A stretch of DNA of 64,000 nt from Tubulanus polymorphus. Taxonomy: Eukaryota; Nemertea; Palaeonemertea; Tubulaniformes; Tubulanidae. The translations under genes were made by a program, and so were the position numbers. The notes under the pieces were generated by a model. The model was not told the DNA's origin. It did no database searches and saw only the letters and a list, made by a program, of their open reading frames with translations. Positions 1 through 64,000 of this stretch are shown piece by piece. Every line of letters begins with the position of its first letter. Position 1 is the stretch's first letter. The stretch spans positions 2,790,001 to 2,854,000 of the forward strand of contig NC_134026.1 of NCBI RefSeq assembly GCF_964204645.1, given 5' to 3'.

Positions 1-3000
1 GTGGAAGAATTAAATGTCATCGATAAACATCGGACTGAAATCTGGATCGGGGCGAATCCCGTCGAAAATACTAAAGATGACGATGTGGAATTGAATAGCC
101 TTATACCAGTGGAACTTAATAAGAAATTTGTGCTCAGCTTTTTACATATTCATGGAAAATTATTCACTAAGATTGGGTACGTTGAAATCCTTAATCATTC
201 AATCGTATACAGATATGATGTTAATAATTCGGTGATATTTTTATGTTTAGGATGGAAACCTTTACAGATACGTGCGGTGGAATGTTAGAGGAACTCAGAT
301 TGTTACTACAACATTCTCCGTGTCCTGTTGGTAATACGCGTCTGCTACAGTTGATGGTCATCAATATGTTCATGATCGAAAATACAGCGTTACGAGGTAC
401 AGATTAAGTCCTGTTCTGTCCTGATGAGATAAAACTACGCCTAATTCAATTACCACTTATTGAGAAAAAGTGTCTTGCACAGTTGACTCCACCTTGTTCA
501 ATAATATGGGTTGATAGAATTCTAATGGGTTAATATCTAATTACCGAGTTATCTACAAAGGATTTCATCCATATCGAATGGAAATTTCTAATCAGTACCA
601 TTACCTTGCTACCGTATTCATAATATTTGTCAATGTTCTGTGTTTTAGATTCTCGAATGGAAACGGATTTTCGTTCGGTTTTACAAGAACAAGCATTACA
701 GGTCGGGTTATATATGTTCAGTCTTCTAGTCGAGAGATGTGTTCAGTTGTTTAAAGTTCACCTATCGTCTCCTGATTACCCGCGTTACATGATGAGCGAC
801 GAGCTTCATAATCTATTCCCGTCGATTAAAATCTGGTGCGATTGGATGTTGTGCCATCACGCGATATGGAACCCGCCGATGAAAGACGGTAACGTGATGT
901 AAGTCGGTATCGTAATATTATTCATTATTTCGACATTATAGAATCTATTATAAATCTTGTTTTCTTTGATTCGATATGATTTTCAGGCCTGGAGTTAATG
1001 TCTGGATGAATGTATCCGATCTTTGTAACGTTCTAAAAGATATCGATATTTCGCACGTAAAATTCTACACAACAAGAAAGGAAGGTATGTATAAAGTTAT
1101 ACGTAAACGTACAGATGATTCGGTGCGGTAGTTCTGTGATGGTGTTATAATCATCTTGTATATATCCATTAGGATGTGACGCGGTCGTGCTTCCTGAAGA
1201 TGTAATGATGGCCGGTTTTGTGCCTTTGCTCAGTGCTCCCCAAGATACAGCATACGTGCATGCCACAGTTGATAAGGTAAATTAATCCTTAGTTCTTTTT
1301 TAAGTTATTTACTTCATTTATCTTGTCGAAACATTTCTAAGTATATTTGGTGTTTCATAACTGTTATTGTAGGATATAGCTAAAGATTGTTTTCGAATCG
1401 AGCGCTTGCAGTTGTTTGCTGATTATCTGTGCGGTATTGAACCTCCCGTTCTCACGTATAATGTGAAGTTTAAGCAGTACGAACCGGCCGTCGATGTGTT
1501 CGATACGGATTCAGAATCGGACGCATCATTTAGCAGCGGTACTACACAGTCTGAGGTAAGCAAATAGTGCGCTGTTCAGATTTAAAGTCGTTATTGAGTG
1601 AAATAATTGTGAACTAAAGAAGAACAAGCGATCGGTAGTCGTAAGTTTTGTCTTAACGGTATCCCTGAGCTCATCTTTGATAAACGGGGAAGTAGTGCGT
1701 ATCTGGTAAAAACTGTATCATTTCATTTCACCGTTTCTTGTGTTTACAGGATGAAGATGACGTAATCGTTGAGGAAAATGATGAAGATGCGACGAGTACT
1801 AGCCACAGTCATGTCGGAGACCTTCGCGCGAAGAAAGCTGAATTAGTGAAAAAAGTTCAGGAAAAAGAGAAATATCGCGAAAACGTCCAGGTAAGCAAGA
1901 TTGGTCGATATATCGAGAAAAAACTGATTAATTTCAATTCAATAAATTTATTTGTACTAAAACACTATATTTCAGTCGGTGCTCGATAGTGCAAACCGTC
2001 CGATGGTGCTTAGAATTATACCAGTATTTCTAGTACCGGATACAAATGGATTCATCAGCTATTTGGCGGATATTAAGAAACTAGTCGACTGTGGAAAATA
2101 TACTATCATAGTCCCGTTAGTTGGTAAGTTTGAAGACTGTATCTTTTATCGTCTAATCTGAATAGTTGATCAGTTCTGCTGTCAATGAGTGGTTTTATTT
2201 ACCAGTGATAAATGAATTGGACGGCCTAGCCCTCGGTGCTCAGAATGATAAGTACAGCAATGCCGAACATGCAGCTCAAGTGCGGAAAGGCGCCAAGGCG
2301 GCGGTGTCTTATCTGCAGACGGAATTTCAAACGAGGAACTCCCGAATTAAAGCTATGACTGCGAAGGGTAATTTACTGGACACGATCGCGTTCAGAAGCG
2401 AAGAAAACAACGGAATCGTAAGTCGCCGTTTATCAACTGTTTCTATTCGTTGAAAAAGACAAAATTGTTCATTGCATCGTTTATTTACAGGGAAATAATG
2501 ACGATGTTATATTGTCATGTTGCATACATTATTGTCAAGATAAAGCACGGGATTACATGCCTCGTGATAAAGGTTAGTTCTATTACAAAATAAATTTACT
2601 TGCATAATCAGAAAATAGAACATTCAAATTGTATTAACTTCAAATGGGGGTAGGGGGTTAGAGGAAAATGTTAGTACTTTTCTCATATGAGAGTCTCTCA
2701 ACGTTCTTAGTGGATGAGACATAGCCAATGACGCTACATACCTAACGCCTACTGCTCGAAATTAATATCCTTACATCAGTGAAAGTAATGAGCATAGGTC
2801 ACATCTTATAGATCATTTGTTTCAGTGTGATCCAATGTTATAACGGGTAATGTGATAGGGGGGGGGATGCCAAGATGTACATTTGGGTGGGAGGTTGATG
2901 AAATAAATTCTAAGATTGTATAAGGGAAGGAGTGACAAAAAATGACAAAATTAGCTGTTCGTGCTACTTGAACTTTCCGAAAACAAAAATTCTGATGAAT

Positions 3001-3165
3001 ATTGTTCATATACTGCTGTTTGTGTTTTTTATAGACACGCCGATAACGCTGCATCGCGAAGTCGTGCTTTTAACCGCTGATCGTAATCTACGAGTGAAAG
3101 CTCATGCGAGGAACGTACCGACTAAAGACATCCCGTCATTTCTCTCATGGGCAAATATTCACTGA
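1..3165 (+). CDS. SMG6: SMG6/EST1A endonuclease of nonsense-mediated decay, 3' part (5' exons lie outside the window)
   Basis: The C-terminal 556 residues are present in 11 exons: 1-176 (partial), 251-396, 649-898, 987-1084, 1173-1276, 1373-1555, 1750-1890, 1976-2123, 2206-2417, 2491-2572 and 3035-3165. All join in frame with GT-AG introns, and the sum is divisible by three when the first base opens a codon. The first exons encode the helical region that follows the 14-3-3-like fold (HGKLFTKIG, LLLQHSPCPVGNTRLLQLM). An acidic linker follows in the exon at 1750, and the last four exons encode a PIN nuclease domain. The PIN acidic residues are all visible: VPDTNGF, GNNDDVIL and LTADRNL. In the known family SMG6 cleaves mRNA near premature stop codons. 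The end, SFLSWANIH, matches the usual C-terminus of the family. Nothing suggests a pseudogene. Confidence 0.95.
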
Positions 3166-3885
3166 ATGCACAAATTATTGAGAGCGTTTTATATGGTTTT
3201 ATCCTCAGTGCGAATATACGCTATGTGGTTTCTAAGAAACTAGAATTGGTTATCTGAAATATTTATTTCAACGCTTTTAGTTTTTATGTACAGGGCTGCT
3301 ATGTCACGAGTATAAAAGTGCTGATAAATTAGTTGTACGTTTTTATGCTGCAAATAGTTCACGAATGAATCCAGAAAATGTCGACCAGTCTCATGAAAAA
3401 AAAAAAACTTGTTTTAAAAAGACTAGCTTTGTGTTCCGCTTAAACTGCCAAGTTTTACTAGTTATGATTAATGTACATAAACCATCTACGTGTGTACACA
3501 TTTAATATGTTATGATGAATTAATTTATTAAGAGATGAGATCACCCGGACTGCTGACATCGTTACATCTTGAAGAAGCCATGTACGTGTGATGAACTCAG
3601 GATTTTTACACTTCCCGGGTTGAAAAGCCTGGGTGAGTTGCGTGTATATGATAGCTGCAGTAACAGTAAATGTGTATTATATTCTATAGCCCGATCTATA
3701 TCTATATTTATACTTATTAACTTGCAATGTACGGTACATGATTCAGTTACCCTAATTTTCTGGGGGAAGATGCATTGTTTTATATCGTATGAAAAAAATT
3801 AGTATGGTGGTGAGAATGGTAGCTTTAGGTTTTAAGATTATGAACGCGACTCACTTCGATATTTCCTCGATATCTTTATGAAGAT

Positions 3886-3891
3886 TTTATT
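3886..3891 (-). terminator. Candidate ALKBH2 polyadenylation signal (AATAAA on minus strand)
   Basis: TTTATT on the plus strand reads AATAAA on the minus strand, about 260 bases past the ALKBH2 stop. If both this and the SMG6 signal at 4093 are used, the two convergent transcripts overlap by roughly 200 bases. Confidence 0.4.
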
Positions 3892-4092
3892 CAACTTCAG
3901 CTTCTGATAAAAGGATTACAAATAATTGGATTTAAGAAAAAGTATTTCCATAACGCGATATTAATGATTTACTGAACATCTTGTGATTGAAGTGGGTGTT
4001 TGTTTTAACAGCGCTTTAAGTTAAAGATTCAAACGCTTTACATTAAACCTCATTGTAAATATTATCATATCATCCGGGTCTGCATTTGATAC

Positions 4093-4098
4093 AATAAA
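4093..4098 (+). terminator. Candidate SMG6 polyadenylation signal (AATAAA)
   Basis: AATAAA lies about 930 bases after the SMG6 stop and only about 50 bases from the stop of the convergent ALKBH2 gene. I see no nearer canonical AATAAA. The stretch 3166-4149 holds no other gene and reads as the SMG6 3' UTR overlapping the ALKBH2 3' UTR. Confidence 0.5.
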
Positions 4099-4149
4099 AT
4101 AATGTGTGATGAAAATATTTCAATAGTTTTTACATATTCGTAGGTTGTT

Positions 4150-5071
4150 TTAGGTTAACATCTTGCGAAAAGTCATGTTTATTCGCGGACATAGAGCTTT
4201 TTTGCGAATGGGTAGAGAATGATACCAGTGTACATTGGTCGGGTGATTCATTAGTAGAAGACTTCCGTGTTCGAGTTCTATTTTAACTGGATCAATTTTC
4301 CTCGACAGATTTTTGCCTCTCGAATCGCAGTGTTTAAACACAAAGTCTCTATGCTGTCCAAGTGACAGCGATGCTATAGGACTTTTCGGATCAAGTTCTT
4401 TTTCATCATCTCTGTGTTCACCCATGTGATCATTTCCATCTTTATATCTAAAGAAGAATTTGAGTGTATAGATTAGCAACCGAAATAATCATTTCACAGG
4501 ACGACTAGGACTTAATGGATATTTTACCGAGAATCACCTGTTTATAAGAACGAAATTGAAATGATGTCCAGTGACTAAAGAGATTTTTTCTCGAATTCTA
4601 TCCACGAGTTTTGTCCAAGGCTTAGCGGGAACTGTAGTTCCAGAAAATGTATACCGCAATCCTGATTCACCATATGCCACCTGGATAGAAAGACTTCGTT
4701 CGTGTACATTGGATAAATGTAAATGTGCATGATGTAGGCCTACACTATGTACTTTATACCTGTTTTCTCGGAATATTGTGCCATTTTCCATAAACTTTTA
4801 CTTGTGTAAGATCACCAGTGTAATATTCTATTTCATCTTCACATTTTTGAAATAATTCATCGGCTTCTTGTTTGGAAAACAGAATACAGTAATCGCAATT
4901 CAAATTGTCATTATTTTGAATATGTTTCCAACTGATTTCGTTATTTTCATTCCTTCTTCTCGTTGATGTTTTGCTTTGATCCATTTTATCATTGACCAAT
5001 TTTGAAGGTTTTTTACCTCCAGTAACATCAGACCCTTCATGCTTCCTCTTGCGGATGATGAATTTGTCCAT
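4150..5071 (-). CDS. ALKBH2: ALKBH2-type DNA dioxygenase (oxidative dealkylation repair)
   Basis: Three coding exons, read on the minus strand: 5071-4760, 4680-4538 and 4447-4150, giving 250 aa. In the known family this Fe(II)/2-oxoglutarate enzyme removes 1-methyladenine and 3-methylcytosine from duplex DNA in the nucleus. Iron ligands are visible as EHRDDE (His and Asp) and the distal His in TNVHWYHSLP. The 2-oxoglutarate arginines lie in PRINMTFRK. I chose the start MDKF because residues 3-7 (KFIIR) fit the PCNA-binding APIM pattern and match the position of that motif in human ALKBH2. An upstream in-frame ATG is separated from it by an apparent acceptor (ACGCAG at about 5087), so a 5' UTR intron is likely. 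The base-flipping wedge region reads VYGKWHNIPRKQ, with Tyr where I recall Phe in human. Confidence 0.93.
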
Positions 5072-5086
5072 TTCACTCCGTGCAAT

Positions 5087-5360
5087 CTGCGTAAAAAAAT
5101 GTTTCATTTAATAAGACCAAATTAAACTAACTGGATTAAAAGATTATTGTTTTTATAGTACCCTCAACTCTCATACACGCCCCTATAGAGTATACTTAGC
5201 AAAGCCTTGATTCTATATGTAGTCAACCCTTATGCCTTACCCTTAAAATTCTACATGTATCATAAATACAATCATTGTAAGTGTCACAAGAACCAGCCCC
5301 TGGCAAGTGATTACAATTCGGTTTCGAAAACACTGACAGCCGCTCAAGGACGAGGACAAA
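5087..5360. promoter_or_regulatory. Probable bidirectional promoter between ALKBH2 and CZIB
   Basis: The two genes are head-to-head with under 300 bases between their coding starts. I see no strong TATA box placed for either gene. At least one 5' UTR exon of ALKBH2 must lie in or beyond this stretch, because an acceptor precedes its ATG. The shared-promoter role is inferred from geometry only. Confidence 0.45.
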
Positions 5361-6538
5361 ATGGTGGCAAGTATTTTTTATTTTTACCTTTAACATGTTT
5401 AATCGTTTTTAAATACGTGTCAAAAGCGCTTATATTTTACATACTAAAGGCACATAGTTTGGCGTTTGGTTTTTCAATTGTTTTCTAAACTTTTGACCGA
5501 GATTCATTGTGAAATATATGAGAATATAATCAGTTTATCTTCAATAAATCCATATTGAATTGTTGTTTTATATATACACTTTCTCTATATATGGTTTGAA
5601 ACGCATTTTCAGCATATTGGGCTCCAATTTAAAGCAGAACTTGAAAATATTACAAATCTAACTCCGACAGGTGAAGATTTTCGGTGGTACTTGAAGGTTA
5701 GTTTTCTACAGTCGATAACAACAGTCTTCCATTATAAATAATAATGTTGATTACCAGAATAGAACGCTTCCAACTGCTACCAGCTTTTAAAAGTGTTTCA
5801 TTATTGAATTTTAGCTGAAATGCTTGCACTGTGGTGAAGAAACTAAAGAGTTTATCTATCTGACATTAACAGTAAGTACTGTCTGTTTTGAGTAAGATAT
5901 CCGGCATCATGTAATATATTCATAGCGAACTTTTAATTTGGTTTTACCAGGAAAATTCGCCGTTGAAAGGAGGAAGAGGCCATGCCAGTTTAGTGCTGAA
6001 ATGTAAACTTTGTAGCAGAGAGAATTCTATAGGTAAAGAATGTTAACAATTGCATTGACAACCGCAAATAGCGCAGATTTTTCTACTGCCAGAAATAATT
6101 TCAGATATTATTCGAGACAGCATTTCATCATATAATGCAGACGATGTACCTAAATTTAAGACGATTGTTGCATTTGATTGTCGGGGCGTTGAACCAGTAG
6201 AGTTTTCACCAAGAGTAAGTAGGTTTGATGTGACCTATACCATTATGACAAAATGGCCACGCGCAAGGTTGATAGATGCATAAGCGTACAACGATTTTTT
6301 ATTATTATTTAAAGGTTGGATTTACTGCTGAAGGAGCGGAGAGTGGCACAGCATTTTCAGAAGTTGATCTAACGGAAAATGTAAATGATTATTGTTGATA
6401 TACATTTATTTTAAAAGCCGAATGAACGCTTTACTTTGAATTATTGTCTATTATTTGTAGGACTGGTCGGATTTTGATGAAAAATCGAACGAATCTGTTG
6501 GAATCTACGAATTACAACATAAATTTGTTAAAATCTAA
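5361..6538 (+). CDS. CZIB: CXXC-motif zinc-binding protein (C1orf123/DUF866 family)
   Basis: Seven exons: 5361-5366, 5613-5696, 5815-5871, 5951-6032, 6105-6214, 6315-6380 and 6461-6538. They encode 160 aa, the same length as the human protein. The fold carries two CXXC zinc-binding pairs, CLHC in exon 3 and CKLC in exon 4. It ends with the conserved block [15 protein letters not shown]. The family is a small soluble metal-binding protein whose cellular role is poorly defined. The first coding exon is only ATG GTG. The frame of exon 2 ([16 protein letters not shown]) requires splicing at GTG|GCAAGT, a GC donor. The nearby GT shifts the frame. The translated junction [10 protein letters not shown] aligns residue for residue with the recalled human start. 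Confidence 0.93.
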
Positions 6539-7111
6539 ATTTCAAATTTTAGTCACTTGTTAACTATCTCGCTTCTTCATTATGTGCCATTTATTTCTAA
6601 TATTGGAAAATCATTCTTGTAAATATATATTCAATTACTAAAGAATCTAGTTATTATTTCGATTCAAATCTCCCAAATTTCTCTGAATTATCGGATGGAT
6701 AAAGTTCGTAGTTTCTTTTGGGTACTGATAATGGGTTCAAAATACCCTACAAAAAATTCATGACCGTCATGTGCTGCCACCTACAGTATCCACAATTCTA
6801 TTGCATCAGTTTTCGACCCGCGTGTAGCTTGTTGTGGCTGCTCGATATTCGTTGCGCTGCGCTGTTAATAAACACAAATACGCCAGATTTACTCACCCTT
6901 CTCATAAGGTAAGTTGATTTCTTAAAATGTGTGTTTCATTCCATTTGAATGTTTATGAATATAAGTCGTGACTCGCTGTGCGTCACTGACGACTTACTGC
7001 TTATTTCCATTCGAATCCTCGCTTGCCAGTGAAGGACATCCCGCGGTATTCGAGATTCGTTAAAAATGTATAATAACATGTTCTGATATTTTCCAGTTTG
7101 TTCAGTCTGAA
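6539..7111 (+). other. Spacer with probable 5' UTR exon and intron of the SLC7A gene
   Basis: The CZIB 3' end should fall here; I see no canonical AATAAA. A good donor (CATAAG|GTAAG at 6908/6909) and an acceptor (TTTTCCAG at 7096) bracket a likely 5' UTR intron of the following gene. No other coding exon is seen. Confidence 0.45.
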
Positions 7112-10100
7112 ATGTCTACCTCCTCTGAGCCGACTGCTAAAACTGCCATGATTAACGGCAATGGTAAATCACATACATCGAGTCCCGATGATTCTAGTTC
7201 ACTGACCGACAACGTCCAACTAAAACGGACTTTAGGATTACGAAATGGGATTTCAATAATCGTCGGAATCATTATCGGAAGCGGAATATTCATCAGTCCT
7301 AAAGGCGTATTTCACGAAGCTGGATCTGTCGGCATGGCTTTACTCGTCTGGGCTATCTGTGGATTAATGGCATTATTGGGTGCTTTATGTTACGCCGAAC
7401 TAGGTGTCTCGATACCCGTATCTGGTGGACCGTACTCTTACATAAAACGTGCATTCGGAGATCTTCCGGCTTTCTTGGTGTTATGGATTAACGTTATAAT
7501 TCGTGTGCCTGCTGGTAATGCGGTTATTGCGCTAGGATTCGCGTATTATATCGTGGAGCCATTCTTCCCGACCTGTGAACAGCCAGCCGTATCAGTTCGT
7601 CTGCTGGCAGCGATTGCTATTTGTAAGAATTTCATTAATCTTCAGGGTTCAATTTGTAAATACCGTAAACCAGGCCTTACTCAGACACTGTCAACTTGGA
7701 TTCTTTAACTCTAGACAAAACAAAATAATTTTTCGACTCTTGCCGCGAAATTTGCTGACGGCAGACTGGTTTTTCCGGCCCCAGTTCGTCTCGAGTGAGG
7801 GGAGGTTTACTGATGTTCCTAACAGTTGATTTGGATTCAGAAAGAAATTCTTAAAATAAATTGGGTCCAAGCAAGACAAAAACCTAGTGACAGTGAAGTG
7901 TGTACAATGTCTTGTATCGCAAGGTTGTCTTCCCCATTTATCGTAACATCATGAAAGAATTGTGAAGTTGTTCGGCCTATATCAACCGTAATATTATAAA
8001 AGTAGCTTAAAGGTTTGATGAAATATGAAATCCTATTGATTTCAGGTACTTTGAGTTTCTTGAATTGTTTGAGTGTGAAATGGTCGTCACGAGTTTGTGA
8101 CTGCCTGATGTTTATGAAGATATTTGCCCTGGCTATTATCATTATAGCTGGAATTGTACAGCTCTGTCGAGGCGAGTATCTCAATTGTCATCCCATTTGT
8201 CCATTTTTAGATTTGAATCAATTTTAATGAAACAATTCAATTCTTACGCAGGTTATACACGCAATTATGAAAACATGTTTGAAGGCACATCACCGGATGT
8301 TGGAAAGATAGCTTTAGCTTTCTATGCGGGATTGTTCTCCTTTTCGGGATGGTTCGTGGTGATATTTTTCTCGATTTCGTTCGATGAATTCAATTTTGTG
8401 CCGTTTTGATAATACAGAGTTTGTATCTCATTCTTTCACGTAGGGATAGTTTCAATTTCGTGACGGAAGAAATTAAGAACCCAAAACGGTGAGGAAACTT
8501 CTCGATTACGTCCATATTATCTTCTGTATATATGTCGTAACGTTCTATTTCACGGGCTCATAAAATATAATTCCAGAAATTTACCGTTGGCTATTTGGAT
8601 CTCGGTACCATCAGTGACAGCTATCTATGTGTTGGCGAATGTGGCATATTTTGCGGTATTAACTCCGCACGAGATAATGCAGTCTGATGCTGTAGCCGTG
8701 GTAAGTCCCTATGCTCATTAAAAAAAATCTTTATATCGTGTATTTTAGTTTAGTGAGACGTATAGTGTTGAGACTAGAAATTTCACTGGGTTTTTATTCT
8801 GAGTAAATTTGCACTGTATATAACATGAGATGTGTAGAAAAATTCTGTGAAAAATAATTTCCATTCAAATCAAGATATGAGTGAAATAATTGATAAAATT
8901 TATCGGGTTAATGAATGAAATTCTGCATTGCTCATAATCCATTTTAATTCGGATCACATTTGTCGCGTCAATTCGAATTTATTTCAGATTTAAACAGTCT
9001 CAAACTACGTTTCATCCTGACAATTGTAGTCATAATACAATCATAAAAGTATCAATATAGACTTGTACCCCAGCAGTAGTGATTTTGTTCTTGTGTAGAA
9101 GTGTACTATGACAAAAGTAACAATATTTGTGGCATCAATCAAGATTGAAGGTTGAATTAAAACTCGTTCTTTCTATTCATTTATTTCAGACGTTTGGTGA
9201 TAAATTACTCGGTGTTATGACTTGGATAATTCCGCTGTTTGTAGCGTGTTCTTGTTTTGGTAGTTTGAATGGTTGTATTCTCACTAGTTCCAGGTAAACA
9301 TTAGACATCCAGTTCTTATACTCATTTGAACTGTGTTACATTCTATAACACTCAACAACACGCCTCTATAGGTTCAAATATTAGTTGTTGTCATGAAAGT
9401 TCAAACACAGGTCACTTAATGCTTTTCACATTAAATAGTACCATCAAAAATGCATGGTGATTTTTTTGAACTTTAGGAAACCTTAATGAGAACCTTGGGC
9501 TGCGCTTTCAATCTAATGAATTTACCATTTTCATTCAGTTCATATGAGTAAATCTATATAATATTGCGGTAGTAGCTGGCCCATTTAATCATCGCTGTAT
9601 GTAATCAAAAGTATAAAATGTTGACCAGTAAGAAAAGTAAAGGCTTAATTGAATCTATGCTGAAAATATTTTTTGTTGTCCCAGATAAGCCATTCAGTGA
9701 CTTGAATCGAGTAATGAAGAATCACGAATCAATATTTTAACATGTAATTGATTGATTTCTTTCAGGTTGTTTTTCGTTGGTGCTCGTGAAGGACATTTAC
9801 CCGACTGTGTGGCTCTCGTCAATCTGAAGTACTTCACACCTGTGACCAGTGTTATGTTTTCCGTGAGTAGTTTTTCATGTTACATGTACTGCAACTCGTA
9901 TACTCACTCACATACTCACTCACGGGGAAGTTGGTTTTTTTTAACATCCTGATTGTATAAAGAGCAGTTGAAAATGAAATTCATGTATTGAAGCATGTGG
10001 TTTGTTCAACCCACATAAGTCGCGTGTACATTGTTTACAGGATTCAATTGATTTAGTTGCGATTACTTACGAGTGATCATTGCATGAATGATGTATGTTA

Positions 10101-11917
10101 TCCTATCACCAGGTATCATCTGACATAGAATGTCTTCAAACCTATGAATACTGCAATTTTTTATGTGGAAATATTTAAACCATAAAAATTGATTATGAAT
10201 TGCCATTTTTATTCAAGTAGTAATTACAGCTGGAATTCTCTTCGATTTTTCAGGCTCTATTGTCGTTAGCTTTTCTTTGCGCACCCGACCTGTACAAGCT
10301 GTTGTCATTTTTCGAATTTGTGGAAATACTGGTTTTAGCATTACCAGTAGTCGGTTTACTGTACTTGAGATACTCAGAGCCGGGACTCGAACGTGAAGTG
10401 AAGGTAAATATCGCGTGTCTCTGATTTGATTACCGTCACATGACACGATAGAATTCGACACTTTCATAACTGCGCAATATGTTCCTTTATTCTTTGTTAT
10501 CAGCGATTTCAGCCATGTTCAGGTATTGTCGCTAAATACTTGTTGTTAATGCTCTGCTTGAGATGTGATATCTGATCAATTGAAATTAGTTCGATCTTTG
10601 TGAATTCAATGCATTCTATTTCGTGCTGGGTTTAAATGAAAAATGATCATTGATGCACACTTGCTGGAAGTCTTCCATGTGGAATATTTATTTTTAGATA
10701 TTTTTCTGCAATAGATTGCTGTGCGTTTGTAGTTGATTAACTTAGTACGAGTTGTGTCATGATGTTACTGTTGCTTAGCATGTTGTGACATAATTAATAT
10801 TTTGTCTTGATCGAGAGAACATTTTCTCAAGATTATTCATGCATGGCAAATGTTTAGGAACTCTTTGTATTATAGATAGATTACCAATTTATGAACTGGA
10901 TGGAGTAAAATATGAAACTTGTAGTACAAGTTTGTTTGTGAGTTTAATACTCTCTGGTCAGTTGTGTTACTCTAAATATTGAGTTGATTCAGCTTATAGT
11001 ACAGGCAGTCAATTCTTGTAGCTCGTGGTCGGTCTATGAAAGCTTCCTTGAGTTTTGTTCTCGATGCTCGTATTTTGCTGTGCATGCGGTCAACAGTTAT
11101 GAAAACTGAACTGATGAATATCTATTTTCTGTGTTGTAGGTGAATCTATTGGTTCCGATCGTATATTTGATAATTTCGGCGCTGTTGCTCATATTCCCGT
11201 GGTTTATTGCACCGGTTGAATCTGGTTTCGGTTTGCTGATGGTCTTGTCCGGGATTCCGTTCTACTGGTTCGGAGTGAGCTGGAAAAATAAACCGAAATC
11301 GATTCAAAGCTTTATCAGTGAGTATTTCTAGCTACGAACAGGCTTCACGCAGATCAGAGAATGGTTCGATTTTATTCACAAATCATTACAAAATATTAGA
11401 AATTCTATCTTTCTGTGACAATTTATATTTTCGCTATGTTGGTGTAATGTTAGCGAATTTAATTTCTAGGTGGATTGATACATGTTGTACATTTTATCTC
11501 GCCAGCTTTCACCCAAATATCTATGAATTATGACCTCCATTTTAAATTTACTCGTCCTTCAAGTTCATTCCTTTATTTTCCGCCCAGTTGGCTATTGCGT
11601 TCATTTTTCATTTGTCTGTCTGTGGATGGAATGAAGTTATCTTGGAAAGTTGTCATCACTCTTTGATGTATTGTCTTGATACATGTATTTGATTTGTACA
11701 TGTATCAACCTTCAACTGATCTGCCAAGACCAATATGTATTGAAATTGTCAGATTGTCGAGCATTTTATGGGCATGGTGTCTAAGGATCCCCCTAGTTTC
11801 TAGGTCGTAGGTGTATTTTAATTTTTGCTCACTTTTTCAGGAAGTTCAACGGTTTTCCTACAGAAGATTCTCAGCGCTGTTAATGTGGATAAGTCGTATG
11901 AAGAGAAACTCGCTTGA
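7112..11917 (+). CDS. SLC7A-family amino-acid exchanger light chain (LAT / y+LAT type)
   Basis: Ten exons: 7112-7622, 8046-8171, 8252-8351, 8444-8488, 8577-8700, 9190-9293, 9766-9862, 10254-10403, 11140-11317 and 11841-11917, giving 503 aa. This is an APC-fold transporter with about 12 membrane segments, working at the plasma membrane as the light chain of a heteromer with an SLC3A2-type heavy chain. The substrate-binding glycine motif GSGIF is at residues 56-60. Cys155 (FFPTCEQP) sits where the family forms its disulfide to the heavy chain. Other family signatures are [20 protein letters not shown] and [15 protein letters not shown]. The N-terminus is a polar Ser/Thr-rich cytosolic tail of about 35 residues. 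Intron 2 must use a GC donor (CGAG|GCGAGT at 8172), because the GT five bases further on yields an early stop. LAT1/2 and y+LAT cannot be separated by eye. Confidence 0.92.
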
Positions 11918-13460
11918 GTTAAAAGACTATTCGCGATCTGTTGGACCCCTGCCAAAAATTCTGCTTACCGTAATATCATCTATGAATCAATCAAATGCCA
12001 TATTATTGATAGTATCGATAAAAGGTGCCGCCTTCTACTTTGAAAGTTTTTTGACAAACTATTCTTACTTCTGCGCATATTTTTCTGCGTGTTTGCTGTG
12101 AATATGATTTCTGTATTTTACTGTGATGGTGTGCATACACAGAAACATTCTCGAAATTTGATCTGAATCTTGAAATACTTAAATTTTGAATCTCTTTTTT
12201 TCCATTTTATCCCAGAATTAAGGTAAAATGAAAAAACTGCCATGGATATTGTATTGTGAGATTTGTTAATCTCATATTTTCCTGAGAATACGTTGATAAT
12301 GCCTCACTGCCGTGTTATTGTATGTCTACCGTATGTACAGTATTTTCTTAAAACTTTTGTCTTATTCTTTATTGCATATCTTCATGTTTTGCGATGTATT
12401 TAGCGAATTTACGCCGAAAGAATATTGTGTCATGATATACAAGTATACATAGAACTTTTTGTTGTTATCAATGGATGACCCTTTTGTATCAGATATATGA
12501 ATTTTTTACAGGCTAACATCAAATGTTTTAATGGATACCCTCATCGCGCATGGAATAACAATTTTAAGATACCTATATAAGTGCTATCATCCTCTGCCTT
12601 TATTGTATATGAATGATTGGGTAAAGAAGAATTCAAACAGTGCTTGAGCATTCATGGGAAGGGGTAAAACTTGGCCATTACCATGGAAAAAATCTGGCGA
12701 AAATTTCCGTACATACTTATTCAAATGGACTTTAAATGAAAAAAAATATTGATTGTAAATCAAAGATAAAAAGATCATTTTGATATTTTGACTATTGTCA
12801 TTTTCAAAACGATTCGGTCGATGATATTTTTGGAAACCTTTTGTAGATACATTCGTGTATATGTATATGTTTTTTTAATGAAATAAAATGTAGCATCATT
12901 ATAATCCTGAGTCTTGAGTTTGTTTTCTTGCCTGATAACAGTGGAACGTAGAAGTGCTATGGTGGAGTAGGGTTTGATGTGTTAGATTGGGCCTTGTGGC
13001 TGAACCTCTATCAACGAACATGTACGGAGCCATGTCGACGTCAAGGGCCTCATTCCCTGTCAACTTGTTTAAGCGTTAGGTTTCCACGTACATCGGAAAC
13101 TTATATCACATTTAGCCCAGTTGTACCAGCTTTCGAAAGATACCCCTGGAATCGGTTTTCATGGTGTGAGTTAATGGCTAAAATCTGGTCAATGTCCAAA
13201 TTTTAAACCTGGATTAAGCCTCCAAGCGAAACTGACCCCGGAAAATTCTTTCCGTCAACCACATAAATAAAGCTGTATCAACACTTCAACGAGCAGGTTG
13301 TGTCTTAGGGCGGTTTGTTCCTTGTTATCCCTTGAATCAAATTATCCAAGATTTGCGGAATTGCTTCCAGAAGTCCGTGATTTATTCAAAGATATTTCAC
13401 TTTCCAGTTGCAGAAAGCGTAGTTTCTCTAAGTGGAACTAATAGAGGTTTTTGCGTCACG
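11918..13460 (+). other. SLC7A 3' UTR followed by spacer without recognisable gene
   Basis: AT-rich sequence carries the transporter 3' UTR up to the AATAAA at 12882. After that, about 570 bases hold only short open frames resembling nothing I know. Confidence 0.5.
12882..12887 (+). terminator. Candidate SLC7A polyadenylation signal (AATAAA)
   Basis: AATAAA in ATGAAATAAAATG, about 965 bases after the transporter stop, at the end of an AT-rich stretch without open frames. Confidence 0.5.
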
Positions 13461-13631
13461 TTCCAGGGTCTCTTCATATGATACAAAAGGGAAAACAAAC
13501 GTTTTTAAAAGAAAATTATTGCTCCATAATGTTTCGTCGATTTTGTTCCAGGTTCTCTTCATATGATACAAAAGGGAAAACAAACGTTTTCTAAAAGAAA
13601 ATTATTTCTCCATAATGTTTCGTCGATTTTT
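13461..13631. repeat. Tandem duplication of an 85-86 bp unit
   Basis: Two adjacent copies (13461-13545 and 13546-13631) both begin TTCCAGG and share long blocks such as TCTTCATATGATACAAAAGG and CATAATGTTTCGTCGATTTT. They differ by only a few substitutions and one or two indels. The array ends about 215 bases upstream of the aminopeptidase TATA box. Confidence 0.9.
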
Positions 13632-13845
13632 GTAATATTCATTTTGGATATTAAATCACGGTTAAAAAAAACGAAATCGATTTTATTCCTTTGTTAGAGC
13701 CAATGTACATATTGGAATCTGCAGTCTATTCTAATATTTGTACCAGAACAAATCGTCATATGTTCAATTTCCAATATGTTCGAAAATCTCATCCGGTAAT
13801 TCAATAAGCGTAAAGAAATAGGAAGCCCTTTTCATTCCAGCTGCT

Positions 13846-13859
13846 TTATATAAATATAA
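13846..13859 (+). promoter_or_regulatory. TATA box of the aminopeptidase gene
   Basis: TTTATATAAATATAA lies about 50-60 bases before the ATG at 13904. That leaves a 5' UTR of roughly 25-30 bases if transcription starts about 30 bases downstream. Confidence 0.6.
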
Positions 13860-13903
13860 TCCAAATTGCTATGTAAGCTCTGCACTTGCTTCGGTTCTTT
13901 CAA

Positions 13904-16900
13904 ATGGGAAAGATGGACTTGCTGAAGATTGCTAGCTTTTTACTTACAACTGTGATAGTACAACACGCTGTGGACACTAAAACTGGTGAGTCAAATAATT
14001 ATAAACTCAAGTAAAATCTTGTTAAAATTCACTTGCTGCTCAAAACAAGAAAAAAGAATTGAAAAAGGAAGCCATGCAAATGTGCTTCTTATCGTATGCT
14101 ATTGTTGGATCAAAAATACGGTACATTTAAGTTTTTGGTTGTTGAATGTAATCTAATTTTCTGAAGAATCGATTATAGAAATGATGTTCTAAAAGCAAAA
14201 TTGAATTTCGAAAGGCGTAAATCGTCACTGGATCTTTTTGAAATCCTCAGAACAGTTGAGGGTCAGAACTAAGGCACTTAAACGAACAGAAATTATGTCT
14301 ATTCTTGTAATATATACGGTAAAAACTGAATCTTTCAATTCATTTGATTCACCTCAGTTCAGATGGAATTCTCGACTGCCTCGGTAAATTGAAGCCAGTG
14401 GAAATTGTGTTTAACAAGAAAATCAAAAGTCATACTCATAATTCAAGATATTAAGGATATGATTCTGAGGAATATTATGTCATTCATTTATTCATCTATC
14501 TAATACTCCGGATTCAGGTCCACATCGTTGCGAGTAGAGTTAATTCTGCGAGTAGAGTTAATTCACTTCAATATTGGATCTTGGGGTAGACATTGAATTC
14601 AATGATTACTCCAAGGTTGGATCAGAACTGTGAAACTGGGACCAAATGTTAATGTAAAAGCTAATAACCTACCAACTGAATTACAGCTCACATTTCCATG
14701 AAATAACACTGCAAATTCAAATTGATGATTGTATGTTTTAGATTGGCATAGACCTATTTTATTTTACTCTTTTGTCTAAATCTTGTTAAAGCAGCTGACA
14801 AAGCAGCTGTTTTTTTATCTGAATTTTCTAGTTTGAAGTAACTGAATACGTCTCCAACTGAGATTAAGAGAAGGAGAGGCTTTTGTAGATTTTGATTTTG
14901 ATTCAGATATGTACGACACAGCTGACTTTCCAAACACACGTACCCCAGCTAGTTACACAAGAAACACTGGTGTATTGACAGACCCTTTTGTCAAATCCTA
15001 AAACGTTCTTATCCGCTTGTCAACTGTAGTTGAACGAAAAAGTCCTACAATAGAAATTAATCAAATCAAAATGAAATCGCAACCTTTCAGCTGTTGACTA
15101 AAACAGCCATCATCATTCCTGATGGCAGTCAACAGCTGAAACAATTGCATTCTATTGTAGGACTTTCATTTAGACCCATATATGTATGTTTGATCATATA
15201 CCCATTGAGATCTATATCTAAAGAGATTCGAACATTTCGTACATAATGAGAATCCCACACTAACGAAAGATGAAGTCCGAAAAGTTTCCTTTAAGCTAGT
15301 AATTTTTTTGATTTAGATTTTATTGATTTGTTGATCTAACTCAGAATTCTTGAAGTTGACTAAGGTTATCAGTCGAAACGTCGAAACAGTAAATCATCAG
15401 CTTAAAGGGAACTTTCCGGATTTCATCTTTCGTTATAAAAGTCTGGGATTCTCTATATATCGTCACAATACGGACGTAGTATCATTTCGTATTTCGTAGT
15501 GGATATTTCGTAATTAAGCAAAGTCTTCTATGTACACGATTAATTGAAAAGTTATTAAGTACAAATCTTTAAAAGCTGCGAAGAATGAATGGAGATTGAT
15601 CATGATGAATTAATAATTGATGATGAAGAACTTTCATAAATGAGAGGACAGTTTTATGGATTTCCTGAGCGGTTTCACAAAATTAATAAAATAGTTATGT
15701 TACCGACAAACACAATGCACAATGGATATAGGATTTTTCACGCAAAAGACAGGATGACATAATAGTCCTTGTTAGTTTAGTATTTTAATTTCGATTCTCT
15801 CAAATAATGGCGACAATCAATATAAAGATTTCAAAAAAAAACTAAGGGATGCCATATAAATGTTTGTAAAGCCCAGCCCAGCGCATAAGAAAAACTGAGT
15901 TTATATGATCAAATAACCACAGGCCCAGAGATTGTACATCACTGTGCAGGCTTAAGCTGGCAGTAAAAGAGCATAATCTAAATATTCTGTTTTAACACTA
16001 ACCCATCAGGGCAGAATATCGGAAGAGTGGTAGATGTTAGAATTTTATTTTTCCTCATGATTGTGGATGTTTGCTTCCAATTCGATATTTTAACTGAAAT
16101 CAGGTTATAGGATTTATATAGAAAACGATCATGTTTGGCTTAAGCTTCCGGTTCCAAAATAGGGTTAATAACGTGTCATAATACCACCGGAATTATCTTC
16201 TAGAGTTTTCATACGTCATCCTCGACTGCGGTATCTAAAAAGAGTCGAATGTAGATTTTGTTTTAGAAAATAAAGTCAACAGTTAAAAATGAAATATATA
16301 AATCAGTGACCTGATTACCTATTGAAACAGCTGATTGTTGTATCATTATTTGAATAGCTTATTGAAAAACGACGCTGGATTCTAGTTATTGATCGCTGTA
16401 TATGTTCGAATGCTTATCAATACGTGTTTATGATTCAACTTTTAGACACCAGTAACACCGATCTGCGCTTACCACGTGATCTAGAACCGGTTCACTACGT
16501 CATCGAACTTCGTCCAGATATATACAGTAACGATGCGACTTCTTTCCGTTTCCACGGTTTCACTCGTATTTACTTCAAGTGTCTGAAACCAACCGATCTC
16601 ATCACATTTCACATATTGAATTTGGAAATCGACAATTCTACGATAAAATTCGGAGCAAATAATACCAAACGAACGGCACCGAGTTTCAAGCAATGGAGAC
16701 AGGACTCGACGCGACAGTTTTTCATCGGGGAATTGGACAAGAAGATGAAAGTTGGACGGGTCTATTTTATCGAAATGAAATACTCAGCACCGTTGATTAC
16801 TGATTATAACGGGTTGTACTTAAGCCCCTACACAGAAAACGCAGTGACCAAGTAAAAAGTTTATCAGTTCTTTTATTTCATCTCTGTTGGCATATACGAT

Positions 16901-19900
16901 TTTCGAATATACGTATCACACTTCACTGATTCTAGTAATTATGTATTACAATGAATATTTTTGATCGGAAATAGGTATATGGCAACTTCAAAACTGTCAC
17001 CGACATATGCGCGGAAGGCATTTCCGTGTTTCGACGAACCACAATTCAAAGCAACTTTCGACGTAACCCTTAGAAGAAAGAATCCAATGAATTCGTTAAG
17101 TAACTCACACAAGTTGTCATCATCGAAACCGGAGTAAGTTCAATGTCTAAATACTGTGTAAAAAAATACCGAGAAAAAGGAAATCTAGATGAACCGTTTA
17201 TTTATCATGTTCATATATTTCCCTTCATCGATACAGCGCTGATGGATGGATCGACGATGTTTTTGCCACGACGCCCGTTATGTCGACGTATCTCTTGGCA
17301 TTTGTCGTCAGCGAATTCAAGTCAATAGAAAGAAAGTCTAAAAGTGGAACCACGGTGAGAAAGTCAATGTAAATCTTTGTATATACCGGTACAATGTTTT
17401 TTTACGACGATAAAGAGTTGTAACCTGCTCATCGAAATCGTATTGACTGATGTGATAATTCTGTTATTCAACAGGTCCGGATATGGACAAGACCGCAGTA
17501 TATTACCTACGCAAAATATGCCGACTCAATTGCAGCAGATATCCTCGAATACCACGTGGATTATTTCAAAGTAGATTTCCCATTGCAGAAAATGGGTAAT
17601 TACAATAAATCACATATAAAGAATGATAGAAATAGACGAAACTATAATATAGGTTCCATCATCAATTTCAGATTTGATAGCAATACCACAAATCCAAACA
17701 AACGCTATGGAAAACTGGGGCTTAATCACGTTTCGCGAATCGACGCTGCTTTGTGACGTTGACTATGCCTCCCAAGATTACAAGATATTCATTGCTCTCG
17801 TAATATCTCATGAATTGTCTCATCAGGTATAAGAATGAATACGAGTTAAGGTAATATGAAACTTTAATGAGATACACAGTTTATACGTATTGTGATATGA
17901 TGTATTTTCAGTGGTTCGGGAATTTAGTTACAGCGAGTTGGTGGGATGATTTATGGCTGACCGAAGGTTTTGCTACCTACGTTTCATATGCCGGCGTGCA
18001 TCACGTGGAACCCAGGGTCAATGTATGGTCAAGTATTCTAATAGCTTCATCAACAATAAATCCAACAGAACAACACATTGTAACTGAAAAGCCATCTGAA
18101 TTAACTAATTAAAGAATACTAACAGTAATATATACATTTTAAGAGTAACATCAACATCAAATCTGGCATTATAAATTTCGGAATTCTTTATTTACTTGAT
18201 TTCATTTTAAATGAACGAAGATTGATTAAAAATATGTATATCACCAAAAATACATTAAGAGTTATGTATTTTTGATATCGCGAACAGGATGATGAGAAAC
18301 TATTGATCGATACGATAAATGTACTTCGGGATGATAGTTTGAGTGGGACACGTCCAATCTACGCGCAAGTCAATAACCCATCAGAAATATCCAGTATATT
18401 TGACTCAATATCGTATGGCAAGGTTAGTTATCCGACCCGACCCGACCCGACCCGACCCGACCCGACCCGACCCGACCCGACCCGACCCGACCCGACCCGA
18501 CCCGACCCGACCCGACCCGACCCGACCCGACCCGACCCGACCCGACCCGACCCGACCCGACCCGACCCGACCCGACCCGACCCGACCCGACCCGACCCGA
18601 CCCGACCCGACCCGACCCGACCCGATTTCGTATTTAACACACAGTAACTGAATCCCGATATAGAGTTGATATACGTTCGGTATTATTCAGGCTTCACGTG
18701 TGATTCGTATGATGAATATGTTCCTCGGACCAAAGAAATTCAAGAAGGGAATCACTGTGAGTATTGGTTCGGTCGCAAGGTAATATTTGACAAATGCTAT
18801 AACGGAATAGGAGATACGAATAGAAAGAGGAGGCAGCGACTGAGCATTCGCGTAAACATCATTCATAATATCCTCCAAAATGTTGTCTTTTTTACTCAAA
18901 CATGTAACTAGCAAATTATGCGTATATGTTTTATGGCAAGAAATTAATGATTTCTTGAATACTTTCAGAAATACATCAAGGACCATAAGTATTCTGCTGC
19001 TACTCACGATGATCTGTTGAATGCTCTAACTGAGGTACGTCATTTCACCATTCTCCGACGGAAGCTCTTTAGGGGAATAAAAGAAGTGTATATATTCAAA
19101 ACCTGACTGCGACGAGCGATATATCACAGAGGAATAAAAATGAAAAAAAATAGTGGACAACTTTGAACGAATCAAAGCCGTAAGAGATTCGGCGATATGT
19201 TCACTTTCATTTATGCCCGTGAGACGCTTCCGTGGATCTACCAGTAATTGTCATTATATTTTTGGAAGGCTTCTCGGTCGCTGAAAGTCTACACTACCGA
19301 TGACCTACTCAACTTCTTCAACGAGGTACGCCAATAGAAAAACATCGATTCATCGATATTCCCACCGGAACCGTCATATTTTTTTTACATAATATTTTTC
19401 CAGACATTCAGGACACAAAAAACATTCACTTCGGATGAGTTGATACGCGCTATTACAACGACCCGAGATATAGTGGTAAAATGAAACTGTAGTTCTAGTT
19501 TCAGTTCTCAACTCATTTATAATTCCACGCATATCAAACCCAGGGGTAGATCTGTAAGGCCTTTTTTCAGAGTTTTTCTTTCTGAAATTTCTAACCTATC
19601 TAAGAGCTCCATTTGGGGTTCCAGATGCTATCGGGTTTCAATCTCCGCCATCGCCTCTAGTTTGGTAGTTTATTAGCCTCCTCAGGCGGTAACGGTCCAT
19701 TTTTTAGTAGTGAATACCTTCACGGGAGATGTTTTCGTGGCGTTAGAGCCGTAGTATTTAAGAAATGCTTTAATCGTGAATTTCTAACTTTTTACACATA
19801 ATCAATCAAATAGACTTTATAACAGGATTTAAAGTGATCGTTTTTTTTCGTAGTTGAGTCAGGTAGAGCCAGTCGGTTCTATTATGGACTACGGAAGATC

Positions 19901-22900
19901 AACAGCTCAAACTCGTTTAATATAGTCTATGGTTTTATAGACCAGGAGTCCGTTTTTCATTATTCATAATATGTTAAGTCGTTTTACGGTTTGAACGGGT
20001 CCTAAAGATGCAGTCTCACAGAGGTTCGCGGTTGTTATGTTAGGCTTTAGATAATTGAAATTTGAAATAAGTTCATTTTCAACCTTATTTCACATAAGTT
20101 CACATTTAATCTTAATTCTAAACCTTACCGAGCCTGTCTTTAGTACCGGTAATAATAATAATAATTATAATTTTATTTCCATAATAAATTACAACATACC
20201 ATAAGGATTCCTCTATGATTTGCTGGTGATGTCACGTTACCTATTATTTCGGGAAGATTAACGCTACAAGCTTTTTTCTGTTTTCACTAGGCCAGTAGAG
20301 AAAAGACTTCTATAAATGTGTCAGAAATAATGTTGCCATGGATTAAGCAAAAGGGATATCCGGTAGTGACAATAGAACGCGACCAGAATGCCCCTGATAC
20401 AGCAAACGTCAGACAGGAACGCTTCCTCCTGTACGCTGATAACGCTACGACAGACAGGTACGACTTATTTTTCATAAAGCGTTTTTTATTCGACTAACAA
20501 ATACGTGATAAATACAATAATAAATCATAAGTGTAAAAAAGCATGTGTTGCATATTGGATTAGTCTGAAGTGGCACGTACCCCTTACTTTCACAACAAAC
20601 GAGTCGACTCCTAACTGGTCAATGGACAAAGCGAATATAATTTGGATGAATCAAGATAACAGTAAGTCATTTTAGCTCCAGCATCGGAAGACATAAAGTA
20701 TAAGTTAGTTCTTTCTTTCTGTTTTTAAAAACGTTGATCGTATGAATATTACTTCATCAATTGCCGTTTAAACTCGTAATAGATTTTCTTCCCCAAAAAA
20801 GTAAATGGTATTCACGTATCGGTACATATTCAAGTATTTACTTTAAGTTATGGTACTTTGAATATTTCAGCTCGCATTGGAAAAAGCGACGGGTACCCCT
20901 CAGACCCGAGCACATGGATTATCGCCAACATCGCACAGTGCGGTTACTATCGAGTCAATTACGATCAGAAAAACTGGAAGGCGATCATTCAACAACTTAA
21001 AAATAACCACAAGGTACCTTAGTCGATTTATGGAAAGATGGCCCTTAATGATTTCTTTTGATATTTCCACTGGGATCTTTGCATCGACGTGTCAAAAATT
21101 TCAGAAGGGATATTATATAAGATATTTTGTTGCAGGTGATAGATTCGAGGAATCGGGTTCAACTGATCGATGACGCGTTCTATTTCGTTCGGGCAGAAAT
21201 ACTCGATATGACGACTGCGCTGGAGCTGTCCGAATATATGAAAGACGAATCCGAATACTTTCCGTGGAAAACTTACATTGATCACTTAATCTACATAGAC
21301 CCGCTGATTGGAGCAACGGACCTTTTCTGGGAATATTCGGTAATATGATCTCATGATATGTATGTTGATTTAACATTGGTTACGTCTCAATAAGTACATC
21401 AAATTCATGATAGAAACAACAATTCCTGCGTTCCAGTTATGTATTCTGGCGTTCAGTTTTGATCAGTCGAAGTCTCAATATATAACCAAATAAATGTATA
21501 TTCGCATCAATTGAAAGAACCTTTTCGCGAAATCAATTTATTCAGGGGTAGATCTAGGGGTCGACTTCGACAGGAGCCCCAAGAAGTGAAAAGGGCATAT
21601 GCTGAAAAGTTATCCACATAGAACCAAAGTATGCAGGGGTCTGGACAAATTGGAATTTCGGTACATTTAATGTAATTTCCAGACACTTGAGAGTCATTAA
21701 AAATCTGAAAGAAATAGAAGACATTGGCCCAAAAATTGCAAAAAGTTGCTCTCCTCTGGATTTGCCTCAGTTGTTTCAAAAATAGAAATAAATTTCATCC
21801 GAAAAATACCGAATTATTCAACGTAATTCTTCTTTTTCCCAGCGATTCATGGCACAGCAGCTTTCTGTAATGTACGATAAACTCGGTTGGCTCGCTAAGG
21901 AAACGGATTCTTTTACAGATACGTACGTAAATTAAACAATGAAAAAGTGTATATTTCTGTCTTTGATGTACATGTACATTAGTAGATGTACAAAGCAACA
22001 GATTTAATCGATACATTTATAGGGCGTAACTCCAGGTTCGCTTCTGAACCTCAAGCAAAGCGTGGACTTTTAAACAATGAGTAAATCTTAACACTCGCTT
22101 TTTTCGCTGTGGTTTCTGGAACCGGGTACACACCTCATTACGACAAATACTTGATATACATGATAATAATAATCATCATCATTATCATTATTTTTAGATA
22201 CTTAAGGACTTCGATGTTGGATAATTCATGTTATTATGGACTCGAGGATTGTATAGCGAAGGTCTCTAGTATTTATGCGAATTGGATGGCCGATCCAGAA
22301 AATAACCCGTAAGTAATGACGTATAGTGTACGTAACTGTATTTCTATCAAATGATATGATAATAGATTCCGACGACGATTTTGTTGTTCCGATTTTATTC
22401 TAGGATTGATCCAAATTCGAAATTTATGGTAATCTCCAATGCCATTCGAAATGGTGGTCAGAAAGAGTGGGATTTTTTGTTTGATTGGTATCGAAAATCT
22501 ACAAATCAAGAAGAGAATAAACTATTTGTGGCTTCATTGGGATATTCCAATGACACATCCATACTTAACAGGTGAGTAAAAGCCGTACAATCGTCTTACA
22601 CTTCATGATGCCTCGTGCCCATGGGCAATAAAATGGATAAGAGTGCCTACTTTGCATCGCGTAGAACCCTTACAGAATATTACATGTAGTTATAATGATG
22701 AGGGTTAGTTCTGCATGGATAGATACGTGTATTGAGGTAGGGCCAACAATGTCATTGTTTAAGTGAAGTCTTCTTTGGTGCAGTTAAATGCTTGATAATT
22801 TCCAAGATTTGAAATTGCTTCTAATATTCGCGATTTGATTCTGTGACTGTGGCACAAAAGCATGCAATATTTTTATACAAAATATTCTTGCTTTTATTGT

Positions 22901-23494
22901 CTTTCATTCTGCATTTTTCATCTTTTTCCCCCAGTTTTTTGAACCAAGCGCTGGACTTACCAGACACCCCGCAAATCATGCGGGCAGTTGGTAAAAACCC
23001 CAAAGGCAGCAGTCAGGCTTGGAAATACTTTGTGGAAAACTGGGATACTATATTCACGAGGTAGGCATTTCATAAAACTCCAACCTCCAAACGTACCAAA
23101 CTTATTCAATAGAGAAATAATCATCATCATGTTAAACATGCTACATTGCATTCTATGTTACAGGTACAAGGATTCTTCGCCTGATTTGGAAACAATCATC
23201 GGCGGTGTAACAACGAATTTCAACACCGAACAAGAGTTGAATGAGGCACGTAAAAAACCATCCATATTTGAAGAATGTTTAGACCGAAATAAATCGATTA
23301 ATTGATTTTATGGAAAAAATGTGTTTACAGAATGCACAACCATTCTCTCATTATAGCTGGAAACGTTTATTGGAACTCACCCCGACCAAGCTAGTTACTT
23401 TGACACGGCGGTCAAGCAGACGAAAAGCAATATACTCTGGATGCAGACGAACGAAGACAAAATAAGGAATTGGCTAAATAAACTCAACGTGTAA
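13904..23494 (+). CDS. M1-family aminopeptidase N-like, predicted secreted
   Basis: Twenty-two exons end at 13985, 16851, 17133, 17354, 17595, 17826, 18022, 18422, 18756, 19034, 19325, 19475, 20457, 20661, 21013, 21339, 21922, 22308, 22571, 23060, 23245 and 23494. Exons 2 onward start at 16446, 16975, 17237, 17475, 17672, 17912, 18288, 18691, 18969, 19269, 19404, 20291, 20564, 20871, 21136, 21843, 22198, 22404, 22935, 23164 and 23357. Total 954 aa, or 911 without the two extra mini-exons (19269, 19404). Exon 1 encodes a hydrophobic signal peptide ([17 protein letters not shown]). The zinc site is complete: HELSH at 342-346 and Glu365 in LTEGF. The exopeptidase motif reads NAMEN (306-310) instead of GAMEN. 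The catalytic Tyr is in SISYGK. ERAP1-like domain blocks follow ([22 protein letters not shown]). No C-terminal GPI-type tail is seen. The last intron needs a GC donor. Confidence 0.92.
15041..15164. mobile_element. Foldback (MITE-like) element in aminopeptidase intron 1
   Basis: Outer arms AGTCCTACAATAGAA and TTCTATTGTAGGACT are perfect inverted repeats of 15 bp. Inner arms TCAGCTGTTGACT and the block ending AGTCAACAGCTGA also pair, with GCCATC/GATGGC nearest the centre. It has no coding capacity. Confidence 0.75.
15248..15453. mobile_element. Foldback element, family A (terminus GAGAATCCCACA), aminopeptidase intron 1
   Basis: The left arm starts GAGAATCCCACACTAACG and the right arm ends TGGGATTCTC. 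Internal blocks pair (ACGAAAGATGAAGTCCG with CGGATTTCATCTTTCGT, TTTAAGCT with AGCTTAAA). An internal stem GACT...AGTC is followed by GAAACG. It shares its terminus and internal motif with the element at 25871. Confidence 0.75.
18432..18625. repeat. Pure CCCGA pentanucleotide array (about 38 units)
   Basis: An uninterrupted CCCGA array of about 194 bases starts 9 bases after the donor of the exon ending at 18422 (TATGGCAAG|GTTAG) and ends 65 bases before the next exon. It is GC-rich in AT-rich surroundings. The long open frames on both strands (Arg-Pro-Asp-Pro-Thr and Gly-Arg-Val-Gly-Ser repeats) are by-products, not genes. Confidence 0.97.
20150..20205 (-). repeat. 3' tail of a non-LTR retrotransposon or SINE, copy 1
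   Basis: On the minus strand a block reads GTTGTAATTTATTATGG, then AAATAAAATT, then runs into ATT repeats. The same block with small changes is at 61791-61847. A conserved block leading into an ATT/AT tail is typical of a retroposon 3' end. No reverse transcriptase frame is attached. Confidence 0.5.
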
Positions 23495-23594
23495 AATGTA
23501 TACTTGAATCAGTATATATACAATCAATCATTCATTCCTTAATGTGGCTTAGGGGATACATTTACTTAGATTTAACTGTCCTATATCATCTTTG

Positions 23595-23600
23595 AATAAA
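23595..23600 (+). terminator. Aminopeptidase polyadenylation signal (AATAAA)
   Basis: AATAAA lies about 100 bases after the aminopeptidase stop codon and before the TATA box of the following small unit. Confidence 0.65.
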
Positions 23601-23692
23601 TCAAATATTAACTGGGTATTGACTGTCTATTTCTGTTCTGAGTCTATACGCCGTCAATCGGTCCCCGCGTGCGGGAACCCTCGAAACGCACA

Positions 23693-23700
23693 TATAAAAG
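23693..23700 (+). promoter_or_regulatory. TATA box (TATAAAAG) of a small orphan transcription unit
   Basis: A consensus TATAAAAG is followed about 25 bases later by an initiator-like TTTCAGCTC. It lies downstream of the aminopeptidase polyadenylation signal, so it should drive a separate transcript. Confidence 0.55.
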
Positions 23701-23819
23701 CGTGCTCCTCAGGCTTTCAGCTCATCAGCCGTGCAGGAAGACGTCCGGAGTCTGCGTCAATTGAAAAAGTCTCTGCAGTTGCCTCTACAAGAGTGACACT
23801 GTTCGTTGTACTTATCGCA

Positions 23820-24035
23820 ATGAGTGCGGCCCGGACTGGCTCAGATTATAGCGAGGCCCCTCTTAGCTATTCCGTTATCCTTAAATGCAGCTACGATCAA
23901 ACTTATCGTATGAAATCATATTTACCAAAACCTAGATTATACGATCGTCGTTGTGAGAGGCCCGTCCCATTCCCATCCATCGCCATTACTACATATTGGC
24001 CGCCGCATCAACAAAAGACACTTTGTGAAAATTAG
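23820..24035 (+). CDS. Putative small single-exon orphan gene (71 aa)
   Basis: I do not recognise this protein. The first ATG after the TATA box at 23693 opens a 71-codon frame beginning MSAARTGSDY, with TAG at 24033. It is followed about 100 bases later by AATAAA (24140) and a GT-rich stretch. TATA box, first-ATG frame and polyadenylation signal together describe a compact unit of about 430 bases lying between the ends of the aminopeptidase and AIP. The product is basic (YLPKPRLYDRRCERPVPFPS), has three cysteines and lacks an obvious signal peptide. The frame stays open upstream to 23592, which may be chance. A non-coding RNA is an equally reasonable reading, and so is an unrecognised 5' exon of AIP. 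Confidence 0.4.
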   Translation: MSAARTGSDYSEAPLSYSVILKCSYDQTYRMKSYLPKPRLYDRRCERPVPFPSIAITTYWPPHQQKTLCEN

Positions 24036-24139
24036 ATCCGTTGAGTAGTTTTAGATGCTCGTCATTGAAAGTGCAAGAGGAATTCTCGCAATGTTCGGTT
24101 CACTTAAAGTCTTTCCGCTGTTTTTACGCGATATAGACC

Positions 24140-24145
24140 AATAAA
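24140..24145 (+). terminator. Polyadenylation signal of the small orphan unit (AATAAA)
   Basis: ACCAATAAAGC is followed within 30 bases by the GT-rich ATTGTATTGTCTGGGT, as expected of a downstream element. It precedes the AIP start codon by about 110 bases. Confidence 0.5.
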
Positions 24146-24257
24146 GCTAATTTTAATTGAATTGTATTGTCTGGGTCTCAATATATCGGAGCCACCCTTT
24201 ACTGAACCTGCCATTAACCCGGAAGTAAATTAACTTTATTTCGGAAAAACCAACAAA

Positions 24258-26954
24258 ATGACTTCAGAATCGGATTTTGGCATTTCAAAGAAGATCGTTT
24301 ATGCAGGGAAACCTTCGAGCGCTCGAGAAAATGGCTACGTCGATGGTACAAAGGTGTGTAAAACTGAATCTTGATTTAGAACTAACTAAACTATTACTAA
24401 CCGCATTCTCTTCTTCTAAATTGCATTTGCGATTTGCAAAGGCATAGCCGCATAGCCTCAGCCAAGATAAGAAGATATTTGGGTATGACTGCAGTTTAGG
24501 TGTCCCTAATGGTTATGTACCTAACCTTACCATAACACTATTCTTTAATAACACTAACGCCACCCAGTGGAAAGGTGACCCAAACTGCAGTTAGACCGAT
24601 ATTTGTGCCCGCACGTCCTTTCTCAATCATTGTTATATGCCTCTCAAGGATTACTCGATGCAACCCGACCATCAAGCAAGAAATGATGGTGGCATGAGAC
24701 TGCGATGAATTCCTCAGATTAGGATGGCCTTTTACCGTCCTACATTTGATTTGCTTATTATTTCTGCCCTATATTAATCTATTTCAGCTTACCTTCCATT
24801 ATCAAACTCGTAAATGTGATGAAGAAAAGACAGTTCTCGACGATACTAAGAAATATTGCAAACCGATGGAGTTGATTCTGGGTAAGAAATTTAAACTGGA
24901 AGTTTGGGAAGCGTGTCTGAAAACGATGAACCCTGAAGAAGTGTCGACGTTCACAGTAGATAAATCAGTGAGTGATACGGCCTGAGAAAATCAGTATTTT
25001 CTGGTCGCAGTTAGCCTACATCGATTCGTGTTCATTATTTTTCTTGCAGCTGGTACAGTGTTATCCAACAGTGGCGAAAAGTTTGCGGGATTATTTCTCT
25101 AATAAAAAGGCTGAAGAGCGTAAACATTGTTGTGGAATGATGTCAATGGCCGAACAAGGAGGTTTAGGATACTGTGATCTCGATGATTTGATGAAAAATC
25201 CTATTGATTTAGAGTTTACATTAGGTTTGTTCAATTGAATAATAGTTTACAAATGTATCATTATCATATACAGAAGACTCCACTCGGATATTTTGGGGCA
25301 GGACGAAATTAGTTCAATTCGAGAGTGATATCGGAGTTGGATGGTACATGTGTTAAATCATAAATAGGTTCAGAAAAATGTCAAAATCTTAATCATATAA
25401 CTATCAGTGAAATATTGCTTACTGGTATGTACTTAATGAGGATCCTTCGAATATTCCATAACATCTGCTGTTGTGCCTAGGATCTATCTGGTTTAATTTT
25501 GCAGAATTGGTGAAAGTAGAAGAACCGGGCGACTATCGAAAAGAAGCTTGGAGTATGAACGAAGATGAGAAAATAGATGCGATACCCAAGTTGAAAGAAG
25601 AAGGCAATCTTCTGTATAAAGAGAAGAAGTATAAAGCGGCAGCTGATGTGTATGCAGAGGCAATCGGAATGTTAGAACAACTTTTATTAAGGTATTTGTT
25701 TATTTCTAATCATGAATATAAGCCAAACACGTCCTGATTAACGAGTTTCACTATGGAATTTGGCTTAGAATACTGAGTTAACAGTTTCAGAATGTTTGTC
25801 AATATAGATTACACACAAATTACCTACTATTGTTCATGATTGGTAGAACACTATATCCGTGTTAACGCGATGTAGAGAGAATCCCACAATGATAATAAAA
25901 AGTCCGAAAATGAAACTTCGAGATGGTAGTTTATTTCAACGTTTCGACTATATCCTAATAGTCATCTTCAGGAATAATGAATAATGAATTATTCCTGAAG
26001 ATGACTATTAGGATATAATCGATAAAATAAACTACTATCTCGAAGTTTCATTTTCTGACTTTATATTATCATTGTGGGATTCTCTCTACACCTACGATTG
26101 TTGTTATCCTTTCCGAACCTGTTGGTTGTACATTCTAAAAGCCTATCTTTACTGGTATTATTGCAGAGAAAAACCTCACGATGTAGAATGGAACGTTCTG
26201 AATGAACAGAAACTGCCGTTTTTACTGAATTACTCTCAGTGTAAACTGCTGTTGAATGAATATTATCCCACCATACAACACACAACCGAAGCATTAGAAA
26301 TAGATCCAAGTGAGTGACAATTCATTGAAGCTGTCTGCCAAGATGCTCATTCAAATAAACATGGCCGCCTCGATAAAATGCTGTATGACTTCTGCAGTTT
26401 CCATTAAATACTCTGTGATATCAGTAGTGAACTAGTCTGTTGTTTATGAATCGAACTGCAATTTCGAGGCATCATTGCGGTATATTAATGATGATTTTTC
26501 CTGGAAGGTTCTTGATAAATGTTAACAGAACAGATAAATAGCTTGGGGATCATTCATTTATAACGTACGCATAAAATTTGAATTTTTCAACCCTTCCCCC
26601 TCTGTACGCAAAATCGGCCAGTTTTTCATATACATTAAGCATTACAGTACGCAATTGCACTGACCCCTCCCCTAATGCGTACGTAATAAATGAATGACCC
26701 TTGTCATGTACCACTGTATTGTAAACGTGTTTTTCATCCACGTTTCAGAAAACGTAAAGGCATATTTTCGACGAGCGAAGGCCCATGCTGGTGTCTGGAA
26801 TTTCAAGGAGGCTCGTGAAGACTTCGACAAAGTTTGCGAATTAGATCCGTCGTTGAAGAGCACTGTCAAAACACAAATGTTAGCTCTGGCGAAAATAGAA
26901 AAAGAGAAAGAGGAAGAAGAAAAATTGAAATTGCAAGGGAAAATGTTCAGTTGA
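24258..26954 (+). CDS. AIP: AIP, aryl-hydrocarbon-receptor-interacting co-chaperone
   Basis: Six exons: 24258-24353, 24788-24967, 25050-25224, 25505-25691, 26167-26309 and 26749-26954. They give 328 aa, against about 330 in human. In the known family AIP is a cytosolic HSP90 co-chaperone. The N-terminal half is an FKBP-like domain (DGTKLTFHY, VLDDTKKYCKPMELILGKKF, HCCGMMSMAEQGGLGYCDLD). The C-terminal half contains the TPR array (EEGNLLYKEKKYKAAADVY, LLNYSQCKLLLNEYY, VKAYFRRAKAHAGVWNFKEA, VCELDPSL) and a charged terminal helix. The ATG has a favourable context (CAAAATGA). The fourth intron carries a 220-bp foldback element and the fifth a second type. Confidence 0.94.
25871..26090. mobile_element. 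Foldback element, family A, inside AIP intron 4
   Basis: The 220-bp element starts TGTAGAGAGAATCCCACA and ends with the exact inverse. The arms pair along almost their whole length around a short AATGAATAATGA centre. Each arm carries CCTGAAGATGACTATTAGG followed by AT-rich sequence. The left arm, read on the minus strand, keeps AGTCGAAACGTT. Confidence 0.88.
26546..26700. mobile_element. Foldback element, family B (TCATTCATTTAT terminus), AIP intron 5
   Basis: The left terminus is GGGATCATTCATTTATAACG and the right terminus, inverted, is GGGTCATTCATTTATTACG; both continue into TACGCAT. The interior carries a C-rich ACCCCTCCCC tract. A second copy lies at 28382. Confidence 0.85.
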
Positions 26955-27246
26955 TGACCATGTGGCTAGAAACAGGCATTTATGAAATATTATTAGATGA
27001 ATAGATTTAAGCAGTGAATGATTTGTTCCCTAAACACGTCCCTGATCACGCTGGCTTCAGCAAATGGTGAGCTTCCATATCATACGAGCCAGTGGAATAT
27101 GCTTAGATAACTAGTTAATGTTCGTAGAACACGCATTCCATGTATCGAATCTCTACTTTAAAGAAATGTTGATTGTTGGGTGTTAAATTTGTTGTACTCG
27201 TAAAAAATAGTCATCAAAGGTACATATTTGTGTTGAATATTTATTA

Positions 27247-27252
27247 AATAAA
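27247..27252 (+). terminator. AIP polyadenylation signal (AATAAA)
   Basis: ATTAAATAAATGG lies about 290 bases after the AIP stop codon. Confidence 0.6.
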
Positions 27253-28381
27253 TGGTTTTCATAAAGTTGTAGTTCATAGTTCACATTTTTGGGTCTTGCT
27301 AAAAAATTCAATCTTTTTATTTATGAATAGGATACTTCCACCGAGGAGATTACCAGTAAATGCCTGCGAAATTGGAATCAACCAATAAATATAACATAAA
27401 ACTCAAAAATGGTGACATCTATGAGAAATAATCGTTTATTAATTAATAATCAGTAATGTAAATATAACCTATACGAATGTATAATTATGTGTTATAAAAG
27501 CCCATATTCTGAAGATTCCTGTGATCTGTTATCGAAATTGCATCGAAGACTGATTTGTTGGCAGTCTGTAGGGTTCTGGTCTCTCAAAGTGTTACCGTTA
27601 TAAATCTAAATGTGTTAGTATCAACGAAAACAATGGTTTTCAAGTCATATAGGAGGACTTTCTTTCCTAATTCTTTAATGATTTTCTTACTTCGACCGCC
27701 GGAAATGAATAATGGTAAAGTTTCAAGGTGGATTTTTAAGTAGATCGATAGATCATCAAAGAACTATTAATATTAAAACACCTTGAAAATCACGACAAAC
27801 ACAACCAGGAACTGATGAGTAACGCAAGTGAAAAACTTTGAAACACATGATTATCTAGGACCATTACAAGGTATATAAAACGCCCAGATTTGCCAACTGA
27901 TCATTCCAATTACATTCTCAATACATATACGCAACGCTCGTGTTAGCATTTAGCATAAAAGCAACCGGGTATGGACATTTCAATCACACTCAGTAAAACT
28001 TTACATGAAATTGAAAATGTATAATCCATTTTCTATATTTACCAGTAATAAGCTTATAAAATACCAGCACAGAGTTTTTCTGTAAATCACCACAACGGCT
28101 TTTGAATTTGATGGTTGTTAATCGAGAGCATCTGCATTTCAAATGCTCAAAATTGTATGCGGCTAAAACTTTTGGCTGGATTAATATATATCGTGCATAT
28201 AGCAAGCTATAACATTAAACTTTTACCGAAATCAGTATCTTACCAATTCTCGTAGTATATTACGACTAAAAATTCATCTGAAACTAGTAATCCTCTGATT
28301 TGAATTCGATCGATCTTAAAATACAAGCACGTAAACAAATACATTATACATTGTACTTTATCATATACACATACAACCTTA

Positions 28382-28539
28382 GTGATCATTCATTTATTAT
28401 GTACATGTACGCATAGAATTTAAATTTTTCGAAACCCAAAATCTGCTATTTTTCCTAGACTTTTAAGTATTATAGTACACAATGGCACAAATCTCTTGCA
28501 CTCCCCTTCATTATGCATATGTAATAAATGAATGACCAC
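28382..28539. mobile_element. Foldback element, family B, copy 2
   Basis: The left terminus GTGATCATTCATTTATTATG and right terminus, inverted GTGGTCATTCATTTATTACA, match the copy at 26546. Interior blocks also match (TAAATTTTTCG, ACTCCCCTTCAT). Confidence 0.85.
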
Positions 28540-28873
28540 TTTACTAAAATTAAGACATCCTTAACAATTTGTACACGTATATGTATGTTAAATTCCACAA
28601 TATTTTTTTTCAGTAGTCACAATAATATAGTCGATATTTCATGCGAGTCTTCACTTTGAGGTTGCTATTTATCATCTCGGGAAAAACCACATTTATCAAA
28701 ATTTGCTTGGCCACCTATCATCGTGCGACTGAAAAATACGACAATAACTAAAAAAAGACTTGGAATACTGTTAAATAGTTTACAGAGCAATGGACCTAAC
28801 ACCGACTTCACATTTCATACGTAATACAAACAACTCTAAGAATATCAGAACTAATTGAGCCATTTTATATCAT

Positions 28874-28979
28874 CCTCTCCAGGCAGGGATTCGAACCTGA
28901 TGGCATCGCTACACTCGGCCATAGTTCAAACCGCGGCTATTTCGACGCCATCAGGTTAGAATCTCCGCCGGGGAGAACG
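28874..28979. repeat. Palindromic tRNA-like element
   Basis: On the minus strand it contains a B-box-like GGTTCGAATCC. The whole 106-bp segment folds on itself: TCTCCAGGCAGGGATTCGAA pairs with the block ending TTAGAATCTCCGCCGGGGAGA, and AACCTGATGGC pairs with GCCATCAGGTT. I find no convincing A box or acceptor stem, so it is not called as a tRNA gene. Confidence 0.55.
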
Positions 28980-30170
28980 TTTTATACGAGTGATACATAC
29001 ACGTAGTAAAATATTATGATTATTCTCAATAGACATACAGGTACCGGTATAGCAGTATTTCCAATAGTTTGGCTTTATCGCTGTGGGCTATGAAAAATAG
29101 CACGCATTTAAAATTGGGGATGGTTCATCGAAAATTAATAGGGCTAGAAGTTTACGCATATTTCGGGGCAAAATAAAGAAAGACATTTGTAGTATTTTTG
29201 AAAGGAAACAGATTGGCTATAGCTTAAGATTTATATTTAAATCAATTAAATCTAAAGTATATATTTATTACACATGTATATCATTAATCAATCTTATATC
29301 AATTAATAAACAAATGAAGTTTTAAATTTTAGATGGTTTTGGATGGATCTTTATATTCCTCCAGCACTGGGATAATAAAAATCTCATAAACAAAATTAAG
29401 TATTTCACTCATTTTAGAACTTATTGCTTCATACAAAAGAAAAAGACAATATTTTTTGAATCAATCGCTCAAATAATACAATCTTAGGAAGATAATACCA
29501 GTTAGTTTTGAGTCCATTTTACGATTACAGTACACTTTCGCTTCAAATTTTAAGTTACTCAAATTATATCAGCTACTAAAAGCAAATGAACGATTTACAC
29601 GGTATCTAATATTTCTGATTTTTATTCATTTTTAATGGTTGCCACAAATGCATGCACGGCTCCACCGAAAAATGAAACAAGGTTCTTCATAACCTAAACA
29701 CCATATATTTCGTTCGAAATGATTAGATTTGATGGTTTTCCATTAACTCTTAGCAGGTTATACCATCGATTAAACAGTCACTAACAGTAGGACACAACGA
29801 TTCAGTGGCGCCAATTCCGCCAGAACGTTGAATCGACAATTACAATCAATTTCAATATTACTATCCCTCAATCTCTGGTTATTCCAACTGGTTTTTGAGT
29901 ACAACTCGGCTCAGAAATTGCTTTGTGACAACCGTTTCGATCAATCGTGGCATATTTCATCGAATCAAGTCGGATCATACTACACATCTGGTGGGTATAA
30001 TATACACCGGCAGTCCTCACTCAGTACGCTAGTCAAAATACATATATCAACTAGAACTGAATTCAGTTCCATTTGTTTTGTTTACGTACAATATCCATTA
30101 TATATTAAAATAAATTCATCACTTTTCTATCTCTATTCCATTTGTGTACTAAATAAACTACGAATTCTCC

Positions 30171-32958
30171 TTAGCACCATTTCTTCTTTCGTTTACGATT
30201 GCCATTATGAATATCGATAACGTCTTTTTTCGATTGAATCTGAGCTCGTATTTGCTCCTTCTTCGTTTGCAGAACCAGTTTCGTGATCGCTAAAAACATC
30301 TGAAACGATTCACAGAGAAAGTCAACTAAAATACGATAAAGATTAAACGCTATTAAAAAATTATTTTCATATCAAGATGATGGGAAAGATATGCATGAAA
30401 CGATTATGAGAAGTGACTGAAATTACCCACACTCACCAGGGATCAAACCTGGGTCTCATATACACAGAAAGTGTGCTAACCAGTAGAACACTAGTCCACC
30501 TGACCAGTGCTTATACAGATTGTCCTATATAGCGGAACGCTGCCCTCCCCTCTTATTTCGGCTATTCCCAGGCAATTTATATTACTATTAATTTTCATCA
30601 TATATATGTATATTATTATCTTTCTATCCTGTTGTCGATGCAGGATGAGGAACTACCGAAATCAATTCAAGTTGTCCACGATTATGAGAAGTGACAGTGA
30701 AATTATGCGCACTCAACGGGGATCGGATGTATAAAATCAAGCGTGCTAACCAGTAGACCAATAGAACTAATATCTATTTCAACCTGACTTGAGAGCATTC
30801 CGGGTGGCCTTGCTCGCTCATTTTGGTAGTACATACCTGATAAAGGTCTTAATAGGACCAGAAAGGACAGGCAGTCGACCTAAATCATCATTATTTAATC
30901 CTTTGAAACTGTACTGAAGGATATCTAAAAAGACTTCACTGAAAGGGGTTAAATGAAGAGAAGTGACTCCGTGATTTGAAAGTTGAACGGTATGTTTCCA
31001 TGCCTACACACCAAACTTCAGTTGGTAGGCATGGAGACATATTGTTAAACTTTCAAATCATGGAGTCTATTTTCTCTCAGGAACCCCTTTCAATAAAGAC
31101 TTTTTGGATATCGTTCAATACAGTTTCGAATGGATTAAAAAACAATGTTTAAGGTCGACTGCCTGTCCTTTCTGGTCCTACTAAGACCTTTATCAGGTAT
31201 GTACTACCAAAAATGACTGAGCTAGGCCACCCGGAATGCTCTCAAGTCAGGTTGAAATAGACATAAGTCCACATGGCCAGTGGTTTACAGCTTGTCGTGT
31301 ATGCGTACCTCTTCAACGTTCTTATTTTCTTTTGCACTAGTTTCGAACAGTTGTATTCCCATTTGATCGGCAAATCTTTTTGCATCCTGCGTGAGAACTA
31401 CTTTACGATCTGGATCATCATCCTTATTACCAACTAGGAAGAAAAAAGACCATATTAGCAATAAACGCAGGGTCTAGTTTCACTAAAAAGTTTAAGCCTA
31501 AAGCAGTTAAGATTTGAGTTTAACTTCTTTGTGAAACTGGGCCCAGAGAAGTATTTCATCAAAAGCCTGTTTTATCAACATGAAAATCACCTTACCTAAA
31601 ATCCTATTGACGACATCACAATTTTGATCAATTTCGTGCAACCAGCGTTTGACGTTCGCGAAAGATTGTCCATTTTGAACGTCGTAGACGACGATGACGC
31701 CGTGTGTTCCCCTATAATATCTATAACAGCGAAAAATTCATAACTTCAATGAATCAGTTTCATTATTTATATCAAAGCTTTTATGTAATTATCCCGCTGG
31801 TTTCACTGTAATGACCTACATAGACTAACTGTGTAACTTCTGATGTACGTTTATGCTGTAAAATGCTACACAAATCTAAGGTCATTAATTGCACACGATT
31901 TTGATCCGCTTCTGTCTAGTTAGGTCAAGAAGATACACAATTTCCGTGTTAAGATGAATACGTAAGACATCCCACAATAAGTCCAGAAAAAGACAAAGCA
32001 CTCTTGAATTTTAGGGGACAAGTCGGGCTGTCAAAAACATTAATAAGCTGCTTAAATTACCAAATGATCTTGATCTATTCCATCATTTTGAGGATAATGT
32101 AGTCAAATATTGAAGTTCTACTTACGTTGAGGTAATAGTTCGAAATCGTTCCTGCCCGGCTGTATCCCATATTTGTAATTTTACGCGTTCGCCATTCACA
32201 TCGACTGTTCTTATCTTAAAATCGACTCCTATCGTCGTGACGTAGGTACCTTGCAACGAAAACAAGTTCAACTCATTTTAAGTAATCATTCATCGTAATC
32301 ACTATAGCATGACTCATTGCTATAATGACTGACTACTACTAAAGTCTATTTTTGTGTGGATCTAAATACGATGGTTTATTTAGACTACACAGTCCGACTG
32401 GTCGTATTAAGACCAAATTGAGTATGTGTTCAAAAGATTAAGCGAAATATCCCAAAAAATCGATTACACACAAAAATAGACTTAAGTCATTAACTACTTA
32501 GCTAGGTATGGTATTTAAAACTGTTCCATTTTGAAAAATAGAGTTTTCATAATTACCTGAAAATACATTATCCGAGAACCGCAACAAAAGACTGCTTTTA
32601 CCAACAGCTGTAAAAAAGGAGCAATTAGCGTATTATTAGAACATAGACATGCAATTAGGCACCATCAAGCAAGGCATCATACATCAAGTACAGAGGTTTT
32701 ATATCGATGTGTTAGAGGCTGGGTAAAGACAACCGTCAATATAAAACCGATTGATTGAATTAATTATTTTCCAGCATCGATAATAAAAGATAATTCCATT
32801 TCTTTCATTTTGAAACTGTAAATCAGCTTTATGCGCTGTGTATTTCAGTAATTAGTGCGACATTTCGATTGTAATATACGTCTAAGGCTTTAAGTATTGA
32901 ACTTACCGCTATCCCCGATAATCAATAACTTAAACAAGTGATCGTATTCTTTTGCCAT
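30171..32958 (-). CDS. RAB35: RAB35 small GTPase
   Basis: Six exons on the minus strand: 32958-32907, 32607-32557, 32249-32126, 31720-31596, 31433-31309 and 30299-30171. They give 201 aa, the same length as human RAB35. The GTP-binding motifs are complete: P-loop GDSAVGKS (15-22), DTAGQE, NKDD and ETSAKE. The Rab signature [13 protein letters not shown] and the RAB35-like stretch [14 protein letters not shown] support the assignment. The known family controls endocytic recycling and plasma-membrane traffic after geranylgeranylation. The polybasic tail RKRKKK precedes Trp-Cys-stop, so only one prenylatable Cys is encoded where the family usually has Cys-Cys. P-loop residue 18 is Ala where I recall Gly in human; Ala occurs in other Rabs. 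Introns carry a 489-bp palindrome and other foldback sequences. Confidence 0.95.
30401..30510 (-). mobile_element. tRNA-derived SINE, copy 1 (RAB35 intron 5)
   Basis: Read on the minus strand, the head resembles a tRNA: an A-box-like CTACTGGTTAGCACA and a B-box-like GGTTTGATCCC about 30 bases on. A non-tRNA tail containing GTCACTTCTCATAATCG follows. It shares both head and tail with the copy at 30679. Confidence 0.65.
30679..30770 (-). mobile_element. tRNA-derived SINE, copy 2, degenerate
   Basis: It shares CGATTATGAGAAGTGAC and GTGCTAACCAGTAGA with copy 1 in the same orientation. The B-box region has diverged (GGGGATCGGATG). It abuts the long palindrome at 30773. Confidence 0.55.
30773..31261. 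mobile_element. Nearly 490-bp foldback palindrome inside RAB35 intron 5
   Basis: The ends are a 37-bp perfect inverted repeat beginning TCTATTTCAACCTGACTTGA. Pairing continues, with few mismatches, through TGATAAAGGTCTTA, GGACAGGCAGTCGACCT and ACTTTCAAATCA down to a small centre (TGCCTAC...GTAGGCA, near 31017). Each arm is about 240 bases and has no coding capacity. It ends 47 bases from RAB35 exon 5. Confidence 0.92.
31470..31543. repeat. Short foldback repeat in RAB35 intron 4
   Basis: GGGTCTAGTTTCACTAA on the left is the near-inverse of TTTGTGAAACTGGGCCC on the right, and AGTTTAA/TTAACTT extends the arms. Similar single ends (GTGGAACTGGGTCC, GTGAAACTGGGACC) occur near 53170 and 14630, suggesting a dispersed family. 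Confidence 0.55.
32342..32483. mobile_element. MITE-like element in RAB35 intron 2
   Basis: Terminal inverted repeats AAGTCTATTTTTGTGTG and CACACAAAAATAGACTT are perfect over 17 bp and enclose about 108 bases without an open frame. Confidence 0.75.
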
Positions 32959-35900
32959 CGTGAATATTTATCGAATCATTCAGTTTTTCATCGCGTTTTC
33001 GAGCTAAAAGTGAAAATTTTATAAGGAATTAGATCACCGGAAATGGGCTAGGCGATATCTTTTGAGCATGCGCACTTACTGTAATTTGCGTTATATTTTA
33101 GTGGGTTCGAAACCCCAAAATGACGAGTGTTGAATTTGAAACATTTACACAGATCCAGCTCGAATCGCCGAGATCGAAATTTTTTTCGCTTACCCCGTGA
33201 CTACGGTCCCTATTATTCGAATCATGTCCCCAATCGCTACCTATCAATGAACTTTACCCCTGGATCCAACGACCGGGTGCCGCGGGAAACCGACAGGCAT
33301 GTCCCAGCGGCAAAAAGGACAAAATATTGTCCAATTCAAACTGAAAAGAATGTCCCTTTCATGCTCCGTCCGTCAAATTTCAAATTGCTATATACATGTA
33401 GGGTTGCCTGGTATCCGATATTCTGAAACTTGGTTTGCTCTGAGATACGCTCGCCATCTATCGGCTTTGAGGCCGGACAAGACACCGCCTGGAGAGGCCG
33501 CTTGGAAAATCCAATGTATGTTTCAAAAGAATATTCATATATATTCACTAAAATGTTGAAAAAAATCTAAAAGAATTGTAGCGATTTTCTGGGGAGTCTA
33601 AACTTTCTGTAAGATTATTTGCTTCTCGCTTTCTCATATGCAGTGCTCGAAATCAATGACGCAAATTGTCACCCATGTCTTTATTAGGGATGTCTATATC
33701 TAAGACACATTAGCACTTAATGTTTTCCAGATACTGATGCATTTTAGTATTGCTCTGGCGGCAGTCATTAACGAACGTGATGAGAATGGAAAAACAAATG
33801 GTGGAAAGCGCAGCGAAACCAAATACCACGAGGAAATTCTAACCGTCTCTTGCTGAGGTTTTTTTTTTTTATCACCGAGACAGAGACAAGTAAGGCAAAG
33901 TCTTTCTTCGAGCATAATTCTTACCATTTAGACAAAACAATTGAGACAAGAGTGGATCGTTAAAGGCAAATCATCTCTGAGATGAATTTCTTTTGATTTA
34001 AGTAACCCCCAAACCGAAATCGGTTGCACGCACCATCGGCTTCCGAGCACGGTTCTCTATAGTCTAACTCTATAACATCTAGGGTTTACTTTTTCCCGGT
34101 TGGTTCTTATCGATTCCGTATAACGAATTCACAGCTCACGGATAAAAGTAACAGGTTTTAAACCGCATCCCTGGATTTTTGACGAGTTCGCCTCATCGGG
34201 ATAATGCGTCCCAGAAGCAGCGCTGCCCTGACTCAATTAATATAATCGAATTAACCGTATATGTTCCCAGTGGGCTAATTTATTCTTCCTCGGTGGTTCA
34301 TCAAATGATTGTTGAAACTGTCGCGGTCTCGTTTTAATTCCATCATCGCGTGAATGAGCGCATAAAATGAAAACAGAACCTCAGAATCATGCATCGAGTT
34401 CATTCGAGTGACTTTTCCGACAAATTCCATTCAGCGCGTGTTCCCTCGGCTCGACATTTCAATGTCACAAATAAAATTTGCTGAAAATTGAATGCATTCA
34501 GTTTCTCAAATAGAAATTCCCTCGGGAGTTATACCGAACCAATTATAAGGAAACACGAAAATAGATCAATAGGCCACCAAATGGATACATCGCGTGTGAT
34601 ACTCTCAATTGTTCCACGAAAAGATATCTAGTGAAAATTACGAAGACACCGCACTATTGCCTTAAGTGTTTTTCCAAACCGAATCTTTTTCTCTTTCGAT
34701 CGATTGCTTGCGAATATAGGTCACTATCCCAGTCCGTGGGGTTCTTAAAAAGAAAACTCGACGTTTCTCTTCATCTTTGCCTTCTGGCGCCCTGATTTGC
34801 ATATCATCTATCTGGAGGCTTAGGGGCCTATAACAGAGAATTTTGCACGATGCGCGTATAGCATAACTACATGCGCTGAACTTAATCTAGAATAAAAAAA
34901 CTTAAATTTGCAAGCATTTTCTAAAGTAATGATATGTACATATTTTGCACTCATATATACCGTTTTTTCGTAGCGAGAAACGTATTCGTATTTTCAACTT
35001 TGGTGAACGATCAAGGCACCTCGCAAAACTAATATAACATGTCGTAATTAATTCAATAAAATCAAATTGACGAAAAACAGGCAGACATTTCCGGGGTATA
35101 TATTTCACAAATACTCGGTAAAATACGAAACATTTCACCGTGTTGTGAATTCAATTATCAAAATTGCCTACGTTTTCGTCTGTTTCATTTTGACTCCCAG
35201 GGATGCTTCGAAATTGTTTGCTTTCACTTTTCAGTACTTTTTGTTATGTCGTGAACAAACATCGCGTATGCACGTTCGCCGTCCCCCGACGTCCTCTATA
35301 AAAGGCCCGGACAGAAAGCCACCATTACTAGAATTACGGGATAGAATTAATCCGTGTCATTTCATGCGTAGAAAATCCGCAGATTTCAGAAGTGGTTTAC
35401 GTATCAGTCATACTCACGGCCGCTTAATTTCCTTGGCAAAAGCGCCATTAAGCAAAATCATGCCGTTAAGAATGCAAGGAATACTTTCAATTGCGGAGCA
35501 ATAAATGGACCAAAGATTTAGTGACCGACTCAACGCACGTTTCCACTGCATCACCGAAATATATATATTCGAGTGGTTGTTTCGATGTGATCGGCCGCTT
35601 CTGCGGTGTATTTGGCTAGGACAGTCTGGCCAACTTCCTCCTGGGTGCAATCTCTTGTATATCAAACAGGTTGCTACGCAGTTACTCGCCGAAGAATTCA
35701 CTGCATGATGTTTTACGCCTAGAAGACAACGGACGCATTGATGACGTCGACACGACAAACGACAAATCCGCAGAATGATTAATTATTCACGTGCAATCAC
35801 GGAGGCATACTGAAAATTATTGCTGTCTAATTTCACGGACATTAAGTCGAACGTGTCCCATTGAGTGGCTCAGATAAACAGCGGTGATACTGTTTTATTT

Positions 35901-36474
35901 TTCAGTTAACGATGCAGAGTCTGTGATTGACTATCTTCTTATTGGATTAATTAGAGCGCTCAATGTAAACCATAAAATATGTGCCACCGACGAAAAAAGA
36001 TGCGATTGCATTTGATTTGAAATCTCAGCGTTTGAAAAACTGAAGTGATATAGCAATACGTCATTGTGTTACAAAATATGTGTGCACGTTGCCGATGGAA
36101 GTTTTGAAAGATTCAACGTTTACGTTATCTTCATTCGTATGTCATCTGCCATAAGACCGTATATACGTTAATTACAGAGCAAATCTGATGATAAGATTAC
36201 TGCGCACGGTTGGTCACATCACGGAGACCGTACTGTGATATAATCCGCACGCAATCTTTCATATTTTCGAAATCGAGACGCGCAAAGCCATTAGTATCGG
36301 GAATTGGAGATCATTGTCGGAGACCACTGCAGCGTCAGATCGGTGTCCTCAGAAATACCGCCTCCGACGACTCGTATCTTACGTTCATTATATTTTCTAT
36401 AGAAAAAAAAAGAGATAATCGATCGTACGATATTCAGATTCTGCTTTGAGACCGTTTTTGTTCAAATCGAAGAA
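32959..36474. other. Intergenic region between RAB35 and the first GPCR
   Basis: It contains the RAB35 5' flank, with a probable minus-strand 5' UTR acceptor (TTTTAG|CTCG) near 33004. No protein exon can be supported; open frames near 33.1-33.6 kb and 35.1-35.7 kb resemble nothing known and occur on both strands. Confidence 0.45.
35297..35305 (+). promoter_or_regulatory. Candidate TATA box (TATAAAAGG) upstream of GPCR 1
   Basis: A consensus TATAAAAGG lies about 1.17 kb before the receptor ATG. It would require a long 5' UTR or a 5' UTR intron; an acceptor-like TTTTCTATAG near 36402 would serve. Confidence 0.3.
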
Positions 36475-39400
36475 ATGTCGGCAGCGATGTTGAATGGTAC
36501 CGTAAAAAACGGTACATTGACTTCGGTTCAACCGACTAATAGTGACTATTTATCGATAGATATTCCACCAGCGCTGACCATATCCGTCACGTTCATGTTT
36601 GTGTTCGTTTTAGTTTTCGGGATAATCGGGAATATTTTGGTGATATTCGTCGTCATGTTGAACAAGGACATGAGAAACTCGACGAATCTTTTTCTCGTTA
36701 ATCTGACAGTGGCTGATTTACTGGTCCTGTTGGTGTGTACCCCGATAGCTCTTCAAGAGTTCTACAACAAAGACGTCTGGAATCTCGGAGAAGGAATGTG
36801 TAAGTATTGACCGAAGATACCATCGCGCTAACGTCACATTTCCAAAGAATTACTAATCGATGATTTCGAAGATTCTTGATGATGTTATCGATTTCAAAGT
36901 GTCACTGCAAACTAATATATTTCAATATATCCAATGGGTTTAAGTTAAAATACTTAAATGAAGAAAGAAACTACAAAGTATCATCTCAGCATTGCACTCA
37001 TCTCAGCTTTTCAATATTTTATTTTTGCATGATTTGTTCAATTGATATAATTGGCTGCTTGTTGGTTTGTTGTTGTCATTGTATTTACCAGTTTGTTTCC
37101 TAATAACACACCACTTCAACGCCGCAGGAAGTGCTACGAATTATGACCTTCCGTTCGTTCTCAGCAAATCACCCAGTACAGTCATAACCGCGCTCATTAA
37201 TCGGATACATGAGATACCGTACTCGTAATTTCATCCCATTGTTAGAGTGAAACTATCTGGATATTTACTTGGAATCTCAATCTGAGCCGAGGGTTTACAT
37301 ACTTCAAGGTTGCATTTGAGACTATACTACCCCCTTATCAAATATTCAATTTATCAACCAGCTGGTACACCACAACCGCGGGCCCTGATTGATGATCAGA
37401 ATCGATATTAAGGTATACTTCAGACGATTTTTTTAACCGTCGAAATTCCACATGCCATCCCACAATTTTTCATTTATCTAATTTCAAATTCCTGAGATGA
37501 AATGCTAAATTCTATTACCATAAACTCAGTAAACAAAATATTGAATGGCCTCCGTGTTATCGACGTAAGGAATAGACTAAAAGTCTCATCACGAATCAGG
37601 TAATTGTCAATTTGAAAATCTACCAGAAATCTGCACATTCGTTTTTGTATGACTTCACAAACGAGTCAACGCAATGTCAAAATCTTACCATGTGTTGTAT
37701 GTTTAGAGCTTTTATACGTCTTCATAGAAAAATATCATCTTTCCATTTATTATCAAATTGGTGCGGCAGGAATAGTGGCGGGTCTTTTCACGAGTCGTGA
37801 CGTCAGACGACGATGGAAGCTTCTCAACGGACTTGAAGCGATACCGCTGTTCTCCCATTAGCTTTATTATAACAAACGATTTTGTTATGTGCGTTGATGG
37901 GAATTGTTTCCACATGAAACTTGAAACTTGAAAAGTCATGCATCCTCTGGCATGGCGGATCCGTCGTTAGTCGCTCCTTAACGATTTGGTTGTGATTCCA
38001 CATGTAAAAACTTCTTAACTTATCAATTTTCAACTCACATTTTTGTTAACGAAAAACGAAATCTTCGAATGCCACATACTTAAGTATGCCACAATCATGG
38101 CTACGATTTAAGACAAGTCTTAGACCATCTTAGTTCTATAGCCACCCAACAAGTTAAGACCACAGTCTTTAAATTTATGACCACTTTTACGACCGGAAGT
38201 CGCGACTGCGCAACTGAACCCATGTCCTTACAATAACAGAGTTGATCTAGTCGATCATGTTATAAGCATAACCTTTTTAGGACTTTTACTTTGGTATCTT
38301 TATAACTAGTAACAAGAGGAATTAAAATGTGAATCGATTCTACAAACTTTTGTGCGTGCGAATTTATCAGTAGAATCTACGGAAATCGTCCCCGGAACAA
38401 AAGGATACTTAGAAGGATAAATTTTCGGAGATGCTTCTTAAGGTAATTGCCAGGAGAGTGATTCTTTCTTTGATAGCATTTCTCTCGCAGTTACCTTAGT
38501 TAGCATGGCGATCCATGAATCGACGATAACTGACGAAGAACAACGAACGACAAAGAAAGGATGGTTTATGGAACATTCCGAAAAGATGCCATATTCATTA
38601 ACGAACCAGACTGACCCTTAATTGCAAACCTTTCTTATATATTCTACTGAGTTGGGAGACAAAAGAGTACTTGATATATTTTCGTTATGTAATATAATGA
38701 AGCTTCCGTCCATTAGCGAAATATCTTCGTTGACATCAAAACCTCAAGCTCTTAACAATATCAACAAAGATATTATGTTGCTAATGGATGCGTTTGCGGG
38801 ACTAATTATATCTTAGATTTAAGTTGCCCCTTTTTACAAAAATGATTACCTTTTCAATTCCTCGTTATCTGACAAATTTAGTTTGTGGCACGAAGTCTGT
38901 TTGATTCCCAACTAAAACTGACTTGCATAAAATGAATATTACTGGGTCCATTTATTCCTCTCGTCTTGATATCTCAGCTTGAGAGCATATTTCGATAAAG
39001 GGCTGATTTCAATATAGTTTTAAAACATCATTAATTTTTTTTGGATGTAAACGGTAGTAGTTTTCAGTATTCCAATAAAAAGATGTTTGGATGATTTTGT
39101 CCTCGTCCTCCTACAGCGTACTTGCAAGTTTTTTCTCCACATACAATCTACATGTTATTTGCAGAAATCTGAAGAGCGATAAAAGATTTATTTGCCGCGG
39201 TACAGTAATGACTCAAGACTCATGACATTTTGCGGTTGCGAATTAGCGCTTACAACATCGATAATGCTTTCCAAATAACTCTCATTTTAAGATAGTTACG
39301 GGTAATACTCAGATGTGATACATCAATTTCAAATGCATTTAGGTTCGAGAGGTGTCCATCGATTTGCATACCACTACTATTCTAAATAGCATTTCATAGG

Positions 39401-40418
39401 CGTCCAAAAATGGTCTCTCGATGTTCGGAAGCTTACATCGTGAACTCTTTTGGTGAATCAGAAAAAGTCTAAAAAATCTACATGTTTCAAAATTCAACGT
39501 CGTACATTCAATACCAATCCAATAGATGGTAATTATCTATTCTGTTTTTCAGGTAAATTGCTACCTTTCCTTGAGAATGCCGTTACACATGCATCAGTGT
39601 TGACGATTCTAGCCATTAGTATGGAACGCTACTACGCTATTTGTCACCCACTACGGGCGCCCGCCCTTTGGACCAACCGCTGTTTGTCAAAGCTTCTCAC
39701 AGTCGTCTGGTCAGTTGCCGTAATAAGCACGTTACCGTTTTTCTTCATGGCAGAACTAATGCATAAACGAGCCCTGGACGGAACGCCGATCCTAGTTTGT
39801 CAAACTCTGATCACCAAGCCGTGGCAACAGGTGTACATCACAGCCATTGCGGTTTGCTTCCTTTTAGTGCCGTTCGTCATAATGATTATTTTATACGGAA
39901 TCGTTGGAAAAAAGTTACTCTATGACAAATGCGCTCTTGGTAATCAAACCGACGACAAAGCCGTCTCAGCTCTACACAGCAGGCGGCAAATAGTTATCAT
40001 GTTGATTTCGATTACTGTCATATTTTTCGTTTGTCTGTTGCCATTCCGCGTACTGTCATTGTATCTCATATACAATTCGATGGAGGCTTTTAAAAAGCTG
40101 GGCATTCCTACCGTAATCGCCATAGTTTATTTCTGTCGTCTGATGATCTACATTAACAGCGCCATAAATCCGATCGTCTACAACGTCATATCGACGAAGT
40201 TCCGCAAAGCTTTCAAACAGATACTCACGCGTTATGTATGTTGCGAGTCGTGCACGTGGACCGAAATGGAAGAAACTCCCAGTCCGTTCGTGCGCGTCAA
40301 CCCTGCATACCGCAGGTCAGTATCGCAAGCTATCGACGAGGATGCCGGAGAGGATGGGATCGAACCTGTAGCTTCGGATCGAGTCAGAATGATGGAAGAG
40401 CAGGGCGAAACACCTTAA
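36475..40418 (+). CDS. Class A GPCR resembling ecdysis-triggering-hormone receptor (ETHR-like), paralogue 1
   Basis: Two exons, 36475-36799 and 39553-40418, encode 396 aa. The intron splits the TM3-entry Cys codon (MC|K). The extracellular N-terminus has glycosylation sites at Asn7 and Asn12. TM1 is at about 34-58, and TM2 holds Asp81 (LTVADLLVLLVCTP). The G-protein motif ERY is at 133-135, ECL2 has its Cys in ILVCQT, TM6 contains CLLPFRVLSLYLIY, and TM7 ends NSAINPIVY. Three Cys after TM7 (YVCCESC) are possible palmitoylation sites. The blocks MRNSTNLFLVNLTVADLL and THASVLTILAISMERYYAIC, together with CLLPFRVL, are what I recall of arthropod ETH receptors and fit that group better than TRH or ghrelin receptors. 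The ligand in this animal is unknown. Confidence 0.85.
36800..39552 (+). other. Intron of GPCR 1 (2.75 kb)
   Basis: Donor ATGT|GTAAGT and acceptor TTTTTCAG complete the Cys codon in frame. No other gene or clear repeat is seen inside. Confidence 0.7.
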
Positions 40419-41417
40419 ATTACCGGTAATCACTCACTGTGAAAAAAATAATATCTAACCGACGAATATGAAAGATCTCATCCTGACAGGTTGGAAAATG
40501 ACGGAACTTTTCATGTGATCGTTTGATGAAGGTGATCTGAGTGACAACGATCGCGTTTAAAACGATTCGCAACGTGCGCTAATTACTCTTGATTACAGAA
40601 ACAGTAAAGTTTGAAAATCCAAGAGGTGATAAAAAGACATAATTCTCTTTTTTTTTACTACCACGATGTTTTTCTTTTTTATCTTCAGAAGCACTCGGAA
40701 GTAAATTCGTTGTGTATAATTTTCCTAAAAATAATTTGAAAAATACATACAAATATTGAAATAATTCCTACACTGGTTTGTGTAATAAGCTGGCCCGCGT
40801 AGCACGTATAAAAAGCCTACCCGGAGGCTGTCCGCGATCAATTTTGTATCATTATCAAAGAACTTCAGTGATATTTTTATTCGGTCGCAGTCGGTAATAC
40901 ATCAATTGCGTAAAAAATGTTTAATAAGATATTCACATACGCAAGGACGCAGAGGTGTGAGCTTAGGTTTAGCCGCCGGTAAAGAATTAATGAATTCTAC
41001 GAAACGTGTCAACAATATGAGAAGGCGCGTGGCCTGAATGGAAGGGATTTCCGTATTCCGTGACTAGTATTGGATGCGAATTTTTATTATATAAACAGTA
41101 ACACCGACTAGATATTGTTTCTAACCACAGTGAACGGTGTTCGAATCGAATATGTTAAGTGCGCTATGTAGCTTATAGTTTTTGAAAAAGAATCAATATA
41201 AATTAACCATAAGACTAACATGCAAAATCATCTTAAATCTCACGAAGTTCTATTTTATTTTGATTGATTTCAGAAATGTATATAATACATTAAGTGTTTT
41301 TCTTACTGTTAATATAATCTCGTGTATATACGTAGATTGATATATCGTTGGGCTTCTTGTCACTCTTTTATTGTGTCTGTTAACGTGTTAAAGTCTATGT
41401 TTTTCAAAGTTTGATGA

Positions 41418-41423
41418 AATAAA
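41418..41423 (+). terminator. Candidate GPCR 1 polyadenylation signal (AATAAA)
   Basis: GATGAAATAAATATGG lies about 1 kb after the receptor stop; the intervening sequence has no gene and reads as 3' UTR. Confidence 0.45.
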
Positions 41424-41528
41424 TATGGTTAACAGTTGACGTGTACATGATTGTCACTTTCTGGCCTTGATACCAAAACAACCGATGAAACATTTCTGTA
41501 GTTCGTCGAACACATGAAGTTTAACATC

Positions 41529-41637
41529 TAAGGGGTCTGCATAAAGTACGTACGCTTGACTTCCGGGTGTTTTCAACCCCTCCCCTCCCCATGTACGTTT
41601 TTTCATAACCCCCTTGTGTACATACTTATATGATTGC
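41529..41637. mobile_element. Family C foldback remnant (AAGTACGTACG)
   Basis: The left end, CTGCATAAAGTACGTACG, and the right end, GTGTACATACTTATATG, are imperfect inverse copies around a C-rich centre (CAACCCCTCCCCTCCCC). It is related to the neighbouring element at 41815. Confidence 0.5.
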
Positions 41638-41814
41638 CTCCTCCCTGTAAAAGGGAATTTTTCAGGATCCATGGTTTAAAAAGGCAAAATTCACCAGTAT
41701 TTATCAGAGCCCCGACAACGATTACGTATTGACGAAGTGAAAGACCGAGAGAGGGGAATTCCAAGGAAATCCCAACAAATATAGGGGATATTTGTAAAAA
41801 TCACATTGTGTTTC

Positions 41815-41962
41815 GTGCACAAAGTACGTACTATAAACATTAACCCTCCCCTTGGAAAAGTATTTACGCTTTGAGCTTACCCCTCCCCTCCCCCTGTACG
41901 CTTTGGTACGGGTTTCTGAAACCCCAAACCCTCTCTCCTACGTGCGTACGTACTTAATGCAC
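41815..41962. mobile_element. Family C foldback element (GTGCA...AAGTACGTAC)
   Basis: The left terminus GTGCACAAAGTACGTAC and the right terminus GTACGTACTTAATGCAC are inverse with two mismatches over 17 bp. The centre holds CCCCTCCCCTCCCCC. There is no open frame. Confidence 0.75.
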
Positions 41963-42666
41963 GGCCCCTGCACGATACTCTAAGCCGGCTGATAAAGCTT
42001 CAACGGGCAGTCTCCTGCAACGCCCCGATTCCTGTAGAGAAACAAGATACACGAGTTTTACATGACATGAAACGGAACTGCGATAAGACGAAGATTCGTG
42101 GTAGTCCGCAGGAGTCGTTCAACACTCGATCTAGCTATACCTAAGTTTACACCGCGGGTAGCAAAGATTGCTGTGTATAAAAAGCTGTAAGATATTGCAT
42201 TGAAATCGCTTGAGAGAATTAAGAAAAGCGTTTTTTTATGCGTCAGCAGCCCGGTATACTTTAAACGTATATTTCTAAATTTTTCGATGGAACCTTATCG
42301 GCAAAAGCTACATAAATACAAGATGAAACATCGATATATCCCCACGAAAAACTACGTTTTGGGGGAAAACGAAAGGATGTGTTGATTTCCCTTGTGAGAA
42401 CAAATGTTTTTGTGTTGTTTATTTACGGGTTCGGGTTGATAGTTTAACTGGCGTGTAAAATATGCGCCCTCACAGTCATACATATTGTCACCATACTTTC
42501 CAATGAGAAACAAAAATACATAAATCTTCAGTTAAGCTTTTACAAATATTTGCATCGATATTCCCGTCACACTCTAGCCATCGACACGATTCTGGAAATA
42601 GATGAACAAACCATACAAGAAAAACGAGTATCTTGTACACGTCACATTTGAAGGTGAATGAATATA

Positions 42667-42701
42667 ATCAGGGAAGTGTGATCTCATCACACTTCCCTGA
42701 T
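42667..42701. repeat. Perfect 16-bp inverted repeat with a 3-base loop
   Basis: ATCAGGGAAGTGTGAT and its exact inverse are separated by CTC. Pairing stops abruptly at both outer ends. Confidence 0.9.
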
Positions 42702-45700
42702 ATAATCAACGACCAACCCCAGTGTATGATAAAAGATAATTTTCTAGGTGTACAGGGATATTGGCGTTGGTCATCGGATCTATACATTATCAATTGTGAC
42801 AAGTCTGTGCGGCAGAAAAAGGCAAATTATCTCGCGTCTGAAGCTGTACGGATATTTTCCAGAAATCACATATCCAATTCAACAGTGATAATTGAGAATT
42901 CCGGTCATTTTACGATGTCTGAATGTCTGACGTTCACCTAGATTAGGTAGTATTCACATCTCGTCGATCGTCGGCTGTGACCAATCATGTCAGGTTAAAG
43001 CAGTTACGGGCGTCGCGTTAAGTTGTTTTATACGTCTGCCTAAGTGATAATTCTTCAATGACCTTGACCTAGATCGGAAATATATCTCTTAATTCTCGGA
43101 TAAACGGTCGGTAACTGCTGATTGCCTGGGTAACAAATAGTATTCTCAATTACCGTGCGCGTTCTGTATTCGTGGATCGACTGTCAGACCTGTCTCGGCC
43201 GTACTGTGTATTTAACGCCAATTTACTGGGTAGGTCTACGTCACTAACTGTCTCGACCAGCCAAGGTGAACCTTGATTGATTTTGCCACTTCTTATACGT
43301 GCGTTTCCGGGTACGGTTTTACCTACAAATTCGCATACGCTTATGACTAAGTCTTTTACCTCGCTTTGTCGCTGCAATCACTCCTGGTTTCCAGTTTAAT
43401 TAATTTCACGGTTTTGCATTTTCTGCCCGATTCACTCATATAAAGCACCAGCTTTACGTAGGATTCGCTTTTCCAGGTAAACCGACGATATAATTGTGGG
43501 TTATTGCGTTCAAATTGACGCCACTTTGAACCGGTGTATAGAATTAATTTCGTTGGCAGCCATGAATTTAAATCATCACACAGAGAAACGTAACTGCGGT
43601 GTGTTAATAATTTCAGCGTGTTTTGCCGCTTGCTTGCGACGGCTAATTTTCAGGATTTTCGTCTAAGGATGATATGAGATTTTTGTAAGTGCCTTATTGA
43701 GCTGTGAATTTGATTAGATTTCGCCATAACTCGTAAATCATATTAAACCTGATCAGGATTGTGTCTGATTCTATTTTCTGTGTAATTTGGTTACTTAGAC
43801 ATGGTTATTCCGTCGTCAAATCTTCTTTAAGATGTGATATATCTTTTGGCATGTAGTATTAAGCATTAATTAGAACCGAGCTCAAATTACATGATGACTA
43901 TTTGGGCGCGACGAAATGCATTGGATATACAGACCTCCCATCTTTCTATAAATCACTACCGATAACATAATTCACAATTTTCAGAATCAAATTCAATGTA
44001 TTCATGAATTTCATATTGTTAGTACCACTTTCATCAAATCAAAAACTATCATTTCCTTAAATCTCCTAAGTTGAGAATTTCGTTGCAGAAGTTTTTGCCG
44101 CATATCATATCTAAATCGAGAAATCCCAAATCTCAATTATGTGTGTCGTGTGTTTCGTGCAAATCTCCGATGCTTTTTGATCCGTCGTTAGTGTCTTTCT
44201 TTTTATTAAAACTCTGCTACAGGCGTTACTAAATGATGATATATCAAAGCGAGAGAATGAAGGCCATCGCAACATGAATTCCCTGGGTATCATTTTGTTT
44301 TATCTATACGCTGATGTGAGAAGCATATTTCCAGTCGTAAGGCAACAACAGGATACGTGGCGGGCGGGGGGGGGGGGGGCTAGTGGCATGGCCTTCCACT
44401 TACTGAACCTACCAGGTGGATATATTGCCGGTTTTGGACGGTTCTCATAATTTCTTCTATCATATCAATTCACCATTTCTTTGAAGTAATGCATTTCCTG
44501 TATCTCACACGCGATAGGGTAGCGTGGGCAACAATTAATTATTATACTCAGAGACTTAGTAAGCCTGAGAGTTGTTCATTACGTAAATTGCTTCTCGGAA
44601 GATGGATCAGACGAGGTGAACTTCACCTCGCTGAATTACGAGGCCATAATCAACTGATTTAGGGCGACCTGCAATAGTAGTTCGAACGTACTTCACATTG
44701 GTATCATGTCCCTCTGGAAGGCGATACCTCACGTAGCCTTTTACGGCAGCGAGTGAAACATCATCGTAAATCTTAAAAAACGCGGTATCTGGGGTAAGTT
44801 ATAAGTGAGATCAAGCCGTGGAAAGCGCAGATGCAAAAAGTACAGTGAAGTTCTATTTTTCGCTGTTTCTTCGTTAAATTGTAGTGCTTTTTCTATGCTA
44901 AAACTTTCTCTGCCAGTATTGGAAATTCAGAACTACAACTGTGAACGAGAAAGCTACTCAATCTCCGGAAATAAGTGGTCACTTACAACAAAAAATAATG
45001 CAGCAAAATCTTTTGATCGTAATTTCTCCATTAGATGGGAAGAGAAAGTGTAGAATAAAGGTACCGCGCCTATTCATAACGAGTAACAGATTAATCTTTG
45101 AAAAAAGTCGAAAACAGATGATCATTCGAGTTGCATGGAATTCCAAACATGGAGCAAATAAGATGAAACGGCTTTAATCGTGCTCAAGTAGATTTAGGTA
45201 TAAAGCCACTGACGCTAGTCAGAGGTAGAGATCTCCCCAATGTCGACGACGTGTTGCGATCAATCTTGGCAACTGAAGAAGATTCATGACTTCATGACGG
45301 CGTAAATAGGTCATCACAATCTTTTTGGTCATGATAAACCATGACTGATTTGGAATTAGATTTCAAATGCACCATTTGTGTTGATTTCTCTTGAAGACAA
45401 GTTTTCATTTTTTATGACGATAGAATTAAAGTTATATAACAGCGATATGAATACAGTGGCTGGGTGTGGATTTAAACACATACCATGAACCTCAAAAAGT
45501 GTTTATTGGCGGACTTCATTATGTATCACGGCGTCAGACATTTAACCTTTCATTTCAAACTTCGTGTAGTTCATTACCGTAATTTGTGTTAAGACCACCA
45601 TCCGCTCGAACCCAGCAATTTATACACGAACCTCGCAAAATTGTAATTGATGGTTTTCTACGTTAAAATGGTGTTCGACTTCGTTCAGTTGTTATTCACA

Positions 45701-48700
45701 CGGTGCGCGTACTATGCATTACGTCTAATTTCATCTTCGAGATATATTCTCGTGTGGTAGATATATTCAATTCTGTTTTCAGCACGAAATTTCCAATGTC
45801 ACTGGTATCGACGGCGAATTCAACGCAGTTTTCTCTAAATGTGATTGAACCATGTCGAGAATTTTTAAACGAACTAACTACTCACACATGCACTTGCGTC
45901 TTCATGGTTGAACCGATTCCATAATCGGCAATCCCCAAGACCGAGCCAAGTCTATTTATACCGGTTTGAGCCATGATTGTTGGAGTTAAGTCCGTGCATG
46001 CTGGAACACGGTGTCATATTCAACTGTGTCACAAACCATTTCTCAATAAGATAATATCTACATTACCGAGTTGGTCGAGCAGATTGACACAGGTGGGATA
46101 CAGTGTATTGTTCTGTGTAGAGTATCAATCAGAATACACTATACCTCTACCAGAATTCATCATCTTCTAACCCGATAGAAGCTGCCGGTCGGGAGTTTTA
46201 AATCCGGATTTGCTTCTGAAACCGCAATGTGTACCATCGATCGATAGAGGATAAAACCATGCTGACTTCGTACTATCAAGAATTAGAAATCTATACAATC
46301 CTTTAATCAAAAATTGACCAATACGCAGCTTTGAAATTGCGAAAATTTCATCGTTGATATAGGATTCAAATTGTTATTTCATGAGTATACATAAACAGAA
46401 TTCTTTTCTAAGAATAGTTGACGAATTCAAAATGATCAATTACATTCAAACGCTCGCTTTTCTTTGAAACGGAAAAAATACATTTGACGCAGGCGTTCAT
46501 TTTGCGCATCACGCAAAATGATAAATCTTCGGATTAATGCGCCTGGAGACACTCGTGTAGAATGTAAACGCGTACGTATCGTAAAACGAAGCATCAAACT
46601 GAGAAAGATTCGTACGAATAACTTTTCTTCAATAAAAAAAAAAAAATGAAAAATAGAAATACGTTCACGTGTATTCGTTCTTTTCACGTGTATTGATGGA
46701 AGAGTTCGGACATTAATGTTGTGTACATGCGAGGTGGACAAGCAAGGTTTCACGTTGGGGAATGATTTGAATTGATATTTATAGAATTTGTCGGTTTTCT
46801 TAATAATTTGGAAACTACAAAAATGGAATGAATACCCTGCGTAGCGGGTGTGTTCGTACATCACAATTAGGTTATGAACTCACAATCTGCTGCCGTTTAG
46901 GCTAGAAGTTCAGATAAGTGCGCGAATAATCAACTTTCAATCAAAGTTATGGACTCCAAGGCATATTACCGTCTTTGATCATAGTCTTTTGATATACGTG
47001 ATGACATATTCTCCAATATAACATATTCTTCAATTTCTGTCCTATTCACATCATGTATGCTGTCTTGTCCAGTTTAAACCCGAGTCTCAAATAGTGTCGT
47101 GATTAACATCGCTTTGGTAATTACACATACCAACGCGAAAAAAACGCATGAAAAGTTTTTCTTTCAACCGATGTCTGTCAACTCGATCCGTGTAAAATCT
47201 ATTTTTACGCATTAATCATATTCGGTAACGATAGATTAATTCTCAATTGTCACTGAGATTACAGAAAGTAAGAATGATATATGCCTAATGGTATCGCTTG
47301 GCCTTGTATAGATGAAAACTTGGAAACATTGACTTATGCTGTCTTCTCGATTTATATCATTAATCAGAGGTTGAACAATTATTTATGAAAAGTGTTTTCT
47401 GTTAAATAATAACTCACGGAAAACCACAGAAAAAAAGTTAATCAAAACCATTTCATCTGTAAGAAACACTTTTAATCAGAACACTGTGAGATGCTTTAGA
47501 AACAAAATATTAATGAAAAAATGTCACGATGTCTGCATCTGGCGAATGCATTGCAAATTAAGAATATACAACCCTTAGTTTGAGATTTCTGTGAGATAGT
47601 CAACATACAGAACATCATGATGATCATCAATATGTCTCCACGGACGTTACGTTACTTCCATGTTGCGGGGTACTATACAGATTTATGATTAAGGTTAAAG
47701 GTATCACCTATAAATATGTCATATTTATAATGATTTATCTGTTTTATCCCGGTGACGTTAAACTATTTCTTTCTGAAAACGAACCTTGTTAGAACAAACA
47801 AGATGTCACGTAGATGTCAAGGCCAAGATAATGTACATTGATATTTGAAGTGGTGTTCGGAATCATGTATTTCAATGATAACTGTATCAGCGATGTGCAC
47901 CAGTTACAAATTCAGCGATTCAAAGTGACACGAAAGCTTTTTCTTTTATTTCTGTTAGGCAACTTTTGTAATCATTTGGAGTACGGATTCTTTCAAGAAA
48001 GGTTCGACGTGCGAAGGGGAAAAATGAAAAAATAAAAAACATTTTCTTATCAAAATTTTTTTACTTTGAAATGGAAGGAAGATATAAATCAAAAACATTT
48101 TTTTCTAAATATTTGAGCATCTTCCACAGAGTCCTTTAAAGGTCTACCGAAAAACTGATAAAGGAGAGAAAATAGTTTTGACTTGAATTCAAATCATGGA
48201 GAAACAAAGAAAGCTATTTTTGCAAATCACAATATCGAAAATAAGAACGGAAATATAAAAAGGTTTTTTTTCAAAGTAGAAACACGACGAAGGACCTAAC
48301 AACTTATTTTTATATGATATCTTTGATGGAATTCAGGTTGGAGGATATGCACAGGTGGTATAAAGGCCTTAGTAGTAAATCTTTGATGATTTCAGGCTTA
48401 GCAACTATCTATTGATGTGTATTGATATTGATTAAGCATGCACGAGTTTTATCTATACGTTTTTCTGTGGTACGTACGTTTCTTGTAGTGTTTTCAAGGC
48501 ATCGTAGCGACTGGCTATGTGGCGCTATGAATAAAATAAATAACCAGCTCTAAATCACTTCTATAAGAAGACAATGTGACAGAAACCGCCCGATGAGGCT
48601 AATCTACTGAAAACAGAATTCTGGCGTATCGGGAAATACTGTCGTGATTATAAGCGTCGATACGTTGCATATGGACATAAAGCATTCATGGCTGAACATT

Positions 48701-49351
48701 TGTTTTTTATCTGCATGCTTTTGGGGGATGCACGCCTCAAAAAGAGAAGCTTTCAGCTAAAACTGCTTTGATAATAAGTCATTCTTCCGCGATATAAATC
48801 TTAGAAAAAAGCACGGAGAAAGCTGCTAAGATATCAGCCAACCACTTCATTGGTTTTAGTGTTTTCAGTTTAATTTGAGAATTATCAATCAATAGCAAAA
48901 ATCCACCAGAGATGAAAGTTCAGGAAAATCTCCTTATGCCATAACAATATTAGGTCACACTCCAAAATATATAAAAAGTAATTAACTTAAAATCATCTTT
49001 AGACTCAACAGATTACAAACTTTTTGTCGTGTTATTCGGTTCAAAAACTAGACAATCTCCATGTTCGGCATTAGAACATTGTAAGCACGGCCAGGTTCTA
49101 TCGTGTTTCGAAATACAAAATAAAACTTGCAGCGAGCTTCGATGTTTCTAAAATATAATCAGGATGTACGTTCCTTCATTATTCTGCTAGAAAAAAATCA
49201 AGAAAGATATATTGTCCGTATAAGAACGATTTCTGGAAATAGGCTAAATAGACTTGGCAAATACTGCGGTTGATAGAGTTTAATAATACGTCTTTATCAT
49301 TGGAGATTCGTGCTATGAATACACCGCTCATTGCACGGCGACCTTTTGACC

Positions 49352-49699
49352 TGACCCACCTGTGACAATACATGAAAGTGACCGCATGAGGGTTCGATCG
49401 CACTCTTTAAGCATCTCGCATTCCAAGTTCCAAATACATGTATTACCACAGTATTAACATATTGACATACAGCCAAATTTCGAAACGACCAGCTGCTCAG
49501 ATGAAAGTAAGTGGAATATGACCCACCTGTGACAATATATATATATATATACATGAAAGTGACCGCATGAGGGTTCGATCGCGCTCTTTAAGCATCTCGC
49601 ATTAAGTTCCAAATACATATATTACCACAGTATTAACATATTGACATACAGCCAAATTTCGAAACGACCAGCTGCTCAGATGAAAGTAAGTGGAATATG
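49352..49699. repeat. Tandem duplication of a 167-bp unit
   Basis: Copy 1 is 49352-49518 and copy 2 is 49519-49699. Both run from TGACCCACCTGTGACAATA to AAGTAAGTGGAATATG and are nearly identical. Copy 2 gains an AT dinucleotide expansion after GACAAT and loses three bases (CATTCCAAG versus CATTAAG). Confidence 0.92.
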
Positions 49700-50386
49700 C
49701 AATTAATGGTACGAATACAATTGCGGATCGCTTAAGTTTCGATTTCAACGCGAGTTGAATTTGACATTCGTCACACGGGACGAGATGAACTTATGTACAC
49801 ACGGTTTATACGCACACAAGTTTTTTCAGCAAAACGAAGCCGAAGGAAATGTACATACTTAAGAGATATTGTTCTTTCTGTGTCTTTAAACCGGATCGCT
49901 AATGGAAAGTTGTTGCTGCGTCTTCTGAGGCGGTTTATTTTAGTTCGCTGGCTGCCAACACTGTCACAGTTCATTTAAACACTCGGTGCGCCAACGTGCA
50001 TAGAAGCGATTCGGAGTTAAGGTATTGCCTTTTAACGGACAGATGATTGGAATATGAATACATACAATGCATATGCCATTTTGATAAGCGGATGTTTCGG
50101 CGGTCGGCAAGAACGTGTTATTTTACGGACATTGATAATATTTTTCCATAATCTGAGAGGAACGGACTGAAGTGTTGCTATATTCTAGCGGCTCACGATT
50201 CGACGGTAAGACCTGTAGTTTCATTTCCGGATTTTAGCGACAACCAGTAAACACGATTGTTGCATGCTTGCTCGTAACTGTTGGTGATAACAATAATACA
50301 CAGTATTGAGGAGTGATCTGACTGGAGAAAACAACAAATCGTCTATTAAACAGATAATTTACGTAGAGGATTGGATACCGAACGAT

Positions 50387-50394
50387 ATAAAGGC
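50387..50394 (+). promoter_or_regulatory. Candidate TATA box of GPCR 2
   Basis: TATAAAGG lies 110 bases before the ATG at 50497, a suitable spacing for a short 5' UTR of about 80 bases. Confidence 0.5.
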
Positions 50395-50496
50395 TCAGAA
50401 TTCCCACTCTCTCTTATAAGACTGCCATTAATCATGTGGTGAGCGATCTCATCATAACATCTTTTGATAGATTATCGTCAAAAGTAAACTGTCAAT

Positions 50497-50860
50497 ATGG
50501 GAGAAGTAAAAGGCTATTCAAATGTCATCAATATGAGCGATGCTTTTGTCAATATTTCCACGGGCGGAGTTTACGTAAATCGGAATTCTTCAGGTATCGG
50601 AGGAGGCGGTGAGGTGTTTTACGTACCCCTCAGTACGAATATCATTGTTACATTGGCTTACGCCATCATATTTTTATTCGGATTGGTCGGAAACATTCTC
50701 GTGATACTGGTCATTATTCGTAATAAAGAGATGAGAAATTCGACGAATTTTTTTCTTCTAAACCTGAGCGTCGCCGATCTGTTCGTACTAACCATTTGTA
50801 TGCCTTCCGCTCTGTTGGAGTTCCATTCCAAGGATATATGGTATCTCGGTGAAGCAATGT
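50497..50860 (+). CDS. Class A GPCR resembling ETHR, paralogue 2, first coding exon only
   Basis: One exon of 364 bases encodes residues 1-121 and one base of the next codon. It shares with GPCR 1 the block MRNST-N-FL-NL-VADL, then EFH-KDIWYLGEAMC against EFYNKDVWNLGEGMC, and the intron at exactly the same split Cys codon (ATG T|GTAAGT). The N-terminus is longer, glycine-rich (GIGGGGEV) and has three glycosylation sites (Asn12, Asn19, Asn30). TM1 covers about 48-73, and TM2 holds Asp94 (SVADLFVLTICMP). No second exon is found up to 64000, so the intron exceeds 13.1 kb or the gene is incomplete. The intact frame and consensus donor argue for a living gene. Confidence 0.8.
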
Positions 50861-53800
50861 GTAAGTAATTTACTGTTAATCTATTAGTTAATTTGCCATC
50901 TGAAAATTACGGCTCGTCGCCGGCCACTTATATGCGGTCATATTCAACATACAGACACATACAAACGAAGCGTTTTTCACCGGTAGATTCGGTTTCAATT
51001 TGCTTATGGAAAACAATTCAGTATTAGGCAAATTAGTTGTTCTAAGTGTCTTCCGATGCAAATGAAGCAGAAAGGAAAAAGTTGAGTTTTTCTCGTTAAT
51101 GCTCTACAGAAATTCTATTCTGCTTCCATAGGCTTAACCTGCTTAACTAAAAGCTTAACCAGCGATCAATCTCAAAGTGCTTTTTATTTATATAAATTCT
51201 ATGAAAACTCTTTGTATCTCAAAGAACGTACGAAGATCAGCAGTCATGCGAAACACTATTATAACGAGAATCCCACAATGATGACGAAAAAATAAAGACT
51301 GGAACACTGATGTTTTGTCAATCGCGGCTACAAACGCGTTCAGTTATAATGACGCCAATTTAGTAATCGGGTGGAATTAAAATCATTTTCGTTGCAATCG
51401 CAGAAAAACGTCGTAGACTTTGAAACAATAAAATGCCCACTATATAATCCGAATGTGCTAATTTCATTATAGATTCAAATAGAAAAATATAAAATGCCAG
51501 TCAGATATTTTTGACTCTCGCTAGAGACTATCATTAGGCTTGATAAGATAGAACAACGGTCACGTATACATTCTGGGGACAGCAAATTAATTGGGAAAAT
51601 TGGCAAGTGACTTCTTAGTTAATTAATAGCGACGTATAAAGTGTATGAAAAAAAATGCATCTTTCGAAAATGGACGATATTCATATTCGTTGCAATGCAA
51701 TATCCTGTTCCAATACGTATCTCTGTGATTCAACAATCATCGGGCAGAAAATGAACGGAAATCATTATCTATATGCACGTGTTATCGAAATAACTGACTG
51801 ATATCTCAATCAATTTAAGTCAAAACCAAAAGTTCAATATCTCCGACACGAGCAATCATGATATATAGTAGATTTTTCAATGAATGCGCCAGCATAATTC
51901 ACGGAACTACACCGCGATTATTAGATTTAGTCGTTTTCCACTTGGATCGAATAATACGATATGAAATCGTTATTTGATTAAAAATATAATACTCCATCCT
52001 TTGAATAAAAAGCATCGAATCTAGATTTATCAGTCTTATATGAGATGAAATTATAGTTTATTGAATAGCGAGAGGATCTTCGTCAGAGGCAGACTATTCA
52101 CTGATGACGAACTTATAGATAACAGCATTTTAAAGAATGAATATATTGATAGTTTTGCAGAGTTTATTATTCACTAGTTCATCGCACGCACTCTTGTCCC
52201 ACAATATCTAATCTTTTCTCAACATGAAAAACGTGTTCAAAGTTCAAAATTTACTCTCAATTACATGAACTCGATCAAGATGGAAGATACCGCGTGTTTA
52301 TAGTAGTCTAATTCTATTGATCTAACTGATAGAACGACAACAATCTAGTTATTCGAATAATTGCACGTGTGTCACACCTCATTTTATTCTTCGTTGAAGG
52401 TCATATCTTTTTGGAAAAATATGAATGACTCGCGTTATTTGTCGATTGGAAATAGTCGATTTTCGGTTGGCAGGAATCGGGGATCACGGAAGCAATCATT
52501 CCGCGAGATTCGTCACCTGAGTAATTAAACTGGACCTGTTCTTCTGTTAGATTAATGGCAAAAGTGCGTGCAGGTAATGGCAAGCTTTCTAGCACTTTTT
52601 CAACCTCGGCTCCCCAAAGCGATGTAAATCTTATCTCGAATCGATGGACGGACGTAACCACAAATCGTATTACGCATGCTATTCGGGTGAATTTGATGGA
52701 AACGTCACATGCTCACGACGGCAAATATTTTGGCATTTTTCATACGCATAAGAAGGATATTCACATGCGTCATTTTGCACTTGGCAAATAATTTGACAAG
52801 CAAACCTTATTTTAAGAGAACTGAAATCAACTCTGCCTCATTAACTTTATCTTCCATTAAGTCCATCGATATCTATCACTGCGAAGAAAATTGGAGTCGC
52901 TTTCGATGACGTCAAGTCTAAGAGAGCTTCGTCGCATTTATGTCAAGATTTCCGCGGCAAAATCTAACTTCATTATCTCGGGTTGAGGGAGTTACTATTT
53001 TTAAACGCAGGTTACATTGAAAAGAATAAGAAAAATAACATGTATGTATGCAAATTGTGGAAAATCGAAAATGTAGGAAAAGGCGTCCATTCTGAGTAAG
53101 AGTTAACTCCGAATTGAAATTAGTTAATTTTCAATGGGTAAACTGTGAGTTAAATCTTAACTCACAACTGTGGAACTGGGTCCAGGTTATCATTGTTATT
53201 TGAGTCGATCGATGGGTAGATTCGATTTAGATTTTCTGTCGATGTCATGATATACATCTTCATTTTGCTGGTAAAACAAATAACTGTCTCGAAAAACTGT
53301 TCATATGTTCTCATGCCAGATCATAAGAACTTACACAGACAGATCAATAGCAATAAGAGAGGGACACTATCCTCTGATGAAAAATATCGTCTGGTATTCA
53401 AGCAATGAAGCAGTTTATCTTCAAGCGATCGCGTTATGGGAATAATTCATACCATTTTATACCGGGCTGGCAAAGCGTACACGATGATGTATGCATCTGT
53501 CGTAAAGGGAAAACTACAAATTGCACTAATTATTGTTACTAAACCAGCGGACATGTTCATCTATATATATACCGCAAAACCATAAGCGGATTTAAATTGT
53601 TACAGAAGTGCGGCAGTACCATAAGGATTAGGCCAGTAACGGTTTCATTGGAAGCATTAGGGATCTCTTAAATTCTCAGTGAGATTTCCACCGCCGGTTT
53701 GTTCAATCATATATAAAAACATAGAACACGTTCGTGATAGGTGTTATTCCAGATGGGACTCTTTCAGCGCGAGCATCAGTCTGTGCGGTCCATCTCACAT

Positions 53801-54563
53801 CACGCGTCTACTTGAATTATATTCGCTTGATCTGAATGATTGAAGCTCACGCCGGTTTTGATCGTATACCTCGATTTACATCGCGTTTATCCGCGCTGCT
53901 TTGAGATGAAATAGCAGTTATTAGTTAATTAACGTATATATGAATGTTGTATTTATGCATAGTATGAAATACCAGATTAGGCGAATTTCTGCGAAACGTG
54001 TTGGCATTCTTCATTTTGTAACCTTTAGGAATATATGTCCACAATTCCTTGTTGTAGAATGATCCGAACATATTATCTTCGTATTTTTCGTGAATTCATT
54101 TATCATTCTTACAAGTAATATCCATGAGTTCAATTCAATAGATCATTATTTATTGCCTATTACAATGATTGATGATAAAGTGTTCGAGTGTTCCTCTATG
54201 TTTTTAATAGAATAATTTGGAATTACACGGCGCGATATTTCCAAATGAAAACATTTATTATGCGGTCGATTTACGTGTAAAGATCAAAATGATATCCTCA
54301 ATCAATAATGATCGATGCCGATCTACATTTTATCTGCGACCTAGATTTCATTGTATGGAATATTCATCATGTTTACCTGAGATCTAATATAGATTTTGTG
54401 CGGCTGCCCTCCGAGTATTAAACGGTCTGATTTGTAACTCTTCGAATGATGTTTCTTCTCTGCTTATTAAATGTGGGTGAAATGCTTTGGGTTAAATTTA
54501 TTTTCATTTTCAATAAGTCGATCTGATCGCGCGACACCTGCATTATCACTCTTACGTCACAGG

Positions 54564-54586
54564 TAGACAGACAGACAGACAGACAC
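54564..54586. repeat. GACA tetranucleotide microsatellite
   Basis: About five units of GACA in tandem, following CAGGTA. Confidence 0.85.
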
Positions 54587-57500
54587 TCATGACGCGCGCC
54601 CTTGTCTCGTCGGCAAATAATACCTAATAAAACAATGTCTAGAAGTCGTTACGACATGAGCCGCGATGAACTGCATTACATTTTATTGACGAGGAATCAC
54701 CGTGTATTGAAATGTGTTGGAATTGGGATGCAGTAATACAACAGCAATGAAAGTCTATCATTTCATGGAAATATTTACTATGAACTAATTTACTTAAGAT
54801 ATGGGTCGTTTGAAAATGTCCATGGTTAATTCAACTTTCCACTTGACAATGAATAATAATATCCTGATCATAGCGAACATAATTATTGAAATTTACAATT
54901 TAGTTTTATAATGGTTGATAACGAATTGAACTTTTCCATAGAGGATGATTATTTATTAACTGATAATAAAGCCATATTAGTTATATTATTATGTAAAGGT
55001 ATATTATTAATTCTACCCCCGTTGTGGCCAATTGGATTGTACCAATGTGGGCGAGCACTTTTCCGCTTATTTGTCGTGTATTGCTCAATCGAAAAATATC
55101 ACTCACAAGGAGTAGCCAACCGTGTATACCATCGTGATAGGCTCCTGAATATGCTTAACTTTTTTTCCGTTCGTATTCGGATACGTCCTACTCTGCTCGA
55201 TGGCCTAATAATTTGACATGATTGCAACGTGAATGCACGAAAATCACGGGTTGCATATTTACGATGTAAATCTTTTAGCGTCGTATATTGTCACTAGATG
55301 CTACCAGCGTCATACATCAGCAGATTGCTGATGTATGAACTTTCACGAATGTCAGTCCGTAAGTTGTGAGCAATTTTTATGAGGGCCATATGCAAATCCT
55401 TCATAGTATCGGTTCTACACGTAGCAGTCCTTTATCGACACGGAAAATCTTTCAAAATCATCTTAAGTTCCAAAATCAGAAATCGACCTCTTTCGTAGTA
55501 AATGTCGTGTGATGACTATTAGCGATGCTCCATTTGCGTGGATTAAATGGTGATTCTTCATCATTTGAATATCACAGGAAAAAATCCATCTTTTACTGCG
55601 AAAATGCTATTGCAATTTTGACACCCCAAAACGTTAAAGTGTTCGAATAAATTCGACTTAATTCAATTTAGTAGATCAATATTTCATGTTGTTTAATGCA
55701 AGCGTTCTCGAGAGGTTACGTATTAGTTACGTTCTCAAAAGACAGAATCTCAAGCGAATAATTCCCCGATGACTGCGATATATGTTCTTTAATTGCGTCG
55801 ATTCATCGCCGCCAAAACGAGGTTTCCGCGAGCACCGGGGGAGAATTCTGTGTGTTTCCGTCTCGACGAGGCGAATAACGCGAAATAACTATCATCCGCC
55901 ATACGACGTTCTGTAGAATTTTTAATTTTTGATTTATAGGTTTTGCGTATAATATCAAAATCACAACCAAATTGTTTATCGTTTACACTGCGAGCACAAA
56001 AATATCTAATAACCTAGAGAAAAAACTGACTTAATCATTCAAAATTAACTGGTGATGAAATCGGCCTACTCACTGACAAGATCTTAGATCTTTTTATGAG
56101 ATTTTCATATTTCTGCACTTTTGTTGGATGGTATGACGCCCGGATGACTATTGATTTGACCTTTATAGTAATAGCCAGGATATACGCCTGTCGGCCGCCT
56201 ACGATAGTGACAATCATTTCCAATTAAGATTAACGTGTCTCCGGTTCATCATATTGATAATCGTAGAAATGCTATTCATATAATGATGTTAGATCATTGC
56301 ATGCTAGTTGTGACATTCATTTGGTTTTACAATTTTCTCTTTGGTACAGCAACGCATTCAGGTGTCATCTCTTTCCACATAAATTGATAGTAGAAATTGA
56401 TAATTATGCTTAATCCAAGACTAATAATTCAATTTGTCAACTTTTTTTCATCACTGAGTGTCGAAACAAGTCAGATGAATCAATTAATATTGATCATCAA
56501 ACGTTTGTATCTTTTCGTAGCGAGACTTCAGAATAAAACAGACCCGGGAGTGGTATTGGAAGGCTAATACACTTGTAATTAGAGACACATAAAATGTCTC
56601 ATAAGTTTGATAAGCGTTATTACGATAATGACATCTGCCTTTAGGAACCATCTTGTTTTACACTTCTTTGACTGTTTTTATACGCGTAAGAGGATGAGTG
56701 AGACTACTCGATTCATTTTAAAAGGCAGTTCGACTAGAATTCTTTCAGGACAGGACTTTTACCCTCTTCTGGGAATATTCTTTTGCATTTGTATTAAGAC
56801 TTTTCGAAGATGAGAGATGTGGTGTTTGGTGTACGGGTAACATTTGCGTCACACACCATCAGCATCTTGTTAGTCCGGCGCCAGTGGATGATATTAAATT
56901 GGCGGATCGCATGACGCCCGCACTTGTCTGGTGTAGCACTTGTTGTTTTTCGACTAAAAACTCTATGACGTGTGACCAAATTGATCGGGTTTTATGCGTA
57001 AGTTACGTTGATCCGAGTTAAAGTCCGTGGAATTGGGAGGACATAATTGTTTTGATCCCGAATTAGGTAATGACATCCGAAAAAGATAAGTAATTATTTT
57101 GATGAAGTATCGAAGAAGTTCGTAGTGATAAACGCACAGTATGAACCACTGTAAGTGTACATGTCATTATCAAGATAATATTTCTCTCACATAGCCAAGA
57201 GGCACGTTACACTTCCCTGGATGCTAGTAAGCCACTGGTCATGGTGATAAAATGATAACCACTAAAACATTTTCCATCATCTATGCTGCGATGATTATAC
57301 GCATAGTGCACATATATACATATATCTAGTCTCGATTACCTAATATCTGTAACGTTTTTTTTTGCTTTTAATGAACTTAACGCTTCATGACAAAAAGAAT
57401 CGATTACGTTAGTTTCAATCAAGGATATGCAAAAACGACAAAGTAAAAAAGCAACTAGATGAAATATTCATTCAGTAAGGACTAGTTTTGAAGATGATCA

Positions 57501-60500
57501 ATGACAGAAGTTTATCCGAGTTTATTTGTTATGGCGGCCAATTATGTCGACGGACAAGCGGTTGAAGAAGCCAAATGTCGGTTTAGGGAAATCGTTTGGA
57601 GTGGTAATGTTCATTATTTTGACATTCTATTCGGTTATATTGACGATAAAGCCCGTAAAATGGCGCTGGAACGGAATTAATTCATGTCGTAGTCATATTA
57701 TTCGCGTGAAATAGGCAGGTGCTTTCACTGTACCACTCACTAAGTCTGCGAATCATGTCCAGTTGCATTTTCGCTCGTTACCAGCGTTGTAAACAATGAT
57801 AAACTTGTAAATATATTTCCCGAGTCAGTCGTTCATTTTACTGCCAAAATAAGTAGAGCAATAACTTTGTCGATGTAGCTTATTATATAATTTAGGTGTA
57901 GGCCTATGAGAAATATTTATGCGATAGTTTTTTCACATGGGAGCATTCGAAATGGAAATAGTAAAAATATTTTCAATGTTCATCTAGCTAAATCTGGTTT
58001 GAAATAACTATTTCTTCTCGCGAGAAGCAGACAGAAAAGTTAAAAATCGTTGAAACCTGTTTAAAATTGATATCTACATAACCGTTAACTCAGACAGTAG
58101 GGAATTTAGCGAATTTAATGTCGGTTTATTGCTGGCCATTTCCGTGCGAAACTCACTCTAATGTGATCATAAAACCCTCTGTAATCCCATCAAGGTTGAT
58201 GATAAAATCAGACAAGATGGAATTATGAGCGTCTTCTGGTTGCGCGTGTAGGTAGTGAAATAATTACAGACGCGTATTACCATTTTAACTGGATCTTACG
58301 TCGCCAATGAAAATTTTGAATTGCAAGACAAAATTATCCAAACGATATCTGCAACAACGTCGTTCGACATTTCCAGAAATAATGTGACTACGTAAGATGA
58401 AAAGGATCAAAGTTAAAATTTAAAAAAAGTCTTACTTATCATTGGTTTTATTTCTTATGGCAAAGTCTGATCGTATTCATTAGATCGGCTGTTTTTCTTT
58501 ATGCGTCTGGTTTCAAAGACAACAAGAAAATTAGAAGATGCTCTGAACGAAACTACATGTAGTTTACTCAGACGAATCATCTCAGGAAAGAATAAACTAA
58601 AACGAAGTTAATGATTGATAACGAATAATGAATAAATTTTTCGTAATTCATTTGCGCATTGTGCATCTTATCAATCAAAAACAGTAGATACATGATCGGG
58701 TGATGGCGAATCATCCGAAGAATAGATACTCGATAAACTGATAAAAAAAACTAAATCATCGTGAGTAATAATTTTGGAGCGAGTGTGTGTCTGACACCTG
58801 TCCTTGAGACCAGGGAGGTCATCCATGTTTTCGCCATGTTTGTTACTTCAAGAGAATTGATCAATTTCGTGTCGGCAACTGAAGTCGATAAATGATTATA
58901 TTACGAGAGTGATTTCGTAGCAGTGATTACGAATGTACTTAAACGTCAAGCAAAATCGAATTATCGGAAGTTTATTGAATATCACAGCGATGAGGTCATA
59001 CCACAATACATTAACAATTAACCTTGCTAGCCGCCATTTTGTTAGGCTACTTTTCGTCCTGAAAATTATCAAAATACGAATAACGGATCAAATATCCAGT
59101 TTTTAATTCAATCACAACCACCAAGATGTTCTTATTCTCTTATTTGTACACGTGTCATCTTTCTATCGAGAAAGTCAGTCTACATCTTGTATTTCACCAG
59201 AAAGACGATGCGTTAGATTCATACAATGACCACTTTTATCTCAAGGAGAATACGTCTGTCACTTCAGAAACATTAAACAGGTGTTTCGTATTGGCAGTAT
59301 AACGTTTCTTTGTCGTTTATGCGCTGTTTTATGGCTTACAGTCAGAGGGTATATCGCTTTATAAATCATATATAGCAATATTCCGGATATTGGTTACAAT
59401 AAACAATCACGATCGAGGACACAAAACGTGATCTGAAAGGTAATGAAGAGAAGTGTGACAAAAACCCGAGAGCGCACTGGAACAGCTCTGAGGTTTGGTG
59501 TGACTAGTGCGAGGTGGGTGTCTACGTGGGGGCCTAAGTTCCCTTTTTCAAACGGGAAAATACTGCTTTACCTCATAAATAACGCTATTCTGCCATTTAT
59601 TTTTGGAGTAGGACTAAACTGGGAGTGAGACTAAAGCTTTAAACTCTAAGTTATTATAATGAACGGGAATATATCAATGCCTAGGTTGTAGAATTTGAAA
59701 TCCAGTCGTTTTGGCCCTTTTTGAGAAAATTCGACTCCGTGCCCCCGTAAAAATCATGGGGATCACGCATGTCTCCTGCACGGACGCAGAGTGGTTCTGT
59801 AGCGTGCGCATCGAATCGATTCTGTTGACTTGTAACGACACTAACAAACTAGCTAAATACCGCAGATCCATCGCGGTTCGTTGGAAAATATAAGTCAATT
59901 TCCTCCGTCTCTTGAAATTTAACGCTTAGTGGTTGATTACTTTCCCGATTTCACCCCTTGAAATTTCCTCCGTCTGATGTTCACCTTATTTAGGTCTACG
60001 GATCGATTAGATTCAATTTGGTGACTCTCAAACAATCTATTCGTGAGAAGACTCGTTTTTTAACTGACATCCTATATGAGATTTGACATGCGTCTTTCGT
60101 TTAGAAAGGCTCTATAACCAGATACACTGAAATCATCGCTGATGATGAGGATTGAATATATATATTTTTGCTTGCAGCAGATATTTGCTGATATAAACGA
60201 CGTATTTTCCTCGTCGCTTTTTTGTTATGGCGGCCAATCCTGTGTGTCCTAAAATGACAATGAACAAATTTCAATGTGATTCTATACAATTCGTTCTTCC
60301 CCGTCATTGATAATTCATAATCTTTTTCGTTTTTACGCAGAAAATCTCGTTTTTGGATCTTATATAACATTCGTGGAGTCCGCTGATAATTTGATTTCGC
60401 GAATAGCTCTGGCCAGTGCTCCGAATGATGCTGAATCCCGGGGAAAATACATTCATTTCGCCCCGCTGTTTATAGTGTATGTTATTATGTCGTCGTTAGT

Positions 60501-61790
60501 ATGGACATTCATCACAGCTCGCTGAGCGTAGGTAACGCATCTTGAATAAAGTATTTGATTGTGTAAAAATATTCGAAGCGCATTCTTACGCATCTGTATA
60601 TAAAAGGAATATTTGATTATACTCCACGCAAATCAAATGTTGGCCTTAAAAATGTAAGCTTAAACGGTTAGGCCTCTTGAAGTAAAGTTACTTTTATAGG
60701 CAATAGGAAAGTAAGAAGATTTTCCCCTACGCAAATATGTCAATTTGGAATATTTGAAAAATGAACTGATTTTTACATATAGCCAGCAACTCATTCGAAC
60801 TGGGTGTGGTTATTATTGTACAGTACTTCTTCGAGAATGTCTTCTTGATTGACTAACGTTTTGTATAGCGTGTTTCCATAAAGCGTCACTCAGAATCACT
60901 CAGAACACATCGTCGAACAATTTCCGGCGAATGCACTCCCATCGTTTTTTTGCTCTACCTCACGACGGTTCTTTTGGTGACCTTCACACAAGTAAGACAA
61001 TTAATATGGCCACCCGTGTTCTTTTGAAATTGAAAATGATACCAAACAATTTATCATCGCCCAGAGGCTTTCCTCGTGTTCACGATAATGCTCCAGTGCT
61101 ACGATTATATCTATACGATGATCGTAGACAAACTTTTTCCAAAAAAAGATGCACCGGTTCTGGAAGATCTATTTACCGTAGCACATTTCCAGCTCTAACA
61201 TTCGAGTGATTAGATAACAAACACGTGATGAAGAAAAGCTCAAGGATTTCTCTCATTTCGTACACTTCCTAGTATTAAACATTTTAAGTTTTGGGTAGCG
61301 GCGCTCACGTTTGCTTAATTACAAGAGCTCCTTGCTTCTTCCGTATAATTTCGCGGTCGAATTAGGCGATGTTTATTGCGGCTATTGTGGCTGTAATGCA
61401 ACGCCAGATCTGAGCTAACCCAATTACGAAACTGGTCAGTCGGTAATATTAGGAATGACGACTGCCTATTTACTGTCACACGAAACAAAAAATATACCGA
61501 TAATATAACGATACCCGTGCACCTGGAAACACAAACCAGCGGCTAAAATACCACTCTGAAAACCATATTGGAGATGATGGATTAAGTACAGTACGGAACA
61601 AGGAATAATTAGCGCTTTATTGTGTCATTATGCGGACACAAATATAGAGAATAGAATATATTCGGTTACTCGCCGATGATAGTTAAAAGATTTCAATGAA
61701 GGTCTATGCGCCTTTCTGCTTAGGAGTAACACATAACTGGCGGGTAAAAACTCGATTCAATTCGATCAATCTGGAAATCATTTGTCGATT

Positions 61791-61847
61791 TAATAATGAT
61801 AATAAAAATGATAATTCATTTCCACAATAAATCACAATATGCCATTA
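61791..61847 (-). repeat. 3' tail of a non-LTR retrotransposon or SINE, copy 2
   Basis: On the minus strand it reads ATTGTGATTTATTGTGG, then AAATGAATTATC and AT-rich repeats, matching the block at 20150-20205. No coding part is attached. Confidence 0.45.
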
Positions 61848-63644
61848 ATATATATATAAGAATATACAAGTATGGGATATTCTAATATAATGTGGAGGAG
61901 ATTAGATAAAGCTAACAAAGGCTAATATTTGCTAAAACTATTTTACTTTATCGGGAGGGCTGTAGCGAAAATTGTATGATTCTGTAACAGTACGCGATTC
62001 GATCATATCACACGTGGCATCACCATTTTTATTCATTTCTTCATATAGATTTCTCCGGCGAATCCACCAGTGAATTGGTCCCTACTGATCTCAGAGAATT
62101 TGGAATTCTGGATATGAATTCAGTTTGAATTATTCATTTCGGAAGGAACTCGAAACGGAAATTTCTACTTGATAATCTTTTATAAATTCAGTTTTGCATT
62201 TGGTTGAGACCTTATCGACATGACCATTTATTTTAGGATGCAAATTATTTTTTGTATTTTTGTTATTCAAGCAACGACATTAATTGAATCTGAAGCTGCT
62301 ATTAATAACCTGTAGAAGCGGCTAATGATTGACGATAAAGAACATCTTACGAAACTCATTCCCAACGTTCTGCGTCAATCGTGTTGATAATAATAAGATG
62401 TTCCCTAAATGACCATAGATGAATGTGAAGACTTCTAGAGAATGCACTGCTGGCGAAGCTTACCCGGTTTTGATGGAAATATATTCCAAAAACTCGTATT
62501 TCGAGAGAATACTTAATGGGTTTTCATTCTTAATAATTCACTTTGAAATCTAATTCAAACCGTCCAAAATACCACGTTTTTACGGTTTATTTTCTCAGTT
62601 CGTACAATAATGTTTCGTTTCTACCAGACGTGATGGTTGGTAGGTTGATTAAACCTGTTCCTCCCTAGGCTATTCTATACAGGAAGAATAAAATTTTTGC
62701 CAGAAATTGACACTTCTCCAAAGATAAGTGCTAGATATTGTGATTGGCCATCGTGAAGGAATAAAACAAAAAAATAGTAGTAAACATGTATATTGATGAA
62801 CACGTTCCACCTTGGTTTGTTAAGACACTGCGTCACGTTATCATTTGTTGTCGCTGTTCAAATGAATGGCATCAGAAATTCGTGTGGAGTTGATGTATTA
62901 CTCGATAAAATCGGGTTTGACCTAAAGATTGTTTATCTCCCTGTAACAGTACGGCGGCGTGTAATGATGGCTGAATCGTGACAACCACCCGATTAAAGAA
63001 TTACCTAATGAGGCAGTGACGTGATTTATCAAATACAATCCAGTTGTGTAGATGTCAGACTGCATGGCGCCCTTTTTAAGTCCCTACGATCACATTTTTA
63101 AATTGGGCATATAATGACTGAAAGTGAAGAGTATTTGTAATGTATATGAACAAAATATCTGTGTAACAGACCCCCACCAGGACGATCGCGTAGAAATCTC
63201 AGTGTTTGTTCTCGGCTTTTAAATACCGTGATAATAGAATATCTGTCAACAGGTTTTATCACCGAGTCGATGGATTGACGTGAAATTGATGTACATCGCC
63301 ACCATTCAAGAATTCCTGTCTCCTACCATTACAGAGCTTAGTTACGATGGTCGAAACAGGGTGCAAATAATTTATTCAGAAGCTCTTTCATCTCCTAAGT
63401 CTCCGTACGTAAACCATCCTTTGTAAGGATTAATCTTAGACTAATTGAGACATGAATGGAATGAATAATCATTTCTCCTACGTGAATCTACGTTTAGAAA
63501 TACGTTTTAAACTTTGAATCCTACTCTGCTGATGCAGGTAATCAGTAGGTCATCATTTATAATGGTGTTTTTTGAGTAAAGTCTAATCAGAATCGTAAAT
63601 GTACCACGAGCCATCCGTGACTTGATGTTTCGCCCCTCAATCAA

Positions 63645-63713
63645 TCTCCCCTTCCCCCTCCTCTCCTCCGTCTTCCCCCCTCTCCATCTCTCCGTCTCTT
63701 CGTCCATCTCTTT
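63645..63713. repeat. Pyrimidine-rich low-complexity tract
   Basis: About 70 bases almost wholly C and T on the plus strand (for example CCCCTTCCCCCTCCTCTCC). The minus-strand open frame over it (Glu/Arg/Gly-rich) is a by-product. Confidence 0.85.
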
Positions 63714-64000
63714 ATATCAACTGTGACCAGATCAGTATATATTTATTGACAGTATATATAAATGTAGTCTTTCAAAAAAAGCAAAGAAGTCGACTTATTT
63801 GATATGTCAGATTCACAATCTGACGATGTAATGGGTCTCGTGTCCTTACCACCGCAGACGAGGAAGCTTTAACAAACATAAGAGATGAGTAAACACTACA
63901 TTTCCAGCAAAACAACCGACTGAAGATGGACGTTCAGTGTTTGACCGGATAAAAGGGATATCTAATGTTATACGTGGTGTCTGGATTATGTTCCCCCAGT

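Follow-up and report, generated by a model that had tools for sequence, protein, structure and literature searches.

Candidate tandem duplicates of a small exon at a variable-loop position in an invertebrate-like M1 aminopeptidase gene

In an M1 aminopeptidase gene, the intron that follows a small canonical exon (e9) holds two short, splice-compatible blocks, c1 and c2, whose peptides resemble that of e9. Our preferred explanation, to which we give an even chance, is that tandem duplication of e9 has extended a variable surface loop of the enzyme. According to this explanation, c1 and c2 would be coding mini-exons derived from an old duplication of e9 (the second helix together with the linker before it), spliced in-line after e9 either constitutively or as optional cassettes. 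They would add up to 43 residues between the helices DDLLNALTE and VSEIMLPW—an insert predicted to form two more short helices, with starts of the form T-x-D-[DE]-L-[LI]. We infer from the DNA that c1 and c2 are transcribed and joined, as we do any function that the insert may have.

The aminopeptidase gene and its small exons

The window, i.e., the whole 64,000-nucleotide stretch analysed, corresponds to C2:2790001-2854000 in a 267.8-Mb assembly of 77 contigs. The features discussed below are as follows:

16451..22571, + strand: M1 aminopeptidase gene, frame-consistent part (chain of GT/AG exons with an open frame; Pfam hits)
18691..18756, + strand: e8, the exon preceding the cluster (phase 0/0)
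18969..19034, + strand: e9, canonical exon of 66 nt (phase 0/0; counterparts in paralogues; aligned to solved M1 structures)
19269..19325, + strand: c1, extra mini-exon candidate of 57 nt (phase 0/0; likeness to e9, codon usage, splice scores)
19404..19475, + strand: c2, extra mini-exon candidate of 72 nt (phase 0/0; likeness to e9 and c1, splice scores)
20291..20457, + strand: e12, the next canonical exon (exon chain, paralogues, solved structures)

Leaving out c1 and c2, sixteen GT/AG-spliced exons between 16451 and 22571 encode a 765-residue protein, which represents the core of the gene, exclusive of its far 5' and 3' ends. Pfam detects Peptidase_M1 (5.4e-69) and Peptidase_M1_N (4e-38) in the spliced product, and exons further downstream match ERAP1_C—so that both the N-terminal beta domain (Peptidase_M1_N) and the C-terminal helical domain (ERAP1_C exons) of M1 enzymes are represented. 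The zinc motif HELSHQ...E (HEXXH...E) and the exopeptidase motif NAMEN (GxMEN-type) are intact in the open frame, as expected for a member of the M1 aminopeptidases (PF01433). With these domains and catalytic motifs, the earlier note's identification of the gene as an M1 aminopeptidase is upheld; the gene is an invertebrate-like member of the family. The nearest solved structure is that of glutamyl aminopeptidase (4kx7, 4.9e-55). Alignment to glutamyl aminopeptidase and aminopeptidase N, with 4kx7 as the best PDB match, extends over the whole M1 domain; at the position considered here, these enzymes carry a single helix with a short loop and no extra repeats.

Each of e9, c1 and c2 is an open frame flanked by AG and GT, with phase 0 at both ends. 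The coordinates, lengths (66, 57 and 72 nt), phases, flanks and peptides given in the earlier note all stood on re-checking, as did its statements that joining the three blocks adds 43 residues and that any combination of them preserves the frame, each being phase 0/0. The donor GAG|GTACG is indeed common to e9 and c1, as had been pointed out; sharing GTACG is weak evidence of kinship, because the same string recurs at 20458 and 21923. If all blocks were joined, the introns would measure 234, 78 and 815 nt, against 76-503 nt for the other introns of the gene; these sizes would be ordinary, with no evident obstacle to joining.

A perfect 39-copy array of the pentanucleotide CCGAC (18432-18625) occupies most of the intron immediately upstream of e8, starting about 10 nt past the donor at 18422. 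The tract is likely polymorphic and could influence splicing of the small exons after it.

The same genome contains further M1 loci with which this arrangement can be compared. Four paralogous loci have a single 66-nt, phase 0/0 counterpart of e9 each, two more have e9 fused to e8, and in all six the e9 counterpart is followed directly by that of e12. Together with the solved structures, these loci bear out the earlier claim that M1 enzymes normally have just a single counterpart of the three blocks, and by this comparison e9 is the sole canonical M1 exon at this place. A scan of the e9-e12 introns at the six loci yielded no extra-exon candidate scoring above 24 (as against 32 and 29 here), and cassettes common to the paralogues were rejected on this basis. 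A divergent M1 paralogue (L015, on C1 at about 2.485 Mb), in which the e9 counterpart reads DIAETFKFQTITDDDFINTFEK, scores 29 against c1, 27 against c2 and 31 against e9—a similar likeness to all three.

Likeness of c1 and c2 to e9

An ungapped scan along the whole 765-residue protein placed the best match for both blocks at e9, with scores of 32 for c1 and 29 for c2; the runner-up places scored 22 and 23, respectively. Both blocks align to e9 at the identical offset, from its fourth residue onwards, and the end of c1 coincides exactly with the end of e9. Residue shuffling gave p values of 0.0007 for c1 and e9, 0.0005 for c2 and e9, and 0.0008 for c1 and c2. The same test against the next exon, e12, found no match for either block (p 0.45 for c1 and 0.86 for c2); the idea that c1 was copied from the beginning of e12, which likewise opens with ASR, is thereby rejected.

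Of the 17 candidates of 45-90 nt in the 1,256-nt intron that are open, in phase 0 and bounded by AG..GT, c1 is the most similar to the e9 family and c2 comes next. When the intron was dinucleotide-shuffled 5,000 times, the best candidate reached at least 32 in 12 cases, and a second, non-overlapping candidate reached at least 29 in none. Among 614 overlapping control windows, the best-score level was attained in 6 and the second-candidate level in 0. The homology between adjacent blocks that a tandem exon duplication entails is therefore found here (pairwise p 0.0005-0.0008 in one register, and 0/5,000 jointly), in agreement with the earlier description of three homologous, in-frame, exon-like blocks. 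These significance tests apply to an observation on c1 and c2 that had been chosen post hoc.

A competing explanation, which we consider somewhat unlikely, is that c1 and c2 are no exons at all but chance e9-like intron sequence or dead relics of a duplication, always skipped, so that the gene makes an ordinary M1 enzyme. The joint likeness, absent from every shuffle and control window, and the pairwise values in a single register speak against it. The post hoc selection speaks for it, as does the frequency of helix-cap motifs: the T-x-x-[DE] cap is a common pattern in proteins, and its commonness could inflate the likeness among e9, c1 and c2. At the DNA level, e9 and c1 share 24/39 positions over the core and donor; the likeness is therefore one of protein sequence, and the duplication would be old. 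That both blocks are still open and flanked by splice dinucleotides, despite this low identity, also weighs against relics or chance.

No splice-compatible candidate scoring above 15 was found for further cassettes in the flanking introns. A transposon origin was rejected: searching the genome with the DNA of 18900-19500 returned the self-match only, in a search that skips common words and so falls short of proof.

Coding and splicing signals of the two blocks

Codon usage separates the two blocks. With a training set that included e9 and excluded c1 and c2, c1 reached a log-likelihood ratio of 0.40 bit per codon, close to the 0.43 of e9, and none of 54 intronic null candidates matched it. The value for c2 was 0.04 bit per codon, which 26% of the intronic null equalled or exceeded, and is thus not distinct from intron; some true exons of the M1 gene score equally low.

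The splice sites of both blocks score no differently from what other introns of this gene span. The c1 donor (GAG|GTACGC) is strong, tied for the top among the 71 in the intron. The c1 acceptor (GGAAG) is weak: its score of -3.7 is among the lowest for this gene, comparable to three true acceptors; an alternative acceptor at 19245 was rejected, since it would place an in-frame TAA first. For c2, the acceptor is normal and the donor (GTG|GTAAAA) mediocre.

These signals bear on whether the blocks are exons in both directions. The exon-like codons of c1 and its top-ranking donor argue against permanent skipping; the intron-like codon usage of c2, the weak acceptor of c1, the mediocre donor of c2 and the lack of extra exons at the six paralogous loci argue for it—foremost in the case of c2. 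We likewise count the weak c1 acceptor, the near-zero coding signal of c2 and the absence of such exons from the paralogues against our preferred explanation of in-line splicing.

Insertion or exchange of e9, and the ERAP1/ERAP2 loop

The Pfam M1 profile gives 211.3 bits with e9 alone, 177.0 with neither block and 207 with e9, c1 and c2 joined. The M1 match thus survives in-line joining, which favours the preferred explanation. That e9 joined straight to e12 scores highest is a further point in favour of c1 and c2 being skipped. Replacing e9 by c1 yields 184.0 bits, as against 180.1-187.6 for four shuffled versions of c1, and replacing it by c2 yields 182.8 bits, as against 177.1-180.7 for four shuffled versions of c2. 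Because of how these substituted scores compare with the shuffles, c1 is taken to carry no M1 family signature and c2 a faint one at most. Both blocks lack the first three residues of e9, KYI, a position occupied by Y-L or similar in most of the M1 relatives compared (paralogues and solved structures).

These results bear directly on another alternative, namely that e9, c1 and c2 are mutually exclusive, with one included per transcript and the helix exchanged, which we judge unlikely. Published prediction criteria for mutually exclusive exons require that they be adjacent, homologous, in the same phase and of similar length (PMC5740500), and blocks of 66, 57 and 72 nt with phase 0/0 and GT-AG sites fit this description. 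As same-phase, similar-length homologous neighbours, they also resemble the exclusive exons of Dscam, SNAP25 and myosin heavy chain; unlike in those systems, joint inclusion here preserves the frame, and c1 seems to be without the M1 family signature. The c2-substituted domain, which exceeds all four shuffles, favours exchange, whereas the c1-substituted domain falls within the shuffle range. Substitutions by duplicated exons mostly retain key residues (PMC9741552), and the loss of KYI from both c1 and c2 runs counter to that pattern. Joint inclusion, being in frame, would not be eliminated by NMD, and introns of 234 and 78 nt impose no clear steric block: neither frame nor intron length compels exclusivity. 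The evidence leans away from an exchange of e9 and towards in-line insertion behind it.

For the preferred in-line insertion, the structural position of the junction is informative. The end of e9 aligns to residue ~484 of ERAP1 and ~501 of ERAP2. Chain numbers were read as residue numbers here, since this places the zinc motif at 353 (ERAP1) and 370 (ERAP2), its known positions. The junction thus adjoins the exon 10 loop, which spans residues 486-513 in ERAP1 and Cys503-Cys514 in ERAP2 and forms a non-conserved appendix off helix 8, suggested to be involved in heterodimer contact and in the binding of ERp44 (PMC9065437). In ERAP1 and ERAP2 this loop is mostly encoded by one small exon (23 residues in ERAP2), and the extra segment would likewise be encoded by small exons here. 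Alignments of the joined sequence to the ERAPs end at the junction, however, c1 and c2 being unlike the loop; the ERAP loop has a disulphide, whereas c1 and c2 contain no cysteine, and the two e9-like repeats are a feature of this gene, unlike the ERAP1/ERAP2 loop. Given the absence of both loop likeness and cysteines, we regard the arrangement as a parallel to the ERAP loop and not as an instance of it.

Because the junction corresponds to the variable-loop position of the ERAPs, the fold plausibly tolerates a 43-residue insertion there. Placed at this surface site, the insert would spare the catalytic core and change a surface appendage, which could serve in dimerisation, partner binding or trafficking. 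Duplication of an in-frame exon is a common event in animals, and we found no case of tandem exon duplication in M1 enzymes in the open-access literature searched. If real, the present one would place such a duplication in an M1 aminopeptidase at the site of the ERAP1/ERAP2 loop, for which a link to partner binding has been described. It would then suggest the loop as a general site for exon-encoded appendages in M1 enzymes. Quite improbable, in our estimate, is the more elaborate version in which duplicates of e9, spliced in different combinations, make up the exon-10-loop position, so that an appendage for dimerisation or partner binding would exist in several in-frame variants; if true, this would parallel the ERAP1/ERAP2 loop in an invertebrate.

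Elsewhere in the window, an exon at 7112-7708 encodes the N-terminal part of an amino acid permease, probably SLC7-like (AA_permease_2, 2.3e-19), and a 179-bp unit is tandemly duplicated almost perfectly at 49368-49699 (1.8 copies, 97%). Exons of rhodopsin-like GPCRs (Pfam 7tm_1) were located at 36475-36810, 39450-40418 and 50497-50868; they appear to belong to two adjacent, closely similar neuropeptide-type receptor genes, both with the motif MRNSTN[LF]FL.
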